Part shown: in pieces, positions 1 to 64,000 of the stretch
Position numbering within the stretch: the stretch's first letter is position 1
Layout: each line of letters starts with the position of its first letter
Source of the DNA: Bacteroidia bacterium
Lineage (GTDB): Bacteria > Bacteroidota > Bacteroidia > J057
Assembly (NCBI GenBank): GCA_022760475.1
Contig: JALEFZ010000070.1
Span: 1-64,000 of the forward strand
Length of the DNA: 64,000 nt
Direction of reading: 5' to 3'
Made by a program: the position numbers and the translations under genes
The notes under the pieces: generated by a model
The model's input: the letters and a program-made list of their open reading frames with translations, nothing else
Databases searched by the model: none
Told to the model about the DNA's origin: nothing

Positions 1-1
1 T

Positions 2-880
2 ACCCTTTTCGTACCCATTATAATCCTTTTTTCGGCCTGTTTGAATCAGGATAGTCCGGAACTGCCTGTATATCTTCACCTGGAAGGCGCAAAGGTGAAA
101 GTAGGTGAAGGTAGTTTCACTTCTCAAATTGCGGTGAAGGACTTTTGGATGAGTCATAATGCCAATAACTTTGGCGTTCACCGGATACCCAGGATAGTGC
201 CCATGGTGCCAGAAGAAGGACGGAATACCATTTTCATCAATGGAGGAGTTTTTGAAAATGGCCTTTCAGGTTTTCGAGTGCCCTATCCTTTTTGGAGGGC
301 TGTAGCCATTGATATCAATGCAGAATCACTGGATACGGTTAAGGTCAACCCTACCATAGAATACCTGTCAACTGATACAGTCATTCGAATCGCCTTTGAT
401 GCGAGCTTTGAACCCGGAACAGATGATTCCTTCTCAAATTTTTCTCAAGGGAACAATAGCACCCAAATACTTAAGTCGACTACCGCTGCCTTCCAAGGAG
501 ACCTGGGCGCGCGCGCAGATTTTAGCCAGACCAATTACCAACTGGAAGCCCTTGGCAATAAGTCCGTATTGTTGCCTCAGGTAGGAGGAAACGATGTCTG
601 GATGGAAATTACCTATAAAAATACGGTTCCATTTACGCCTGGATTATTTTATACCGTCCCTGGAACGGGCGAAACGGGCGATTTAAACTCTGGCGTTTTC
701 TTCGATTCCAATGGGGAATGGACCACATCCTACATTCATGTCAATCAACAAGTGAGGTCTGTTATTGGGACTGCCCTTTTCATCCCTTATATTCGTGCCA
801 CGAGTCAGTTTCCCAATTCTGATTCCATTGGAGTGGGAAGTATTTTTGTTGATAATGTGCGTATCCTGCACTTCCGCTAA
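2..880 (+). CDS. Lipoprotein of unknown function, 5' end cut by window edge
   Basis: The reading frame is open from base 2, so the gene begins outside the window. The codons before the first internal TTG (41) encode a hydrophobic stretch ending in LFSAC, which reads as the end of a lipoprotein signal peptide with the lipidated Cys near base 38. That makes base 2 onward coding and the TTG not the start. The mature part (about 280 residues) is rich in beta-type sequence and ends with IFVDNVRILHFR, a pattern seen in carbohydrate-binding-like sandwich domains, but I do not recognise a family. Its TAA overlaps the ATG of the sugar-phosphate transferase by one base (TAATG), so the two are probably cotranscribed. 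A role at the surface in polysaccharide export is only an inference from that linkage. Confidence 0.75.
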   Translation, partial: TLFVPIIILFSACLNQDSPELPVYLHLEGAKVKVGEGSFTSQIAVKDFWMSHNANNFGVHRIPRIVPMVPEEGRNTIFINGGVFENGLSGFRVPYPFWRAVAIDINAESLDTVKVNPTIEYLSTDTVIRIAFDASFEPGTDDSFSNFSQGNNSTQILKSTTAAFQGDLGARADFSQTNYQLEALGNKSVLLPQVGGNDVWMEITYKNTVPFTPGLFYTVPGTGETGDLNSGVFFDSNGEWTTSYIHVNQQVRSVIGTALFIPYIRATSQFPNSDSIGVGSIFVDNVRILHFR

Positions 881-2298
881 TGAATCGTAAGCAGGTCCAA
901 AGCCTAATATACCTATTTGCAGACTTTGTAGTTTCCTACATCGTATGGCTTGCATTTGCCTATTTCAGAAGGGAAAGCCTGGAAGGCCATGGCTATCTTG
1001 ACGTCCAGCAATTCATCAATGCAACCGTTATTGCCATCTATTGGATGATCTTGTATGCTACTGGAGGCCTGTATTCCAATCCGTTTAGAAGGTCAAGGCT
1101 ACAAGAGTTTGTTCAGGTATTCAAATATTCCCTCGTGGGGGTCGTGATTATATTTTTCCTCATTTTCCTTGATGATCCCACTCCACCCATTAACCCAAAA
1201 CAAAAACCTACCCGCCAACGCCTGCTATTGCTGATTTATACCGCCTTGCAATTTGGCAGTGTCGCACTTATTCGATTTGGCTTAACCACCATTACCAATA
1301 TCAGAATCAGGAAAAGGAAATTTGGTTTCCCAACCCTGATCGTGGGATTTCGAGACTCTGCCCTTCGTATTTTTGACGAACTGGACAAGTCAAGAAGATC
1401 ATTAGGATATGATTTCAAGGGATTTATTTCTCCAAATGGACTACCCCCAAAGCACAACTTCAACGGCCTTTTGCCCCATTATGGAGAAATTGATCATTTG
1501 GAGGAAATAATTAAGAAAGAAAAAATTGAAGAGGTGATCGTAGCCCTCGAAAAAGATGAAATCAATCAGGTAGGCAAGATTATAGACCAATGTGAGGACA
1601 CATCTGTCCAACTGAAGGTCGTACCTGGTGTGTATGACTTCATTTATGGAAGTGTAAAGGTCTCTCATATCCTCGGTGAGCCATTGGTAGAGATCTTTCC
1701 CCAGGTGATGAACCCATGGCAAAGGGTAGGGAAGAGAATTTTTGACGTAATCATCTCCATTTTTGCCCTGGTATTCCTCGCCCCGCTTTACCTCATCATT
1801 GCCTCCCTGGTAAAGCTGGATTCCAAAGGGCCTGTATTTTTTCGACAAGAACGAATCGGAAAAAAAGGTAAGCCTTTCAAGATCATCAAATTCAGGTCAA
1901 TGTATACCGATGCCGAATCCAAGGGACCTGCATTATCCAGCGATAAGGATAGCAGAATTACCCCCATCGGGCTATGGTTGCGGAAATTGCGTCTGGATGA
2001 ACTTCCCCAGTTCTGGAATGTGTTACGTGGAGAGATGTCCGTGGTCGGCCCCAGACCAGAAAGGCAGCATTACATAGACCAGATTGTAAAAATAGCTCCG
2101 CATTATAGGCATTTGCACAAAGTAAAACCGGGCATTACCTCATGGGGACAGGTAAAGTTTGGCTATGCCTCTTCGGTAGAAGAAATGGTGGAGCGACTTA
2201 AGTTCGATATTTTATACATTGAAAATGTTTCGCTCCTCCTTGATTTGAAGATTTTAATGTATACCATTATCGTCATCATTGAAGGAAGGGGTAAATAA
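880..2298 (+). CDS. Undecaprenyl-phosphate sugar phosphotransferase (WcaJ/WbaP type)
   Basis: A 472-residue polyprenyl glycosylphosphotransferase. It transfers a sugar-1-phosphate (usually glucose or galactose) from a UDP-sugar to undecaprenyl phosphate at the inner membrane, the first step of exopolysaccharide or O-antigen repeat assembly. Four hydrophobic segments lie in residues 8-135, then a Rossmann-like CoA-binding-type region (about 145-270), a further hydrophobic segment (about 287-308) and the catalytic bacterial sugar transferase domain (284-470). Conserved blocks visible are GPVFFRQERIG, FKIIKFRSM, LDELPQFWNVL and SVVGPRP. Length fits the long WcaJ form. It is translationally coupled to the lipoprotein upstream. 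No glycosyltransferases follow it, so it is either the end of a polysaccharide cluster lying to the left or a lone priming enzyme. Sugar specificity cannot be read from the sequence. Confidence 0.93.
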   Translation: MNRKQVQSLIYLFADFVVSYIVWLAFAYFRRESLEGHGYLDVQQFINATVIAIYWMILYATGGLYSNPFRRSRLQEFVQVFKYSLVGVVIIFFLIFLDDPTPPINPKQKPTRQRLLLLIYTALQFGSVALIRFGLTTITNIRIRKRKFGFPTLIVGFRDSALRIFDELDKSRRSLGYDFKGFISPNGLPPKHNFNGLLPHYGEIDHLEEIIKKEKIEEVIVALEKDEINQVGKIIDQCEDTSVQLKVVPGVYDFIYGSVKVSHILGEPLVEIFPQVMNPWQRVGKRIFDVIISIFALVFLAPLYLIIASLVKLDSKGPVFFRQERIGKKGKPFKIIKFRSMYTDAESKGPALSSDKDSRITPIGLWLRKLRLDELPQFWNVLRGEMSVVGPRPERQHYIDQIVKIAPHYRHLHKVKPGITSWGQVKFGYASSVEEMVERLKFDILYIENVSLLLDLKILMYTIIVIIEGRGK

Positions 2299-2354
2299 GG
2301 CCTGTTCTTCTTTTTACATTTCACAGCACTTTTGGAAACATAAATGACACTATC

Positions 2355-3728
2355 ATGAAAAAAGTCTTATTTTTTGCCTTGGCAATTTTGCTGACCAAGC
2401 TTGCTTGGACACAGACAGATACCCTCTTAATGCTTGCAAGGGCAAGCTACACCAACTTCAGCCGGCCTTATATGGACTCGTCCAGGTTGGAGTACGACAG
2501 CCTCTATCGAATGGTAGACCGAATCGGCTATCAGTATGACTTTGACAGCAGCAAACACTTTCTCCATATCCGAGAGAGATGGGAATTTGGTAAAGAGGAT
2601 ACCTTCTCTATCAGGTATGACGACTGGAATGAATCCATTGGTGAATGGACAATAGATTTGTGGAGTCGGTATACCAGTGAGTCTGATTCATTTGGTAGAT
2701 CGGTGAGTTCTAAAAGGTTCAAATGGGATAAGAATGATGAGATTTGGGAAGTTGATTTAAGGGCATTTACAGAATGGGCACCTGAATTTCCTGGAAACCC
2801 CAATACCCCTAAGAGAGAGAGAAGAGAAAGGTACAGCAGCTTTTTTGGTTGGGAATTTGATGCCGAAACTACCTACGAATATGATTTATCAGAGAGACTA
2901 ACCCAACGAGATAGAATCAATCAAACAGGAGCAGTGGAAAATAGGCTTGCCTATGAATATGATGAAGCAGCTAAGAAGATCATCCGGGTGAGTGCCTCCA
3001 TCCCAACGAGCGGAGTGGGAGGACTTGTACCTACCCAGCGAAACGAATACTATTATCCAGATGCAAGTTTTATTGAAGAAGCTGTGGAAGGGCCAGTTGA
3101 TGGGTATGATTCAACTATTACCTACAAACAAAACGCAACAAACACAGCTTGGGAGCCGAGTCTACGAACTATTAGGGAGTATTCACCAGATAGTTTGAAA
3201 GAATATAGATCAGTTTGGCGTGCAGGTTCAGGATGGGAGGTGTTAAGTTATAGGCTTATCCTCTTTCTTCCAGATACTAATCTAGCAAGAAAGAAAATTT
3301 CCTATGCATGGGACTCCAACAGCTCAAATTGGATACTAACTGCACAAGAGGATCTATTTTACAATGCCAGAAATTACCTGGAAAAAAGGTTTAACTATAC
3401 TGTAGACAATGCTGGTAATTTTAGCTTAATGAGCCGGTTTGCCTTTTATTACAACCTATCTTCCATCCTTTCCAATAAAGGCCTTAGCTCCTTGAAATGG
3501 GACATTTATCCCAATCCAGCATCTAACGAAATCAGAATTGAAAGCAATTATGACCCCAAACTATTCCAAGTCAGGCTAATGGATATGACTGGCAGGCTTA
3601 TCAACAGGCCCGTAGTTCCAAGCTCAACAGGATTTAGAATGGATGTATCTGGAATTCCTACTGGCACTTATATCCTTCAGCTAGAGGGAGCTGGGGGAAT
3701 ATTTAGCAAAAAAATCTATAAATTTTGA
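2355..3728 (+). CDS. T9SS-secreted protein, first of three tandem paralogues
   Basis: A 457-residue exported protein of unknown function. The signal peptide spans residues 1-20 and ends in WTQ, followed by TDTLLMLARASY. The body has repeated Tyr/Asp/Trp-rich segments of the type YDSLYR, WDKN and WELD. The C-terminal about 75 residues form a type A sorting domain for the type IX secretion system: IYPNPAS near residue 384, a central LMDMTGRL strand, GTYILQLEG, and a basic end KKIYKF. It should pass the outer membrane and be anchored or released. The next two genes have the same start (QTDTLL), length class and body pattern, so this is a local gene-family expansion. It could be an adhesin or a surface-layer component, but I see no enzymatic motif. 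Confidence 0.85.
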   Translation: MKKVLFFALAILLTKLAWTQTDTLLMLARASYTNFSRPYMDSSRLEYDSLYRMVDRIGYQYDFDSSKHFLHIRERWEFGKEDTFSIRYDDWNESIGEWTIDLWSRYTSESDSFGRSVSSKRFKWDKNDEIWEVDLRAFTEWAPEFPGNPNTPKRERRERYSSFFGWEFDAETTYEYDLSERLTQRDRINQTGAVENRLAYEYDEAAKKIIRVSASIPTSGVGGLVPTQRNEYYYPDASFIEEAVEGPVDGYDSTITYKQNATNTAWEPSLRTIREYSPDSLKEYRSVWRAGSGWEVLSYRLILFLPDTNLARKKISYAWDSNSSNWILTAQEDLFYNARNYLEKRFNYTVDNAGNFSLMSRFAFYYNLSSILSNKGLSSLKWDIYPNPASNEIRIESNYDPKLFQVRLMDMTGRLINRPVVPSSTGFRMDVSGIPTGTYILQLEGAGGIFSKKIYKF

Positions 3729-3780
3729 AAAGGCCTCATAGAACTCCTCCATACTGGAAGTAGAGATTTTGATGAGCGGT

Positions 3781-3845
3781 ATCTGGGTGAATATTCAAGA
3801 TAGGGGCAACTAGTTCCAATAATTATTAGTAATATTCACCCAGAT
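3781..3845. repeat. Perfect 15-bp inverted repeat between T9SS paralogues
   Basis: ATCTGGGTGAATATT at 3781-3795 is exactly reverse-complementary to 3831-3845, with a 35-base loop. In RNA it would form a stable stem-loop between the first and second paralogue genes. The stem is not followed by a clean U tract. It could be a terminator, an mRNA-stabilising element or a protein-binding palindrome. Confidence 0.7.
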
Positions 3846-3851
3846 TTTCTG

Positions 3852-3872
3852 TCCCTCTTGGAGGGATTTTAT
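3852..3872 (+). terminator. Candidate terminator hairpin (TCCCTC/GAGGGA)
   Basis: A 6-bp stem (3852-3857 with 3861-3866) and TTG loop is followed by TTTTATT, the form of a short intrinsic terminator. It lies 21 bases upstream of the next start codon, so it may end the first paralogue transcript or sit in the leader of the second. Confidence 0.45.
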
Positions 3873-3892
3873 TCACATAGAAGCAAACAACC

Positions 3893-5365
3893 ATGAAGAG
3901 AACAAGTATTTTTCTCCTGGCATTCCTATGCCTTTCTAGTATCTGGGCACAAACAGATACCCTGCTCCTGGCAAGATCTTTAATGAGAACTCCTGGAACA
4001 GCTAATTTTAGACTGGATTCCGCAAGATTTCTCTACGACAGCCAGCAAAGAATTTCTACCGAAACATTTTTCTCCTGGGATAAGGATTCATCCAGCTACG
4101 ACTCTACCAGAAGGGTCTTCACCGCTTATGTGGCCGATACTTTGGAAACCATCGAACAGAAATGGAATCCTACAGGGCAGGTCTGGAACAATGACTTTCT
4201 GCTAAAGTCGTATACAGATAGTGCGAATTTTGTAAGCCATAACTACAAGTTTTTATGGAATGAATCCATTAGTAAATGGGATTCTGGCACCAAGGAGTTC
4301 ACGTATTTGAACCAATATTTTCAGGATACCTTTCGGATCCAGTATGGTTGGAGCAACTCCGACAATACTTGGGTTCCTAGCAGGAGGATTCGGCAGAAAT
4401 GGGATCCTAATTTTCCTGGAGATGATGAGAAACTCACCTTTTCCCTAAGTGAATTCAATTATGGACCTGGGGTTCAATTTCAATTTGTGAGCAAAAGGGT
4501 CTACGAATACGACAATCAGGCTAGGCAGGTATTGTATGAGAGGTGGGACGAAGAATTTGGGCCTACAAGAAAAGAGTCCAGATTTTTTTCTAATGGGGGC
4601 ATGAAAATGGTCCAATTGGTAGAAAGTGCCCTGGCAACTGGGCAAGCTCCCTATCCCCTGGTGAAAAGGGATTCACTCGTTTACGGTTATGGTTTTGCTG
4701 TCTCAGATGAGAGGATTATGGATTATGACTCCCTGTACAGGTTTACATTTGATCCAGGTGGCAATTCAGGAGCTGGACCATGGAGCCCCATACGTAGGGA
4801 AATACGCAGGCGCTCCCAAGACAGCTTGTATAGCTACACGGAGATCTTTATTGATTCTGTGGGATGGCAAAAATTCAGCTTGAAAGTGGATGTTTATTCT
4901 CCTGTTCATGGACAGGTTTTGGAGTCTATGATCAGCGACTGGAATGCAGATTTCTCAAGCTATATTCCTGTGATTCAGCGGCTAAACCTATACAACATCA
5001 ATGGCGATCGCACCCATGACTATACCTATTACTTCCGGGATGGAGAAAGGACATTGGATAGACGTTGGCGATGGTACTACAGGACTCAAATATTGCTTCC
5101 CGTAGATCCCGACGAGGAATCGTCCTTGCGTGTATATCCCAATCCTGCTTCACAAATGATTCAGGTGAAAATTCCTAATGGAGAACATATATCAGGCTTT
5201 AGGCTGCTGGACCTAAGGGGGCAAACGCTTCTTCAAGGAGATTTGCAGGATCGGGAAACTCTTCAAGTGCTGGCCATCAATCTGGGAAGTATCCCGACAG
5301 GAACTTATATCCTCCTACTTGAGGGTAAGGACAGCTTGTACCAACAAAAAATCCAAAAACACTAA
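3893..5365 (+). CDS. T9SS-secreted protein, second tandem paralogue
   Basis: A 490-residue paralogue of the neighbours on either side. The signal peptide (1-20) ends in WAQ and is followed by TDTLLLARSL. The body carries the same Tyr/Trp/Asp-rich repeating pattern with recurrent W-D/E-x-W-x-P segments (for example NTWVPSRR, shared with the third copy as NWVPNRR). The last about 80 residues are a T9SS type A sorting domain with VYPNPAS, LLDLRGQTLL, PTGTYILLLEG and a basic tail. No catalytic motif is visible. The start is fixed by the signal peptide and by the same offset as in its paralogues. It probably has the same extracellular role as its siblings. Confidence 0.85.
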   Translation: MKRTSIFLLAFLCLSSIWAQTDTLLLARSLMRTPGTANFRLDSARFLYDSQQRISTETFFSWDKDSSSYDSTRRVFTAYVADTLETIEQKWNPTGQVWNNDFLLKSYTDSANFVSHNYKFLWNESISKWDSGTKEFTYLNQYFQDTFRIQYGWSNSDNTWVPSRRIRQKWDPNFPGDDEKLTFSLSEFNYGPGVQFQFVSKRVYEYDNQARQVLYERWDEEFGPTRKESRFFSNGGMKMVQLVESALATGQAPYPLVKRDSLVYGYGFAVSDERIMDYDSLYRFTFDPGGNSGAGPWSPIRREIRRRSQDSLYSYTEIFIDSVGWQKFSLKVDVYSPVHGQVLESMISDWNADFSSYIPVIQRLNLYNINGDRTHDYTYYFRDGERTLDRRWRWYYRTQILLPVDPDEESSLRVYPNPASQMIQVKIPNGEHISGFRLLDLRGQTLLQGDLQDRETLQVLAINLGSIPTGTYILLLEGKDSLYQQKIQKH

Positions 5366-5396
5366 ATTCATACCGACTGTAAAACAACAATATCCA

Positions 5397-5423
5397 AGGC
5401 TTATCCCTTCTTGGGATGAGCCT
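5397..5423. repeat. 11-bp stem-loop in spacer between paralogues 2 and 3
   Basis: AGGCTTATCCC (5397-5407) pairs with GGGATGAGCCT (5413-5423) across a TTCTT loop, with one G-U pair. No U tract follows. A second, weaker stem (AAATAAG 5460-5466 with CTTATTT 5479-5485, extended by ACCC/GGGT) lies downstream, so this spacer, like the previous one, carries two hairpins. Confidence 0.5.
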
Positions 5424-5527
5424 CTAGTCTCCTTCAAATGTTGATATACCTAATTACCCAAATAAGGGGTAGGATTTTCTTATTTGAATGGGTAGTTTGA
5501 TGAAGCAAAAACCTTTACAACAACACC

Positions 5528-6997
5528 ATGAAAAAACTTTTACCCTTCATCCTGGCAATAGCCTACTGCCTTCCTGCACTTTCTCAGACAGATAGCCTGC
5601 TTTTTGCTTCATCCTATCGGCATAATATTGGGAGTCCCTACTACAGGATAGACTCGTCAAGGTATTTTTACAACAATAATTCCATGCCTGATTCTATTTA
5701 CTACTACCAGAAAGAAGCCAATCAATCAAGCTATACTCCCCTCTTCAAAACTTTATTTGAATACAGGCGAGATACGGTAATAAAAACCTGGGTCAATTGG
5801 TATACCGATGACTCAAAATGGGAAAACAACAGGCGGGAAATGGTTTACCTGGATCAGTCTACAAATGTTCAATATTTTTTTCATTGGACATGGGAATCAG
5901 GTTTTGAACAATGGGAAAACAAGGCTAGAGAAATCACTTACCGTGATCAATATGGTAGGGATACCTTTGTCCTGAATGACGTCTGGGTTGGAATTCTGCA
6001 AAATTGGGTTCCAAATCGAAGGTGGACCTATATCTATGATCCCAGGTTTCCGGCTGATCCTGATAAGAGAATTCGATCCCTTGAAGAAGAAAATCGACTG
6101 GTCGGGACCAATTGGTTTGTAAATAACGACAGGCAAATTGAATACGATAGCCTTGGACGAGAGATTTTTAATCAATTGAGTATAAGAGACAGCATTGTCG
6201 TAACTCGCCTAAGTAAGCAATACATCAATGGGGGCAAGCAAGTGGTCTCTGTAGGCGAAAGCCTTGATATTTTTAGCCCTAATCCTCAACCCATCTCAAA
6301 AACGGATTCCCAAATTACTTTTTATTCAGACCCCAAATTGGCCACAGATATAGGGGCTTATGACAGTACATTTAAATTTCATTGGGAAGAGTCCTTGAAA
6401 AATGGAGAGGGTGGATGGCAAGCAAAAAAAAGAATTTTTCAAAGATTTTCTGGCGATAGTATCATCAAAAGGGATTTCTTTTATACATCCTTAGGCACAT
6501 GGCTTGCCAATAGTCAGCGGACTACCATCATGCAAGCAGGAACTGAAAATATGTTGGAAGATTGGTTTGCAAGCTGGAATTCCGACTCAATGACCTATTT
6601 CCCTTACCGACAAGACCTTTTTACATATAACCAACTAGGACTTCAAACTCATTTTTACAGATATGAGATTGATAAGGAGGTAAAAGTTCTAAAGGAAATG
6701 CAGCGAAATTATTACAGCCTGCCGTTGGTCTTATCTTCCGAACAAGAAGTGATGGATCCATTTGTGCTCTTTCCAAACCCCTTTTTCGAGACCCTTTACC
6801 TCAAGATGGATGAAGTTCAACAAACTTCAAAGTTGAGGATTTTTAGCTTGAATGGACAAATGATAATTGAAACCATGCTTCCAGCCGGGAAGGCTATGCA
6901 CCAATTGAGTTTTGGTCAAGGAGTACCTCCGGGCAATTACATCCTACAACTTGAAATAGCCAATAAGCTGTATACACGAAAGCTGGTAAAGCAATGA
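5528..6997 (+). CDS. T9SS-secreted protein, third tandem paralogue
   Basis: A 489-residue third copy of the family. The signal peptide (1-20) ends ALSQ and is followed by TDSLLFASSY, aligning with TDTLLLARSL and TDTLLMLARAS of the other two. The middle has the same Trp/Tyr-rich units (DSSRYFY, WESGFEQWENK, NWVPNRRW, YDSLGRE). The C-terminal sorting domain contains LFPNPFFETLYLK, LRIFSLNGQMI, PPGNYILQLE and the basic end RKLVKQ. The protein is predicted to be exported to the cell surface. Function is unknown, and divergence from copies one and two suggests an old duplication rather than a recent one. Confidence 0.85.
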   Translation: MKKLLPFILAIAYCLPALSQTDSLLFASSYRHNIGSPYYRIDSSRYFYNNNSMPDSIYYYQKEANQSSYTPLFKTLFEYRRDTVIKTWVNWYTDDSKWENNRREMVYLDQSTNVQYFFHWTWESGFEQWENKAREITYRDQYGRDTFVLNDVWVGILQNWVPNRRWTYIYDPRFPADPDKRIRSLEEENRLVGTNWFVNNDRQIEYDSLGREIFNQLSIRDSIVVTRLSKQYINGGKQVVSVGESLDIFSPNPQPISKTDSQITFYSDPKLATDIGAYDSTFKFHWEESLKNGEGGWQAKKRIFQRFSGDSIIKRDFFYTSLGTWLANSQRTTIMQAGTENMLEDWFASWNSDSMTYFPYRQDLFTYNQLGLQTHFYRYEIDKEVKVLKEMQRNYYSLPLVLSSEQEVMDPFVLFPNPFFETLYLKMDEVQQTSKLRIFSLNGQMIIETMLPAGKAMHQLSFGQGVPPGNYILQLEIANKLYTRKLVKQ

Positions 6998-7007
6998 TTT
7001 TAGACAT

Positions 7008-7043
7008 AAAAAAAGCTACCCTCCATGCAATTCGGAGGGTAGC
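7008..7043 (-). terminator. Intrinsic terminator, best read on the minus strand
   Basis: A perfect 10-bp stem, GCTACCCTCC (7015-7024) with GGAGGGTAGC (7034-7043), is preceded by seven A bases (7008-7014). On the minus strand this is a stem followed by seven U residues, a textbook terminator for the operon ending at 7171. It also lies just after the plus-strand T9SS gene and may act in both directions. Confidence 0.8.
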
Positions 7044-7170
7044 CTACTCAATCAACTTAATTCTTATAGAAAAGGCACATACTTAACTGTCAATCTCCTA
7101 ATTTGGTTTTACCAAGACTCATTATCATATATGTTAATGAAGTAATTTGATATTTTTATAGCTCTATCTT

Positions 7171-7755
7171 TCATTCTGCCAGTTTTAATCTCTCCAATTG
7201 ATCAATCAATGGGTCTAGCTCTTTGTTGTTTTTGCCTTCACGCTTCCTGATGGCGATGATATTTGCGATGGGAAGGATCACAGTTACAAATCCATGGCTG
7301 AAGATCCTGAAGATCATGCCCGCTTCCTGAAGCACTTCCACATAAGCCAGGTTGATTCCCAATACCAATAAAAAGGTGTAAATGTACATATACCTGGAAG
7401 TAATGAGCTTCCTACCTTTGAGCTTATCGATGGTATCCTGAAGGAATTCCTTATTACTTAAATCCTGATCAGGAGACACATTAGGATAGGAATTCCTATA
7501 CACAAGAAGCAAAATCATCATCATTGCTATCCCTATTAACCCAATTCCAATCAGGTAATATATGGACATGGGAAAAAGAAAGGTGAGTGCGAGCAGGAAC
7601 AACATTGTCCCAGGAAAGAGAACCTGTAACCTCCTTTTTTCTTTCTTTAATTTAGCCTCAAAGGCATTCAGGCTTTGGATCATCTCTGAAACATCCTTTG
7701 TATGGGATTCCTGGCCCTGCCAAAGCTCTTGAAGATCTCTTAAGTCGTCATTCAT
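7171..7755 (-). CDS. Four-helix membrane protein cotranscribed with ECF sigma factor
   Basis: A 194-residue protein with a charged, coiled N terminus (1-43) and four predicted membrane helices (about 45-61, 66-86, 122-140, 151-169), ending in a charged tail. Its start overlaps the end of the sigma factor gene by 8 bases, so translation is coupled. Membrane proteins in this position are often anti-sigma factors. The cytoplasmic N-terminal segment could bind the sigma factor, but no zinc-containing anti-sigma motif (HxxxCxxC) is present, so the role is inferred from position only. Confidence 0.8.
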   Translation of the reverse strand: MNDDLRDLQELWQGQESHTKDVSEMIQSLNAFEAKLKKEKRRLQVLFPGTMLFLLALTFLFPMSIYYLIGIGLIGIAMMMILLLVYRNSYPNVSPDQDLSNKEFLQDTIDKLKGRKLITSRYMYIYTFLLVLGINLAYVEVLQEAGMIFRIFSHGFVTVILPIANIIAIRKREGKNNKELDPLIDQLERLKLAE

Positions 7756-8248
7756 GATGGGTCAGTTTTTTTCTTAGTCTTTCTTTAATTCGCTTGATTT
7801 TTACACCTACATTTGACATGCTCAGACCCGTAATCTCTGCGATCTCCTGATATGAACATCCTTCTAATAAAAGGCTGAGAATCAACCTGTCAATTTCCTT
7901 TAATGTGGCCATTTGCTTCTTGAGCATGGTTAACCTTGGATCTCCTTCATCCACAGAAGTCTGAGGTATCTCAGCCATTTCAGCAGGTAGAGGAGCGGAA
8001 GTTTCTTTTGCCTTTTTCTGCTTATGTATGCTTTGAAGGGCTGTATTGGTAGCGATCCTGTAAACCCATGTACCAATTTGGCTTTCCTCCCTGAAGCTAT
8101 CCAGCTTATTCCAGATCTTTAACATGATATCCTGGAAGAGGTCGTCCGCTTGGGCTTCATTGGCCAGGAAGCCTAGACAAAGCCTGAACACCTTGTCCTT
8201 GTATGCCTCATATAGCTCCCTGAATTGTTCTTCCCGATATAGGTTCAT
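7748..8248 (-). CDS. RNA polymerase sigma-70 factor, ECF subfamily
   Basis: A 166-residue sigma factor that redirects RNA polymerase. Region 2 spans about residues 10-75 with LFQDIMLKIW and IGTWVYRIATNTAL. Region 4, about 105-160, has the helix-turn-helix SYQEIAEITGLSMSNVGVKIKR. The linker is short, as usual in ECF factors. The ATG overlaps the hydrolase stop by four bases (ATGA type) and its own stop overlaps the next gene, so the three form one coupled operon. It may respond to an envelope signal passed by the membrane partner. Confidence 0.93.
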   Translation of the reverse strand: MNLYREEQFRELYEAYKDKVFRLCLGFLANEAQADDLFQDIMLKIWNKLDSFREESQIGTWVYRIATNTALQSIHKQKKAKETSAPLPAEMAEIPQTSVDEGDPRLTMLKKQMATLKEIDRLILSLLLEGCSYQEIAEITGLSMSNVGVKIKRIKERLRKKLTHHE

Positions 8249-9120
8249 TTCACGAATTTAATAAGCTGCTCCAAAAACCACTCAGGCTCATCCCACATAA
8301 TGAAATGCCTCCCGCTTTCTGCCATGACAACTGTTAAGTCAGAGGTCTTGGAAAACTGACTTTCATAGTTCCTTTTTACCATTTCCTTGGTAATTCCATA
8401 ATTCTTTCCTGCAGCCCAACTGCCCATCACCAGTACCGGACATTGGATGTTGCCTACTTCTTCTCGCAGATCTGTGGTCATGATTTCATACATCGCTTGT
8501 CCTACAGTTTTCCTATCTGAACTCAATGACCATTGAACGGCGGTTTCCAGTTTGTCCTCTGCTGCCAGCAATACTGGCATGGTCATCCGTTGCTGTTGCT
8601 CGAAGAGGCTGTCATCCATCGCCAGCATGGAAGTTTTGAATTGCTCGGCAGCTGCCTTGGAACTTTCTTCTGTAGCCATTGGATTCATCGCAGCAGAGTA
8701 AAATGGATAAGAATCTACAATGATTACCTTCTCTACCAGTTCAGGTGCTTCACTGGAAACCCCCATGGAGAGGAAGCCACCCAGGCTATGACCCATCAAT
8801 ACAAGCTTTTGAAGTTTGTTTTCCTTGATGTACTTAATTAATGCAGTTTTAACCCTAGGCAAAAAGCCTCCGTCGACTTGGATAGCTTCTTGTCCTGCAA
8901 AGCCTGCGAGGGTAAGTCTATGACAAGTGTAAAATTTCTCGAGGCTATCAACCGCATCATCCCAAACCTCCGAAGATGAGGCCAAACCTGGAATCAGGAT
9001 CATGGCAGGCCCCTGGCCGCTGATCTCAACATTAAACTCTGGAATTGGTCTTTTGGATGTCTGGGCACTCACAAATCCAAACAAAAAGCTAAGGAATAAA
9101 ATACAGATTGATCTAGTCAT
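8245..9120 (-). CDS. Exported alpha/beta hydrolase
   Basis: A 291-residue alpha/beta-fold hydrolase with a signal peptide (1-20, ending VSAQ), so it acts in the periplasm or outside. The oxyanion region is LIPGLASSS (42-50). The nucleophile is Ser112 in GHSLGG, and the catalytic His is probably His272 in GRHFIMWDEP. Substrate is not predictable; relatives include esterases and haloperoxidase-like enzymes. It is the first gene of an operon with an ECF sigma factor and a membrane protein, with a 4-base overlap, which is an uncommon partner for a sigma factor. The stretch between it and the divergent gene at 9239 holds the promoters for both. Confidence 0.9.
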   Translation of the reverse strand: MTRSICILFLSFLFGFVSAQTSKRPIPEFNVEISGQGPAMILIPGLASSSEVWDDAVDSLEKFYTCHRLTLAGFAGQEAIQVDGGFLPRVKTALIKYIKENKLQKLVLMGHSLGGFLSMGVSSEAPELVEKVIIVDSYPFYSAAMNPMATEESSKAAAEQFKTSMLAMDDSLFEQQQRMTMPVLLAAEDKLETAVQWSLSSDRKTVGQAMYEIMTTDLREEVGNIQCPVLVMGSWAAGKNYGITKEMVKRNYESQFSKTSDLTVVMAESGRHFIMWDEPEWFLEQLIKFVK

Positions 9121-9238
9121 GTCTTTTTTGTTTTACTCTTTAGATCATGGCAAAAATCATTTCTTACAGTTTGGTAGAATTTTTTCTAATGTTTTGACTC
9201 AAAAAATCATTTAATTTGCGCATATAAAATTCCATTTA

Positions 9239-9919
9239 ATGAATAAGTCCTTAGCCTTAAAAATCATCCTTGCTTGTAGTTTGTTAGTCATGAGTCTTGT
9301 TCAACCTGCTCAGGCTCAGTTTAATCCGCTAGGATCTGAGAGCCCTCTTCAACTCGATGGCCAAAGGGGCTTTTTTATCATGGGTGGTTTGGCCCTAACT
9401 TCCTTCCTTGCCTCTCAATTTTCTTCCCACAGAACTGAAAATTATTTTTCTAACCAGCTCGGTTTCTACAATGATGGCTTTAACCTGGATGAAAATGAAC
9501 AAATAGTATTTCAGGCAGTGGGGCTGGAAAAGCGATTGGTACCCTGGTTTGCCACTTCGGTAGAATTTCAAATTCAGGAGGTATTCAGGAGAAACTATGC
9601 CAATGTAGGAGCGAGCCTGATGACTTATTATCGTTGGCATGCCTTCGGGAAAAAGCAACTAAGTCCTTACTTCGAGTATGGAGCAGGTGTTCACAATGGA
9701 ATGAGGCGTTTTCCGGAGGATGGAACCACCTTTACATTTCGACTAACTTATAAGGTAGGTCTGGAGTGGAATTTCGAAAGTGCCTCAAATGGGCAAATGA
9801 ATAAGCTGAGGCTTGCCTATGGACATATCCACCAGTCCAATAATAATCTTTTGGCAAGAAATCCGGGATATGACGGAAATGGAGTAACGGTAGGGCTTTC
9901 CTGGAACCTGGATCGTTAA
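9239..9919 (+). CDS. Outer-membrane acyloxyacyl hydrolase-like protein (PagL family candidate)
   Basis: A 226-residue outer-membrane protein with a signal peptide (1-27, ending AQAQ). The rest alternates as expected for an eight-stranded barrel and ends in an aromatic/hydrophobic strand (VTVGLSWNL). Near the C terminus, YGHIHQSNNN and RNPGYDG match the layout of lipid A 3-O-deacylase PagL, which has His-x-Ser-Asn followed by Glu twelve residues after Ser. Here the residues are His198, Ser200 and Asp212. PagL removes the 3-position acyl chain of lipid A. The Asp in place of Glu leaves activity open. It could be a non-enzymatic small barrel instead. Confidence 0.6.
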   Translation: MNKSLALKIILACSLLVMSLVQPAQAQFNPLGSESPLQLDGQRGFFIMGGLALTSFLASQFSSHRTENYFSNQLGFYNDGFNLDENEQIVFQAVGLEKRLVPWFATSVEFQIQEVFRRNYANVGASLMTYYRWHAFGKKQLSPYFEYGAGVHNGMRRFPEDGTTFTFRLTYKVGLEWNFESASNGQMNKLRLAYGHIHQSNNNLLARNPGYDGNGVTVGLSWNLDR

Positions 9920-10198
9920 CTTCAGCAAATTGACAATTTAAACTTTCTCAGGAACTAATCATCCGTGAAAATATATTATTCAAGCAGTTATATTTCGTTT
10001 TTTGAAGCAATGTACAATTGGTCAAATGTTTGATTATCAGTGTCTATATGTGAATTTCCACTCAGGAATGATATAGCCCATCCATTTCCCAATAACTTCC
10101 ATTCATCCCAAATAAGGTGTTTTCAAGTGTTACTTTTACCACCTTTGAATCATCCAAACGATAGTACACAAACATTTCCCGATCCTAATAACCAAAAA

Positions 10199-10735
10199 AT
10201 GAAAAACCTACTGATTAGTCTGATTTGCCTTGTTCTTGCATCGAATGTTTCATTTGGCAAGGATTCTGTTAGGGTAATTTCCTTTGATGACATCAAAATG
10301 GCCATCGATTGGAGCAGCATCAACTCAGAAATGGCAGTCTACAAATTGGATGAGGAGTTTAATTACATTCCTTTCCAAAACTACAGAGGTTCTGAAGGAT
10401 TGAATGGGCAAATCCTGGTTTTCGAGCACATTTACAACAACATTGACCTTGTAATTACGCCTCTAGGAAACCAGATGGTAAAGTATGAATTCACAGTGTA
10501 CCCAGGAGGGGATATCAATCAAATCCACCTGCTTGAGGATGCATTTGTAAATAAAAAAGACACGGGTGTTTTGTTCATGGCTTCAGGTTTGAAAGCCTAT
10601 CAGGATGAAGCAGGTTCTGAAGAAAAAAAGGTGAAGGTCATGATGACGAAATCAGATGATAAGCTGGGCTTGAAAGTCGGAGAGCATGAATTTGCCCAGT
10701 CGCTAAGCATCAGCTTTGAGTTAAAGATCAAGTAA
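10199..10735 (+). CDS. Exported hypothetical protein
   Basis: The start at 10199 gives a clean signal peptide (MKNLLISLICLVLASNVSFG), so the 53 codons upstream in frame are probably not translated. The mature part is about 160 residues, acidic and Lys-rich, with no motif I recognise. It has one Gly-rich turn (PGGDIN) and an alternating C-terminal strand (SLSISFELKIK). It stands alone between a barrel gene and a terminator. Likely periplasmic or surface; function unknown. Confidence 0.75.
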   Translation: MKNLLISLICLVLASNVSFGKDSVRVISFDDIKMAIDWSSINSEMAVYKLDEEFNYIPFQNYRGSEGLNGQILVFEHIYNNIDLVITPLGNQMVKYEFTVYPGGDINQIHLLEDAFVNKKDTGVLFMASGLKAYQDEAGSEEKKVKVMMTKSDDKLGLKVGEHEFAQSLSISFELKIK

Positions 10736-10762
10736 ATAGTTCTAAATTAGGGAAAAAAGGGC

Positions 10763-10795
10763 GAGGCTGTCTCATAGAGACAGCCTCTTTTTTAT
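10763..10795 (+). terminator. Strong intrinsic terminator
   Basis: A perfect 11-bp stem, GAGGCTGTCTC (10763-10773) with GAGACAGCCTC (10777-10787), an ATA loop, and then TTTTTTATTT. It ends the exported hypothetical gene at 10735. Confidence 0.9.
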
Positions 10796-10826
10796 TTCTG
10801 GTTCCATTTATCCTAATGAACTCTTG

Positions 10827-11873
10827 TCAATCCAGGGTATCGAATTTGTAGGCAGTTTTCTGCAAGTATACCTGATCAGGGCGTAATAGAGTCGTCGGAA
10901 ACTCATCTCTGTTGGGAGAATCCGGAAAATGCTGAGTCTCCAGACAGAAAGCCGAATAGGGTTTGTAAACCTGACCACCTTTTCCAATCACACCATCCAG
11001 GAAGTTTGCAGTGTAAAGCTGAACTGCCGGTTCAGTGGTAAAGACTTCCATTTTTCTGCCGGAATCCAAATGCTGAACCTCTGCTACTTTTTGGTAAGAG
11101 CCATCCCAATCATCAAAAACAAATGAGCGGTCAAATCCACCACCCAGGCTAAGCTGTTCATGAGGCTGTGAAAGCCTTTTACCAAGTGATGCCAAAGACC
11201 TGAAATCAAAGGGAGTGCTATCCACTTTCATCAGCGCGTCCTGAAGCGGTATACCTTCCCCATCAGCGGCAACTATTTGCGACGCATCGATCTGAAGTTC
11301 ATGATCTCTGATGTCTCCACTACCTTTTAGATTGAAATAGGCATGGTGTGTCAGGTTGACATGGGTTGGCGCGTCGGTATTTGCTTTGTATGCTATTACA
11401 AGTTCATTTTCGGGAGTTAAGCTGTAAACCACCTCAACTTGCAGCTTGCCAGGATATCCCATTTCTCCATCCGGACTCAAATATGAGAGTTTGAGCTTGT
11501 CTTGAGTCCCTTCTGAAACATCCTGTGCCTCCCAAAGTACCTTGTCAAAGCCTTTATCTCCTCCATGTAAATGATGTGGAGGCAAATTGACGGGGAGTTG
11601 AAAACTTTCATTGCCAATAGAGAATTGACCTTTTGCAACTCGGTTCCCAAATCTGCCAATCAGGGTATTCATGAAGGGATGGTCGGATAAGCAACCCTCA
11701 AGGCTATCAAAGCCAAAGATGACATCAGCCAACCTGCCTTCTCGGTCAGGCACTTCGATGCTACAGATTGTCCCACCATAGTTGGTGATTTTGACCTCCA
11801 TCCAGTCATTAGACAAGGTAAATAAATGTGCCTCCTTACCATTGGGCAGCGATCCGAATACTTCTGTTTTCAT
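10827..11873 (-). CDS. galM: Galactose mutarotase (aldose 1-epimerase)
   Basis: A 348-residue mutarotase that interconverts alpha and beta anomers of galactose and glucose. Visible family blocks are NTLIGRFGNRVAKG, PPHHLHGGDKGFDK (first catalytic His), THVNLTHHAYFNLKG (second catalytic His), DRSFVFD and FCLETQHFPDSPN (catalytic Glu). Length is usual for the family. There is no signal peptide, so it is cytoplasmic. The gene overlaps the end of the flippase gene by one base and is probably translated with it, hinting at a role in sugar supply for a surface glycan, though galM genes are often in mixed company. Confidence 0.95.
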   Translation of the reverse strand: MKTEVFGSLPNGKEAHLFTLSNDWMEVKITNYGGTICSIEVPDREGRLADVIFGFDSLEGCLSDHPFMNTLIGRFGNRVAKGQFSIGNESFQLPVNLPPHHLHGGDKGFDKVLWEAQDVSEGTQDKLKLSYLSPDGEMGYPGKLQVEVVYSLTPENELVIAYKANTDAPTHVNLTHHAYFNLKGSGDIRDHELQIDASQIVAADGEGIPLQDALMKVDSTPFDFRSLASLGKRLSQPHEQLSLGGGFDRSFVFDDWDGSYQKVAEVQHLDSGRKMEVFTTEPAVQLYTANFLDGVIGKGGQVYKPYSAFCLETQHFPDSPNRDEFPTTLLRPDQVYLQKTAYKFDTLD

Positions 11874-13357
11874 TAGGCTTTAGATTCTGTTTCAAAGGGT
11901 GATTTCCATTTTTCGAGCACAAATAAGGCTCCGGTACAAATAAGGCAAACAGCCAACTTCGCGATGAAAGCCAGTATAAATCCATCAGTTGGACCGATGC
12001 TTCTGTTTAAAAAGAATGCAGCTACAAAAACAAGTCCATAGATGCTGATTCTGCCCAGTTTGTAGGGAATCGGGTAGTATCTTTGCCCCACAAAGTAAAC
12101 CAAGATGGTCATGACTACATAACAGACCAGCGTAGCCCAGGCTGAAGCAAAATAACCATAAGTAGGTACAAAAAGATAGTTACCCAGGATGGTAATTAAG
12201 GCGCCTGTTCCGGTAAACAGCAAGGCAAACCGCACCTGCTTGGTGATTTTAAACCAAATCGACATGTTCAGGTAAGCCCCGCTAAAAACATAGGCCATCA
12301 AAAGGATGGGAACAACAGGCAAGCCTATCCAGTAACTTTTTCCGATGAAAGAAAACTTGGTCAAGCCCCAGAAATTGAAGCTGACAATCTCCTGAGAAAA
12401 TGAACCAATAAAAAGGAAACCAATCAAGGCTGATATGATGAAATAATGGAAAACCTTGGCGAAAGTTTGGGGAGAATCTTTTTCCTTGGCACGGTTGAAG
12501 AAGAATGGTTCTGCTGCATACCTAAAGGCCTGAATAGCCAGGTTAATGAGCATGGCAACCTTGTAGACTGCTCCGTAAATTCCATTCATCTCTTCGCCGG
12601 TTCTAGGCTCGCCTGCAAACAGTTTCCCATCAGGCCAAAGATCCGGAATGGTCGCTCGGTCAAATGTTTCATTCATAATCCCTGCAAAACCTGCAATCAT
12701 GATGAAAAATGCATACCCCAACATGGGCCGAAGGCTTGACATTTCTGGGCGGATGGTATGTGGTAAGTTCCCAATCAGAGCCAAGGCCAGTTTTACGGCA
12801 GAAGCAGCCAGATTTGCAATGAAAATATAGGTAAGGTCCTTTTTAAGAATGACAATCAGGACATAATTCAAAACCAGGTTAACGATCACGTTTGCAAGAA
12901 GAATCCCTGAGAAGCGTCCCGCTTTTTCCTCTTGCCTTAGTTTTGCCATGGGAAGGGCTGCGATCCCATCCAGGAATATCACCGAACCGAGCAACAAGAC
13001 CCATAGCCCTTGACCTGGGTAGCCCATCAGGCTGGCAATGTCATCATGAAATCCTAGTATGATAGCCAGGAAGAGGCTTGCCATGATGCTCACCCAAATA
13101 AATGCCTGTGAATAAATCTTTTTGGGATCATCTTCGTCCTGGATAAACCTGAAAAAGGTAGTCTCCATGCCGAAGGTTATGATAATATTGATAAAGGAAA
13201 CGTAGGCATAAAATTTACTGAAGACCCCAAAATCAGCCTTTGAAATGTGCTCAACCCCTGTAATCCAGGGCGTTAAGAAAAGGTTGAGGACTTTGGCAAG
13301 GATATGGCCAAGGCCGAAAATAAGGGTTTGAGATGCCAAACGGCGAATTACACTCAT
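11873..13357 (-). CDS. Polysaccharide flippase (Wzx/MATE superfamily)
   Basis: A 494-residue integral membrane protein with about 14 hydrophobic segments of the polysaccharide biosynthesis/export family. It starts MSVIRRLASQTLIFGLGHILAKVLNLFL, a typical family N terminus. It contains the motif TTFFRFIQDEDD near residue 65, and a central charged loop with a Gly/Asp-rich insertion (about 234-256). Such proteins flip lipid-linked glycans across the inner membrane. Another possible role is the MurJ-like lipid II flippase, but MurJ signature positions cannot be verified here. It pairs with galM by a one-base overlap. Confidence 0.88.
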   Translation of the reverse strand: MSVIRRLASQTLIFGLGHILAKVLNLFLTPWITGVEHISKADFGVFSKFYAYVSFINIIITFGMETTFFRFIQDEDDPKKIYSQAFIWVSIMASLFLAIILGFHDDIASLMGYPGQGLWVLLLGSVIFLDGIAALPMAKLRQEEKAGRFSGILLANVIVNLVLNYVLIVILKKDLTYIFIANLAASAVKLALALIGNLPHTIRPEMSSLRPMLGYAFFIMIAGFAGIMNETFDRATIPDLWPDGKLFAGEPRTGEEMNGIYGAVYKVAMLINLAIQAFRYAAEPFFFNRAKEKDSPQTFAKVFHYFIISALIGFLFIGSFSQEIVSFNFWGLTKFSFIGKSYWIGLPVVPILLMAYVFSGAYLNMSIWFKITKQVRFALLFTGTGALITILGNYLFVPTYGYFASAWATLVCYVVMTILVYFVGQRYYPIPYKLGRISIYGLVFVAAFFLNRSIGPTDGFILAFIAKLAVCLICTGALFVLEKWKSPFETESKA

Positions 13358-13478
13358 TTAGAAATGCTTTGAACCAAAATTAGCAATTGATTTCACTCAT
13401 GCACAGGCTTTTGATTAAAAGTTACAAACCAGCTCCTGAATGCGACCAATAAGCAAGTAATCATCCATACCTCACAGA

Positions 13479-13913
13479 ATGAAAAGAATCCTGATCCCAG
13501 TCATCTTTCTGCTCTGTGCCATGAGCTGTTTGTGGTACCTGCCTTCAGAAGATGCATCAAGTTATACGGTTGCAGACCTTTCGGAAGTCGGATTTTGTCA
13601 AATAGAAATTCAGGCAACTGAAAAAATGGGTAAAACCTGGTCTCTTCAGTTGTCCAAATCAGAAGTCAGAATGGAATACGGAAAGTGGAATAGCATCTAT
13701 TACGATGTGATGGGCCAGCCACTTTGTGACATCAAAAGTTGGAAAGCTGAACTCAAAAAGGCTCCTGAAAACTGCCTGTGTAAATTCAAACTTGATTGCA
13801 GCATTCCAAGGCAATATCGCTTCTTTTTCAAAGATGTAAGCTCAGGAGAAATCAGATGGATCTATTACCCCTCAGACTCGACCTTTACCACCAAAAGAAA
13901 ACTACTTCTGTAG
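13479..13913 (+). CDS. Small lipoprotein of unknown function
   Basis: A 144-residue protein with a short hydrophobic leader ending CAMSC, a plausible lipobox with Cys17 as lipid site. The mature domain has four further Cys residues (in GFCQIE, PLCDIK and NCLCKFKLDC), which could form disulphides in the periplasm. Strand-like segments (WSLQLSK, QYRFFFKDV) suggest a small beta fold. No family recognised. It is divergent from the flippase gene, with both promoters in the 120-base gap. Confidence 0.75.
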   Translation: MKRILIPVIFLLCAMSCLWYLPSEDASSYTVADLSEVGFCQIEIQATEKMGKTWSLQLSKSEVRMEYGKWNSIYYDVMGQPLCDIKSWKAELKKAPENCLCKFKLDCSIPRQYRFFFKDVSSGEIRWIYYPSDSTFTTKRKLLL

Positions 13914-14124
13914 ATAAAAGAGAATTGGAAACCGAATTTAGCTGTCAAATATCAGGAGAATTTTACAGCTGAATAAGGCATTTGAAAATTTTGTCCCTCA
14001 TCTGCTATTGTTTGTAAAATAATATCCCGATTTTGCCTAATAAATAATTGTCGGGTTAAAGTAATCTTTTCCTCAAATTTCATTGTTTGTTTAACTTTTC
14101 CCGACCTGCTAACTATAAAGTTTC

Positions 14125-15303
14125 ATGAAAGAAGTTTTTATCGTATCAGCTGTTAGAACTCCAATAGGAAGTTTTGGAGGAATGTTATCAGGATTCTCGG
14201 CTATTGACCTGGGGGCTTTTGCCATCAAGGGAGCCTTGGAAAGAGCAGGTGTACAACCTGAAGAAGTCAAAGAGGTATTCATGGGGAATGTAGTCTCTGG
14301 TAATTTGGGACAAGCCCCTGCGAGACAGGCCGCCATTGCTGCGGGGATACCATTGAACGTTCCGGCTACCACTGTCAATAAGGTATGCTCTTCAGGAATG
14401 AAGTCAGTCATGTTTGGTGCCCAAAGCATCATGCTTGGCCTCAACGACATCGTTGTTGCAGGTGGTATGGAGTCCATGAGTAATATTCCCTTCTACATCC
14501 CTAAGGCAAGGTTTGGATATAAATATGGACATGGAGAGTTGATAGATGGCCTCGCCAAAGATGGCTTGATGGATGCTTACAGCCACCTGGCAATGGGAGA
14601 CAGTGCAGATAAAACTGCTGAGAAATACAATTTCACCCGTGAACAGCAAGATGAGTTTGCCATTGGTTCCTACAAAAAAGCTGCTGCAGCTACAGAATCT
14701 GGCGACCTCAAAAATGAAATCATTCCAGTATCTATTCCTCAGCGCAAAGGGGAACCTTTGATCATGGATGAGGATGAGGAGTTTAGGAAAGTGAAATTTG
14801 AGAAAATCCCAAAACTACGCCCTGCCTTTAACAAGGATGGTACCGTAACCGCTGCTAATGCCTCTACTATCAATGATGGCGCTTCTGCTTTGATTCTTGC
14901 CAGCAAGGAAAAGGTCGAAGAATTGGGATTAACACCTGTAGCAAAGATCAGGTCTTTCGCTGACGCTGCCCACGAACCACAGTGGTTCACAACTGCCCCT
15001 ACAAAGGCAGCGCCTATCGCCCTTCAGCGTGCAGGACTTACCCTGGATGACATAGACTATGTTGAGGTCAATGAAGCCTTCTCTGTGGTAGTAATGGCCT
15101 TCAACGAAACCATGGGACTTAATCCCGAAAAAGTTAACCTGCATGGTGGCGCTGTTTCGCTGGGACACCCACTTGGAGCTTCAGGTGCCAGAATCCTGAC
15201 CACCCTCAATGGTGTCCTTGACGCCAAGCAAGGAAGCCTTGGTTTGGCAGCCATTTGCAATGGTGGTGGAGGAGCATCTGCAATGGTAATTGAGAAAGTC
15301 TAA
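14125..15303 (+). CDS. Acetyl-CoA C-acetyltransferase (thiolase)
   Basis: A 392-residue type II thiolase that condenses or cleaves acyl-CoA with acetyl-CoA. The acylated Cys88 is in NKVCSSGMKS. The basic His348 is in GGAVSLGHPLGASGAR, and the second Cys378 in ICNGGGGASA. Length and all three motifs fit biosynthetic acetoacetyl-CoA thiolases (AtoB/PhaA type), but a degradative role cannot be excluded. It sits alone, 315 bases before a KAS III-like gene and separated from it by a terminator, so a common pathway is possible but not shown. Confidence 0.95.
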   Translation: MKEVFIVSAVRTPIGSFGGMLSGFSAIDLGAFAIKGALERAGVQPEEVKEVFMGNVVSGNLGQAPARQAAIAAGIPLNVPATTVNKVCSSGMKSVMFGAQSIMLGLNDIVVAGGMESMSNIPFYIPKARFGYKYGHGELIDGLAKDGLMDAYSHLAMGDSADKTAEKYNFTREQQDEFAIGSYKKAAAATESGDLKNEIIPVSIPQRKGEPLIMDEDEEFRKVKFEKIPKLRPAFNKDGTVTAANASTINDGASALILASKEKVEELGLTPVAKIRSFADAAHEPQWFTTAPTKAAPIALQRAGLTLDDIDYVEVNEAFSVVVMAFNETMGLNPEKVNLHGGAVSLGHPLGASGARILTTLNGVLDAKQGSLGLAAICNGGGGASAMVIEKV

Positions 15304-15345
15304 TTGACCATTTAAATCAGGATTACTGCTTTCAATAACTGCTAT

Positions 15346-15389
15346 TCCGGAAATTCATTACGCTAAATGGATTTCCGGACTTTTATTTT
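15346..15389 (+). terminator. Intrinsic terminator after thiolase
   Basis: TCCGGAAAT (15346-15354) pairs with ATTTCCGGA (15371-15379), 9 bp, followed by CTTTTATTTTC. It closes the thiolase transcript. The remaining part of the 314-base gap up to 15617 is AT-rich with no other structure I could support. Confidence 0.75.
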
Positions 15390-15617
15390 CAGAAGCTGTT
15401 TAAATTGAGATTATTGAGTTTACAGATAAGATTATTTGGTTCTGACAATATGATTTCTATCAAATATAGCAAGGAGGGGCAAGCTTAATTTGGAGGAAAA
15501 GCTAGCTCAAATATTTATACATTTATTTATATTCAATACACAAAAAAAAGTTAAATTTAGTTTGAAATTGACTTAGGATCCTTCAAAATAGTGCGAAGGC
15601 AAGAGAGTAATAGTTGT

Positions 15618-16613
15618 ATGAGAAATGCCGTTATAACTTCCACGGGTGCGTATTTGCCGAAAAAGGTGTTGGATAATGCCTACTTCGATGAGTTGTTGGG
15701 GTTGGATGTTTCATCCTGGCTTGAAGAAAGGATGTCAATTTATCAAAGACACTGGTGTGGAGAAGGAGAGTCCACCGTAGACCTATGCGTCCATTCCGCG
15801 AATCAAGCGCTTCAGCGTGCAGGTCTATCTCCCAGAGACCTTGACCTGATCATCGTTGCCACTGATACCCCCGAGTACCTGACCCCGTCGACTGCCTCGG
15901 TGGTTCAATACAAACTTGGGGCAGGACATGCTGGAACTTTCGACCTAAATGCTGCTTGCGCAGGCTTTGTTACCAGCATGGATGTAGCAGGAAAGTACAT
16001 CAAAACTGATGACCGTTACCAACATGTACTCGTAATCGGGGCATATGCCATCAGCTCTTTCCTGGATTTGAAAGATAAAAAAACAGTGACCCTATTTGCA
16101 GATGGAGCAGGTGCCATAATCTTGAGCAGGCAAGACAGCGAGGAAGAGCCAAGCGGGATTCTTGATTCTGAGTTGGTCACCTTGGGACAATATCATGATG
16201 GGATGGGCATTTATGGCGGAGGTGCCAAGAATCCCTTTGATGTCAACATGATGGACTCCAAAGATCATACCCTAAAGATAAAATACCGCCTCCCGCCTGA
16301 GTTGAACATACAGATGTGGACGAGCATGTCCAAAAAGCTCTTGACCAGAAATGAACTTCAAGCCTGTGATGTCGAGCATTATTTCCTCACCCAGATCAAC
16401 ATCAATAGCATTGAAGGGGCATTGAAAAAGCTGAAGGTTCCTACAGAAAGAGGGCATACCACCATGCAGAAATATGGATATACTGGTTCTGCTTGTATAC
16501 CCATCACAATCAATGATGCGATTGAAAAAGGAAAACTATCCCGTGGAGATACCTGCTTTCTGATAGGCTCAGGTAGTGGACTTACTTTCGGTGCCCTTGC
16601 TCTAAAATATTAA
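15618..16613 (+). CDS. KAS III (FabH)-like thiolase-fold protein lacking catalytic His and Asn
   Basis: A 331-residue protein of the 3-oxoacyl-ACP synthase III family. The ATG at 15618 gives the normal N terminus (MRNAVITSTGAYLPKK), rather than the GTG nine codons earlier. The nucleophile Cys114 is intact in NAACAGF. Aligning by eye to E. coli FabH, the catalytic His (PHQAN) becomes Thr258 in LTQIN, and the catalytic Asn (HGNTSAAS) becomes Tyr288 in YGYTGSAC. These two residues drive decarboxylation in true KAS III, so ordinary chain initiation is doubtful. An acyltransferase or hydrolase role on acyl thioesters is more likely. Confidence 0.85.
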   Translation: MRNAVITSTGAYLPKKVLDNAYFDELLGLDVSSWLEERMSIYQRHWCGEGESTVDLCVHSANQALQRAGLSPRDLDLIIVATDTPEYLTPSTASVVQYKLGAGHAGTFDLNAACAGFVTSMDVAGKYIKTDDRYQHVLVIGAYAISSFLDLKDKKTVTLFADGAGAIILSRQDSEEEPSGILDSELVTLGQYHDGMGIYGGGAKNPFDVNMMDSKDHTLKIKYRLPPELNIQMWTSMSKKLLTRNELQACDVEHYFLTQININSIEGALKKLKVPTERGHTTMQKYGYTGSACIPITINDAIEKGKLSRGDTCFLIGSGSGLTFGALALKY

Positions 16614-16720
16614 GGTAATTTCAAGCAAAATTTCATTAAAAAGAAAAATACAAAATGGCTAAAGACTCGTAAAATTCGGGCTTCAGCCATTACTTACGGT
16701 ATGTATTGGGGCTTAGTTAA

Positions 16721-17530
16721 AGAAATTGGATTTACCCAGAGCCTTATTTCTATGCCTTTTTTGGAACGGATATTTCCTATCGTGTAAGGGCATTTAACGC
16801 TAATATAGTTTCCGATTTCTCGAATAAAGCTACTTTCCAACAACCATCACAGATTGAAGACCTTGAACTGGACTTCTCCTGTTATGATGCGAATGCACAG
16901 ACCTTGACTTGGGAAGTATTCAACCCTAACAGTATAAACGTATTCTACATATATGCCACATGGTCAAATAATCCCAGGCAACAGGATACCTTGATTGCAA
17001 CGCCTGGTGCTTCAAGTTTTGTAACCAACCTAACGACCCAAGATCCTTTTACTCCTTTCGATGACAATACTACAGGCATCTGGTGGATTGATGAAAACCT
17101 TACGCCAGATCAGCCATTTGATGTATTTGGAGACAGAGGAAATGAAGTCATTGATCTGAGCGAGGCATGTTCAACGGCAAATAGGGTCGTAGCACCTGTT
17201 GCTCCCTTTGCAAGCCCTGCTATGTTCAAGGGACAATTGGCAGGCATAGTCAACATTGTGTTGAACCCTACCAATATCGATGATGCGATCGCTGAACAAG
17301 TACAAGTTGGGCCAAATCCAACCCATGACAGGATATTTATCCAGGGTGGAGACTTAACTGGAAAAGTTACAGTTAAGGTATTGGATACATTTGGAAAGCA
17401 GGTTTTGGTGTCTTCATTCCAAATTTCTGGAAAAAATGAAATCAGCTTGCAAGGGCTTCCTGCTGGCATGTATGTGCTTGAATTAAACCATAATCAATTC
17501 AGAAAATCTATAAGAGTGATCAAAAGGTAG
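16721..17530 (+). pseudogene. 5'-truncated remnant of a T9SS-secreted, FN3-type protein
   Basis: An open frame runs from just after a TAA (16718-16720) to 17530, but it has no ATG and no GTG; its first possible start is a TTG at 16904. The untranslatable upstream part still reads as protein (PYFYAFFGTDISYRVRAFNA), like the last strands of a fibronectin type III domain. The downstream part continues with a beta-rich region, and a T9SS type A sorting domain: VGPNPTHDRIFI, VKVLDTFGKQVL, PAGMYVLELN and basic tail. No signal peptide is present, so the product could not be exported. Most likely the 3' end of a larger secreted gene that lost its front. A short protein from TTG 16904 is the alternative. 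Confidence 0.65.
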
Positions 17531-17559
17531 TTAAGCTGTAATCTGTTAAGTTAATGTGG

Positions 17560-17588
17560 CCGCCCCTTTTTCGGGGCGGTTTTTTTCT
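17560..17588 (+). terminator. Intrinsic terminator after T9SS gene remnant
   Basis: CCGCCCC (17560-17566) pairs with GGGGCGG (17573-17579), and TTTTTTTCTTT follows. The retained strong terminator agrees with the 3' end of this gene being intact while the 5' end is missing. Confidence 0.9.
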
Positions 17589-17663
17589 TTGTCTTACCCC
17601 ATACAAATATTTCTATTATTTTGATGCATATTCATGATCTGTATCAAATGAGTACCGGTTAAT

Positions 17664-18338
17664 ATGGTTTTTGAGAGAAAACTGTTGCTTCCCTTGCTTT
17701 TTCTAATATCTATCGGGAACTGTGAATTTGGTCATGCCCAAATTCATGATTATCCCAAAAATGAAGCCCGTGGAATTCCGGGCCAGGAGCCTCGATCCTT
17801 TGTTTTTGGCTGGAGATCAGTAGAAGGTGCTCAATCCTACGAATATATCCTTACTGATAATCCCTTTTGCTTCAGTAATTTTGGTTGTCCCATTCGGGCT
17901 GGTATAGTCGAAGATACCTTCGCCATTGGTTTTGGCTTGACAGAGGACTGGTCTTATTATTGGATTACCAGGGTTATCTACCAAAATGGAGATACCAGTG
18001 CATGGTCCAATCCCTCTTCATTCTTTGCACAAGATCCACCTGACCGTCCGTTGATTACCGCTGTCCCCAACCCCTCTTTCAATGGAAATGTACAAGTATG
18101 GTTGGATTGGTCAGCCTCGAATGACCTGGATCGGGTAGAACTGGATGTTTTCGATGCATTGGGAAACAGGGTAACTCAAACTGCCAATTATGAATTTCTG
18201 AATTCGCCCCTGAGGATTCAACCCATAGTACTTAATAAGGAGAAGCTCCCCATTGGAATGTACTTTGTACGTGCGAGACCGCTTGCATCAGATGGATTTG
18301 TATTGGAGGACAGATGGATCAGGCTGGTACTGCGATAG
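17664..18338 (+). CDS. Secreted protein with FN3-like domain and T9SS-type C-terminal domain
   Basis: A 224-residue protein with signal peptide (about 1-26, ending GHAQ). Residues 45-115 resemble a fibronectin type III-like domain: FGWRSVEGAQSYEYILT, WSYYWITRVIYQNGDTSAWSN. The C-terminal about 85 residues look like a T9SS sorting-type domain: AVPNPSFNGNVQVWLD, VELDVFDALGNRV, LPIGMYFVRARP, ending WIRLVLR. It is an unusually short secreted protein, and its domain pair equals the 3' end of the truncated gene just upstream, so the two may be related by duplication. Binding or structural surface role inferred. Confidence 0.75.
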   Translation: MVFERKLLLPLLFLISIGNCEFGHAQIHDYPKNEARGIPGQEPRSFVFGWRSVEGAQSYEYILTDNPFCFSNFGCPIRAGIVEDTFAIGFGLTEDWSYYWITRVIYQNGDTSAWSNPSSFFAQDPPDRPLITAVPNPSFNGNVQVWLDWSASNDLDRVELDVFDALGNRVTQTANYEFLNSPLRIQPIVLNKEKLPIGMYFVRARPLASDGFVLEDRWIRLVLR

Positions 18339-18466
18339 GCCTATATTGCGAATCAGTCTACAAAAACGGCCTTTCCAATCTTTCTGCCTATTTTTTCGTA
18401 AAAAAGTCATACACTCAAAATATTTATTTATCTCATTCGACTTAACAGTTGAAGACAATTACAACA

Positions 18467-19039
18467 ATGGAATTAGGAGCTGAAGTACCGCTCGGACAGA
18501 GACAAATCATTAACAACACCTTCGAAAATGAAAGGGACAGACTGCTTGCCTTTATCAGGCAGCGTGTTCCAACTGTAGAGGATGCAGAGGATATCCTTCA
18601 GGATGTTTTCACACAGTTGGTGGATCGTTATGATACCATTGAGTCTATAGAAAGGGTAAGTAGCTGGCTGTTTTCAGTGGCGCGCAATAAGATTACAGAC
18701 AGTTATCGCAAAAAGAAGCCCACCAACTTTTCCCAACTGGAAAAATATCAGGGAGAAAAGGATGAGGCCCCACTTTCTTTGTTAGACATCCTGCCCGACT
18801 TGAGTACAGGACCCGAAAGGTCCTATCTAAGAAATCGGATCTTGGAGGCTTTGGGAGTAGCCCTGGAAAAACTTCCGGAAGACCAACGTGAAGTATTTGT
18901 ACTTCATGAATTTGAAAACAAAAGTTTCAAAGAAATTTCAAAAATGACCGGAGTAGGTGTGAACACCCTCTTGTCAAGAAAACGTTATGCCATCCTTGCT
19001 TTGAGGAAGTCGATGGAAAACATTTATCAGGAATTATAA
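18467..19039 (+). CDS. RNA polymerase sigma factor, ECF family
   Basis: A 190-residue sigma factor. The ATG at 18467 is preferred to the TTG six codons earlier. Region 2 contains VEDAEDILQDVFTQLVDRY and SSWLFSVARNKITDSYRKKK. Region 4 has LPEDQREVFVLHEFENKSFKEIS and the recognition helix GVGVNTLLSRKRYA. Twelve bases downstream begins an acidic membrane protein gene, probably cotranscribed. Compared with the first sigma factor in this window it is of the RpoE/SigW-like sort with a longer linker (about 40 residues). Confidence 0.92.
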   Translation: MELGAEVPLGQRQIINNTFENERDRLLAFIRQRVPTVEDAEDILQDVFTQLVDRYDTIESIERVSSWLFSVARNKITDSYRKKKPTNFSQLEKYQGEKDEAPLSLLDILPDLSTGPERSYLRNRILEALGVALEKLPEDQREVFVLHEFENKSFKEISKMTGVGVNTLLSRKRYAILALRKSMENIYQEL

Positions 19040-19051
19040 TTAGAACAAACA

Positions 19052-19558
19052 ATGGGACAACATAAATCCAAGTACCCTAAAAGGGGCAAAGGCCTGCTCA
19101 GTTTATTGATCACTGCATTTATCCTGCAACTGATTTGGAATGCATTGGTTCCTGAGCTATTTAACGGCCCTGTCCTTAGCTATATACAGGCTGTTCTGAT
19201 CATCCTGATCAAGAGATTGATTACGGGAGGGATGAACTGGCAAGGGAGCTGCAAAGGCAGTTACGACTGGGACAAGAAAGAATGGAAAGAAAAATGGGGA
19301 AGTTGCGATCAAAACGATTGGAAAAACCATTTTGATGCCAAATGGAAGGAGATGGAGCAGGATCATGAGCAACATGAAGCAGATATGGAGGCCGAAAGGC
19401 AGGCTGAGGAAGAAGCAAATCGCGAAAATGAGGAGTACAAAGAGGGCTTCCAGAAAGATGGAAAATTTGACGTGAATGTGGTAGATGTAGAAGACGAACC
19501 TTCTGAGGATGAGGAAGAGGGGAAGGATGAAGGATCCTCCGATGAGGATGACAAATAG
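19052..19558 (+). CDS. Small membrane protein with long acidic tail, linked to ECF sigma factor
   Basis: A 168-residue protein with a basic N terminus (KSKYPKRGKG), one or two hydrophobic segments (about 14-34 and 42-58), a Trp/Cys/Lys-Asp-rich middle (CKGSYDWDKKEWKEKWGSC), a Glu-rich coiled coil (about 100-135) and a very acidic end (EDEPSEDEEEGKDEGSSDEDD). It follows the sigma factor by 12 bases. It may be a membrane anchor or modulator of that sigma factor, but it has no anti-sigma motif and its low-complexity tail makes homology calls unsafe. Confidence 0.8.
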   Translation: MGQHKSKYPKRGKGLLSLLITAFILQLIWNALVPELFNGPVLSYIQAVLIILIKRLITGGMNWQGSCKGSYDWDKKEWKEKWGSCDQNDWKNHFDAKWKEMEQDHEQHEADMEAERQAEEEANRENEEYKEGFQKDGKFDVNVVDVEDEPSEDEEEGKDEGSSDEDDK

Positions 19559-19589
19559 CGGTTTGATAACACATTGATGTAGCGATGCA

Positions 19590-19620
19590 GGGGGTTTCTC
19601 ACTTTGAGAACCCCCTTTTG
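19590..19620 (+). terminator. Intrinsic terminator after sigma operon
   Basis: GGGGGTTTCTCA (19590-19601) pairs with TGAGAACCCCC (19605-19615) with one bulged T, followed by TTTTG. It ends the sigma factor operon. Confidence 0.8.
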
Positions 19621-19679
19621 CATTAGTCTTTCTGGAATCTTTATTTTTTAGGTAGCCTCCTGAAAAGTGTGTAAGTACT

Positions 19680-19722
19680 CAGCCTTGGGGCCTAGGCCCT
19701 AAGCCTGAAATTTTTATTTTTC
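19680..19722 (+). terminator. Second terminator-like hairpin between convergent genes
   Basis: A long near-palindrome (19680-19692 with 19695-19707, one mismatch, one G-U) is followed by AAATTTTTATTTTTC. It lies after the first terminator and before the convergent ABC-F gene, so it acts as a backup stop for plus-strand transcription. Confidence 0.55.
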
Positions 19723-19748
19723 ACTTACTGACATTTTGAGATGAAAAA

Positions 19749-21677
19749 CTAATTTTCTGTCAATTCTTCAACCTCTTCCACTATCTTTTCCCATTCTTGA
19801 TTCAAGTTTTCCAGTTTCTTTTGGATTTCCTGATGATCCTGCTGGATTTGGCTTAACCTTTCAAAGTCAGAGGCAACTTCGGGACTGGCCATCTCTGCCT
19901 CCTTGGATTCCAGCTTCTCCTCCAAATCCATGATGGAGCCTTCAATCTTTTCCTGTTCCCTTTCCAGTTTTTTCAGACGGTTTTTCTTTTGTTTTTTCGC
20001 CTGGAAGTCCTCCGTTTTATCCACTGAGCTTGCCTTGGAGGAATTTGTTTGGATAATTTTTGCCTCTTGGGCTTTCTGTTCCTGCTTTTGCTTCCAATTG
20101 ACAAATTCTTCATAGCTGCCTGGATATTCCTTGATGCTATGATCCTCTATGTACCAGATTTTGTTGGCAATTTTGGATAGGAAAAAACGGTCGTGGGATA
20201 CGACCACATAGGTGCCTTCATAGTTATTCAAGGCTTGACTAAGTATATGAATGCTAGGGATATCAAGGTGGTTTGTGGGCTCGTCAAGCAGCAGGAAGTT
20301 TGCTTCTGACATCAGGGTTTTAGCCAGAGCTACCCGTGATTTTTCCCCACCAGACAAGACCTGAATTTTCTTTTCAACTTCTTCTCCCGAAAACATAAAT
20401 GCACCCAGGGTAGACCTAACTTCCAGCTCCGTCTTTTCCGCTGAGTGATAGGACAATTCTTCGAATATGCTCCTTTTCAGGTCGAGGGCTTCTAGTTGGT
20501 GCTGCGCGAAAAATGAAGATTGTACCTGGTAACCTTCCTCACGCTGCCCTTGATACTTCTCTGAATCGGCAAGAATTCTGAGCAGGGTAGATTTTCCAGT
20601 TCCATTGGCTCCGATAAGGGCTATTTTATCTCCTCTTAAGACTGTTGCTTCACCATTTTCAATGATGGTTTTTGGGCCATATGCCTTGTTGATTTCTTTG
20701 AGTCGAAGAACTTCCTTGCCCGAACGGACTTTCATGGTGAAGCGGATATGGAAATCTACAACCTCTTCCTCAGGAGCTTCGATCCTATCAATTTTATCGA
20801 GTTGTTTAATCTTGGATTGGACGGCTTTGGCCTTGGTGGCTTTGGCGCGAAATCGGTTGATAAACTTTTCCTGATCCGCAATTTGTTTTTGCTGGTTTTC
20901 AAATGCCTTTTGTTGCAGGTCTTTTCTCAGCTCTTTTTCCTTCATATAGAAGGTGTAATTCCCTGCATAAATGTGCATTTGCCTCAGGCTGATTTCCAAT
21001 ATCTTTTCGGATACGCGATCCAGGAAAAATCGGTCGTGCGAAACGATGATCGTTGAGCCTGAGAAGGATTTTAAGTAGGATTCCAGCCATTGGATAGATG
21101 GTAAGTCCAGGTGGTTCGTCGGCTCATCCAGGAGAAGAATTTCCGGTTCCATCAAGAGCAGGCGAGCCAATTGGACCCTCATTCTCCAGCCTCCGGAGAA
21201 AGTCGCATAGGCCATGTCTTGCTCAAAGGCTTTGAAACCCAGCCCGTCCAGTACTGAACGCACCCTGGCCTCCATTTGTGGCCCTCCTCGATTTTCAAAC
21301 TCTCCTTGTTTTGCATCTAATGCATCCCACAGTTCATTGCCTGTCTCCCCATCTTCCATGCGTTTGAGTAGGCCATCTATTTCTTCCTTCAGTTCTAACA
21401 AAGGGGCAAAGGCATCACGCGCTACCTCAAAAATGCTTCGATCTGTTTGGTAAGACAGTAAGTCCTGGTTGAAGAAGGCAACTTTCAGTTTTCCTGCCTT
21501 ATGGACCTTCCCCTCACTAGGACTTACCTGATCTGCGATTATCTTCAGTAGGGTAGATTTTCCTGCCCCATTTCTTCCGATCAATCCTACAGTTTCTTTG
21601 GGGATAAACTGGTAGCTGATGTTTCTAAACAACCAACGCCCGGCATACTCCATTCCTATATTTTCCAAACTAAGCAT
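19749..21677 (-). CDS. ABC-F family ATPase (Uup/YheS-like)
   Basis: A 642-residue soluble protein with two ATP-binding cassettes and no membrane segment, the mark of ABC-F factors that act on ribosomes. Walker A motifs are GRNGAGKST (about 34-42) and GANGTGKST (about 355-363). Signature motifs are FSGGWRMR and LSGGEKSRVALAK. Both Walker B blocks read LLLDEPTNHLD. Between the cassettes is the charged P-site linker (about 240-315), and the C-terminal 110 residues form a Lys/Glu-rich coiled coil as in Uup. It begins 29 bases after the upstream secreted-protein gene on the same strand. The exact subfamily is uncertain. Confidence 0.94.
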   Translation of the reverse strand: MLSLENIGMEYAGRWLFRNISYQFIPKETVGLIGRNGAGKSTLLKIIADQVSPSEGKVHKAGKLKVAFFNQDLLSYQTDRSIFEVARDAFAPLLELKEEIDGLLKRMEDGETGNELWDALDAKQGEFENRGGPQMEARVRSVLDGLGFKAFEQDMAYATFSGGWRMRVQLARLLLMEPEILLLDEPTNHLDLPSIQWLESYLKSFSGSTIIVSHDRFFLDRVSEKILEISLRQMHIYAGNYTFYMKEKELRKDLQQKAFENQQKQIADQEKFINRFRAKATKAKAVQSKIKQLDKIDRIEAPEEEVVDFHIRFTMKVRSGKEVLRLKEINKAYGPKTIIENGEATVLRGDKIALIGANGTGKSTLLRILADSEKYQGQREEGYQVQSSFFAQHQLEALDLKRSIFEELSYHSAEKTELEVRSTLGAFMFSGEEVEKKIQVLSGGEKSRVALAKTLMSEANFLLLDEPTNHLDIPSIHILSQALNNYEGTYVVVSHDRFFLSKIANKIWYIEDHSIKEYPGSYEEFVNWKQKQEQKAQEAKIIQTNSSKASSVDKTEDFQAKKQKKNRLKKLEREQEKIEGSIMDLEEKLESKEAEMASPEVASDFERLSQIQQDHQEIQKKLENLNQEWEKIVEEVEELTEN

Positions 21678-21706
21678 GAAGCAAAATTAAGGAAATTATC
21701 CTTTGC

Positions 21707-23224
21707 TTACTGTTTGATTAGCTTCCCACTTGAAATTTTTTCTCCAATTTTGAGTGAATACATATAGATCCCTTTGGGTAAATCCTGCAAGTTTAGGGTT
21801 TCTGTAAGCTTTCCAGCCTTTGGAGACTCTTTTTGAAGATTTATTACCCTCCTTCCACCAAGGTCTTGAACCATTATTTCAATCATTTCCTGGCTATTTA
21901 CCTGGAATTCCAGGGTAAACCGATCCCTTGTAGGGTTGGGATATGCTTGGTGCTGGATCTGTATATTTGGGGAATTGCTGGCAAGGAGCATACTTAGTTT
22001 ATCCTCAAAGAAGGCAGGGTCTCCAAATTCACCAAATCGATTATTAACATAATACGGCCAGTTTTCTGCGAAAAAAGTAGGGGCTGGACTTCCCCTAAAA
22101 AAAGACTCTCCTATGCCTTCAATGGCAATTGTCAGGTCAAAATCAAAGGCAATGTCATCAAAACATCCGTTGTTATAGTTGAACTGAGTGGGGTATTCAC
22201 TGCGGACCAATGCATCTCCAAAATTAGGTCCAAAAGGCTGAGGGCGACTGTAATAATGATATTGGAAGGAATCAGTATTGATTTGATATGGGAAGTTGCC
22301 CGGCATTTCGTAGCTAATGACTTTAGAAACAGTGTCTGTATGCACACTTATGGTCGTGTCAAGACTGCTTGGGGTAATACCGCTGATCCTTTCATCAATC
22401 CTTGTTTCCTCCAATAGATAGCTAATCATAAGACCGTTGGGATCATCTACCCTTTCCAGTACCCGTGTCCGTGTGCAAACATCTTTACTTGTAAAATCAT
22501 TGGTACCTACAAAAATATCCCACTTATGGTCTCTAATATGAAACTCATCACCTATTTCGTATTGGTAAATCTGCCACTCGTCAAGCCATTGGGCTCCGAG
22601 TTCTCCATCAGGTCTGGCAACTCCCTGGAGTTTTCTGCCTGGGGTGAAAGGAAATTCATCGGGGTCAAAGTAGTCGACCATGCCGTAATTCTGTGAAATG
22701 CTGAAGTTTATGATTCCTTGAAGGCTTATAAGCTGGTCTAGAGAATCACGCCATTCGATGTTATATATCTTGAGGCTATCCTGAGCTCCATCAATGATAA
22801 AAATAATGGTAGAGTCATGAGAAGCATAGGCCCTAAGGCTATCGTTTTCATACATGAGCCATGAATCTCCAACAGAGCTTTTATTGTTCAGATAAATGCT
22901 GTCTCCACTTGATTGACAAATAACCCAGTGTTTGTGAAGCGTGTCCTGCAACAATCCATTTCCAAGTGCCTTTATTCCCAGTTGTCCATCCTGACAGTGT
23001 AAAATAGGTGAGTAGTTGGTGTAAAAAGACCCGTGTGGGACTGCCATGGTCTCGTCTATGGCTACTACCAGCTTATAAGCATCGACAGAGCTTGGACTGG
23101 ACAAATCCTGAAAATAGGCATAGTTGTCTGGGTAAAATGGCTGGTAGTTTTGACAAAAACTGTAATTTATGGAAATTCCAAAAATTAGGAAAATAATGAT
23201 TTTAAGATAGTCTTGTGAGATCAT
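21707..23224 (-). CDS. T9SS-secreted protein of unknown function
   Basis: A 505-residue secreted protein. The ATG at 23224 (MISQDYLKIIIFLIF) opens directly into a signal peptide ending SFCQ and is chosen over an ATG-less extension 18 codons upstream. The body is beta-rich with many Asp/Tyr and several Cys. No enzyme motif is visible. The C-terminal sorting domain spans about the last 80 residues: QAYPNPTRDRFTLEFQV, IMVQDLGGRRVI, LPKGIYMYSLKIG and basic tail KLIKQ. It is predicted to be exported through the type IX system. Confidence 0.85.
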   Translation of the reverse strand: MISQDYLKIIIFLIFGISINYSFCQNYQPFYPDNYAYFQDLSSPSSVDAYKLVVAIDETMAVPHGSFYTNYSPILHCQDGQLGIKALGNGLLQDTLHKHWVICQSSGDSIYLNNKSSVGDSWLMYENDSLRAYASHDSTIIFIIDGAQDSLKIYNIEWRDSLDQLISLQGIINFSISQNYGMVDYFDPDEFPFTPGRKLQGVARPDGELGAQWLDEWQIYQYEIGDEFHIRDHKWDIFVGTNDFTSKDVCTRTRVLERVDDPNGLMISYLLEETRIDERISGITPSSLDTTISVHTDTVSKVISYEMPGNFPYQINTDSFQYHYYSRPQPFGPNFGDALVRSEYPTQFNYNNGCFDDIAFDFDLTIAIEGIGESFFRGSPAPTFFAENWPYYVNNRFGEFGDPAFFEDKLSMLLASNSPNIQIQHQAYPNPTRDRFTLEFQVNSQEMIEIMVQDLGGRRVINLQKESPKAGKLTETLNLQDLPKGIYMYSLKIGEKISSGKLIKQ

Positions 23225-23437
23225 GGATTTGAGATTGTATTTGTTTCTTTGACGACCTTCGGGGAAGTTTAGCTGCACAGGCCGTGAAAAATATTCTTTT
23301 GTAAGCTGTGCAGTCTTCTACAAACGATGACGAATTTCTTCCATACAATGACAGATTTAAGAAGAATTAGAATTTTGGTCTTATAATGTTGATGGAGTAG
23401 CAAAACTTCTCGACACATCAGTAAACCAATTACCCGT

Positions 23438-25345
23438 ATGAAAAATCCCAAAATTCTATTTTTGACCTTTTTGATCCTCCTAGGATGGATTCCCTTACTT
23501 CTGACAGGTTCAAAACCACAGCCTGAAAATGAAACTGAACTGCTTACTGCTGCCATTGACAAAGCCATTAAGGACGAAATGGCCCGACAAGAAATTATAG
23601 GTGTAGCGGTAGGCGTGGTCAAAGGGGGAAAAATCATTTACACCAAAGGTCATGGGCACCTTGATCTGAACCGAACGAAGGCTGTTACGAAGTCAACCAG
23701 GTTTCGCTGGGCATCGATTTCCAAGACCTTGAATGCTGTTGCAGCCTTCCAATTGATAGAAGACAATAAAATCAGCTTGAATACCCGAGTCCACACCAAG
23801 GTATCCAACTGGCCAAGCAGTGGGAATAAAGGATTGGTAACTCTTGGTCATACCCTTTCCAATACTGCGGGGGTGAATCATTATGACAATTATAGCAGGA
23901 ATAAATACCCCTCTTCAAAGAATAGTAAGTATGATTCCAAAGCTACGGTAGAGGTTTTCAAATCTGCCCCACTTAATTTCAAGCCTGGATCTGACTATGA
24001 GTACTCGACCTTCGGCCATAACCTGGCAGGAGCAGCTCTGGACAAGGTTGCTCCCGGTGGATATGTCAGTTGGGTCAACAATAAAATCGCTAAAAAGGCC
24101 AGTATGACTTCACTGAGTTCTACGGCAGGTAGCCCCAGAGGATTTGCCAAAGATTGCAAAGGGAAATTGGTAGCAAAGAATGAAGGAAGTACGACCTGGA
24201 AACTACCAGGAGGAGGTTGGTCATCCAACATTGTAGACCTAACCAGGTTCATGGAGGCCTTGATGAATGGAAAATTGCTGAAAAACACATCTGCCATGTG
24301 GGCCAATCCTCCCAAGGCAGAGGAAAATTACAAATACGGCATCTATCAGAATGGATCAGGGAGCAATCACCGTGTATGGCACTCTGGAGCCCATGACGAC
24401 TTGAGGAGTATCATGCACTTTTATACCCAAAGAAAAATAGGAGTCTGTATTTTCATCAATGGAGCTTCCTATGTAGATGTTAATAGACTTGCTTGGCATG
24501 TCTACAAAGCGGCTGGTCTGTCCGTAACTACCGTCAACCTTCCCACCTACGAATGCCCCGATAAATACAACAAGTCTAGAAAGAAGAGTGAACCCTCTAA
24601 TCCTTGTGGAGGTTATTATACCGGTGCATGGAGAAAGTCAGGAACCCAAAGTATCGTAAGGAGAGGTTATAGCACGAATGAATTTTATGATACCTGGAAA
24701 CAGCTTTATGACCAGGGATATAAATGTGTAGATTTTGATACTTACAAAGATGGTTCGACCCGCCGTTGGGATGGTGTATTTGAAAAAAGTTCCACAGCTG
24801 CGGCTATGTGGAGAGGCTTTGACCAGAACGGATTTAAAAAGAAGTGGGACGAAATGAATAAAAAAGGCTATAGGCTCATTGATCTGGAAACATATAAGGA
24901 TGGTAGCAGTCGGAAATGGGCTGGCTTATTCATGAAGGGATCGGGTAAGTATGCCATGTGGAGGAATTTTAGTACGGATGACTTCGGGAAGAAGCGAAAA
25001 GAAATGAGTAAGCAGGGAATGAAGTTGATCGATGTGGAGACCTATGTGGATGGAGGAAAGCGGAAATGGGCAGGTGTATGGAGGCAGGGAAGTGGTGAAT
25101 TGTTAAACAGAAACTATAAGACGGAGGATTTCAAAGCTCTGAGAAGAAAGAGAAGGGATGCTGGATATAAATTGGTGGATGTAGAGACTTACATGGATGG
25201 CAGTACCCGTAAGTGGGCAGGAATTTGGGAAAGAAGTAGCCAGGGTGAGGGTTTTTATTATGGATACAGATACTGTGACCTGCTTTATAAGTATCGCTAC
25301 GATGCTCCCAATGGATATAAAGTAATGGATTTGGAGAGATATTGA
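23438..25345 (+). CDS. Serine hydrolase (beta-lactamase fold) fused to ~50-residue tandem repeats
   Basis: A 635-residue exported protein. After an N-terminal signal or anchor (1-23), residues 36-365 are a class C beta-lactamase-type serine hydrolase: Ser93-x-x-Lys96 in WASISK, Tyr189 in YSTFGHN, and His315-Ser-Gly in WHSGAHDD. Residues 410-609 hold four ~50-residue repeats, each with F-x-x-x-(K/R) then GYKxVDxETYxDGSxRKWAGxWE, and a fifth, partial copy (610-635). The repeats resemble the bacterial tandem repeat domain found with polyglycine hydrolases, there placed before the hydrolase. Likely substrates are peptides, peptidoglycan or D-amino-acid esters; a specific one cannot be named. Confidence 0.88.
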   Translation: MKNPKILFLTFLILLGWIPLLLTGSKPQPENETELLTAAIDKAIKDEMARQEIIGVAVGVVKGGKIIYTKGHGHLDLNRTKAVTKSTRFRWASISKTLNAVAAFQLIEDNKISLNTRVHTKVSNWPSSGNKGLVTLGHTLSNTAGVNHYDNYSRNKYPSSKNSKYDSKATVEVFKSAPLNFKPGSDYEYSTFGHNLAGAALDKVAPGGYVSWVNNKIAKKASMTSLSSTAGSPRGFAKDCKGKLVAKNEGSTTWKLPGGGWSSNIVDLTRFMEALMNGKLLKNTSAMWANPPKAEENYKYGIYQNGSGSNHRVWHSGAHDDLRSIMHFYTQRKIGVCIFINGASYVDVNRLAWHVYKAAGLSVTTVNLPTYECPDKYNKSRKKSEPSNPCGGYYTGAWRKSGTQSIVRRGYSTNEFYDTWKQLYDQGYKCVDFDTYKDGSTRRWDGVFEKSSTAAAMWRGFDQNGFKKKWDEMNKKGYRLIDLETYKDGSSRKWAGLFMKGSGKYAMWRNFSTDDFGKKRKEMSKQGMKLIDVETYVDGGKRKWAGVWRQGSGELLNRNYKTEDFKALRRKRRDAGYKLVDVETYMDGSTRKWAGIWERSSQGEGFYYGYRYCDLLYKYRYDAPNGYKVMDLERY

Positions 25346-25363
25346 TAAGAATTTACTATTCTA

Positions 25364-25399
25364 GCCCTGTCAGGAATACACGCCTGGCAGGGCATTTTA
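25364..25399 (+). terminator. Intrinsic terminator after serine hydrolase
   Basis: GCCCTGTCAGG (25364-25374) pairs with CCTGGCAGGGC (25383-25393), 11 bp with one U-G pair, followed by ATTTTAG. It lies 17 bases upstream of the next start codon, so that gene probably has its own promoter near or inside this element. Confidence 0.7.
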
Positions 25400-25409
25400 G
25401 TAAAGTAGT

Positions 25410-25937
25410 ATGTTTGAAGAAATAAAACTCCCTATTGATGAGGTGGATAGGAAGCACCTAAAGATCCTTGTTGAGAGAAACTCAAAGCCAATGGCTTCCA
25501 TCAAGATATTCAGTTTTTGTTCACTCTTGATGGTAGCAGGATTTTGGGGCCTGTACTTTTTTGACATCCTTCCCATGAATATAGTCCGTATAGGCTCGAT
25601 CCTTTCAGGGATTGCTGCCCTTTTTGGGCTTTATCTGTTTCTAGCAATTAGCAAAGGAGGTGAGTTTTATCAAAAATTACTCGAATCAGGCCAAAAGAGG
25701 GGGGTACGTGGGGTCATATCGTCTAAGCTCCCCCCTGATCCTGAAAAAGCGAACAGTTTTCCCAAGATTTATTTTACTCCATCTCGGTACATTGAAGTTT
25801 CCCAAGAACTATTTGACAGCTATGAGGAAGGAGATAGTGTAATTGCGAGTTATGCACTATTCGGAGAATTCAAGTTTTTGGATCAGCAAGCCAATCTATT
25901 TGTAGACCGGATTGACAAATGGGAGGTTGAATCTTAG
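25410..25937 (+). CDS. Small two-helix membrane protein, unknown function
   Basis: A 175-residue protein with a charged N terminus, two hydrophobic helices (about 32-53 and 60-80) and a C-terminal soluble part of about 90 residues. There is no signal peptide and no motif that I recognise. It stands between a secreted hydrolase and a convergent sensor kinase (stop codons four bases apart), and neither neighbour suggests a function. Confidence 0.72.
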   Translation: MFEEIKLPIDEVDRKHLKILVERNSKPMASIKIFSFCSLLMVAGFWGLYFFDILPMNIVRIGSILSGIAALFGLYLFLAISKGGEFYQKLLESGQKRGVRGVISSKLPPDPEKANSFPKIYFTPSRYIEVSQELFDSYEEGDSVIASYALFGEFKFLDQQANLFVDRIDKWEVES

Positions 25938-25941
25938 CCTC

Positions 25942-28900
25942 CTAAGCATTACAGGTTTTTTGAGCTCTTTTTAATCCAAAGTGGAAGCAACTTCCAACAC
26001 CCTGCTGGCTCTCCACCCTGATCTGCCCACCATTCTTCTCTACAAACTCTTTGACCAAAAGTAACCCGAGTCCTATACCGGTCTCGCCATGGGTCCCTAC
26101 AGAGGAAACCCTCTTTTTGATATCAAACAGCATTCCTTTTTGTTCTTCGCTCATTCCCAAACCTGTATCAGAAACCAGGATTTCTACTTCCTCTTCTGAT
26201 TTTACTTCAAAATCAATCCTGATTTCATCCTCTGCTCTTGTAAATTTCAGGGCATTGCCGACGAGATTTTGGAAGATGATTCTGATTTGATTTTGATCTG
26301 CATGGACCATAAGGGGTAAGGAAATGCAGTTGATCAATGAAACGCCTTTTTCAAAAGCTGCCGATTGGTACATCTGGCAGATCTCATCGCAAATGATGGA
26401 TAAGTCAAAGTTCTGAACATTCAGGCGCTCACCTTCCAACTGGCTTTTTGACCAATCCAGGAGGTTCAGCATGACCTTTCCGATGTTGTCTACCTTGGAT
26501 TTGAGCTCCTTCTGGAAGCTCCCTAGGTCTTCTGCATCCAGAATATCAGGATTTAACAGGCTGGTAATACCTTTCAATGCAGAAATAGGACTTCTCAAGT
26601 CGTGGGCGATAATCGAAAAGAGCTTATTTTTTTGCTTGTTTATCTTTTCAAGCATGGCAGCTTGAACCTCAATTTCATTTTTCTGACTCAGAAGTTCGGC
26701 TGTCTGTTGCTCAACCTGTCTTGCCAGGTTTCTTTTTTGAGCTTGAATAATGGAAAACCTGATTTGGATAAAGGCAATGGTCAAAGCTAAAGGGCCAAAG
26801 ATAAAAATGAATTTTGCCCATATGCTCTCCCACCAAGGGGGGGAAACGGTAATTTTTAGACTCCTGGGTTCGGGACTGTCAATGCCGTCCCTGTTTTCTG
26901 CCCTGATTAATAGCCTGTATTCTCCTGGATCAAGATTGGTATATTTAGCCTCCAATTTATCCCCTACATGGTTCCAGTTCTTATCAAAGCCTTCCAACTT
27001 ATATGCATATTTATTTTCCTCCGGCCTGGTCATGTTAATACCAATGTAACTGATCGTAAAGGCGGAGTTTACTTGGTTCAAATGTAAATGCTCTATGGAG
27101 TTCAGGCTTTTATTTAGTGGGGAGTTCTTTTTGCCGATCTTTACTTCCTTGTTGAGTATTTTTAGGCCGGTAAACTGAATCTTGGGAGGGTAAGGATTAG
27201 GTTGAAAACCTCTGGGATCGAAGTAGTTAAATCCATTTATTCCACCGAAAAAAATCTCTCCACTTGCTGCTTTGAAAGCACCATTTTCTGCAAATTCATT
27301 TGATAGCAAGCCATCTGTTTTGAAATAGGATTCAATGATAAAACCAGCTTTGGTTTCAATCATTTTCGCCAGGCCTTTGGTAGTTCCAATCCAAATGGTG
27401 TGCTGATTGTCCTGAATAATTTCCTTTATATCACTACCTGGCAAACCATCTTTTGAACTAAAGCGCTTAAAAGTCTCAGTTTTTCTATCAAATAAATTCA
27501 GTCCATTATTTGTCCCCACCCATATTCTGTTTTTGTGGTCTTCGAAAATACATAAGGCATTGATGCCACTCAGGCTATTGGGCTTATCCTTGTTGTATCG
27601 AAAGTGCTTGATGGCAAAACTGGAGTCATCCAGCATAGTAATCCTGTCTATTCCTAATACTGTCGCAACCCAGATATCTCCATTCAGATCGTCTATTTCA
27701 AGGTCGTAGGTCATTTTATGTGCCAGGAAATCATCGTTATACCTGACATAGCCTATATTGAAAAACTCGTCTTTGATTCGATCATATCTGGAAACTCCAT
27801 ATTCCCAACTTGTGATCCATAGGTTTCCATCTCTGTCTTCATCTATGGCTCGAATATGATTGCTTCCAATGGAATGTTGGGAGGAAGTATGCTTATACGT
27901 TTTAAAGCGACCTGTAGAAGGGTTGTATCGATTCAGGCCTCCATTCCAGTTTCCCGTCCATATGACTCCCCTTGAATCTTTAAACATGGTCATGACACCC
28001 ATGCTTCCCAGCCCTTGTTCCTCACCCAGGAAGGAGAAATCGTTGTTTTTTCTGTTCCAAATTGAAATTCCCCCTCCATCTGTCCCTACCCAAATATCTG
28101 TTCCAACCTCAAGGAAGGACGTTACGGTACTGGCTTTTAGCCTCAAGCCATATCGGGGGTCTACGGGATTGAAGTTGATGGCAAAGGGATCATGGAAGAA
28201 GATTCCCTGGTCATTTGTTCCTGCATACAGCCTGCCCGAAGCATCTTCATAAATTTCCCAAACGGTTTTTGCTTTCAGGGCTGATTCTTGCGAAAGATCT
28301 TTTGAAAAGGTAATGAAGGAATCCTGTTCGGGGATGTATAAATTAAGCGCAGAGCTTTCTGAACCAGCCCAAACCCTTCCTCTTGAATCTTCATACAGTT
28401 TGAATACCCAGCGGGAATTTAATTTGGGGTGAGTTCCTTTGAAATAACTATGAACAAGCCAATCCCCAGATATTTCCTGGTTAATCCTTAGTAAGCCTCT
28501 GCCATTGGTTGCAACCCAAATCCGATTTTCGCTATCTATGACGATGTCATGAATTTCAACAGGGATTTTGTCCCCATTTCTTCCTACCACCCTTTTTAGT
28601 TGTTGAGTGGATTTATTTAGGAAATAAAGTCCCTTATCCGTACCAAAATACATCAGATTTCCAGCCTCTTCAATTGAGAAAATGGTACGCCTTTCCAATA
28701 GACCAAGGGAGGCAATGTCGGATCGGACAAGTTTTTTATTTTCAGAATTCAAAATAAAAAGACCTGATTGGGTTCCAATCCAAAGTTTGTTGTTTCTATC
28801 TTCAAATAACTTTAGGGCATCCAGATTTTTTTCTTCTCCCTCTTTAGCCTCTTTGTAAATGGTCGAAAAATCCTCCGTCTCTTCTACATACCTCACCAAG

Positions 28901-29244
28901 CCATGATAAGTCGCTATCCATAATCTTTCCTCAGAGTCTATGCACAAGTCGTTAATTCGGTTGTCGGGAATGGCAGTGGAATCTGACTCATCCATCTCAA
29001 ATATTTTGAAATTTACTCCATCGAACCTGTTGAGCCCTCCGCGAGTACCTACCCAAAGGAAGCCTTTTGAGTCTTCGATTAATGTTCTAATCCCACTTCT
29101 TGATAATCCATCCTGGATCTGCTGGAAGTGAAGATGAGGATATCCTGCATTATTGGCGTATATAGAGCCTCCCACAACAAACTGTAGAATGAAAAGGGGA
29201 GTTAGGTAGATCCCAAAATATAATATAGAGTTTCTTACCCTCAT
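25942..29244 (-). CDS. Two-component sensor: propeller, Y_Y_Y domain and histidine kinase
   Basis: A 1100-residue membrane sensor. After an N-terminal hydrophobic leader, residues 35-690 are two-component regulator propeller repeats of the form WIGTxxGLxRFD, forming a periplasmic beta-propeller. A Y_Y_Y domain follows (about 710-800: YAYKLEGFDKNW, GEYRLLIRAEN), then one membrane helix (about 815-835), a coiled coil, and the kinase. His881 in SIIAHDLRSP is the phosphorylated residue. N box NQIRIIFQNLVGNALKFT, G1 DTGLGM and G2 GIGLGLLLVKEF are intact. Unlike classical hybrid systems it has no receiver or AraC output domain, so its partner regulator must be elsewhere. Confidence 0.95.
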   Translation of the reverse strand: MRVRNSILYFGIYLTPLFILQFVVGGSIYANNAGYPHLHFQQIQDGLSRSGIRTLIEDSKGFLWVGTRGGLNRFDGVNFKIFEMDESDSTAIPDNRINDLCIDSEERLWIATYHGLVRYVEETEDFSTIYKEAKEGEEKNLDALKLFEDRNNKLWIGTQSGLFILNSENKKLVRSDIASLGLLERRTIFSIEEAGNLMYFGTDKGLYFLNKSTQQLKRVVGRNGDKIPVEIHDIVIDSENRIWVATNGRGLLRINQEISGDWLVHSYFKGTHPKLNSRWVFKLYEDSRGRVWAGSESSALNLYIPEQDSFITFSKDLSQESALKAKTVWEIYEDASGRLYAGTNDQGIFFHDPFAINFNPVDPRYGLRLKASTVTSFLEVGTDIWVGTDGGGISIWNRKNNDFSFLGEEQGLGSMGVMTMFKDSRGVIWTGNWNGGLNRYNPSTGRFKTYKHTSSQHSIGSNHIRAIDEDRDGNLWITSWEYGVSRYDRIKDEFFNIGYVRYNDDFLAHKMTYDLEIDDLNGDIWVATVLGIDRITMLDDSSFAIKHFRYNKDKPNSLSGINALCIFEDHKNRIWVGTNNGLNLFDRKTETFKRFSSKDGLPGSDIKEIIQDNQHTIWIGTTKGLAKMIETKAGFIIESYFKTDGLLSNEFAENGAFKAASGEIFFGGINGFNYFDPRGFQPNPYPPKIQFTGLKILNKEVKIGKKNSPLNKSLNSIEHLHLNQVNSAFTISYIGINMTRPEENKYAYKLEGFDKNWNHVGDKLEAKYTNLDPGEYRLLIRAENRDGIDSPEPRSLKITVSPPWWESIWAKFIFIFGPLALTIAFIQIRFSIIQAQKRNLARQVEQQTAELLSQKNEIEVQAAMLEKINKQKNKLFSIIAHDLRSPISALKGITSLLNPDILDAEDLGSFQKELKSKVDNIGKVMLNLLDWSKSQLEGERLNVQNFDLSIICDEICQMYQSAAFEKGVSLINCISLPLMVHADQNQIRIIFQNLVGNALKFTRAEDEIRIDFEVKSEEEVEILVSDTGLGMSEEQKGMLFDIKKRVSSVGTHGETGIGLGLLLVKEFVEKNGGQIRVESQQGVGSCFHFGLKRAQKTCNA

Positions 29245-29643
29245 GATTACGGTCAGGCTTCAAAATTTAGGTGGGGAAATTTTATTCAAAATATGAAATA
29301 TTACCTCTGGCTTATATCTAAAACAAAGAGAAATCATACATGAATTGGACCTTTCAGAAACTTAAGAAATGGAAGCCTCTTAATTCTAAAGGATTGGTCT
29401 CAACGGTTATAATAGCAGAGCTTATGGGGAATTATTCTTTGAAAAATTTACCAAATGCGAAATGATAGCTCAAAACGCAAATATTTCTCACTCATTGCGA
29501 GACTAGAAAAGTGAAGGAATGGGGGGGAATGATACATAGATGTTTCGTAATAGGTCAATGAGCAGGGTAAAAAAAAATAAAATTAGGGATTAAGCTGACC
29601 ATTCATGTATTTTGAAATGCTTTACTACTACTAACATCATTAC
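29245..29643. other. 399-base divergent spacer without recognised features
   Basis: The gap between the divergent sensor kinase and oxidoreductase genes is AT-rich, with poly-A and a G8 run (29521-29528). I see no open frame with coding character, no tRNA and no convincing hairpin. It must hold the promoters for both flanking genes. Confidence 0.6.
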
Positions 29644-30861
29644 ATGAGCGATACAAGAGAATTTGACCTCGTTATTTGGGGAGCTTCAGGTTTTACGGGG
29701 AGATTGGTGGCCGAATACCTTTTTGAAAAGTATGGTGTAAACCAGGAATTGAAATGGGCAATGGCTGGCAGAAATGCAGAAAAACTTGAAAAAGTAAGGG
29801 CTGAAGTGGCTGATTCAAGCGTCCCATTGATCATTGCAGATAGCCTGGACGAGGCCAGTCTTGGTGAAATGGCTTCAAAAACGAAGGTCATATGCACCAC
29901 AGTGGGCCCTTATGGCAAATATGGAAGCAAACTGGTAGATGCTTGCGTTGCCCACAAAACGCATTATTGTGACCTGGCCGGGGAAGTATTATTTATCAGA
30001 GAAAGTGTTGATAAGCACCACGAGCAGGCAAAGGCAGACGGGACAAAGATTGTACATAGCTGTGGTTATGATTCTATCCCATCTGATATGGGGGTATATT
30101 TCATTCAGAAAGAAGCCAAAGCTAGCAAGGGATCTCCCGCAAAAGCCATAAAAATGCGGGTCAAAGACTCTTCTGGCAGCCTAAGTGGAGGTACCTATGC
30201 CTCTATGATGGATACCATGGAACAGGCAGCCAAGGATCAATCCTTATTTTTTAAGCTCATCAATCCTTATGGCTTAAATCCTGAAGGAAAGCAAAGTGGA
30301 CCAGATAAGGCAGACCTGAGAGAAGTTCTTTTTGAAGAAGAAACACAAAGTTGGATCTATCCATTTATCATGGCAAGTATCAACACACGCATCGTCCGCA
30401 GGAGCCATGCGCTGATTGATTTTGCTTACGGCGAGGACTTTGAATACAGCGAAGCCAATATGGCTGGTGAGGGAGATGAAGGCAAAGCCAAAGCCATGAA
30501 GGAAGCTGGCATCATGGCAGCGATTATGGCCAGGCCAGGCACCCCACAGCAAGAAGCCATGGCCAAGCGTATGCCCAAGCCAGGCGAAGGCCCTTCCAAA
30601 GAGCAAAGAGAAGCTGGCTATTATGATTGGAGATTCTTCATAACCCATGATGATGGAACTAAAAGTGTAGCGAAAGTTACAGGAGACAGAGACCCTGGCT
30701 ACGGTTCTACCTCCAAAATGCTGGCTGAATGTGGCGTGTGCCTTGCCAAGGATCAGACCCCTGATACAGCAGGAGTGTTGACTCCCTCGACTGCCATGGG
30801 GGACTTATTGCTAGGCAGGTTGATCGCAAACGCAGGTTTGACCTTCAGCATAGAAGAGTAA
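29644..30861 (+). CDS. Saccharopine dehydrogenase-like NAD(P)-binding oxidoreductase
   Basis: A 405-residue protein with an N-terminal Rossmann fold: GASGFTGRLVAEYL (about residues 12-25) binds the dinucleotide, and the next strand reads WAMAGRNAEKLEKV. CTTVGPYGKYGSKLVDACV and HYCDLAGE are typical for the family called trans-acting enoyl reductase or saccharopine dehydrogenase-like. Lysine metabolism is therefore not implied; relatives reduce lipid or polyketide substrates. The C-terminal part (170-400) has a Met/Ala/Lys-rich helix segment (about 278-320). It is a single-gene unit ending at a hairpin shared with the convergent barrel gene. Confidence 0.85.
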   Translation: MSDTREFDLVIWGASGFTGRLVAEYLFEKYGVNQELKWAMAGRNAEKLEKVRAEVADSSVPLIIADSLDEASLGEMASKTKVICTTVGPYGKYGSKLVDACVAHKTHYCDLAGEVLFIRESVDKHHEQAKADGTKIVHSCGYDSIPSDMGVYFIQKEAKASKGSPAKAIKMRVKDSSGSLSGGTYASMMDTMEQAAKDQSLFFKLINPYGLNPEGKQSGPDKADLREVLFEEETQSWIYPFIMASINTRIVRRSHALIDFAYGEDFEYSEANMAGEGDEGKAKAMKEAGIMAAIMARPGTPQQEAMAKRMPKPGEGPSKEQREAGYYDWRFFITHDDGTKSVAKVTGDRDPGYGSTSKMLAECGVCLAKDQTPDTAGVLTPSTAMGDLLLGRLIANAGLTFSIEE

Positions 30862-30884
30862 AATAAATTTAAAAGGATAAAGAG

Positions 30885-30911
30885 AGAGGGGGACATGTCC
30901 CCTCTTTTATT
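30885..30911. terminator. Bidirectional terminator between convergent genes
   Basis: An AGAGGGG-GACA/TGTCCCCTCT palindrome (about 30885-30904, one bulged G) is followed by TTTATTTTC on the plus strand. It abuts the stop codon of the minus-strand barrel gene (30907-30909). Confidence 0.65.
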
Positions 30912-33720
30912 TTCTATACCTGGATTTTCCTTCTGACACACTCAGCTTAGATAGCCTATATACCGCTGTAAGGAGGAAATATCTGCCAATCGTTTCAGAT
31001 ATGGTTTCTGTAACGACATTGTTGTTGATCTGCCTGTTTACCCCAAGGTTACGGTTCAACAGGTCTTGCCCAACCAACTTGATTTCCCAACGGCTGTTGG
31101 CTCTTGGGAAGTATGAAAAATCGAAGCTCCAAATGGGGACTCGTTGTTCATCAGGAAAGGCTGAACCAGCATATATCTCATAATTTAAGCGTGTTCCTAT
31201 GGCGAAATAGTCATTTGGAGTCAAATTGACCGAAGCAAGGTAGCTCTGTTTGAATTGTACCCAATTCCTTTCTGTGTTCACCTCAAATAGAGTTTGGGTC
31301 AAATCGAATGAGGCTCCGAGTTTCCATCTGATTTTTTTATTTTTTCTGTTAGACAGATTCATGCCAAACTCAGGGTTTATGCTGGCAATATTATCCAGAC
31401 TGGAATTAATGAAGATTAGACGTTGGGAAGTGTTGAATCTGAGGTAGGGATTTACATTTAAGTCAATTTTATTGGCCGTACTGTTTATACCCAGATATCC
31501 CCAATTGCTAAGGGCACTGCCTTGGTTGATTGGCATCCTGCTGGTCCTTCCCAAAGAGTCTATCTCCATCATGGTGATGATGTTATTTTGGGTCAGGTAG
31601 GAATTGACATAGAAGTTAAAACTCCAACTTTTACCCTTGGGTCTAAAGCCTGATCTTGTCATGATATTGTGAGAGATAGCTGGGGTCAGGTTGGGATTTC
31701 CCTGTCTTACATTCAATGGACTTGCGTTGAAAATAAAGGGTTGTAGTTGGGATATTGTAGGAATTTCTATTCTGGAAAAGTTGTTTAAGGAAAAGTAAAA
31801 TCCATTTTTACCCCTGTAATTAAGTCTTCCATTTGGTAAAATGTAGGTAAAGTCTCTATTCAGAGATGCATTGCCAGTAACGTAAACCGAAGTGAGGTTG
31901 AGCTGCTTTAACTCAGCCGCCATACCTATCCGCCAACCATTTGCTTTGTCCTTCTTAGAATAATAAAAGCCAATCCTGGGTGTATGTATATTCGTTTTTT
32001 GATCAAAATTAGCGCTCAAGTCAGGGTTAAATACCAATTCTCCACTTAGTATATCTTCATTCTGAAAAAGATTTCTACTGCTTTGGTTAGATTGAAGGTA
32101 GAATGCGTATCCTAAATTGAGTTTGAGGTCACTGCCTTTTCCTAATGGTAATCTGAGTCCTGCCCTTAGCATGGAAGCTCCATTCAATTCTTCTTTGAGG
32201 TCATTTTGAACGATATTTTCGTCTTGAGTTGAGTCGAGGTATGTAAGTAGGTTGGTTGAGTTTGAATTCCAATCACTCATATTTCCGGACAACGCTAGAG
32301 ATAAATAGAAGTTAACATCTGACCTGGCAAAATCTCTTGAGTAAGTAAGGGTACTGGTACCCATATAATTGAGTTGGTCTTTTGTGAGTTCTCCTTCTTG
32401 TTGGTTGATCAATATTCTCTCGGAATTTTCCTGTGAAGAATTTCGTTCTTCCGTGTTGGCATTGAAGTCCATTCCAGCCTTGAAAGCAAAATTAAAACTA
32501 CTGAGGCTGTCAATTTTATGGTTCACATGCAAGGTCAATGCATGTGTCTGCTTGTTGTCCAAGGCGGTGTTACTATAGGAGTTTGTCAGGGTATTTTCTT
32601 CCAAAATAGTGGAGGTCTCTCCAACTTGTCGCCGGATTTGATTGGCATCTCCGAAAATATAATTGAAATTTAAGCTGGTCTTTTTGCTAAGGTCAAGATT
32701 GAGGTTGCTCCCAAATCCGTATGTGGTAGTAAATCCTGAGTTGCTTCCAAATTGTCTGCTCAAGGCACCTTCCTCAGAATAATACCAGAACATTTCCCCA
32801 TTATTAAGAGCAGGCATCATATAATTCCAGCCCCCCATAAATTCTTCCATTTCGTTCCAGGAAAAGCCCTTCGCATTGATATTATTTCCCATAGCCAAGA
32901 TAGATAATTGGCTGTTGGAAGAAAACCTATGGATACCTGCCTTTGCTACAAAACGATTGTCAAGTCCATCTCCAAATCCATAGCCCCCCTCTAGGTTGCC
33001 AAAATATCCCCGCCTACTTTCTTTTTTTAATTTAATATTGATGACGGGTTCATAGGTAATGGTTCCGTCTGTTTGTTCAATTTTTGTACTAATGATTTCG
33101 ACCTTATCAATCAGGTCAGCTGGAATATTCTTAAGGGCAATTTCGGTATTCTGGCCAAAGAAGGTTTTCCCGTTGAGCTTGATGTTCCCCACCTTTTGTC
33201 CTTGAGCCATAACATCTCCGTTATCATCAATTTCCATCCCGGGCAACTGTTCGATAAGTTGGTCAAGCATGGCATTCTTGCGTGTGCCAAATGAGGAAGC
33301 ATTGAATGAAACGGTATCTCCGTTTACCAGTACAGGACTTAGTTCTCCAAGGATATCAACTTCATCTAGTACATAGTTTTGAACAGATAGTTGAACGACA
33401 GAGAGTTGGATGGACTCCAAACTACGAATGGATAAGGTATCGGTAAATATTTGGAAACCAGGTTTCATAATCCTAATCCAATATTTACCCAGGCTTAATC
33501 TCTTAAACTGATACTCTCCCGAAGAATTCGAAAGGGTATGGGTTACATAAGAGGTATCATGGCGAAAGAATAGGACAACCGTTGCCTCCTGAATACCTTT
33601 TGTGGTTGAATCAGTTACCATTCCCTTAACTTCTACCTGAGCGAGAAGACTTGTAAAGGGAAAGATTAAGAAAAATAAAAATAGGCAGGTGACAATGGGC
33701 TTTTGGGTTGTTCGACGCAT
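30907..33720 (-). CDS. Outer-membrane beta-barrel protein with carboxypeptidase-like regulatory domain
   Basis: A 937-residue protein with signal peptide (1-27, ending LLAQ). Residues 28-115 form a carboxypeptidase-like regulatory (CarboxypepD_reg) beta-sandwich: VKGMVTDSTTKGIQEATVVL, GEYQFKRLSLGKYWIRI. Residues 120-225 are a plug-like region (LDQLIEQLPGMEIDDNGDVMAQGQKVG). The remainder is a large barrel, as in the OMP_b-brl family related to TonB-dependent receptors. No TonB box is visible and no SusD partner is adjacent, so glycan import is not indicated. It ends RYRK. A role in uptake of a scarce nutrient or in surface assembly is possible. Confidence 0.92.
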   Translation of the reverse strand: MRRTTQKPIVTCLFLFFLIFPFTSLLAQVEVKGMVTDSTTKGIQEATVVLFFRHDTSYVTHTLSNSSGEYQFKRLSLGKYWIRIMKPGFQIFTDTLSIRSLESIQLSVVQLSVQNYVLDEVDILGELSPVLVNGDTVSFNASSFGTRKNAMLDQLIEQLPGMEIDDNGDVMAQGQKVGNIKLNGKTFFGQNTEIALKNIPADLIDKVEIISTKIEQTDGTITYEPVINIKLKKESRRGYFGNLEGGYGFGDGLDNRFVAKAGIHRFSSNSQLSILAMGNNINAKGFSWNEMEEFMGGWNYMMPALNNGEMFWYYSEEGALSRQFGSNSGFTTTYGFGSNLNLDLSKKTSLNFNYIFGDANQIRRQVGETSTILEENTLTNSYSNTALDNKQTHALTLHVNHKIDSLSSFNFAFKAGMDFNANTEERNSSQENSERILINQQEGELTKDQLNYMGTSTLTYSRDFARSDVNFYLSLALSGNMSDWNSNSTNLLTYLDSTQDENIVQNDLKEELNGASMLRAGLRLPLGKGSDLKLNLGYAFYLQSNQSSRNLFQNEDILSGELVFNPDLSANFDQKTNIHTPRIGFYYSKKDKANGWRIGMAAELKQLNLTSVYVTGNASLNRDFTYILPNGRLNYRGKNGFYFSLNNFSRIEIPTISQLQPFIFNASPLNVRQGNPNLTPAISHNIMTRSGFRPKGKSWSFNFYVNSYLTQNNIITMMEIDSLGRTSRMPINQGSALSNWGYLGINSTANKIDLNVNPYLRFNTSQRLIFINSSLDNIASINPEFGMNLSNRKNKKIRWKLGASFDLTQTLFEVNTERNWVQFKQSYLASVNLTPNDYFAIGTRLNYEIYAGSAFPDEQRVPIWSFDFSYFPRANSRWEIKLVGQDLLNRNLGVNRQINNNVVTETISETIGRYFLLTAVYRLSKLSVSEGKSRYRK

Positions 33721-33836
33721 GGGTTTTCATGATTTGGGCGGCTAATTACAGGAGAAAAATGTTGAAAGGATGTGCTATTTTAGGTACGTACGCTTTTGTA
33801 TCTTTCCTAATGCGTCTAACTGAGTTGGTTACAGAT

Positions 33837-34466
33837 TTATAGATTTTTTGTAGTAAATAAATATTCTGAAAGGCCTTCCCAAGTCTGTGAAATGAGGTAA
33901 ATAGAAACTACACCTACCAGAATTGATACACCCATCTTCCAATACCTGTGCTTCAAGGGTAATAGTCCTGTGGCGAGGAAAGTTAGCGCAAGAACAATGA
34001 CCACGATGATTATTTGGCCGAATTCCAGACCCAGGTTAAAGTAGAGAAGGGGACCTGTAATGCACATTTCTTGCCCTAGCATGGCCTTCAAAAAATTTGA
34101 AAATCCCATTCCATGGATGAAACCAAAAGCCATGGCAATTCCAAACCCCATAAGCATAGATGTACCTTTTGCTTTGTTTTTCCAGGCTTGATAGATATTA
34201 AAAACAGCTGTTAAAAGAATGGTAATTGGAATCAGAAATTCCACAATAGGGGAGGGGATAAGGATAATTTCAAAAACTGACATGGCCAGTGTAATGGAGT
34301 GTCCAATGGTGAAAGCTGTAACCATTAGCAAGACTTTTCGCCACTCTTTTAGTTGGTACATGATGGTCAAGGCAATCACAAACAGGATGTGGTCATAGCC
34401 TTGTATGTCCAGAATATGCTCTCTACCAATTGGGAAATAAATGTCAAAACCGCCGAAACAATCCAT
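33837..34466 (-). CDS. HupE/UreJ-family membrane protein
   Basis: A 209-residue integral membrane protein with about six hydrophobic segments. Family marks are GYDHILFVIAL (about residues 22-32), FTIGHSITLA and FGFIHGMGFSNFL, giving His residues placed in helices as in HupE and UreJ, proposed nickel or cobalt permeases. Family members also occur without nickel enzymes; none is seen nearby, so the substrate is open. The gene begins 16 bases after a soluble hypothetical gene on the same strand, itself overlapping trhO, so it is the last member of a three-gene run. Confidence 0.85.
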   Translation of the reverse strand: MDCFGGFDIYFPIGREHILDIQGYDHILFVIALTIMYQLKEWRKVLLMVTAFTIGHSITLAMSVFEIILIPSPIVEFLIPITILLTAVFNIYQAWKNKAKGTSMLMGFGIAMAFGFIHGMGFSNFLKAMLGQEMCITGPLLYFNLGLEFGQIIIVVIVLALTFLATGLLPLKHRYWKMGVSILVGVVSIYLISQTWEGLSEYLFTTKNL

Positions 34467-34482
34467 TTACTTTATAAATACT

Positions 34483-34947
34483 TTAAAGTTGGTAAGCGAT
34501 TAATCCCTCTTGTCCTAGGGCAATCTCCATGGTGGCTTGGGTAAACTCTAATTGAAGAAGATTAGATTGAAAATATCCATCAATTGGAGAGCTAAGCCCC
34601 ACAGAGTTCAGAGGGAGGCCTATGGCTTTTCCCCACACAGGGCTTTCTGACATATCTACCTGCTTTAGTTCCACCTGTCCATTGAATTGTTGGGCCACCC
34701 GAGTTTGTTCCAAAGAAAAGTTCAGCTCTTTCAATTCCATTCCTTGTTGGTCCTCCCTTATGGTGAAGTCCAGGCGTTTTTCTTCGAAAAAGAGACTGAT
34801 CCAGTCCAGGGCTTCATAGATCTCCGCCTTTTTGGCGACGTTCCGCCAGACGGTGTAAATTACCCCTGATAAAGATCTGCCCTCTACTCCCTTGAGTTTG
34901 AGGAGTTCTTCTTCACTAAAATAAAAAGGAATAAGATCAGGATTCAT
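34483..34947 (-). CDS. Hypothetical protein between trhO and HupE-like gene
   Basis: A 154-residue protein without signal peptide or membrane helix. It starts MNPDLIPFYFSEEELLKLKG and contains regular amphipathic strands (FTIREDQQGMELKELNFS, AQQFNGQVELKQVDMS). I do not recognise the family. Its start overlaps the end of trhO by 11 bases and its stop lies 16 bases before the HupE-like gene, so it belongs to that transcript. Confidence 0.75.
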   Translation of the reverse strand: MNPDLIPFYFSEEELLKLKGVEGRSLSGVIYTVWRNVAKKAEIYEALDWISLFFEEKRLDFTIREDQQGMELKELNFSLEQTRVAQQFNGQVELKQVDMSESPVWGKAIGLPLNSVGLSSPIDGYFQSNLLQLEFTQATMEIALGQEGLIAYQL

Positions 34948-36025
34948 GTAGGCTTTCTGTAGGTGTTACTTCTTCGTATTCAACCTCAATATGGGTGTTG
35001 GGAATGATTTTTTTATAGTCAAATCTTCCTTTAGAGAAGATCCTTATTCCCTTGTCTATTCCCTTTCGGATCTCTCTTCTTTCTTCTTCAGGAAGGTGGG
35101 TGAAATCTTTACAGTCATTGCTACAGCAACCTTCGTATTTTTGGGCACATTCCTCACACTGGATGAAAAGAAGGTTGCAAATTTCGCTCTTACAATTGGT
35201 GTGGGTATCGCAGGCTTTTCCGCATTGGTGGCAGTGGGCTATGACCTTCTCAGAGATTCGCTCTCCCATTCGCTCGTCAAAAACGAAGTTTTTACCGATG
35301 AATTTGTTGTCAAGCCCATGGGCTTTCACATCTCGGGCGTACTTAATGATGCCTCCTTCCAGTTGGTAAACCTTCTCAAAACCCTTGTGTTTGAAGTAGG
35401 CAGAGGCTTTTTCGCATCGGATGCCCCCGGTACAATACATGACAATGTGTTTTTCGGAATGCTCTTGTAGCATATCCTCAATGACGGGCAAAGAATCCCT
35501 GAAAGTATCTACATCCGGGGTAATGGCTCCTTCAAAGTGCCCAACTTCACTTTCATAGTGATTCCTCATATCAATGACGACGGTGTCCTCTCTGGAGGTC
35601 AGCTCATTGAAAGATTCAGCATCCAGGTGAATGCCTGTATTGCTGGGGTTAAAGGTAGAATCATCCAGTCCATCGGCCAGAATTTTTGGCCTTACCTTGA
35701 TTTTTAGTTTGTAAAAGGATTTGCCATCATCGTCAACTGCGATGTTGAGGCGGAGATTATCCAGCCAGCCATGGCTTTTGAGGTTGGCATGGAAGGCTTC
35801 CATGCTCTTCACCGGGACGCTTATCTGGGCATTAATTCCTTCAGAAGCGATATAGGTCCGTCCCATGACGCCCAATGCCTCCCAATCGGCAAATAACCGA
35901 TCTCTGAATGCCTGCGGGTCCTCCAACTGATGGTATCGGTAGAAGGAAATGGTCATTCTGTCCTCTTTGCTCTCGGCCATTCTGGCCTTCAATACGTCTC
36001 TATTCTCCTTATTATGCAATGCCAT
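34937..36025 (-). CDS. trhO: tRNA uridine(34) hydroxylase TrhO (rhodanese family, YceA)
   Basis: A 362-residue cytoplasmic enzyme that hydroxylates wobble uridine-34 of tRNA using prephenate-derived or oxygen-dependent chemistry, on the way to cmo5U/ho5U. The ATG at 36025 (MALHNKENRD) is preferred over one 14 codons upstream. The N-terminal region has TISFYRYHQL and IASEGINAQIS. The rhodanese domain (about 150-250) carries the active-site Cys in MYCTGGIRCEKASAYFKHKGF. A Cys-rich C terminus (HCHQCGKACDTHTNC, QCEECAQKYEGCCSNDC) looks like a metal site and occurs in the family. QueG, another wobble-base enzyme, lies 8 kb downstream but is not linked to it. Confidence 0.93.
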   Translation of the reverse strand: MALHNKENRDVLKARMAESKEDRMTISFYRYHQLEDPQAFRDRLFADWEALGVMGRTYIASEGINAQISVPVKSMEAFHANLKSHGWLDNLRLNIAVDDDGKSFYKLKIKVRPKILADGLDDSTFNPSNTGIHLDAESFNELTSREDTVVIDMRNHYESEVGHFEGAITPDVDTFRDSLPVIEDMLQEHSEKHIVMYCTGGIRCEKASAYFKHKGFEKVYQLEGGIIKYARDVKAHGLDNKFIGKNFVFDERMGERISEKVIAHCHQCGKACDTHTNCKSEICNLLFIQCEECAQKYEGCCSNDCKDFTHLPEEERREIRKGIDKGIRIFSKGRFDYKKIIPNTHIEVEYEEVTPTESLHES

Positions 36026-36204
36026 GACCCAAATGTCGTTTTTTATTATCACAAAATATAATGACAAAGCTCAGCACATGGCAATATCTAAACATGTCTG
36101 GCTAAAAATTTGCCTGTGAATATATTGTTGAACAATAATTATCCCCGTTGTTGTTATTTGTACAATAATTTAGTACCTATTGCCACAAATTTTGGAAAAT
36201 CCCC

Positions 36205-37467
36205 ATGAAACAACTTTTTCCTACCTTAATCTTCACCTTGCTATTTCTGATAGCTTGTCAACCTGAAAAGGTATCTGAACATGCAGGTGCATCTATCCAG
36301 CAAATTTCTGATAAATCAATTAAAGAATCAATAGATCTTTATGGAATTGATGTGAGTAGTTTCGAAGTACACAGAGCAGAAATCCAGAGCAACGAAAACC
36401 TTGGGGAGATCCTCTCTAGATACAATGTTTCAGGCGCACAAATCCACGAGGTGGCAACCCTTCCGTCAGAAGTATTTGATGCCCGTAAACTTCAGGTGAA
36501 TAAACCCTATACGATCATTCATCAACCTGACAGCGAAAGAACCGCAAAAGCCTTCGTTTACCATCCCAACCCCATAGACTACGTCACGGTGCACTTTGGA
36601 GATTCGGTAAGTGTAGAGCAAGGAAGAAACCACGTGGATACCGTGATGCATACCCTAAGTGGGACGATCAATTCTTCCCTGTACATGGCCATAGTTGAGA
36701 GTGGTGGAAGCCCAACGCTTGTCATGGAACTTGCGGACGTTTATGCATGGGCGATAGACTTTTTTGGCTTGCAGGCAGGAGATTGTTTTAAAGTTCTGTA
36801 CTCGACCTACGAAGTAGAAGGGAAGGATGCAGGTTTTGGAGAAATAGTATCAGCCATATTTACCCATGCTGGTGAAGAATTATATGCATTTGTATATGAC
36901 CAAGGGGAGGGGAAAGAGTATTTTGATGAAAAAGGAAACAGCCTACAAAAAAATTTCCTGAAAGCCCCTTTGAGGTATTCCAGAATAAGCTCCAGGTTTT
37001 CATACAGCAGACTACATCCTATATTGAAAATAAGACGTCCACATCTAGGGGTTGATTATGCCGCACCCAAAGGGACTCCTGTATATGCAGTAGGAGATGG
37101 AACCATAATTCAGAAAAACTACTCGCGTGGAGCAGGGAATATGCTGAAACTCAAGCACAATGGAAACTATACCACTGCATACCTCCATTTGGCTGGCTTT
37201 GCCAAAGGAATCGCTCCGGGTGTCAAGGTAAAACAAGGGGATTTAATTGGTTTTGTAGGGAGTACGGGACTTTCTACTGGGCCACACCTTGATTTTAGGT
37301 TTTACAAAAACGGTGTTCCCGTTGACCCATTGAAAGTCAAACCCAAATCAGCCAAACCAATCAAAGAAGAGTTTCAAGCAACCTATATGGAGTATGTAGC
37401 CAAAATGACCAGAAAACTGGAAAGGCTTAAGGATGGTGAAACCTGGTTGGCGATGAAAAAAAATTAA
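36205..37467 (+). CDS. M23-family peptidase, lipoprotein
   Basis: A 420-residue lipoprotein: leader ends FLIAC with Cys18 lipidated. Residues 60-110 resemble the LysM-like/OapA-type N-terminal domain of septal M23 endopeptidases (NLGEILSRYNVSGAQIHEV). The peptidase domain covers about 262-375: RPHLGVDYAAPKGTPVYAVGDG gives His280 and Asp284 as zinc ligands, and TTAYLHL the further His. The final HxH motif is His361-Leu-Asp363 (GPHLDFR), so the last ligand is Asp instead of His. It should cut peptidoglycan cross-links or regulate amidases if inactive. A C-terminal basic helix follows. Confidence 0.9.
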   Translation: MKQLFPTLIFTLLFLIACQPEKVSEHAGASIQQISDKSIKESIDLYGIDVSSFEVHRAEIQSNENLGEILSRYNVSGAQIHEVATLPSEVFDARKLQVNKPYTIIHQPDSERTAKAFVYHPNPIDYVTVHFGDSVSVEQGRNHVDTVMHTLSGTINSSLYMAIVESGGSPTLVMELADVYAWAIDFFGLQAGDCFKVLYSTYEVEGKDAGFGEIVSAIFTHAGEELYAFVYDQGEGKEYFDEKGNSLQKNFLKAPLRYSRISSRFSYSRLHPILKIRRPHLGVDYAAPKGTPVYAVGDGTIIQKNYSRGAGNMLKLKHNGNYTTAYLHLAGFAKGIAPGVKVKQGDLIGFVGSTGLSTGPHLDFRFYKNGVPVDPLKVKPKSAKPIKEEFQATYMEYVAKMTRKLERLKDGETWLAMKKN

Positions 37468-37596
37468 TGCCGGTTGGTGACTTTAAAATATTCTCAATGT
37501 CTTATCAACAGAAAATGGTAGATTGCGAGTAAATATTATTCGAATAAGATCTTTCGACCTAAACAATTTTTTCATCAATCATTAATCACAATAAAA

Positions 37597-37983
37597 ATGG
37601 CATTACAATCAAAATACCAACCTGTACTGGATCTAGGTGTTGAACTGGGGATCAAAGATGGAGACATTCAGGAAGTTGACGGAAGACTGGAAATCAGAGG
37701 AAAAGCTGCTACCCAGTATCAGAAAGACCAGATCTGGAACAAAATCAAAGAAGTTTCAGGCGAAGATGAGCCTGCTGACCTTATGGCTGATATCGTAGTT
37801 GAAAACACTGACTATTATACCAAGCACGTAGTTGAGTCTGGAGAGTCTTTGAGCCTTATCGCCAAAAAATACAGTGGCGACCCAATGAAATACACTGCGA
37901 TCTTCGAAGCAAACAAAGACATTTTGAAGGATCCAAACGTGATACACCCAGGTCAGGAGTTGACTATTCCATTTTTGGACTAA
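37597..37983 (+). CDS. BON/LysM domain protein (Kbp/YgaU-like)
   Basis: A 128-residue protein with a C-terminal LysM domain (about 77-126: HVVESGESLSLIAKKYSGD, NPNVIHPGQELTIP) and an N-terminal BON-like region (1-70). This matches E. coli YgaU/Kbp, a cytoplasmic K+-binding protein, also in length (149 there). There is no signal peptide, which argues for Kbp rather than a cell-wall protein. It lies alone and ends with a terminator. Confidence 0.85.
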   Translation: MALQSKYQPVLDLGVELGIKDGDIQEVDGRLEIRGKAATQYQKDQIWNKIKEVSGEDEPADLMADIVVENTDYYTKHVVESGESLSLIAKKYSGDPMKYTAIFEANKDILKDPNVIHPGQELTIPFLD

Positions 37984-38010
37984 TCGCACTTCTGAGTTAT
38001 GAATTATTGA

Positions 38011-38046
38011 GAAAAGGGCCTATTTTAAGGTCCTTTTCTTTTTATT
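38011..38046 (+). terminator. Intrinsic terminator touching the next start codon
   Basis: GAAAAGGGCC (38011-38020) pairs with GGTCCTTTTC (38029-38038, one G-U) and TTTTTATT follows. The next ATG is at 38047, so the U tract directly abuts a coding start. Either transcription of that gene begins inside this element, or the hairpin lets some read-through and masks its ribosome site. Confidence 0.75.
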
Positions 38047-38295
38047 ATGAAGTGGTTTCGACGCAAGAAAGAGAATACAGATGCCAAGCGTTCCCCCCAG
38101 TGGGTAGACATAGATGGCAAGTCCCTGGCCGAAGGCGATGAGGTTGAGGTTCTGAGGTATGACATGGGATTTTGTACAGTAATCAAAAATGAAGACGGTC
38201 TGGCATACAAATCTGAAACCACTGGCAAGGTGGTCTCCTGTTGGTACATGGTAGATGCCGCAACCACCCATCAAAAAGTTAAAAAACTGTCCTAG
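38047..38295 (+). CDS. Small soluble protein, unknown function
   Basis: An 82-residue protein with a basic N terminus (MKWFRRKKE) and a small beta-rich body: GKSLAEGDEVEVLRYDMGF, TGKVVSCWYMVDA. The pattern suggests an SH3- or OB-like barrel similar to small translation-associated or lineage-specific proteins. No family recognised. It sits between a terminator and an exported peptidase gene 18 bases downstream, with which it may be cotranscribed. Confidence 0.7.
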   Translation: MKWFRRKKENTDAKRSPQWVDIDGKSLAEGDEVEVLRYDMGFCTVIKNEDGLAYKSETTGKVVSCWYMVDAATTHQKVKKLS

Positions 38296-38313
38296 AACCA
38301 TTATCCTAAACCT

Positions 38314-39444
38314 ATGAAAAATATTGTCCTACTTGCATTGATGTTGGGGGTATCCAGCCTGATGGCGCAGGAAGAAACCCGTAAAAACACATTGGATGGT
38401 CCTTATGAGTTCACCATCGAACATGAGGTTGCAGCCACCCCAGTAAAAAGCCAAGGGAGAACAGGTACCTGTTGGAGCTTTTCCACTACTTCCTTCCTGG
38501 AGTCTGAGTTGATCCGAAAAGGGAACGACCCCATGGATTTATCCGAGATGTTTGTAGTCAGAAATATTTATAGGGAAAAGGCTGCTCTTTATGTACGCAT
38601 GCAGGGGAAAGGACAATTTAGTCCAGGAGGAACCTTTCATGATGTAATGAATGTCATGGAGAAATATGGCATGGTGCCTGAAAAGGTCTATTCTGGTAGA
38701 AGAAAAGACAGTGAAGCGCATAACCACGGAGAGATGGATGCTGTGCTGGAAGGAATGTTGAAAGCGCTGGTAAAAAGAAGAACCTTAACCGATAAGTGGA
38801 AGCCTGCTGTGGAGGCTGTATTGGATACCTACTTAGGAACCCTTCCAGAGACCATTACCAAGGGAGATGTGATGTACACCCCCAAGACTTTTGCAGAGGA
38901 TTTTGGCATCAAAAAAGAAGATTACATCGAATTGAGTTCATTTACCCACCATCCTTACTATGATAAATTTGTCCTGGAAATCCCTGACAACTGGGATTGG
39001 AATCAAGTCTATAACCTGCCGTTGGACGAGTTGATGGCAGTTATGAACAATGCCCTGGTCAATGGATATTCAGTAGCATGGGATGGCGACGTGAGCGAAA
39101 AAGGCTTTATGCATGGCAAAAGCATTGCGATAGTGCCCAAAGATCCGAATGCCAAGCTCGGTGCGGAAGTACTTGAAGAAATGGAGATTACTCCTGAAAT
39201 CCGTCAGGAAGCCTTTGATAACTATAAAACCACCGATGATCACTTGATGCACATTACAGGTATGGCCAAGGATGAATCAGGTAAATTATTCTACCTAACC
39301 AAAAATAGCTGGGGAGATAAGTCCAACTTCTGTGGGGGATACTTGTATATGTCTGAGGCCTATGCCAGGTACAAGACTGTACACATCATGGTTCATAAGG
39401 ATGCCATTCCTTCTCAGATTGCTGAAAAATTGGGATTAAAATAA
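38314..39444 (+). CDS. Exported C1-family cysteine peptidase (bleomycin hydrolase-like)
   Basis: A 376-residue papain-fold peptidase with signal peptide (1-19, ending LMAQ). The catalytic Cys53 is in KSQGRTGTCWSFS, with oxyanion Gln47. The His is in DDHLMHITGMA, and the Asn in TKNSWGD. The long insertion between Cys and His fits peptidase C/bleomycin hydrolase (C1B), which are usually cytoplasmic aminopeptidases, so the export signal is notable. The next gene (peptide deformylase, also with signal peptide) starts 9 bases downstream and then a lipoprotein, suggesting one exported peptide-processing operon. Confidence 0.92.
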   Translation: MKNIVLLALMLGVSSLMAQEETRKNTLDGPYEFTIEHEVAATPVKSQGRTGTCWSFSTTSFLESELIRKGNDPMDLSEMFVVRNIYREKAALYVRMQGKGQFSPGGTFHDVMNVMEKYGMVPEKVYSGRRKDSEAHNHGEMDAVLEGMLKALVKRRTLTDKWKPAVEAVLDTYLGTLPETITKGDVMYTPKTFAEDFGIKKEDYIELSSFTHHPYYDKFVLEIPDNWDWNQVYNLPLDELMAVMNNALVNGYSVAWDGDVSEKGFMHGKSIAIVPKDPNAKLGAEVLEEMEITPEIRQEAFDNYKTTDDHLMHITGMAKDESGKLFYLTKNSWGDKSNFCGGYLYMSEAYARYKTVHIMVHKDAIPSQIAEKLGLK

Positions 39445-39452
39445 ACTCAAAC

Positions 39453-40115
39453 ATGAAGAAGATAATTCTTGGAATCTTATTGTTGTGTGGGGGAGGAATC
39501 TTTGCCCAGGGAGGATTCGACTTGAATAAGCCCAACATTCCCTATACCAACTATTGGTCGGAAGAAGATTCTGCCCTCATAAAGGGAGAGCCCAAGGATC
39601 CCATGAGGGTTTTTCTTATCACCCGTTACAATGACTCCTTGTTGTTGAGGAAACAAAGCGGGTATGTGGTGCCCACACCTGACGATCCAATGCTGAAACT
39701 GTTTATCGACAGGCTATATGCCACCGTTACAGACTCTGCGAGTCTTGGGGTGGGAATCGCAGCCCCGCAGGTGGGCTTGCTCCGAAACATCATTTGGGTT
39801 CAACGCTTTGACAAGGAGGGGTTTCCGTTTGAAGTTTATCTCAATCCTGTTATTAGACAATACTCCAAACTTCCGAGAGAGGGCCGAGAGGGTTGTTTGT
39901 CCATTCCGGTTACACGTGATACTGTTTCAAGGGCTTACGCCATCTTGATTGAATATGATGATCCCAATGGCGGGCATCACATTGAAATGGTCGAAGACTT
40001 TACTGCAGTGATTTTTCAGCATGAGATTGACCATTTAAATGGAATCGTATTTACCGATCATGTGAAGCAAGAGATGGAAGATGCCAAGAAAAAGGAAGAA
40101 GCAAATAAGGATTGA
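39453..40115 (+). CDS. Peptide deformylase with a signal peptide
   Basis: A 220-residue deformylase-family enzyme, which removes the N-formyl group of peptides. All three metal/active-site motifs are intact: GVGIAAPQVG, EGCLSIP (Cys ligand) and QHEIDHLNG (two His ligands and Glu). Unlike the housekeeping enzyme (about 170 residues, cytoplasmic) it has a signal peptide (1-19, ending FAQ) and about 40 extra residues before the catalytic domain. It is therefore probably exported. It lies 9 bases after an exported cysteine peptidase and overlaps the next lipoprotein gene (TGATG). It could deformylate peptides in the periplasm. Confidence 0.9.
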   Translation: MKKIILGILLLCGGGIFAQGGFDLNKPNIPYTNYWSEEDSALIKGEPKDPMRVFLITRYNDSLLLRKQSGYVVPTPDDPMLKLFIDRLYATVTDSASLGVGIAAPQVGLLRNIIWVQRFDKEGFPFEVYLNPVIRQYSKLPREGREGCLSIPVTRDTVSRAYAILIEYDDPNGGHHIEMVEDFTAVIFQHEIDHLNGIVFTDHVKQEMEDAKKKEEANKD

Positions 40116-40687
40116 TGAAGATTAGGGCAATTTTACCTTGGTTTTTATGTTTGTTGGCTGGCTGTACTTTCTTTGCATGCCAACCAAAGGCCAAGGCCAA
40201 GTCTGACCCATTATTTTTAGAGGCATTTGAAATACACAAGGAAAGCGTAAAACTCCATAAGGAGGTCTCGGCCTTGAGAGATTCAGCAAATCATTATTTG
40301 GCCCTGTTGAAGCCCCTTCATTACCACTGGAGCAAACTTTCTGAAAGTCAGAAACAGGCATTTAAGAGCTCCACTGGCAAGGCTTATCAGGAAATTGAGG
40401 ACTCCTTTATGGAGAAATTTACTGAATTCAATCAACATGAAAGGGATAGCCTGTTTGTTTCCTGGATGGAGTCATTCACTGAAATCCCGGGGATTCAGGA
40501 TTATACAAATCACCATGAAGACATTCAGCATGGACCAAGCCTGATCAAGGATCTCAAAGGGCCTCAAGTAATGGCATACCAGAAGGAGTATTTAGCAAAA
40601 ATCAAGGTATTTCATGAAGAATACTCCAGTTTATTGGACTCTATGGCGATTTTGGAGGACTACCTAATATTGCTGGAAAGTTTTTAA
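40115..40687 (+). CDS. Lipoprotein of unknown function in the peptidase-deformylase operon
   Basis: A 190-residue lipoprotein. The leader ends LLAGC (Cys about residue 16). The mature chain is almost entirely helical and charged, with His-rich patches (EIHKESVKLHKEV, NHHEDIQHG) and a long C-terminal amphipathic helix (YSSLLDSMAILEDYLILLESF). No family recognised. The ATG at 40115 overlaps the stop of the deformylase, so it is translationally coupled to it. Confidence 0.8.
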   Translation: MKIRAILPWFLCLLAGCTFFACQPKAKAKSDPLFLEAFEIHKESVKLHKEVSALRDSANHYLALLKPLHYHWSKLSESQKQAFKSSTGKAYQEIEDSFMEKFTEFNQHERDSLFVSWMESFTEIPGIQDYTNHHEDIQHGPSLIKDLKGPQVMAYQKEYLAKIKVFHEEYSSLLDSMAILEDYLILLESF

Positions 40688-40712
40688 GATGACAAGAATT
40701 AAGCTGAAATAA

Positions 40713-41078
40713 ATGAAGATAGCTGTAGATTTTGACGGAGTGCTGCACATGTATTCCAAGGGATGGAATGGAGGGGAAATTTATGATCCTCCCGTCCCAG
40801 GGGCTAAAGAAGCCATGGAGAAATTAAAGGAAGAAGGACATACCATCTACATTTTTTCTACCCGCAGCAACAAAATTTTTAGGAAAAAAGATCCCGTCGA
40901 TCACAATAAGGCCATGAAAGAGTGGCTAGAGAAACATGAGATTCCTTTTGATAAGATTTGGACATTCGGAAAACCGATGGCAGATATTTTTATTGATGAT
41001 CGAGCGATTGGGTTCCGGGGAGATTGGGAAGATACTGTGGATCAGGTTATGAAATTCAAGATCTGGAATCACGATTGA
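40713..41078 (+). CDS. Small HAD-family hydrolase (BT0820-like)
   Basis: A 121-residue single-domain HAD phosphatase without cap. The nucleophile motif is [10 protein letters not shown] (Asp7, Asp9). The second motif is IYIFSTRSN (Ser/Thr). The C-terminal acidic motif is [11 protein letters not shown]. Length and pattern match the small Bacteroidota hydrolases represented by BT0820. Substrate is unknown; such proteins are annotated as nucleotidase-like. It starts 25 bases after the lipoprotein gene and overlaps the convergent yidD by 10 bases. Confidence 0.85.
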
Positions 41079-41347
41079 TCTTCTTTTGAGACTTTGTTGC
41101 TCTTCTTTTCTGGTACAGGATCATATCCACTCCCTCCCCAGGGATGGCAGCTTGCTATTCGTTTGATTGCCAGCCAACCCCCTCTGAAAGCCCCATGCTT
41201 TTGGATGGCCTCAGCTGCATAATGTGAACAAGTTGGGGTATACCTACAACTTGGAGGAGTCATAGGCGAAATCTGTTTTTGGTAAAACCTGATCAATCCA
41301 ATGAAAATTGTCGAGAAGATCTTGTTTATGATCGATAGCATAGCCAA
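41069..41347 (-). CDS. yidD: Membrane protein insertion efficiency factor YidD
   Basis: A 92-residue protein matching YidD, which aids YidC-dependent membrane insertion. Family marks are [33 protein letters not shown] and [24 protein letters not shown] with the conserved three Cys. N-terminal amphipathic helix anchors it at the inner membrane. It is usually near rnpA/yidC/rpmH, but here stands alone, convergent with a HAD gene. Confidence 0.95.
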
Positions 41348-41455
41348 TATTTGAATTGATTGTTTAGATTTAATTGACGGACAACGAAGCCGAATATTTT
41401 GATTGGCTTCGAAGCCCTTTAGTTAAAACAACATACAATATAAAGATACAATCCC

Positions 41456-42742
41456 ATGAAGTCATTGTTTTCTTTTGTGATGCTGGTTTTCATCAGCATT
41501 TCTTCCTTTGCGCAATTCAAAAACATCCTTCTGGATGACAAGCGTATTGGCTACAATCCCTGTGAGCCTTCTATTACTATCAATTACAAAAATCCTGATA
41601 ACATAATCGGTGCGGCAGTCCTGGACAAGGCTTATGTATCCCAGGATGGAGGAAAAACCTGGGAAACTTCAAGACTAAAGTCTTCTTATGGGGTATTTGG
41701 GGATCCCTGTTTGGTATCTGACAGAAAGGGAAATATCTATTATTTCCACCTGGCCAATCCTGGAGGGGCAAGGGGCGATGATGCATGGCTGGACAGGATA
41801 GTTTGTCAAGTATCTAATGATCAGGGAAAGAGCTGGAGTGATGGCAGCTTCATGGGCCATTACCCACCCAAAGATCAGGATAAGGAATGGGCTGTAGCTC
41901 ACCCCAAAAAAAACAGGGTCTATGCTACCTGGACTCAATTTGACAAATACGGGTCTAAATCAGAAAGCGATAAATCCAACATTCTTTTTGCCTACACCAA
42001 AAACAAGGGAAAAAGTTGGAGCGAATCAATTAGGATCAACGAAATCCCAGGAGATTGCATTGACGACGATGAAACTGTAGAGGGTGCTGTGCCCTGTGTA
42101 GGGCCAAAGGGCGAAATTTATGTTTCCTGGTCTGTAAATGAGAAAATCTATTTTGACCGGAGTCTAGATGGGGGGAAAAGCTGGATGGACAAGGATGTCC
42201 TGGTAACCGATCAACCGGGTGGATGGAGCATCAATATTCCTGGCTTGAATAGAAGCAATGGCATGCCAATTACAGGGGTTGACATTAGCAAAGGACCAAA
42301 CAGAGGGACTGTCTACATCAATTGGGCGGATCAGCGCAATGGAGAGGATGATACAGATGTCTGGCTGGCAAAGTCCACGGATGGGGGCATGACTTGGTCA
42401 AAACCCAAGCGAGTCAACGATGATAATTCTGGGAAGCACCAGTTTCTCACCTGGATGAGCATTGACCCTGCGACAGGCTATTTGTACTTCGTTTTCTATG
42501 ACCGCAGGGCTTACGACGACAATCAGACTGATGTTTACCTCGCATATAGCAAGGATGGTGGTGAAAGTTTTACCAATGTGAAAATCAGCGAAAAGCCATT
42601 CAGCCCGACGGTAGGAACATTTTTTGGTGATTACAATGACATTGATGCTTACCAGGGAACCATATGCCCTATCTGGACCCGTATGGATAATGGCAAGACA
42701 AGCGTCTATACGGCAATTATTAAAGAAACAGAATTGAAGTAA
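41456..42742 (+). CDS. Secreted sialidase-superfamily (Asp-box) protein
   Basis: A 428-residue protein with signal peptide (1-19, ending FAQ). It has six Asp-box motifs of the form S-x-D-x-G-x-(T/S)-W: SQDGGKTW, SNDQGKSW, TKNKGKSW, SLDGGKSW, STDGGMTW and SKDGGESF, spaced along a six-bladed propeller. I do not see the FRIP arginine motif of true sialidases, so exo-sialidase activity is uncertain. It may be another glycan-active or binding propeller. No T9SS sorting domain is present, so it is probably periplasmic. Confidence 0.88.
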   Translation: MKSLFSFVMLVFISISSFAQFKNILLDDKRIGYNPCEPSITINYKNPDNIIGAAVLDKAYVSQDGGKTWETSRLKSSYGVFGDPCLVSDRKGNIYYFHLANPGGARGDDAWLDRIVCQVSNDQGKSWSDGSFMGHYPPKDQDKEWAVAHPKKNRVYATWTQFDKYGSKSESDKSNILFAYTKNKGKSWSESIRINEIPGDCIDDDETVEGAVPCVGPKGEIYVSWSVNEKIYFDRSLDGGKSWMDKDVLVTDQPGGWSINIPGLNRSNGMPITGVDISKGPNRGTVYINWADQRNGEDDTDVWLAKSTDGGMTWSKPKRVNDDNSGKHQFLTWMSIDPATGYLYFVFYDRRAYDDNQTDVYLAYSKDGGESFTNVKISEKPFSPTVGTFFGDYNDIDAYQGTICPIWTRMDNGKTSVYTAIIKETELK

Positions 42743-42753
42743 TTGGCTTTTGA

Positions 42754-43296
42754 TCAGTCCATGCAAGGTACCCAGGGACTCAGGAAGAGGCACCAGTGGT
42801 CATTGACATATGCCAGAAGATCGAAAGTTGCACCATTGCTATGGCCGGGCTCAGAAAATCGAACAAGGTAATAAGTGATCTCAGGTTTGAGGTACTTGGC
42901 CATTTCCTTATAACCTCCAGGAAATAACTTGGCCATGCCTTGGTACGTTTCGAAGTCTATTTTTTGAGCTCCCCAAACGGCAATCTGAGTCTGTTGAGGA
43001 TATTCAGGAGTCAGAATAAGGACATGTCTTTGGTTTATTCTTCGAATGAACTTATAGATGTCCTTGGCTTTTTCTGCAGAAAAAGCAGCCTGACAGTCCT
43101 CAAAATCGGGGATGAGGGTAGTAGTCAACTTTTTCCGATCTTTGTAGCTTGAATTCAAGACGTATTCACACATGTTTTTCAATCCACCTTCTCCCTTATT
43201 GAAAACGGGGGTTTGTGCTTTCAGGGATAACTTTGGGAAAAGAAAAAGTATAGCAAGCAGAATCGAAATATTTCTGGAGCCTTTGGGATCAATCAT
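42754..43296 (-). CDS. Exported hypothetical protein
   Basis: A 180-residue protein with a short hydrophobic leader (9-27) ending LKAQ. The mature region is mixed alpha/beta with three Cys (NMCEYVL, EDCQAAF, CLFLSPWVPC). No family recognised. It is divergent from queG with only 26 bases between the start codons, so promoters of the two genes must overlap each other's coding starts or share this gap. Confidence 0.72.
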   Translation of the reverse strand: MIDPKGSRNISILLAILFLFPKLSLKAQTPVFNKGEGGLKNMCEYVLNSSYKDRKKLTTTLIPDFEDCQAAFSAEKAKDIYKFIRRINQRHVLILTPEYPQQTQIAVWGAQKIDFETYQGMAKLFPGGYKEMAKYLKPEITYYLVRFSEPGHSNGATFDLLAYVNDHWCLFLSPWVPCMD

Positions 43297-43322
43297 AGGG
43301 CTGCGAAGTACAAAGAAAATCC

Positions 43323-44267
43323 ATGTTTATGAAAAAAGATCCTAGACAAATTACCCAAATGATCAAAGAAAAGGGAAGGAATCTTGGCTTTGATCTGATT
43401 GGAGCTTCCAAGGCTGAGAAGTTGGAGGAAGAAGCTAGAGATCTTGAAAAGTGGCTTAAGTTGGGCTTGCATGGGAAAATGTCTTACATGGAGAATTATT
43501 TCGACAAAAGAATTGATCCGAGGCTCCTGGTTGATGGAGCCCGCTCAGTTATAAGTGTCATTCACAATTATTTTCCCTACGAATCTGATCATCCTTCTTC
43601 TGACTCACCCAAAATCTCTCGTTATGCCTGGGGACGGGATTATCACAAGGTACTTAAAAAAAAACTCTATCAATTATTCCAATTTATCCTGGACGAATTT
43701 GGGGAAGGGATACATGGAAGGGTTTTCGTTGACTCAGCACCGGTAATGGACAAGGCCTGGGCAAAAAAAAGTGGATTGGGATGGATTGGAAAACATACCA
43801 ACCTAATTTCTCCTCGTAAAGGATCGTACTTTTTTATAGGCGAAATCATCCTGGACCTTGAAATGGAGTATGACGGCCCTATTAAGGATTATTGTGGTAC
43901 TTGTACCAGATGTATTGATGCTTGCCCCACAGATGCCTTGAAACCCTACGAGATCGAGGCTCAAAAATGTATTTCTTATCTCACCATTGAACTGAGAGAG
44001 GAGATTTCAGCGGAGTTTCAAGACAAAATGGAGGGTTGGGCATATGGCTGCGACATTTGCCAGGAAGTTTGCCCCTGGAACCGCTTTTCTCAACCTCATC
44101 CAGGAGAAGAATTCCGTGCCATGGATCACATCAAGTTAGACGCTGATGAGTGGGAGGAGATTGATGAAAAAGCATTTAAAAAACTGACCAAAAAGACTGC
44201 CATGAACAGGGTCAAGTGGGCTAAAATGAAATCCAATCTCAAATTCTTACTTGGCAGAGCTGGTTAG
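43323..44267 (+). CDS. queG: Epoxyqueuosine reductase
   Basis: A 314-residue iron-sulphur and cobalamin enzyme that makes queuosine from epoxyqueuosine at tRNA position 34. The catalytic N-terminal part has FDLIGASKA and the DUF1730-type core KISRYAWGRDYHKVLKKKL and VDSAPVMDKAWAKKSGLGWIGK. Two [4Fe-4S] clusters are bound by CGTCTRCIDACP and GCDICQEVCPW. It ends within the expected length of the short QueG form without HEAT repeats. Start is ATG at 43323 or the third codon. Overlaps the convergent pgpH-like gene by four bases. Confidence 0.96.
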   Translation: MFMKKDPRQITQMIKEKGRNLGFDLIGASKAEKLEEEARDLEKWLKLGLHGKMSYMENYFDKRIDPRLLVDGARSVISVIHNYFPYESDHPSSDSPKISRYAWGRDYHKVLKKKLYQLFQFILDEFGEGIHGRVFVDSAPVMDKAWAKKSGLGWIGKHTNLISPRKGSYFFIGEIILDLEMEYDGPIKDYCGTCTRCIDACPTDALKPYEIEAQKCISYLTIELREEISAEFQDKMEGWAYGCDICQEVCPWNRFSQPHPGEEFRAMDHIKLDADEWEEIDEKAFKKLTKKTAMNRVKWAKMKSNLKFLLGRAG

Positions 44268-46495
44268 GCCCTTTCTTTTGGATACTCGATCCTTCCGTGG
44301 TAAATGCTTAGCAACTGCTTTTTTATTACAGACCTGATGATTGAGATATCCTTGAAAGTCAGGTTCGATTCTTCCAATTGATGGTCCCTTATCTTGTGAT
44401 TGAGGATAGAATCCACCAATTCCTTGAGTTTTTCGGGTGTTGGATTCTTCAAGGAGCGGGAAGCCGCCTCAATTGAATCAGAGATCATCAGGACTGCTGT
44501 TTCCTTGGAATTTGGTAAGGGACCTGGATACCTGAAAAGTTCTTCAGCTTCGGGGGCTTCACACTGATTTTCTGCCAGGTACTGGCGATAGAAATACTCC
44601 ACACGGGTAGTCCCGTGGTGCATCCTTATAAAATCAATGATCTCATTTGGCAAGTGGTACTTCTGAGCCATTTCAGCTCCGGCTTTTACGTGGCCTATGA
44701 TTATTTCTGCACTTTCTTCACAGTTGATCTTGGAATGCGGATTATCTTCCTTGTCTTCCTCCGACATATTTTCAATGAAATATGAAGGATGTGCCATTTT
44801 ACCAATGTCATGATAGAGCGCTCCAACATGCGTTAACAAGGCATTTCCACCAATTTCCTTGATCGTAGCTTCCGCAATATTAGCAACCTGTAAGCTGTGC
44901 TGAAAAGTACCTGGAGCTTTTCGCGACAATTCCTGTAACAATGGGTAATTGGTATCCAGGAGTTCAAGATATGTCAGGTCTGAAGTTACTCCGAAAATTC
45001 TCTCCATCAGATAGATGAGGTTATAGGTAATGACCGTCAAAACTACATTTATGCCAAATATTAGGAGTGTTCGATAATTAATTTCTATAAATGAGCCTTT
45101 ACTAAGGAGGTTAAATGCCACATAGGCTAGGCTGTATGCAAGGAAGATGTAGCCAAGGGTAATAAAGAATGTATCTCTTTTTCGCAGTTTTCGGAGGCTG
45201 TAGACCGCAACTGAGCCGGCAATGATCTGGACGAAAGCAAACTCCAAACCCTGCTGAACCAGGACAGAGCCGTAGAGGGCCACGAGGATATTGGCCTGAA
45301 TTGCCAGCCTGTAATCGAAGAAGCTGCTTATGAAAATTGGGACGATACAAGCTGGAGCGAGATAAATATAGGATAGGTTGATCGCTGGGCTGGTATCGCC
45401 AAGCTTTTCTGCCAAGACTGTTAATTTGGTTGAGACCACCATGGCTCCCGTTGCGAGCAAAAAGGTAAACAACAAGAGCGCTAGCTTTTTGTAATCAAAG
45501 TATAGCCTGGGCTTATTGAACCAAAGGTACACAAGGATCAGCCCTGTAATCATCAGAATAATCAGGAACTGGCTGAAGAAAGTCATGAAAAAGTTTTCAT
45601 TACCATTCTGTTTTTTCAGTTCATTGATCAGGGATTCAATCTTGGCGGCATCCTCTTCCGTCACGTAGGTTCCCTTTTCTATGATTGGGCTTCCAGCTTT
45701 GATTTTTGCCTGCACAGGTGAAGCCAGGGCTCGTTTTCTATCTCTGGCAAGCTCTGTTTCCTGAGGATCAAATTTGATATTGGGCCTTGCGCTGGAAAGA
45801 AGAATCTCCAATAGAAAATTTTTCAATTCGGGATTAATTGCTGCTGACCTTTGAACGATAAACTCCTCAAGTTCAGCTTCAGATGAGATCAGGTTCTTTA
45901 CAGGGGTATATTTTTCTCCACCGGTTTTGTACCTCAAGGAAATCATCAATAAGGACGAATCGTTGGGCTGATCAAGATCTACAAAGCCTTTCCGGTATAT
46001 ATCAGAGGAGATTTTATTTATCCTGCTTTTAAGTATTTGAAAATCTACCTCTCTCAACTGGTCAATTTGAATAGACTTTAGATTTAGTTGCCTAAAAGCC
46101 TGAGCTACAGAGGTTATAACAGCTGAATCTTTTTGAGAAATGGCCCTTTGGTAGGCTTTTACAGCTGTCTCTATTTCTGAAATGAAGGTAGAATTCTGCC
46201 CTTTAACCTTCCTTACGATGCTGGTATCCAGTTTGTAAATATCAAGTACCTGGGCTGCAAATCGATTCTGCTCAATTTCCAGGCTATCGCTTGACTTCAA
46301 GATGGCAAAATCAAAAGGAGCCCGCAGTGAGCTTGCCTCCCACTTCTTTCCTACCTCATACTGATAGTCCAACCTGAATGCCCGAGGCATCATTAAGGTC
46401 ATCAGTATCAAGTAGGATATGATTATTCCATACCTGTACAGGTATGACCTCTCTCTCAATTTCCTGCGGAAAAATATGGCAACTGAATTTCGCAT
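44264..46495 (-). CDS. 7TM-HD phosphodiesterase, PgpH type (c-di-AMP)
   Basis: A 743-residue membrane protein. It has an N-terminal helix (about 20-38), a large extracytoplasmic 7TMR-HDED domain (about 40-285), about seven transmembrane helices (290-490), and a cytoplasmic HD domain (505-720) with the metal motif HVGALYHDIGKM and later HHGTTRVEYF. This is the layout of PgpH, which hydrolyses cyclic di-AMP and so sets osmotic and wall stress responses. The His-Asp pair and downstream His ligands appear intact. The gene is monocistronic as far as visible. Confidence 0.93.
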   Translation of the reverse strand: MRNSVAIFFRRKLRERSYLYRYGIIISYLILMTLMMPRAFRLDYQYEVGKKWEASSLRAPFDFAILKSSDSLEIEQNRFAAQVLDIYKLDTSIVRKVKGQNSTFISEIETAVKAYQRAISQKDSAVITSVAQAFRQLNLKSIQIDQLREVDFQILKSRINKISSDIYRKGFVDLDQPNDSSLLMISLRYKTGGEKYTPVKNLISSEAELEEFIVQRSAAINPELKNFLLEILLSSARPNIKFDPQETELARDRKRALASPVQAKIKAGSPIIEKGTYVTEEDAAKIESLINELKKQNGNENFFMTFFSQFLIILMITGLILVYLWFNKPRLYFDYKKLALLLFTFLLATGAMVVSTKLTVLAEKLGDTSPAINLSYIYLAPACIVPIFISSFFDYRLAIQANILVALYGSVLVQQGLEFAFVQIIAGSVAVYSLRKLRKRDTFFITLGYIFLAYSLAYVAFNLLSKGSFIEINYRTLLIFGINVVLTVITYNLIYLMERIFGVTSDLTYLELLDTNYPLLQELSRKAPGTFQHSLQVANIAEATIKEIGGNALLTHVGALYHDIGKMAHPSYFIENMSEEDKEDNPHSKINCEESAEIIIGHVKAGAEMAQKYHLPNEIIDFIRMHHGTTRVEYFYRQYLAENQCEAPEAEELFRYPGPLPNSKETAVLMISDSIEAASRSLKNPTPEKLKELVDSILNHKIRDHQLEESNLTFKDISIIRSVIKKQLLSIYHGRIEYPKERA

Positions 46496-46655
46496 TCCTT
46501 TTTACTCCTATTCTCTTCGCCTCAAAATTACAATTACTTCTGCTAATGTATATAAAAAGAAGGAGTCTTTGTAAGTAAGTCTGAAGGGCTTGTGTCAAAA
46601 TTCACTAAACATACTTGTCAATAAATAAATATGTGTGTATGATACGAGTTAAAAA

Positions 46656-46686
46656 TTTGTATGTAAAAAAATTAACCATAAATTGT
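46656..46686 (+). promoter_or_regulatory. Candidate Bacteroidota-type promoter
   Basis: TTTG (46656-46659) and TAAATTGT (46679-46686) are separated by 19 bases and resemble the TTTG and TAnnTTTG elements used by the Bacteroidota primary sigma factor; two positions of the downstream box differ. It lies 60 bases before the AraC-type gene. Confidence 0.35.
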
Positions 46687-46745
46687 TTCTATAAACAAGC
46701 TCAGTATATGTGAATTTATTTTTTAACCTAACAAATACCACCACC

Positions 46746-47216
46746 ATGAGATTTTCTAGCCAATCGGAAAATTGTGACAAACTTTTGCACCAAATTCCTC
46801 CTCGAAAAATGAAGTATCAGACAAGCCGACTTAGTATCATGAAGGCTCTTGAGCTTTTTGAGGAGCTTGAGACATGGATGAACTCCCAAAAGGCTTATTT
46901 GGACAACCAACTGGGACTGAAAGATCTTGCGAGAGAAATTTGTTCAAATACAAGTTATACTTCTCAGGTCATCAACGAGGTTACCGGTAAAAATGTATCT
47001 CAATACATTAATTCATTTAGAATCAAAGAATTTGTGAGGGTAATTAGAAATGATGGGGGATCTTGTCTAAATATTGCGGTCATAGCTGGCCATTGTGGCT
47101 TCGGATCAGTTTCTACCTTTTCAAGGTCTTTCAAAAGAGAAATGGGGTGCAATCCTTCTGAATTTCTCAGAAGTGTCAGGCAATCCAGGGCAGAATTGTA
47201 TTGTGCCAAGTTTTAG
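46746..47216 (+). CDS. AraC-family regulator, short form
   Basis: A 156-residue protein. The ATG at 46746 is chosen over a GTG twelve codons upstream. The C-terminal about 100 residues are an AraC/XylS-type double helix-turn-helix: LGLKDLAREICSNTSYTSQVINE, then the second motif IAVIAGHCGFGSVSTFSRSFKREMG with CNPSEFLR. The N terminus is only about 55 residues and has no membrane helix or ligand-binding cupin, so it is DNA-binding without an obvious sensor part. It may be a remnant or partner of a larger sensor. Confidence 0.85.
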   Translation: MRFSSQSENCDKLLHQIPPRKMKYQTSRLSIMKALELFEELETWMNSQKAYLDNQLGLKDLAREICSNTSYTSQVINEVTGKNVSQYINSFRIKEFVRVIRNDGGSCLNIAVIAGHCGFGSVSTFSRSFKREMGCNPSEFLRSVRQSRAELYCAKF

Positions 47217-47352
47217 AAAAGGCTCTTTGCCTATCCTGATTTTTACTATTCCTTCATCTTATATTAGAAATTTAGCTGATATTGCATGGTAGACAAAGCT
47301 GTTTTTTTAGCTTTGTGACATTAATTGCTTTCAATACTAAATACTAACCGCA

Positions 47353-48555
47353 ATGATCAAGGAGCAGAAAAACCAAGGAGTGGCTCATGCTTACGAGGCG
47401 CCGGACTATTATGGGGTAGACGACTTGTTGACCGATGAGCATAAAGTAATTCGTTCCAGTGTTCGAAACTGGCTCAACCTTCACATCAGCCCTTACATTA
47501 ATGAGTGGGCACAAAACAACCACTGTCCCAAAGACCTTGTTGGGGGGATGGGAGAAATGGGACTTTTCGGTCCTTCTTTGCCTGAAAAGTATGGATGTCC
47601 AGGCCTGGATGAAATTGCCTATGGGGTAATCATGCAGGAAATTGAAAGGGTTGATTCGGGTATTCGCTCGATGTGTAGTGTTCAGGGCAGCCTTGTAATG
47701 TACCCCATCTATAAGTATGGTTCTGAAGAACAAAAGCACAAATACCTCCCCAAATTAGCCAGTGGAGAAATGATGGGATGTTTTGGGTTGACAGAGCCAG
47801 ATCATGGTTCCAATCCTGGTGGCATGACTACTCATTTTAAGGATATGGGAGATCATTACTTACTCAATGGGGCAAAAACGTGGATCTCAAATTCACCCTT
47901 TGCCGATATTGCTGTCGTGTGGGGTAAGAATGACAATGGAAGGATTCAGGCTTTGATCGTGGAAAGGGGAATGGAAGGATTCACCACTCCTAAAATCGAG
48001 AATAAATGGTCTCTTCGGGCTTCGGATACAGGAGAGTTAGTTTTTGATAATGTTCGAGTCCCAAAGGAAAACCTTTTGCCGGGGGTAGAAGGACTTCGTG
48101 GGCCATTGGGTTGCCTGGATAAGGCAAGGTATGGCATTGCTTGGGGTGCTACCGGAGCAGCTATGGATTGTTACTATACTGCCTTGAAGTATTCTCTTGA
48201 GAGAGAGCAGTTTGGAAAACCGATCGGGGGATTTCAGCTTCAGCAAAAGAAACTGGCTGAAATGCTTACCGAAATCACTAAGATGCAATTGCTAAACTGG
48301 AGACTGGGGGCATTGCTGAATGAAGGAAAGGCTACCACGGCTCAGATATCCATGGCTAAGAGAAACAATGTAGATTCTGCATTGAAGATCGCCAGGGAGG
48401 CACGTCAAATCCTTGGAGGAATGGGCATTACAGGTGATTATCCAATAATGCGACACATGATGAATCTTGAGTCAGTAGTTACCTATGAAGGGACCCATGA
48501 TATTCATTTACTAATTACAGGCTACGACATTACAAAACTTTCTGCCTTCAGATAA
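47353..48555 (+). CDS. Glutaryl-CoA dehydrogenase-like acyl-CoA dehydrogenase
   Basis: A 400-residue flavoprotein. N-terminal helical domain (1-130), middle beta domain with CFGLTEPDHGSNPGGM and WISNSPFADI, and C-terminal helices with the catalytic Glu379 in YEGTHDIHLLITG. That motif, and the sequence SGIRSMCSVQGSLVMYPI, match glutaryl-CoA dehydrogenases (oxidation and decarboxylation in Lys/Trp breakdown) rather than straight-chain dehydrogenases. A perfect 8-bp hairpin (47293-47300 with 47309-47316) precedes it. It ends at a strong terminator. Confidence 0.93.
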   Translation: MIKEQKNQGVAHAYEAPDYYGVDDLLTDEHKVIRSSVRNWLNLHISPYINEWAQNNHCPKDLVGGMGEMGLFGPSLPEKYGCPGLDEIAYGVIMQEIERVDSGIRSMCSVQGSLVMYPIYKYGSEEQKHKYLPKLASGEMMGCFGLTEPDHGSNPGGMTTHFKDMGDHYLLNGAKTWISNSPFADIAVVWGKNDNGRIQALIVERGMEGFTTPKIENKWSLRASDTGELVFDNVRVPKENLLPGVEGLRGPLGCLDKARYGIAWGATGAAMDCYYTALKYSLEREQFGKPIGGFQLQQKKLAEMLTEITKMQLLNWRLGALLNEGKATTAQISMAKRNNVDSALKIAREARQILGGMGITGDYPIMRHMMNLESVVTYEGTHDIHLLITGYDITKLSAFR

Positions 48556-48560
48556 AAATT

Positions 48561-48590
48561 AGGGGCGAGATAATTCTCGCCCCTTTTTTA
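48561..48590 (+). terminator. Strong intrinsic terminator
   Basis: A perfect 10-bp stem, AGGGGCGAGA (48561-48570) with TCTCGCCCCT (48575-48584), loop TAAT, then TTTTT. Ends the dehydrogenase gene. Confidence 0.93.
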
Positions 48591-48632
48591 ACAAAATTAT
48601 TAAAGACGGGTTTTTACCTAAAAATTCCTTTC

Positions 48633-49004
48633 ATGGGCCATCACCATCACCACGATCACGAGGATCAACTACCTAAACTACCCAAATTTGCAGGTCAGAT
48701 TCTTTTTATCGCTATTGTTGCACTCCTTGCCAGTGTATCCCTCTTTGTGTATAAGAAGCTGATTCCTATGGCATCTATTGTAAATCAGCAAGAGGACGTG
48801 AGAAAGCTAAGGAACACTTGCAAAAAAGACCACAAAGCCTCTAAAGAAGAAGGAAAGGTGAATTGGGATCAGGCTATGTGTAACTGCATCGGTCGAGAAA
48901 TGGCTCATAATTTTGACCAGGATGTCAAATCATGGATAAAGACTACCTCCAGGGAAGAGCGCATGGCAGACTACTTTAAGTCTATTCAAGCCTGTCAGGA
49001 ATAA
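48633..49004 (+). CDS. Small membrane protein with His-rich N terminus
   Basis: A 123-residue protein beginning MGHHHHHDHEDQ, a natural His/Asp cluster, then one transmembrane helix (about 23-45) and a periplasmic C-terminal domain of about 75 residues with four Cys (NTCKKDH, AMCNCIG, QACQE). A His cluster at the cytoplasmic side could bind Zn, Ni or Cu. No family recognised. It is convergent with a heavy-metal-associated-domain lipoprotein gene, which fits a metal link but does not prove it. Confidence 0.78.
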   Translation: MGHHHHHDHEDQLPKLPKFAGQILFIAIVALLASVSLFVYKKLIPMASIVNQQEDVRKLRNTCKKDHKASKEEGKVNWDQAMCNCIGREMAHNFDQDVKSWIKTTSREERMADYFKSIQACQE

Positions 49005-49035
49005 GGGTATTGTCAAGTGCAATTATGGGAGATGC

Positions 49036-49404
49036 TTAATGACCATGAATGCCCTTAGGAATCAAGCTCCTTTCAATTACTTTCGTACAACATTCAGGGA
49101 GTGCCTTGGCTGCCTCAACATCTGCGTCGAAGTAAGTAGTATTAAACCCTTTTTTTGCAACTAATTGTTGGAGCTTGCTTTCATTGGTTTTTGTGGTGTC
49201 AAAGACTATCGTTGTAAGACTGGTTTCAAAGTCCCAACTTACGGAATCAACCCCCTTGGTTTTTTTTAGCGCTTCTTCTATGATTGCCTGACACTCTTCA
49301 CAACCTCCTTGGGTGAAGAACTTGGTTTTTATCCTATGATCAGTACAGGAACTGAAAAGGAACAATCCTATCAATAAAAAAAGACTAATGCGAGTCAGCT
49401 TCAT
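49036..49404 (-). CDS. Lipoprotein with heavy-metal-associated-like domain
   Basis: A 122-residue lipoprotein: leader ends FSSC (about residue 20). Residues 30-95 have a heavy-metal-associated fold pattern with GGCEECQAIIEEALKKTKGVDSVSWDFE; the CxxC (CEEC) replaces the usual MxCxxC, and the second strand TTIVFDTTK and helix LQQLVAKKGF follow. A second Cys pair, PECCTK, lies near the C terminus. It may bind Cu or Hg in the periplasm. Its start overlaps the DUF2231 gene by 20 bases. Confidence 0.82.
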   Translation of the reverse strand: MKLTRISLFLLIGLFLFSSCTDHRIKTKFFTQGGCEECQAIIEEALKKTKGVDSVSWDFETSLTTIVFDTTKTNESKLQQLVAKKGFNTTYFDADVEAAKALPECCTKVIERSLIPKGIHGH

Positions 49405-49873
49405 TTTTATTATTTTCTAGACTTCTTTCTTGTTTCAGGCTTTCCTCCATGGGTTCCACCCCAGCTCCTTTTTCATAAACCATTTCACCTCCCAAGTGGG
49501 ACATATAACCTAAGGTAATGATTGTTCCCCAAAATAAAATCAGAAACGCAGCCATTTCAACGCCTCGGATACGTTTTTGGCGAATGAACATCCAAATGGC
49601 AAACATAGCGAATAGCCAGGTAACTAGGTAAGCGATTCGTTCGTGGAGGATCAAAAGGTCATGGATATCTTGTGTATGTATTACCTCAGCATCAGCACTT
49701 CTGCCTGATAAGATGCTTAGTATGCTGCCAAGGAGACCTCCCAGATGAAGAAAAAATCCCATCCTCAAGAAGAATTCCCTTTCCCTAAACAATGCAACAG
49801 TATAAAAAATGCCTGCAACTATGCTCAAGGCTATCGGGAAGTGAACAAATTGAGGATGGGAAAAAAAGTTCAT
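49385..49873 (-). CDS. DUF2231 membrane protein
   Basis: A 162-residue protein with four transmembrane helices (about 9-27, 39-57, 75-95, 105-127) and DUF2231 marks: HPQFVHFPIALS at the start, LHERIAY in the middle, and SHLGGEMVYEKGAGVEP after the last helix. The His residues could bind heme or metal. The end of the gene overlaps the lipoprotein with metal-binding-like domain, and it starts 13 bases after the DUF5606 gene, so the three genes form an operon. Confidence 0.88.
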   Translation of the reverse strand: MNFFSHPQFVHFPIALSIVAGIFYTVALFREREFFLRMGFFLHLGGLLGSILSILSGRSADAEVIHTQDIHDLLILHERIAYLVTWLFAMFAIWMFIRQKRIRGVEMAAFLILFWGTIITLGYMSHLGGEMVYEKGAGVEPMEESLKQERSLENNKNEADSH

Positions 49874-49886
49874 GGCTTACAAGTTC

Positions 49887-50333
49887 TTATTCTTCAGTAG
49901 CGGGAGCTTCTTCCTCCTTACCTTCTTCTTCCTTATTTTCTTCTTCCACCACGTATTCCAGTTCGTATCCTGACATGATTTCATACCAACTGATGAGTTT
50001 TTTGACATTGGATGGGTATACACGCTCATCATCGAGGTCAGGAAGAACTTCTCTAAGGAAATCCATCAATTCATCCTTTTTGCTTTTTTTGGTAACAGGC
50101 AATTCTTTGCCATACTTTTCCTGGATGGATTTTAGGATATTCACCAGGGGTTCACTGTCGGACTTTGTATATATGGATACATCCACCAGTTTGGAGACTA
50201 CCATGTTGCCCTTGATTAACTGGCGTTTCTTTTTATCGTCCAATGATTCTACCACGATGGCTCTGTCATCTGCCTTGATTACTTGATACAATCCTGGAGC
50301 ACCGGTAACGGCTACAATATCCTTGAATTTCAT
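49887..50333 (-). CDS. DUF5606 family protein
   Basis: A 148-residue soluble protein, common in Bacteroidota. It starts MKFKDIVAVTGAPGLYQVIKADDRAIVVESLDDKKK, followed by an alpha-helical middle (ILKSIQEKYGKELPV, ELMDFLREVLPDLDDERVY) and a Glu-rich tail (about 130-148). Function is unknown. First gene of the DUF5606-DUF2231-lipoprotein operon and divergent from lon. Confidence 0.85.
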   Translation of the reverse strand: MKFKDIVAVTGAPGLYQVIKADDRAIVVESLDDKKKRQLIKGNMVVSKLVDVSIYTKSDSEPLVNILKSIQEKYGKELPVTKKSKKDELMDFLREVLPDLDDERVYPSNVKKLISWYEIMSGYELEYVVEEENKEEEGKEEEAPATEE

Positions 50334-50571
50334 ATGTAAATACTGAGAGTTGTTGGAAAGGTGTTGCTATAAATTAGCGTTTAAGTAAGGTGCAAACTTA
50401 GCAGTTTTTAGATAGTTTTCCACAAAGTGTCATTTTTTTCGCTTCTGATAGCAATTTACCATTGGATGAAGGGCATGACATTTGACTTGTTATATAAATA
50501 ACTTTAATTGCCAATTGTCAGGTTGTCTTTATGGCAAAATGGCAGACATACTTACATTTTTTCATACTTAT

Positions 50572-53067
50572 ATGCCATTATTTCATTTCGAAGCAGAGGA
50601 ATTTTTAGATGATGATTTTCCTATGATGACTTCTTTAGAAGAAGATTATTGGGAAGATGATGAAATTCCTGAAGAAGTTGGCGTTCTCACACTAAAGAAT
50701 ACTGTTCTTTTTCCCGGGGTTGTCATTCCTATTACTGTAGGAAGGGACAAATCCATCCAGTTGGTCAGAGAGGCATACAACACAAAAGATCGACTTTTGG
50801 CTGTTGTATCCCAAAAAAATATTGAGATTGAAGATCCAAGGCAGGAAGATCTTTTCACCACCGGGACACTTGCCAAGATCCTTCGGATGATAAAGATGCC
50901 AGACGGATCGGTTACTATTGTCATTCAAGGAAGAAAAAAAATCAGAATAAGGCAGTTTACTGCTGTGGAGCCATTCTTTAAAGCAACCATATACGGCGTA
51001 GAGGAAATCGCTCCTTCTGTCGAAGAGATCAAAGCTTTGATGAATAGCCTTAAGGAAGAAGCCAATAGAATCATTGACCTCTCCCCCAATCTGCCTACAG
51101 AGGCCAAAATCGCACTGGAAAATATTAGCAGCCTTAGCTTTCTTACGCATTTTATTGCTTCTAACCTTAGTCTTGAGGTAGATGAGAAGCAGGAAGTCCT
51201 TGAGTTGGATTATTTGCTCGATAAGGCAGAGAGGGTGCTGGGATATTTGACCAATGAGCTTCAGGTTCTTGAGTTAACTGAGGAAATCCAGTCAAAGGTT
51301 AAACTTGACCTCGATAAGCAGCAGAGAGAATATATCCTTCGCCAGCAAATCAGAACCATTCAGGATGAACTGGGGGATCAGGGATTTGAGTCAGATATAG
51401 ACGAACTGAAGGCAAGGGCAGATGAGAAGGAATGGCCTGATGAGGTTCAAAAAGTATTTGATAAAGAAATTAACAGGCTTTCTAGGCTATCGCCTGCCAT
51501 GCCCGATTATGCAGTTGTGATCAATTATATCGAATGGCTTTTAGACCTTCCTTGGCAAAAATATAACGATGAGAACTTTGAGTTTTCTGAGGTTCAAAAA
51601 ATCCTGGACGATGATCACTTTGGTCTTGAGAAGGTGAAAGCCCGAATCCTGGAACATTTGGCCGTTCTTAAGCTAAAAGAAGATAAAAAAGCCCCAATCA
51701 TCTGTTTTTATGGCCCTCCAGGAGTTGGTAAAACTTCTTTAGGCAAATCGATTGCCAGGGCGATGAAGAAGGAATTCATCAGAATTTCATTGGGAGGAGC
51801 TAAGGACGAAGCAGAGATCAGAGGTCACCGAAGGACATATATCGGCGCACTGCCAGGCAGGATTGTCCAAGGCCTCAAAAAGGCCAGTACCAGCAATCCT
51901 GTTATTATGCTGGATGAAATTGACAAGGTCGGAAATGACTTTCGTGGAGATCCTTCCTCAGCCTTGCTGGAAGTACTCGATCCAGAACAAAATAATACAT
52001 TTAGGGACAACTACCTTGAAGTGGAGTATGACCTTTCCAAGGTAATGTTCATCTGTACAGCCAACTCCCTCAATACCATCCACCCTGCCTTGCGAGACAG
52101 GATGGAGATCATCGAAATAAATGGATATTCTCAGGAAGAGAAGCAGGAAATAGCCAAAAGGCATTTGATCCCAAGATTGAGAAAAGAACATGGATTAAAG
52201 GCTGTTAACCTGAACATCAGTGCGAAGGCACTGCGTCAGGTCATTGAAAATTATACCCGTGAATCTGGAGTCAGATCCCTTGCTCAACAAGTGTCAACCA
52301 TTTGCAGGGTCGCCGCCAAAATGATCGTCATGGATGGGAAAGAGAAGATCAGGGTCAGTGAGAAAAACCTCAATGATTTTCTCGGAGTTAAGAAATTTGA
52401 AAATGAAGCCTATCAAAAACAGTTGAATCCAGGCGTAGCAGTGGGCTTGGCCTGGACAGCGGTAGGAGGGGAGATCCTATTCATCGAATCAACTATGTTT
52501 CCTGGATCGGGCAGGTTGAACCTTACAGGGCAACTGGGTGATGTGATGAAGGAGTCTGCCACTCTTGCTTTCACATTTTTGAAGGCCCATGCCGAAAAAT
52601 GGGGGATTCCAAGGGAGGCATTCAAAAATTGGGACGTCCACCTTCACGTTCCCGCTGGAGCTATTCCTAAAGATGGTCCCTCTGCCGGGATTACCATGCT
52701 GACTTGCCTGGCTTCGTTATTTACCCAGCGACTTGTAAAGCCATCAATGGCGATGACAGGAGAAATCACCCTGAGAGGTAAGGTGCTTCCCGTAGGAGGG
52801 ATCAAGGAAAAAGTATTGGCGGCCAAAAGAGCCGGGATTGATACCCTGATTCTTTGTAAGGATAATCAAAAAGATGTAAGTGAGATCAAAGAAGACTATT
52901 TGAAGGGCTTGCACATTCACTTTGTAGAAAGGATGGAGGAAGTATTGGGCTTGACTTTGGACAAACGAGTAGACAAGCCCATCAATTTGGCTCCCGGTAA
53001 AAAGGAAGATCCTTCTGCTATGTTGACTCAACTCGAACAGATAAAAAACATAGTTGGAAGGGCTTGA
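50572..53067 (+). CDS. lon: Lon protease
   Basis: The ATP-dependent protease for damaged and regulatory proteins. Starts at 50572 ([15 protein letters not shown]) or 50539; the first is preferred because the extra residues are hydrophobic and unlike Lon N termini. It is 831 residues. The N domain begins [14 protein letters not shown]. Walker A GPPGVGKT is at 381-388. The catalytic pair is Ser704 (DGPSAGI) and Lys747 ([11 protein letters not shown]), matching the usual 43-residue spacing. The acidic N terminus is typical of the phylum. Nothing odd in the enzyme. Confidence 0.96.
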
Positions 53068-53107
53068 GATCATTTGAAATCCCATTCATTAGCCAAAAAT
53101 ATCTGAG

Positions 53108-53803
53108 ATGAATAAAAATGTATTGATCACCGGTGCATCAGGAAATATGGGGCTTGCCATGGTGAAAAAGTTCCTCGAAGAGGGATATCATGTGGTAGGA
53201 ACGAAACTCCCTGCGGAGCGAATATCTGATTTTCAAAATCATGAAAATTTTGAATGCCTCGACATTGACCTTTCTGAGGAAAAGGGGGTCGAGCTAGCCA
53301 TAGACCATTGCCACCAATACAAAAGGGATCTTGATGTAGCAATATTTACAGTGGGAGGTTTCGCAATGGGAAGCCTGGAAGAGACAGGCAAAGAAGAACT
53401 GGAGCAGATGATTTCCCTTAATTTTTACATCAGCTATTTTTCTGCCAAGGCTGCCTTTAGACACATGAAAAAGCATGGCAAAGGAGGCCGGATTTTTCTG
53501 GTAGGGGCCAAGCCTGCCTTGAACCCTGCCAGTGGAACAGCGATGGTGGCATATACCCTTTCCAAATCCTTGATTCCGAATTTGGCTGAGATCCTAAATG
53601 AGGAAGGCAAAGCCCATGGCATAGTAAGCTCCGTGATTGTCCCCTCTATCATAGACACTGCCCGCAACAGAGAAGGAATGCCTGATGCAGATTTCTCCAA
53701 GTGGGTCACTCCTGAGCAAATTGCTGAAGCAACCTATTTCTACGCCTCTGAAAAGGGAAGCGCACTGAGGTCGCCAATTTTGAAAATTTATGGGGATAGC
53801 TAG
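53108..53803 (+). CDS. Short-chain dehydrogenase/reductase
   Basis: A 231-residue NAD(P)-binding oxidoreductase. The dinucleotide loop is GASGNMGLAM (about 9-18). The catalytic Tyr and Lys are in YTLSKSL (about 151-157), and the preceding Ser site is in LVGAKPALNPASG. No membrane segment. Substrate unknown. It follows lon by about 40 bases and may be transcribed with it. Confidence 0.9.
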   Translation: MNKNVLITGASGNMGLAMVKKFLEEGYHVVGTKLPAERISDFQNHENFECLDIDLSEEKGVELAIDHCHQYKRDLDVAIFTVGGFAMGSLEETGKEELEQMISLNFYISYFSAKAAFRHMKKHGKGGRIFLVGAKPALNPASGTAMVAYTLSKSLIPNLAEILNEEGKAHGIVSSVIVPSIIDTARNREGMPDADFSKWVTPEQIAEATYFYASEKGSALRSPILKIYGDS

Positions 53804-53878
53804 GCATGTATTCCTTTTGAATCAGGTGCTTGTGTAAATTCTCAATTCTAATGTCTATTTAGCGCTACTACTACACTT

Positions 53879-54436
53879 ATGGAAATACCAAATATCCACC
53901 CCCAAAGCCAAGGGGAAATTATCGCAGAAACAAAGAAGGTTTGGCAAGAGCTGGCTGGCTACCTGAGCCAACTGGAGAGAATGGATTTTTATAAAAAGGT
54001 CAATGATGAAGTCTGGTCGGTGGCTGAAAACCTTGAGCATTTGATCCTTTCTACAAAGCCCCTCACAGACGGATTGAAGGTACCTAAACTCATGCTGAGG
54101 GCAATGGGAAAACCAAATCGCCAGCTGAGAGATTTCCAGGAAGTGGCAGGCCGTTATCGAGAGAAATTAGCTGCTGCTGGTGATATACGCCAGTCAAACT
54201 TTGGCCCTAAAGTAAATCTTGAGGATAGCATTGAAGACCGAGTAAAGTTGTGGGAAGAGACAGGGGCTCAATATTTCGATGCGATAGCCGCATGGAAAGA
54301 GGATGAACTTGATAAGTTTTTGATGCCTCATCCACTCTTGGGAAAGATGATTGTGAGAGAGATGCTATTTTTTACCCTCTATCATACCTACCATCACCTG
54401 GATATTATGAAGAATAGGGCTGAAATGGGGAAATAA
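53879..54436 (+). CDS. DinB-family protein
   Basis: A 185-residue four-helix bundle of the DinB/YfiT type. The three metal-ligand His positions are recognisable: ENLEHLILS (about 57), and HTYHHL near residue 170. Such proteins bind nickel or other metals and include bacillithiol or mycothiol S-transferases. The substrate is unclear. It starts 75 bases after the SDR gene. Confidence 0.82.
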   Translation: MEIPNIHPQSQGEIIAETKKVWQELAGYLSQLERMDFYKKVNDEVWSVAENLEHLILSTKPLTDGLKVPKLMLRAMGKPNRQLRDFQEVAGRYREKLAAAGDIRQSNFGPKVNLEDSIEDRVKLWEETGAQYFDAIAAWKEDELDKFLMPHPLLGKMIVREMLFFTLYHTYHHLDIMKNRAEMGK

Positions 54437-54484
54437 TTTCAGGAAAGTTCTGATCTTTGTAGAAACAGACATTAATCAAGATAG

Positions 54485-54787
54485 ATGAAAGAAATGTTTC
54501 AAAGCCTGATGGGCAGATTAAGGATTGCAGCTTTTTTGGAAGGATGTTCTTACTTGGCTTTTGGCATTACGATGCCTTTGAAATATGGCCTTGATATCCA
54601 TGGTCCCAATTATGTGGTTGGCCTTTTCCACGGAATTTTATTTATGACTTATGTAGGCTTGGTGCTTTTTGTTGGGTACAAGAGAAAATGGAAGTTGAGC
54701 ACCATCTTCTGGTCTTTGTTGGCTTCGATCATTCCTTTTGGTACTTTCATTGCCGATAAAAAGATTTTCAGTAAAGAAGAGGCTTAG
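54485..54787 (+). CDS. DUF3817 membrane protein
   Basis: A 100-residue protein with three hydrophobic helices (about 13-33, 40-60, 70-92) and the DUF3817 pattern LRIAAFLEGCSYLAFG, VGLFHGILFM and SIIPFGTFIADKK. Function unknown. It follows the DinB gene by 48 bases. Confidence 0.85.
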   Translation: MKEMFQSLMGRLRIAAFLEGCSYLAFGITMPLKYGLDIHGPNYVVGLFHGILFMTYVGLVLFVGYKRKWKLSTIFWSLLASIIPFGTFIADKKIFSKEEA

Positions 54788-54806
54788 GTTTAAGTACAAA
54801 ATAGAA

Positions 54807-54832
54807 ATAGGAGCATATCAATATGCTCCTAT
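54807..54832 (-). terminator. Terminator between convergent genes, best on minus strand
   Basis: ATAGGAGCATAT (54807-54818) pairs with ATATGCTCCTAT (54821-54832). On the minus strand it is followed by TTTCTATTTT. It ends the NtrC-type regulator gene and also stops the DUF3817 gene from the other side. Confidence 0.65.
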
Positions 54833-54886
54833 CTGCTTTAGCGGAAACTTCCGCAACTACAACTATTTATAATCAACGTATCCGAA

Positions 54887-56245
54887 TTAACTGTCCCTTT
54901 TGATTCCAAATTTTTCCATCTTGTTGTAAAGGTGGCTTCTTTGGATATCCAGGACTTCTGCGGTTTTTGAAATGTTCCAGCTGTTGTTTTCCAGTTTTTT
55001 CAAAATAAACTGCTTTTCTACATGGTCTTTAAACTCCTGGAACTTGTCATAATCATCAAATATTGAGGTAGCCTGAGCCTTTCTTCTTCTTGGAATGGCG
55101 TAATCATGGACATCGGTAGGTGAAATCTGGCCATTGCTTAGAATTGCCAATCTCTCCACGACATTCCTCAACTCCCTTACATTACCTGTCCAATCCAGCT
55201 TCTGAAGTTCATCCATAGCATCAGGCGCGATGTCAAGGTCATTCATACCATATTCACCTGCGATTTCAGACAGGAATGATTGTGCAATCAAGGGGATATC
55301 TTCCCTACGGTCTCTCAGTGGAGGAACATGTATTAGGATTACGCTCAAGCGGTGATAAAGGTCTTCCCTGAAGTTTCCTTGTTCAATTTCCAGGAGAAGG
55401 TCTTTATTGGTCGCAGCAATGATGCGCACATCTACATTAATCTGCTTATCTGATCCGATTCTGCTAATTCGGTTTTCTTGAAGGGCACGAAGAACCTTTG
55501 CCTGTGCTGACAGGCTCATATCTCCAATCTCGTCAAGGAATAAACTTCCTCCATTTGCCTGCTCGAATTTCCCTATTCGCTGTTTATAAGCTCCAGTGAA
55601 AGAACCCTTTTCATGGCCGAAAAGCTCACTTTCTATTAATTCTGAAGGAATAGCCGCACAGTTTACTTCAATCAGTGGGCCGTTTGCCCTACTACTTTTT
55701 TCATGAATCCATCTGGCAACCAACTCTTTACCCGTTCCATTAGATCCGGTGATTAAAACCCTGGCATCAGTTGGAGCGACCCTGCTAATCGTTTCCTGCA
55801 CTTTCTCCATGACCGAAGACCTGCCAATGATGGGCCTTACCTTGGTGATTTTTCTCTTGAGTTTTTTAGTTTCAACCACCAGATCCTTTTTTTCAATCGC
55901 ATTTCTTACGGTCAATAAAAGTCTGTTCAGGTCAGGTGGTTTCTGGAGGAAGTCGTAGGCTCCTTTTTTGGTTGCCTCTACCGCAGTTTCTATATCACCA
56001 TGACCGGAAATCATGACTACCGGAGTCTCTGGTTTTTGTTCAACTGCCTTGGCCAAAACCTCCATCCCGTTGAGTTTGGGCATTTTGATGTCACAGATCA
56101 CTGCATCATAACTCTGGTTGAGCAACATGTCAAGACCTTCTTTTCCATCCGCAGCAAGATCTGTATCGTAATCCTCGTATTCCAGAATTTCCTGGAGTGT
56201 AGAGCGGATTACTTCCTCATCATCAATGATTAATATTTTAGCCAT
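54887..56245 (-). CDS. Sigma-54-dependent response regulator (NtrC/AtoC type)
   Basis: A 452-residue regulator with a receiver domain (Asp52 phosphorylated, in CDIKMP), an AAA+ domain (about 145-380: Walker A GSNGTGKE, sigma-54 contact loop GSFTGA, GGSLFLDEIGDMSL) and a C-terminal Fis-type helix-turn-helix (WNISKTAEVLDIQRSHLYNKM). It binds enhancer sites and activates sigma-54 promoters when phosphorylated. No histidine kinase gene is adjacent, so the cognate kinase is elsewhere. The candidate RNA described at 56390-56640 lies on the same strand upstream of it. Confidence 0.95.
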   Translation of the reverse strand: MAKILIIDDEEVIRSTLQEILEYEDYDTDLAADGKEGLDMLLNQSYDAVICDIKMPKLNGMEVLAKAVEQKPETPVVMISGHGDIETAVEATKKGAYDFLQKPPDLNRLLLTVRNAIEKKDLVVETKKLKRKITKVRPIIGRSSVMEKVQETISRVAPTDARVLITGSNGTGKELVARWIHEKSSRANGPLIEVNCAAIPSELIESELFGHEKGSFTGAYKQRIGKFEQANGGSLFLDEIGDMSLSAQAKVLRALQENRISRIGSDKQINVDVRIIAATNKDLLLEIEQGNFREDLYHRLSVILIHVPPLRDRREDIPLIAQSFLSEIAGEYGMNDLDIAPDAMDELQKLDWTGNVRELRNVVERLAILSNGQISPTDVHDYAIPRRRKAQATSIFDDYDKFQEFKDHVEKQFILKKLENNSWNISKTAEVLDIQRSHLYNKMEKFGIKRDS

Positions 56246-56389
56246 TAATATTGTATTGTTTATGCTACAAATCTAATTGCTAGATTAACCTAAAACAAGG
56301 ACAGTTATGAATAAAATTAGACAATTCGCGCAAAAGTGTATATAAATATATTCAATTTGGGCTGAAATATTCGGCTGGATGAAAAAAAA

Positions 56390-56640
56390 GGCTGACAATG
56401 CTGCATTGTCAAGCCCTTCCGTCCTTAAGCTAGGGGTTAAGGAGTAATCTTTAGATATTCATGGTTTACAAGTTTAAATCCTTGAGGGCTTGTTAGGACT
56501 TAACCTAAGATCACCTCCTCAATTCGAGATTTTCCTTGCCTGTATTGGCCAAGATAAAGTCGCCTTGGGTACTTTTTGATTTCACCTTAAGGTGGCTTAT
56601 CAGTAGGCCAATGAAAATAAACTAATCAATTATTGAGTAA
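56390..56640 (-). ncRNA. Candidate structured RNA ending in an intrinsic terminator
   Basis: The minus strand between the DPP4 gene and the NtrC-type gene has several nested helices. One is ATTGGCC/GGCCAAT (56544-56550 with 56606-56612), enclosing the palindrome CACCTTAAGGTG (56583-56594). A second is CAAGCCCT/AGGGCTTG (56410-56417 with 56485-56492), enclosing TCCTTAA/TTAAGGA (56422-56428 with 56437-56443). The end is a terminator: GACAATG/CATTGTC (56394-56400 with 56404-56410) then eight U (56382-56389). A strong SD-like GAGGAGGTGATC (56509-56520) is followed by no start codon. No open frame runs through it. It may be a small RNA or a leader; no known family is recognised. Confidence 0.45.
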
Positions 56641-56671
56641 AGTTCCAGCCATGGGATTAAATTCTCAAATA

Positions 56672-56705
56672 AAAAAAGGAAGCAGATTGTTCCACTTCCT
56701 TTTTT
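56672..56705 (-). terminator. Bidirectional terminator downstream of DPP4-type gene
   Basis: AAAAAAGGAAG (56672-56682) pairs with CTTCCTTTTTT (56695-56705). The stem end and poly-U in the minus strand end the peptidase transcript, and it separates that gene from the candidate RNA. Confidence 0.75.
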
Positions 56706-56722
56706 CGCTAAATAGGATTCAG

Positions 56723-58942
56723 TTAAAGATTATCAAGGATAAAGTTGGTCATTTTGGTATAGAGGTGGTACCTGGTATTTCCTCCAAAGATGCCGTGGGT
56801 CCTGTTTGGATAGAAAAACAGTTCAAATTGCTTGTTATAGGAAATCAGTGCATTGGTAAACTCTATGGTATTCTGAAAATGTACATTGTCGTCCCCTGTG
56901 CCATGCACAACCAAGAAGTTGCCCTTCAACTGATCGGCAAAGTTTATCGGAGAGTTTTCGTCATAGCCTCTCTGATTGTCCTGGGGGCGTTTCAGGAACC
57001 TCTCGGTATATATCGTATCGTAAAAGCGCCAGTTTGTAACCGGAGCTATAGCAATTCCTGCCTTGAAAAGTCCTTGACCTTTGGTCATGCAAAGAGAGGT
57101 CATGTACCCTCCATACGACCAACCCCAAATACCAATTCTATCAGAATCCACATAAGGTAGGTCGCTGAGGTACCTTGCAGCATTGATTTGGTCCAGGGTT
57201 TCCAGTCGACCTAAATTTGCGTATGTGCAATCTCTAAATTTTTTCCCACGTCCTCCTGTACCCCTATTGTCCACACAGGCGACTATGTAGCCTTTTTGAG
57301 CTAGCATTTGAAACCACATGTAATTGAAATCATCTCCATGTGCCCATTTGTTAAGAACCTCTTGAGAACCAGGTCCACCATATACAAACATTAGTACAGG
57401 ATACTTTTTACTTTCATCAAAATCTGCAGGCTTGATCATGAATCCATTCAAGTTGACATCTTCTTGTTTTTCACCCCGGTAGGAAGGTGTGTAGGTGAAA
57501 TTAAAGAATTCGGGATCTCTCAATCCATGTCGAGCCACCTTTTCTCTGACTTGCTCATTTTCTCGCAATTTCTTAACCTCCTTACCCTTGGCATCCATCA
57601 GAATGGAAACTGGTGGATTCTTCGTATTGCTGTAGGTATCCAGGAAATAGGTAAAGTTCGAGCTTTTTGTAATGCTATGGGTACCTTCAACTTCGGTCAG
57701 GCGTTTTTTTGCTTTCCCCTTGAAATTGATCTTGTATAGGTGTCTTTCCAGGGGAGATACTTCAGTTGATGTATAGTAGATGGTTTTATTGTCCTCATCT
57801 ACTCCTATGAGCTTATCTACCTCCCATTCTCCGGAGGTAAGCATGGCTCTGCGCTTGCCTTCCATATCGTGGTGGAAAATGTGCATGTAACCACTGTCCT
57901 CACTCATCCACAAGAAGCCTTTACCATCTTCTAAAAAGTGCCATTTGTCATCGCTGACTTCAGTGATATAGGTATTGCTATTTTCAGTAAGGATGGTTTT
58001 AGCTGCTCCATTTTCAGGATTGACCATCACCAGGTCGAGCTTATTTTGTAATCTGTTCAGCACCATCACTGCCAAATTGCTGCCATCGCGGTTCCATTTG
58101 ATGCGGGGGACATACTGGTCGGATTCAGGACCCAGGTCTGCTTCTGTAGTCTTCCCACTTGCCACGTCAAAAATGTGAATGCTTACTTTCGAATTGGCTT
58201 CGCCTGCCTTGGGATATTTGAAAGTGTATTGTTCAGGATAGAGTTGGCCATATAGAGGCATGGTCCACATTTTTACCTCAGATTCGTCAAAACGATAGAA
58301 GCCAATCTTTTTGCCATCCGGAGACCATTTTAAAGCATCTACAAATGCAAACTCTTCTTCATAAACCCAATCCGTCAATCCGTTGATGACCTCATTGTAT
58401 TTTCCGTCATTGGTAACCATGACTTCCTTGCCAGTATTTAGGTCTGTATAGTAAATGTTGTTGTCATAAACATATGCGATGTTTTGATTGTCAGGAGAAA
58501 GACTCGGATTGATGATTTTCTTCCCACTGTGAATCTTTATGACTTTGTTGGTCTCAAGGTTTACCACGAAACAGCTTTGACGTTTGGAACGTCTGTAGAT
58601 GCTCTCTTGATTGGCCTTTAGCAGAACCAACTTCTCATCCGCACTGAATTCATATCCCTGAATTGATCTGGCAGGTAATCCGAGGTCAATATTTCTGAAG
58701 TTCAGTATCTGACCAAGCTTTTTCTCGTCTTCCACACTGAACTTGGCTATGCCCTTGCCAGATTCCAGTTCGGTATAAAAGTTATCATCATTCATCCATC
58801 GGAAGCCGTCAGGCAGGATGGAGTAATAATCGTAGGTCACCCAAATGTTGCTGACCTTAATGGGTTGAGTGTCATTTACCTGTGCCTCAACAAGCCAGAA
58901 TGGCAAGCTCAGACAAAGTAGGAGGAAGGACTTTTTTATCAT
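56723..58942 (-). CDS. Dipeptidyl peptidase IV-type S9 serine peptidase
   Basis: A 739-residue exported peptidase. ATG at 58942 (MIKKSFLLLCL) opens the signal peptide (ending VEAQ) and is preferred to a TTG eight codons upstream. The N-terminal eight-bladed propeller (about 30-480) has the DPP4 substrate-recognition pair EE in VYEEEFAFVDA. The catalytic domain has Ser609 in GWSYGGY, Asp in GTGDDNVHFQN and His in NRTHGI. It removes X-Pro dipeptides from peptides. Bacteroidota secrete such enzymes for peptide use. Confidence 0.95.
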   Translation of the reverse strand: MIKKSFLLLCLSLPFWLVEAQVNDTQPIKVSNIWVTYDYYSILPDGFRWMNDDNFYTELESGKGIAKFSVEDEKKLGQILNFRNIDLGLPARSIQGYEFSADEKLVLLKANQESIYRRSKRQSCFVVNLETNKVIKIHSGKKIINPSLSPDNQNIAYVYDNNIYYTDLNTGKEVMVTNDGKYNEVINGLTDWVYEEEFAFVDALKWSPDGKKIGFYRFDESEVKMWTMPLYGQLYPEQYTFKYPKAGEANSKVSIHIFDVASGKTTEADLGPESDQYVPRIKWNRDGSNLAVMVLNRLQNKLDLVMVNPENGAAKTILTENSNTYITEVSDDKWHFLEDGKGFLWMSEDSGYMHIFHHDMEGKRRAMLTSGEWEVDKLIGVDEDNKTIYYTSTEVSPLERHLYKINFKGKAKKRLTEVEGTHSITKSSNFTYFLDTYSNTKNPPVSILMDAKGKEVKKLRENEQVREKVARHGLRDPEFFNFTYTPSYRGEKQEDVNLNGFMIKPADFDESKKYPVLMFVYGGPGSQEVLNKWAHGDDFNYMWFQMLAQKGYIVACVDNRGTGGRGKKFRDCTYANLGRLETLDQINAARYLSDLPYVDSDRIGIWGWSYGGYMTSLCMTKGQGLFKAGIAIAPVTNWRFYDTIYTERFLKRPQDNQRGYDENSPINFADQLKGNFLVVHGTGDDNVHFQNTIEFTNALISYNKQFELFFYPNRTHGIFGGNTRYHLYTKMTNFILDNL

Positions 58943-59091
58943 TGAATTGAGTTTTTGGAGAAACAAGAAATAATGGGGGCTTTAATTTACCTAAAAGCTC
59001 TAAATCCTCGAAAATTAAGACACAAAAATCTTGTTGTTATCTACTAATGATGCCATATTTTTGGCAAAGAATTCTATTTCACTCCAATCTT

Positions 59092-59793
59092 ATGTCATTC
59101 TTTGCCAAAAACCTCCGGTTTCTACGTCTCCAAAGGGGAATGGAAGTTCCAGATTTTGCAGAACTGTTGGAAATCTATGATGAGAGCCTTCGACGCTTTG
59201 AAAGGGACAAGGCAGAACCTGACCTGGATCAATTGATTCGAATAGCGGATAAACTGGATTTACCCATAGATCATTTGCTTTGTAAAGACCTTGATTGGCT
59301 TGAAAAGAAAATTTCTGCAAAGAAGCCCAGGCTATTACTATTGGACGTGGATGGGACGCTCACCGATGGAGGGCTATATTACTCTGAAAAGGGAGATGAG
59401 ATGAAACGCTTTTCTGTGAAGGATGGGATGGCCCTTAATAGATCAATGAAATTTCACAACCTGGAAGTAGGCTTGATATCAGGTTCAGGAAATCTGGGTT
59501 TGATTGGCAAGAGGGCCATGGATCTTGGGATCAAAAGAGTCAAGGCAGGCAAAGGTTCCAAGGTGGCAGTTGCAGAGGCTTGGATGAAGGATATTGGCTG
59601 CAATTTTGATCAGGTAGCCTTTATCGGGGATGATTTGAATGATATTGCCTTGATCAAAAAGGTGGGAATCTCTGCTTGTCCTGCGGACGCAGTCTCAGCA
59701 GTAAAGCGGGCTGTTGATATGGTCCTCAGTAAAAAAGGAGGAGAGGGCTGCGTAAGGGAGTTCTTGGAAGAAAGATTGGGTTTGGAACTGTAA
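59092..59793 (+). CDS. XRE helix-turn-helix fused to KdsC-like HAD phosphatase
   Basis: A 233-residue protein; ATG 59092 (MSFFAKNLRFLRLQRG) is preferred over one 15 codons upstream. Residues 5-66 form an XRE-type helix-turn-helix resembling that of the S24 repressor 2 kb away (FERDKAEPDLDQLIRIADKL, IDHLLCKDL). Residues 79-230 are a KdsC-type HAD domain: nucleophile Asp85/Asp87 in LDVDGTLTDGG, FSVKDGMAL, ISGSGNLG, IGDDLNDIALI (Asp180/Asp181), CPADAV and GGEGCVREFLEERL. KdsC releases phosphate from KDO-8-phosphate for lipopolysaccharide. The DNA-binding extension is not part of ordinary KdsC and suggests regulation. Confidence 0.88.
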   Translation: MSFFAKNLRFLRLQRGMEVPDFAELLEIYDESLRRFERDKAEPDLDQLIRIADKLDLPIDHLLCKDLDWLEKKISAKKPRLLLLDVDGTLTDGGLYYSEKGDEMKRFSVKDGMALNRSMKFHNLEVGLISGSGNLGLIGKRAMDLGIKRVKAGKGSKVAVAEAWMKDIGCNFDQVAFIGDDLNDIALIKKVGISACPADAVSAVKRAVDMVLSKKGGEGCVREFLEERLGLEL

Positions 59794-60172
59794 TGAAGCG
59801 GTGGTCTGAATACATACTTCCATCACCTGACACAATGAATTCAAAGAATTCAAGAGGCACCTGGCATAAATCAAGTCACAGCCAAATTCCTCCTCGAATA
59901 CTCATCTAGTTAGAATTGGCAAGTTTTCCAGAGAATTGATGTCTTTGTTCCCTTCGATGTTTGCTGCAGTACTGAGGAAACTCTTTTGAACGTTAGGGAG
60001 AGATCTATGCCGTAGGGGCAATTAGGGTCATCAGGGTATTTCAACTTTTAATGGCTTAGCGAAACTTGCCTAATTGAAAATTAAGTAGGTTTAATATGTA
60101 TTGTGTCAAACTTAAGCTGTAATAGATATAACTAATTCTTCCCGTGGACGTTTGAAACAAAAAAGCTAATTG
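59794..60172 (+). other. 379-base spacer without recognised features
   Basis: No open frame with coding character, no tRNA and no convincing terminator. Two GAATTC sites flank AAA at 59837-59851. The 3' half is AT-rich and should hold the promoter of the DCC gene. Confidence 0.55.
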
Positions 60173-60565
60173 ATGCGGGTAATCATATTTGATGGAATTT
60201 GCTCATTTTGTAATGCTTCTGTAGACCTACTGATGCGCTGGGATAAGAACAAGAGGTTTAGGTTTACTGCGAATCAGAATGAATCTGGTAAGACATTGCT
60301 AGAGGAGGCCGGTTTTGATAGTACCCAGGTTGAAACCATCTACTATTATGAAGATGGACAGATGTATACCAAGTCTACAGCAATTCTAAAGATTGCAAGG
60401 CAACTTCCTTTTCCTTTTCCCCTTGCTTATGTGTTCATGGTAGTCCCCAAATTTATAAGAGATGGGATTTACAGCTTTATAGCAAAAAATCGATATAGAT
60501 GGTTTGGGAAGAGAGATACATGCAGGGTTCCTACTCCTGAAGAAAGAGCAAGGTTTTTAGCTTAG
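60173..60565 (+). CDS. DCC-family thiol-disulfide oxidoreductase-like protein (DUF393)
   Basis: A 130-residue protein with the defining DGICSFCN motif (Cys10, Cys13) at its N terminus. The remainder follows the family (RFTANQNESGK, KSTAILKIARQL) and ends FAKNRYRWFGKRDTCRVPTPEERARF with the expected conserved Arg/Trp and Cys. A thioredoxin-like fold with redox role is inferred from the family; substrates are unknown. Start ATG 60173 rather than the TTG one codon earlier. Overlaps the convergent methyltransferase gene by four bases. Confidence 0.9.
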   Translation: MRVIIFDGICSFCNASVDLLMRWDKNKRFRFTANQNESGKTLLEEAGFDSTQVETIYYYEDGQMYTKSTAILKIARQLPFPFPLAYVFMVVPKFIRDGIYSFIAKNRYRWFGKRDTCRVPTPEERARFLA

Positions 60566-61098
60566 TTCGTTAACTGCCCTTCTACAATCACCTTGTACAA
60601 TACTATTCCTGCTGCCACAGAAATATTCAGGCTGTGCTTAGTCCCAAATTGGGGAATCTCAAGGGCTTGGTCGCAGGCATTTATCACTCCTTCGCTGACG
60701 CCGTGGACTTCATGGCCTAGTACCAAGGCATATTTATCTGTTGGATTAGGCTTGTAGTCAGCGAGATCCAGACTTTCGTCAGTCTGCTCTATGGCCAATA
60801 TTTTGTATCCTTCTTTTTGAAGCTGGAGGCATAGTTGACTGGCATCGGGATGCTTTTCCCAATCTACACTTTCCTCAGCCCCTATGGCTGTTTTCCGTAT
60901 TTCTCTATGGGGTGGGGTAGGGGTTATGCCACACATCCATACCTTTTCTACCCCAAAGGCATCAGAACTTCTCAAAACAGCTCCTACATTGTGCATGGAT
61001 CTCACATTGTCCAAGATCACAACAACAGGTGCTTTGCTTTGCTGTTTGAACTCTTCAAGACTTACTCTACCAAGCTCTTCCAGTTTTAGCTTCCGCAT
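60562..61098 (-). CDS. TrmH/SpoU-family RNA methyltransferase
   Basis: A 178-residue SPOUT methyltransferase that forms 2'-O-methyl ribose in tRNA or rRNA. Motif 1 is ILDNVRSMHNVGAVLRSSDAFG, motif 2 ALVLGHEVHGVSE, motif 3 LNISVAAGIVLYKV, the knot that binds SAM. It lacks the N-terminal RNA-binding extension of TrmH itself, so target is unclear. It starts 43 bases after the XRE/S24 gene on the same strand and may be its operon partner. Confidence 0.93.
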   Translation of the reverse strand: MRKLKLEELGRVSLEEFKQQSKAPVVVILDNVRSMHNVGAVLRSSDAFGVEKVWMCGITPTPPHREIRKTAIGAEESVDWEKHPDASQLCLQLQKEGYKILAIEQTDESLDLADYKPNPTDKYALVLGHEVHGVSEGVINACDQALEIPQFGTKHSLNISVAAGIVLYKVIVEGQLTN

Positions 61099-61141
61099 AA
61101 AATTTATGTGATTGAAAACCCAACAAGCCGGTGAAGAAACA

Positions 61142-61846
61142 TCAATTCATGTTTTGTGGGCTAGGAAACTCCTGACTCACAAACATCACTGCCTTCCAAA
61201 GTTGTTGAATATCAGAAATGGCAAGATCGAAAGGAGCATAACTTGGGTTGTCTGATACAAGGTGAAGCAGTGGACTCTGTCCAATCTGTGCCTTTAGGTA
61301 TACCCTTTTATACACCAATCCTTCTTCACTCGAGGCCACAATATAGGTATGCCCATCCTTTATGTCGGTAATTTTTTCTACTTTTTGAGCAATGATGATG
61401 GTGCCTGAAGGGAGGGGAAGCATGGAATCTCCATCAATTTCAAACGCCAGATGATCTCCTTGGCGAAGCATTGGGAAATGGATTTGGGGAAGCTGGTCCA
61501 GGTACTCAGGGTCTGCAAATCCTTGCATATATCCCGCAGCAGCCTTTTGTGGTATCATCGGAATCGTCTTTTCCGGGCTTTGTTTTATGCTTTCTGATGT
61601 TTGTCTCAGGTCTTCTTTCGTTAGGAAACTTAGGTCTTTTTGTATCAATTGGTCTAGCGAAAGTGAACAGAGTTTTTGGATTTCAATCAATACATTAATT
61701 GGAGGGGTTGCCCTGCCTTCTTCATATGATCCTATCTGAGCCCTGCTTGCACCAATTTCATCTGCGAAGGTAGCTTGTGTGTGTCCCAATAATTTTCGCA
61801 AATGTTTTACATTCTGAGATATGATTGAAGGACTTTTATCTTTCAT
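61142..61846 (-). CDS. XRE transcriptional regulator with S24 LexA-like peptidase domain
   Basis: A 234-residue repressor. The N-terminal helix-turn-helix (about 9-66) reads VKHLRKLLGHTQATFADEIGASRAQIGSYEEGRATPP. A linker (70-105) follows, and the C-terminal S24 domain (about 110-225) has the nucleophile Ser in GDSMLPLP and the Lys base in GLVYKRVYLK. It may autocleave under DNA damage as phage CI/LexA-like repressors do, but no prophage genes surround it. The N-terminal domain resembles that of the XRE-KdsC fusion. Confidence 0.9.
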   Translation of the reverse strand: MKDKSPSIISQNVKHLRKLLGHTQATFADEIGASRAQIGSYEEGRATPPINVLIEIQKLCSLSLDQLIQKDLSFLTKEDLRQTSESIKQSPEKTIPMIPQKAAAGYMQGFADPEYLDQLPQIHFPMLRQGDHLAFEIDGDSMLPLPSGTIIIAQKVEKITDIKDGHTYIVASSEEGLVYKRVYLKAQIGQSPLLHLVSDNPSYAPFDLAISDIQQLWKAVMFVSQEFPSPQNMN

Positions 61847-62052
61847 AATTAGTTATGTTTGTTAATTGTTATAGCAATATCGAGAATTATTAGCTTAAAT
61901 ATTAATAATTTTAGTTTTTGTGGATAAAATACGCGACTTATCCACATATTTTTGGCTTTTTGTTTGGATTAGGCTAATTATTTGTGAGAGAGATCCTTAG
62001 CTGCAACCTTTTTCCATTTTATTTGTAGGCTAAATTAAATTGCCAACAAGCC

Positions 62053-63732
62053 ATGAACCGATTTTGTGGAAAGCTCTTGCCCTTGTTTTTTCTCTGTTTT
62101 AGCCTCAGTGCTGGACAGCTTTTCCCTCAATCTATAAAGGGAAAAATTCTGGATGCACAATCTCAACAGCCCATCGCTTTTGCCACAGTAGAGGTAATTG
62201 GGAGCTCTAAAGGAAGCCTTAGCAACGAGTTTGGAGAGTTCGAGTTCAGTATCTCAAATTTGAAGGAAATCGTTGGGCCAGGAGAGAAGCTAAAGCTGAG
62301 GTTTGCTTCCCTGGGGTATGGCGAGGCTGTCCAGGAAGTCGGACTCACAGATGGAGATCAGGTTCTAAACATTCTGTTGATGCCCAATCCATTGACTCTG
62401 GGAACGGTTGAGATATTATCTGTTAAGCTGAGTCCCAAAGAGCTTTACCGTAGGTGCATGAGTGAGATCTCTTCTAATTTTCCCACCAATCCTTATCAGC
62501 TCAAGAGTTTTTACCGGCATTACTGTGTGGAAAATGGGACTTACGGACGCTTGATCGAGGCATCGGTAGATATTTATGATGAAAAAGGATTTGGGCGCAG
62601 GTACAAAAGTGTAGCGAAAAAGTACAATCTCCGGGTAAGCCAATTGAGAAAAAGCCTTGATTTTACAGAATTCTCCTATTTCAATCATGTCCCCATTGCG
62701 CTCAACAGGAGTATTAGGCATGATTATGCCAGCTTTGAAGTGCCTTACCTCAGTGGAATGTATATCGAGCAAGCCAGTTTTTCCTTTGCTGATACTATTT
62801 TTGATTCTGAAGGTACAATCCTGGTGGTACAAGCCCAGACCCTTTGGCAGGGAACCCATTACACCACAGATTTTTATATCAATCTAGACTTATTGGCCCT
62901 GATTAAGATGGAAGAACATGCCAGTCGTTCATTTTTCAATAAAGATTATCGATCCTTAAGAAGGAACCATTTTGTCGTAAGGTATAAGTCCTACCAAGGT
63001 AAATATTACCTGAGTCATGTGATCAATGAAGGACATGTGCAGTCATGGAGAAAAGACAATGAATCTTCATTCGAAACTCAGACAGACCATACGCATAAGA
63101 TTTCCTGGGTGGTACATGACATCCTGACTGAGGGTATTCAGCCCTGGAAGGGCAAAGAGCCTGGTAGAGAAGAACTGGCTTCCATTCCCTTTGATGAGCA
63201 CTTCTGGAATAGCTATTCTCCCCTGCTGGCAACTCCACTGGAAAAGCGGATCAGAAGGGATCTCAGCCAACGACTTCAACTCGAAAAACAGTTTAAGGCA
63301 GGCGAGTCCCTACTTGGGAATAAGGACTTACAAAGAGATTTGGCTAGGAAGTCCTACAATAAATTTCTGGCCGAGCATGGGGAACAGCCCATATTGATTT
63401 GTTTTTGGGAGAGTTCTAACAAACCCGGCCCTGGGGAACTCCTAACTTTAAGAAAGTTGAACAAGGAATTTGACCAATTACCAGTGGAGTTGATGTGGAT
63501 AAATCTTGATAAGGACAGGGAAAAGATGATGAAGACTATTAGGAGATATGGACTTTACCTGGGACTTCATATCCATTATCCTCCCATGCCAGATAATGCA
63601 GAAGTACTTGGCCATAAATTTAAAAAAAGTCCTTATCTGCTTCTATATGATAAAAATGGCCAGCAAGCATACGCTGGAAGTAAAATTCCCTCCTATAAAA
63701 AAATTAAGGAATTGCTTAACAACAGCCGTTAA
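62053..63732 (+). CDS. Exported carboxypeptidase-like regulatory domain protein with thioredoxin-like C terminus
   Basis: A 559-residue protein with signal peptide (1-25, ending LFPQ). Residues 27-120 are a carboxypeptidase-like regulatory domain (SIKGKILDAQSQQPIAFATVEVI, GSLSNEFGEFEFSI). The middle (130-410) is beta-rich and of DUF5686-type character, unresolved. Residues 445-559 read like a TlpA/thioredoxin fold: ILICFWESSNKPG where a CxxC would be, VELMWINLDKDREK, and a cis-Pro-like SPYLLLYDKNG. Both active-site Cys are absent, so redox activity is unlikely. It is probably periplasmic or surface-bound. Confidence 0.82.
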   Translation: MNRFCGKLLPLFFLCFSLSAGQLFPQSIKGKILDAQSQQPIAFATVEVIGSSKGSLSNEFGEFEFSISNLKEIVGPGEKLKLRFASLGYGEAVQEVGLTDGDQVLNILLMPNPLTLGTVEILSVKLSPKELYRRCMSEISSNFPTNPYQLKSFYRHYCVENGTYGRLIEASVDIYDEKGFGRRYKSVAKKYNLRVSQLRKSLDFTEFSYFNHVPIALNRSIRHDYASFEVPYLSGMYIEQASFSFADTIFDSEGTILVVQAQTLWQGTHYTTDFYINLDLLALIKMEEHASRSFFNKDYRSLRRNHFVVRYKSYQGKYYLSHVINEGHVQSWRKDNESSFETQTDHTHKISWVVHDILTEGIQPWKGKEPGREELASIPFDEHFWNSYSPLLATPLEKRIRRDLSQRLQLEKQFKAGESLLGNKDLQRDLARKSYNKFLAEHGEQPILICFWESSNKPGPGELLTLRKLNKEFDQLPVELMWINLDKDREKMMKTIRRYGLYLGLHIHYPPMPDNAEVLGHKFKKSPYLLLYDKNGQQAYAGSKIPSYKKIKELLNNSR

Positions 63733-63748
63733 GAAAGTCCGACATAAT

Positions 63749-64000
63749 TTAAGGAAGTAACTGCCCGGAAACGGCCGTGTAGGCTTTGCCTTTTACCAAA
63801 AGACTTGAGCTGCCCATGTGATAAAATTTGGATGAGTTGGTAAACTCCTGTTCGGCAAAGACCTGTCCATAGTTGTTGAACAGCCCCTCGTTTAGGAGAG
63901 ATTCTTTCACGATAATCTCAGCTCCTAACAGGTTAAAGGTTTTGGAATGTTTTCCAGTGGCCATGTTGTATGTGTTTACCTTACCGGTAAAGTTATTATT
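63749..64000 (-). CDS. Gene fragment cut by the right window edge, unknown function
   Basis: An open frame on the minus strand continues to the last base (the codons before the internal ATG at 63964 read NNNFTGKVNTYN without a stop), so the gene starts outside. The visible 83 residues end GSSSLLVKGKAYTAVSGQLLP and look beta-helical (LLGAEIIVKESLLNEGLFNNYGQVF, repeated short strands). No family recognised. Confidence 0.6.
   Translation of the reverse strand, partial: NNNFTGKVNTYNMATGKHSKTFNLLGAEIIVKESLLNEGLFNNYGQVFAEQEFTNSSKFYHMGSSSLLVKGKAYTAVSGQLLP

Follow-up and report, generated by a model that had tools for sequence, protein, structure and literature searches.

Is a protein that joins a DNA-binding fold to an enzyme of lipopolysaccharide sugar synthesis a gene switch, an enzyme, or both? 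The question is raised by a gene in the window studied here, i.e. the whole analysed stretch of 64,000 nucleotides from a Bacteroidia bacterium, in which a helix-turn-helix (HTH) domain of the XRE type precedes a KdsC-type phosphatase of the HAD superfamily. Most Gram-negative lipopolysaccharide contains KDO as a core sugar, and the original prediction was a bifunctional regulator-enzyme that ties the supply of this sugar to transcription. The comparisons described below point instead to a KDO-8-phosphate phosphatase with an XRE-derived domain that has turned structural, a reading to which a probability of about 0.65 is given; the substrate and the loss of DNA reading are both deduced from sequences and predicted structures.

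Architecture of the fusion gene

The whole open frame extends from 59047 to 59793 on the forward strand, and the ATG used, at 59092, is where the orthologues start to align, in agreement with the gene limits proposed at the outset. The features of the gene and its surroundings are as follows.

59092–59793, + strand: coding sequence of the XRE-HTH/KdsC fusion, 233 aa; orthologues align from its ATG
59101–59283, + strand: five-helix XRE-type HTH, residues 4–64 (Pfam HTH_3, 27.7 bits; AlphaFold helices)
59179–59202, + strand: recognition helix, residues 30–37, starting D-E-S; most homologues beyond the window's family lack it through deletion
59290–59319, + strand: linker helix, residues 67–76 (AlphaFold)
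59320–59790, + strand: KdsC-type cap-less HAD phosphatase, residues 77–233 (TIGR01670; fold matches)
59344–59367, + strand: HAD motif I, DVDGTLTD (D85 to D92)
59479–59481, + strand: HAD motif II serine, S130
59560–59562, + strand: HAD motif III lysine, K157
59626–59643, + strand: HAD motif IV, GDDLND (G179 to D184), from the homologue alignment
60170–60565, + strand: downstream gene, 131 aa; members of its family are also found next to the phosphatase in several genomes of the window's family and elsewhere
61142–61846, − strand: XRE-S24 repressor, named in the original prediction

The predicted fusion is real. One frame of 233 aa encodes both a complete XRE HTH, with an HTH_3 match over residues 8–62 at 27.5–27.7 bits (Pfam cut-off 23), and a KdsC-type HAD domain that scores 133.3 bits with TIGR01670 (curated cut-off 106.95). 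The AlphaFold model, built from a 34-row alignment, has a mean pLDDT of 91.4 and places the HTH helices at residues 4–14, 19–25, 30–37, 45–54 and 59–64, followed by the linker helix and the HAD fold. It is highly improbable that the fusion is an annotation artefact and that the HTH and the phosphatase are made separately. Alternative ATG codons do occur, upstream at 59047 and internally at residue 17, but there is no start codon in the fusion frame at residues 63–83, hence no plausible second start that would yield a phosphatase lacking the HTH; moreover, the one-frame architecture is repeated in many genomes.

The phosphatase domain and its substrate

The HAD active site is intact, as predicted. 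All catalytic residues are present: in 34 homologues D85, D87, T91, K157, G179-D180-D181 and D184 are invariant, and D92 and S130 are at least 90% conserved. Fold comparison of the AlphaFold model gave VIA Z 25.2 to 3mn1, and the best structural match was E. coli KdsC with KDO and phosphate (Foldseek, 6.2e-17); matches in these whole-model searches cover the phosphatase part only. The protein shares its fold, catalytic residues and genome context with the KdsC/YrbI KDO-8-phosphate phosphatases (TIGR01670; PDB 3i6b and 3mn1), from which it differs in the added N-terminal XRE-type domain. Two further differences count against KDO-8-P as the substrate. The score with the KdsC equivalog model NF007019, 112.1 bits, is below the cut-off of 208, and the KDN-9-P model NF058599 likewise falls short (see below). 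In addition, motif II is expected to read TGR or TGE in KDO-8-P and KDN-9-P enzymes, and here it reads ISGSG in the window protein and mostly ISSG in its relatives, without the TGR arginine.

A phosphatase of nonulosonates, acting on KDN-9-P or Neu5Ac-9-P instead of KDO-8-P, was also weighed and is considered improbable. The nearest solved relatives by sequence are the Bacteroides KDN-9-phosphate phosphatases (PDB 3e81 and 4hgq), and the corresponding model, NF058599, is the top NCBIfam match, yet the score of 134.8 bits is under the cut-off of 180. Such a function would also leave the genome without any KdsC over cut-off. Furthermore, relatives of the fusion adjoin KDO-type genes, and no neighbour of the fused relatives proved to be a NeuB-type synthase; a synthase of that type was found beside a separate group, in which the phosphatase is fused to NeuA.

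In its own genome (G000), the fusion gene is the only KdsC over cut-off, a stand-alone kdsC over cut-off being absent. The kdsA and kdsB genes, the presence of which was an obvious check on the prediction, were both found, kdsD lies directly upstream of kdsA (L150), and waaA is also present. The other KdsA-superfamily match of this genome scores as a DAHP synthase and, to judge by neighbour names assigned from sequence starts, presumably sits in a tryptophan operon. In a second genome of the set (G008), canonical kdsA is two genes upstream of the phosphatase on the same strand. Because the fusion is the sole KdsC in a genome with kdsD-kdsA, kdsB and waaA, KDO-8-P is the likeliest substrate, and it was also chosen since gene content suggests that the phosphatase has a part in KDO synthesis in either genomic setting, inside and outside the window's family. 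The gene product would thus perform the KdsC step, between KdsA and KdsB.

The N-terminal domain among relatives

The N-terminal domain probably derives from an XRE helix-turn-helix protein and recurs across Bacteroidota. Among the 13 genomes of the window's family (G000–G012), the phosphatase carries an XRE-type N-terminus in 11, complete in 10 and degenerate in G012. No match to the KdsC model was found in G007, and in G001 (L147:4299-5498) IspD is fused to the same phosphatase type at the place of the HTH. Other N-terminal partners of the phosphatase superfamily include canonical KdsA, found in a single frame with a KdsC-type phosphatase at L090:5032-6471 and at similar loci (L093 and others), and a protein that we take to be of the NeuA type (L072 and L148). 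The partners in the KdsA-KdsC, IspD-KdsC and NeuA-type-KdsC fusions are enzymes, whereas in the window protein the partner is an HTH.

Of 58 aligned fused-length rows, one (L085) was dropped owing to a masked stretch, and is probably a NeuA-type fusion. Among the remaining 57 homologues, helix 3, the recognition helix, is kept in 18 and lost in 39, where a full HTH was defined as at least 9 of the 10 helix-3 columns filled, a lenient criterion that passes four rows with degenerate N-termini (L015, L016, L021 and L037). The deletion takes the recognition helix alone, and helices 1, 2, 4 and 5 remain; likewise, AlphaFold predicts for L051, one of the deleted forms, a four-helix domain that lacks the recognition helix (mean pLDDT 86.8). 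HTH_3 is matched by 16 of 34 members of alignment A1 (E ≤0.1), and by 2 of 33 members of alignment A4, which comprises deleted forms (E ≤1, best E 0.087). A Pfam-recognisable HTH is also present at further loci, e.g. L034–L036. In a rapidly built tree of the HAD part, with SH-aLRT as its sole support measure and long branches flagged, the fused forms and some short forms make up one supported clade, and the 10 rows of the window's family form one clade. Some clade members, such as L022, L023, L025 and L058, have no N-terminal domain; L073 and L074, which are cut by contig ends, were scored as short. The gene caller missed the gene of G009, which is therefore not in the tree; it was included manually in the comparison of helix-3 residues. 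The HTH is thus largely degenerate or non-conserved in orthologues, an outcome recognised beforehand as adverse to a regulator.

Within the window's family, the recognition positions are altered. Positions 30–33 hold on average 1.4 acidic residues in 10 window-family fusions versus 0.1 in 10 further XRE proteins from the window's genome (Mann-Whitney p 0.0006, a guide only, as the rows are phylogenetically related). The protein resembles XRE/HTH_3 regulators, e.g. 3op9 and 7t8i, in its five helices and their order, and differs from them in the acidic recognition positions of the window's family and the deletion of helix 3 in most relatives. Given that four helices (1, 2, 4 and 5) persist beside a missing or altered recognition helix, and that some relatives have no such domain or another one, the N-terminal domain is taken to be structural. 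It would no longer read DNA and may now serve in assembly, for instance in oligomer or partner contacts; a leftover or building block is more likely than a gene switch. Three observations count against the view that DNA reading has been lost: 9 of the 10 window-family rows still have helix 3, the HTH and the own-genome XRE controls are not clearly different in net charge (p 0.07), and helix 3 varies within the family no more than helix 2 does (mean pairwise identity 34% and 32%, respectively).

The proposed regulator would bind an operator, perhaps in its own promoter, through the HTH, and its phosphatase domain would report KDO-8-P or KDO. This is doubtful. The HTH of the window protein is complete, over the Pfam cut-off and confidently modelled, and it is this intact HTH, together with the retention of helix 3 in its close relatives, that provides the sole positive evidence for regulation in the window's family; for that reason DNA binding there is judged no worse than unlikely. 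Against it stand the loss of the recognition helix in most relatives, the acidic contact positions, and the absence of the domain or its replacement by IspD elsewhere. The surroundings of the gene give no further support. An operator search upstream of the fusion revealed only inverted repeats with 7-nt arms and gaps of 23–60 nt, none convincing, and promoter-like matches in the same region were at chance level. The genes adjoining the fusion are not KDO genes; the product of the 131-aa downstream gene had no NCBIfam match and is presumably DUF393-like. The resemblance of the HTH to that of the nearby S24 repressor, noted originally, exists but is generic, with 14 of 55 residues identical; two other XRE proteins encoded in this genome share 16 and 15 of the 55 with the fusion. 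As another XRE protein is closer, a recent origin of the HTH by copying from the repressor was rejected, and no homologue of the repressor was found beside the relatives examined.

A related possibility, that the protein is a regulator in which the phosphatase-like domain is a pure ligand sensor without catalysis, is very unlikely. HTH domains fused to enzyme-like sensor domains exist elsewhere, an analogy that had no counterpart in the computed results, and the invariant catalytic residues and the position of the protein as sole KdsC of its genome both oppose it. The fusion, the intact phosphatase site and the lack of another KdsC stand, and the role as a transcriptional regulator does not find support.

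A proposed alternative front end of KDO synthesis

Beyond the window's family, the phosphatase gene usually takes third place in an operon that also encodes an Rpe-fold protein with CBS domains (Rpe-CBS) and a DAHP-synthase-like protein, e.g. at L034:4002-6699 and L140:5612-8270. Outside the family, 47 fused-length loci were compared, and 39 of them have both the 334-aa Rpe-CBS gene and the 332-aa synthase gene nearby; six loci have the synthase only (four of these with <1 kb of upstream sequence) and two have neither gene. Inside the family, neither was found at any of 10 loci. Canonical kdsA genes at L028 and L137 clustered with the DAHP-synthase-like genes and were excluded from the synthase count. 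One locus, in G043 (L145:7728-9444), has canonical KdsA and a DAHP-synthase-like gene beside the phosphatase and no Rpe-CBS, and is a possible intermediate. In G044, kdsB is ~1.4 kb from the three-gene operon on the same strand.

In the Rpe-CBS protein, residues 2–194 match ribulose-phosphate epimerase, and residues 215–325 match the CBS part of KpsF/KdsD. Its neighbour had been considered as a NeuB-like synthase, a candidate discarded when the family scan gave a DAHP-synthase-like protein. The 332-aa synthase is over the DAHP-synthase cut-off and reads GAK[AS]MYD versus GARNTQN in the DAHP synthase of the window's genome. It retains KPRTS, which is typical of DAHP synthases and counts against KDO-8-P as its product.

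Full-length Rpe-CBS was found in 11 of 60 relatives, all 11 of which lack KdsA over cut-off, have no KdsD match >60 bits and contain a second, shorter Rpe match. KdsA over cut-off is present in 44 of the other 49. The Rpe-CBS relatives have kdsB over cut-off in 10 of 11 cases and waaA in 9 of 11, the exceptions being G056 (69% complete), which lacks both, and G039, which lacks waaA. Six relatives with KdsA (G017, G021, G024, G025, G028 and G059) showed a best KdsD-model match to the CBS part only, with SIS unmatched, mostly in a protein of ~340–385 aa that in several cases lies near kdsA; these proteins may possibly represent another KdsD variant.

In a class sample of 197 genomes at least 90% complete, with presence set by author-chosen thresholds (E 1e-50 for Rpe-CBS and 1e-60 for KdsA), Rpe-CBS occurred in 43 and KdsA in 146, with no overlap and eight genomes having neither (Fisher p 1e-35). 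Fisher's test ignores the relatedness of genomes, and the safer evidence is therefore the split inside single genera, seen in g32 (3 vs 3), g37 (2 vs 5) and g40 (1 vs 1). The phosphatase clade (E <1e-65) is present in 38 of the 43 Rpe-CBS genomes, i.e. all except G013, G054, G147, G172 and G183, and in 5 of the 154 others (four of the window's family and G043).

That Rpe-CBS and KdsA do not occur together in this sample, also within genera, points to a replacement. On balance, it seems likely that the phosphatase clade belongs to an alternative Bacteroidota front end of KDO synthesis, with KDO as its presumed product, in which other proteins take the place of KdsD and KdsA, and KdsB and WaaA persist. 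The pentose phosphate would be made or supplied by the Rpe-fold protein, whose CBS domains are KdsD-like, and the DAHP-synthase-like enzyme would make KDO-8-P in place of KdsA. The HTH-derived phosphatase would then remove the phosphate, and KdsB and WaaA would follow unchanged. The window's family would have kept this phosphatase and use the classical KdsD-KdsA pair. No description of the XRE-HTH/KdsC fusion or of the Rpe-CBS operon was found among the titles and abstracts listed by an open-access library, which leaves out most subscription journals.

In the fusion, a metabolic enzyme would have taken over a transcription-factor fold, and the stages run from the complete HTH through loss of the recognition helix to absence of the domain. 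Genomes that possess KdsB and lack canonical KdsA and KdsD make the putative replacement route directly testable.
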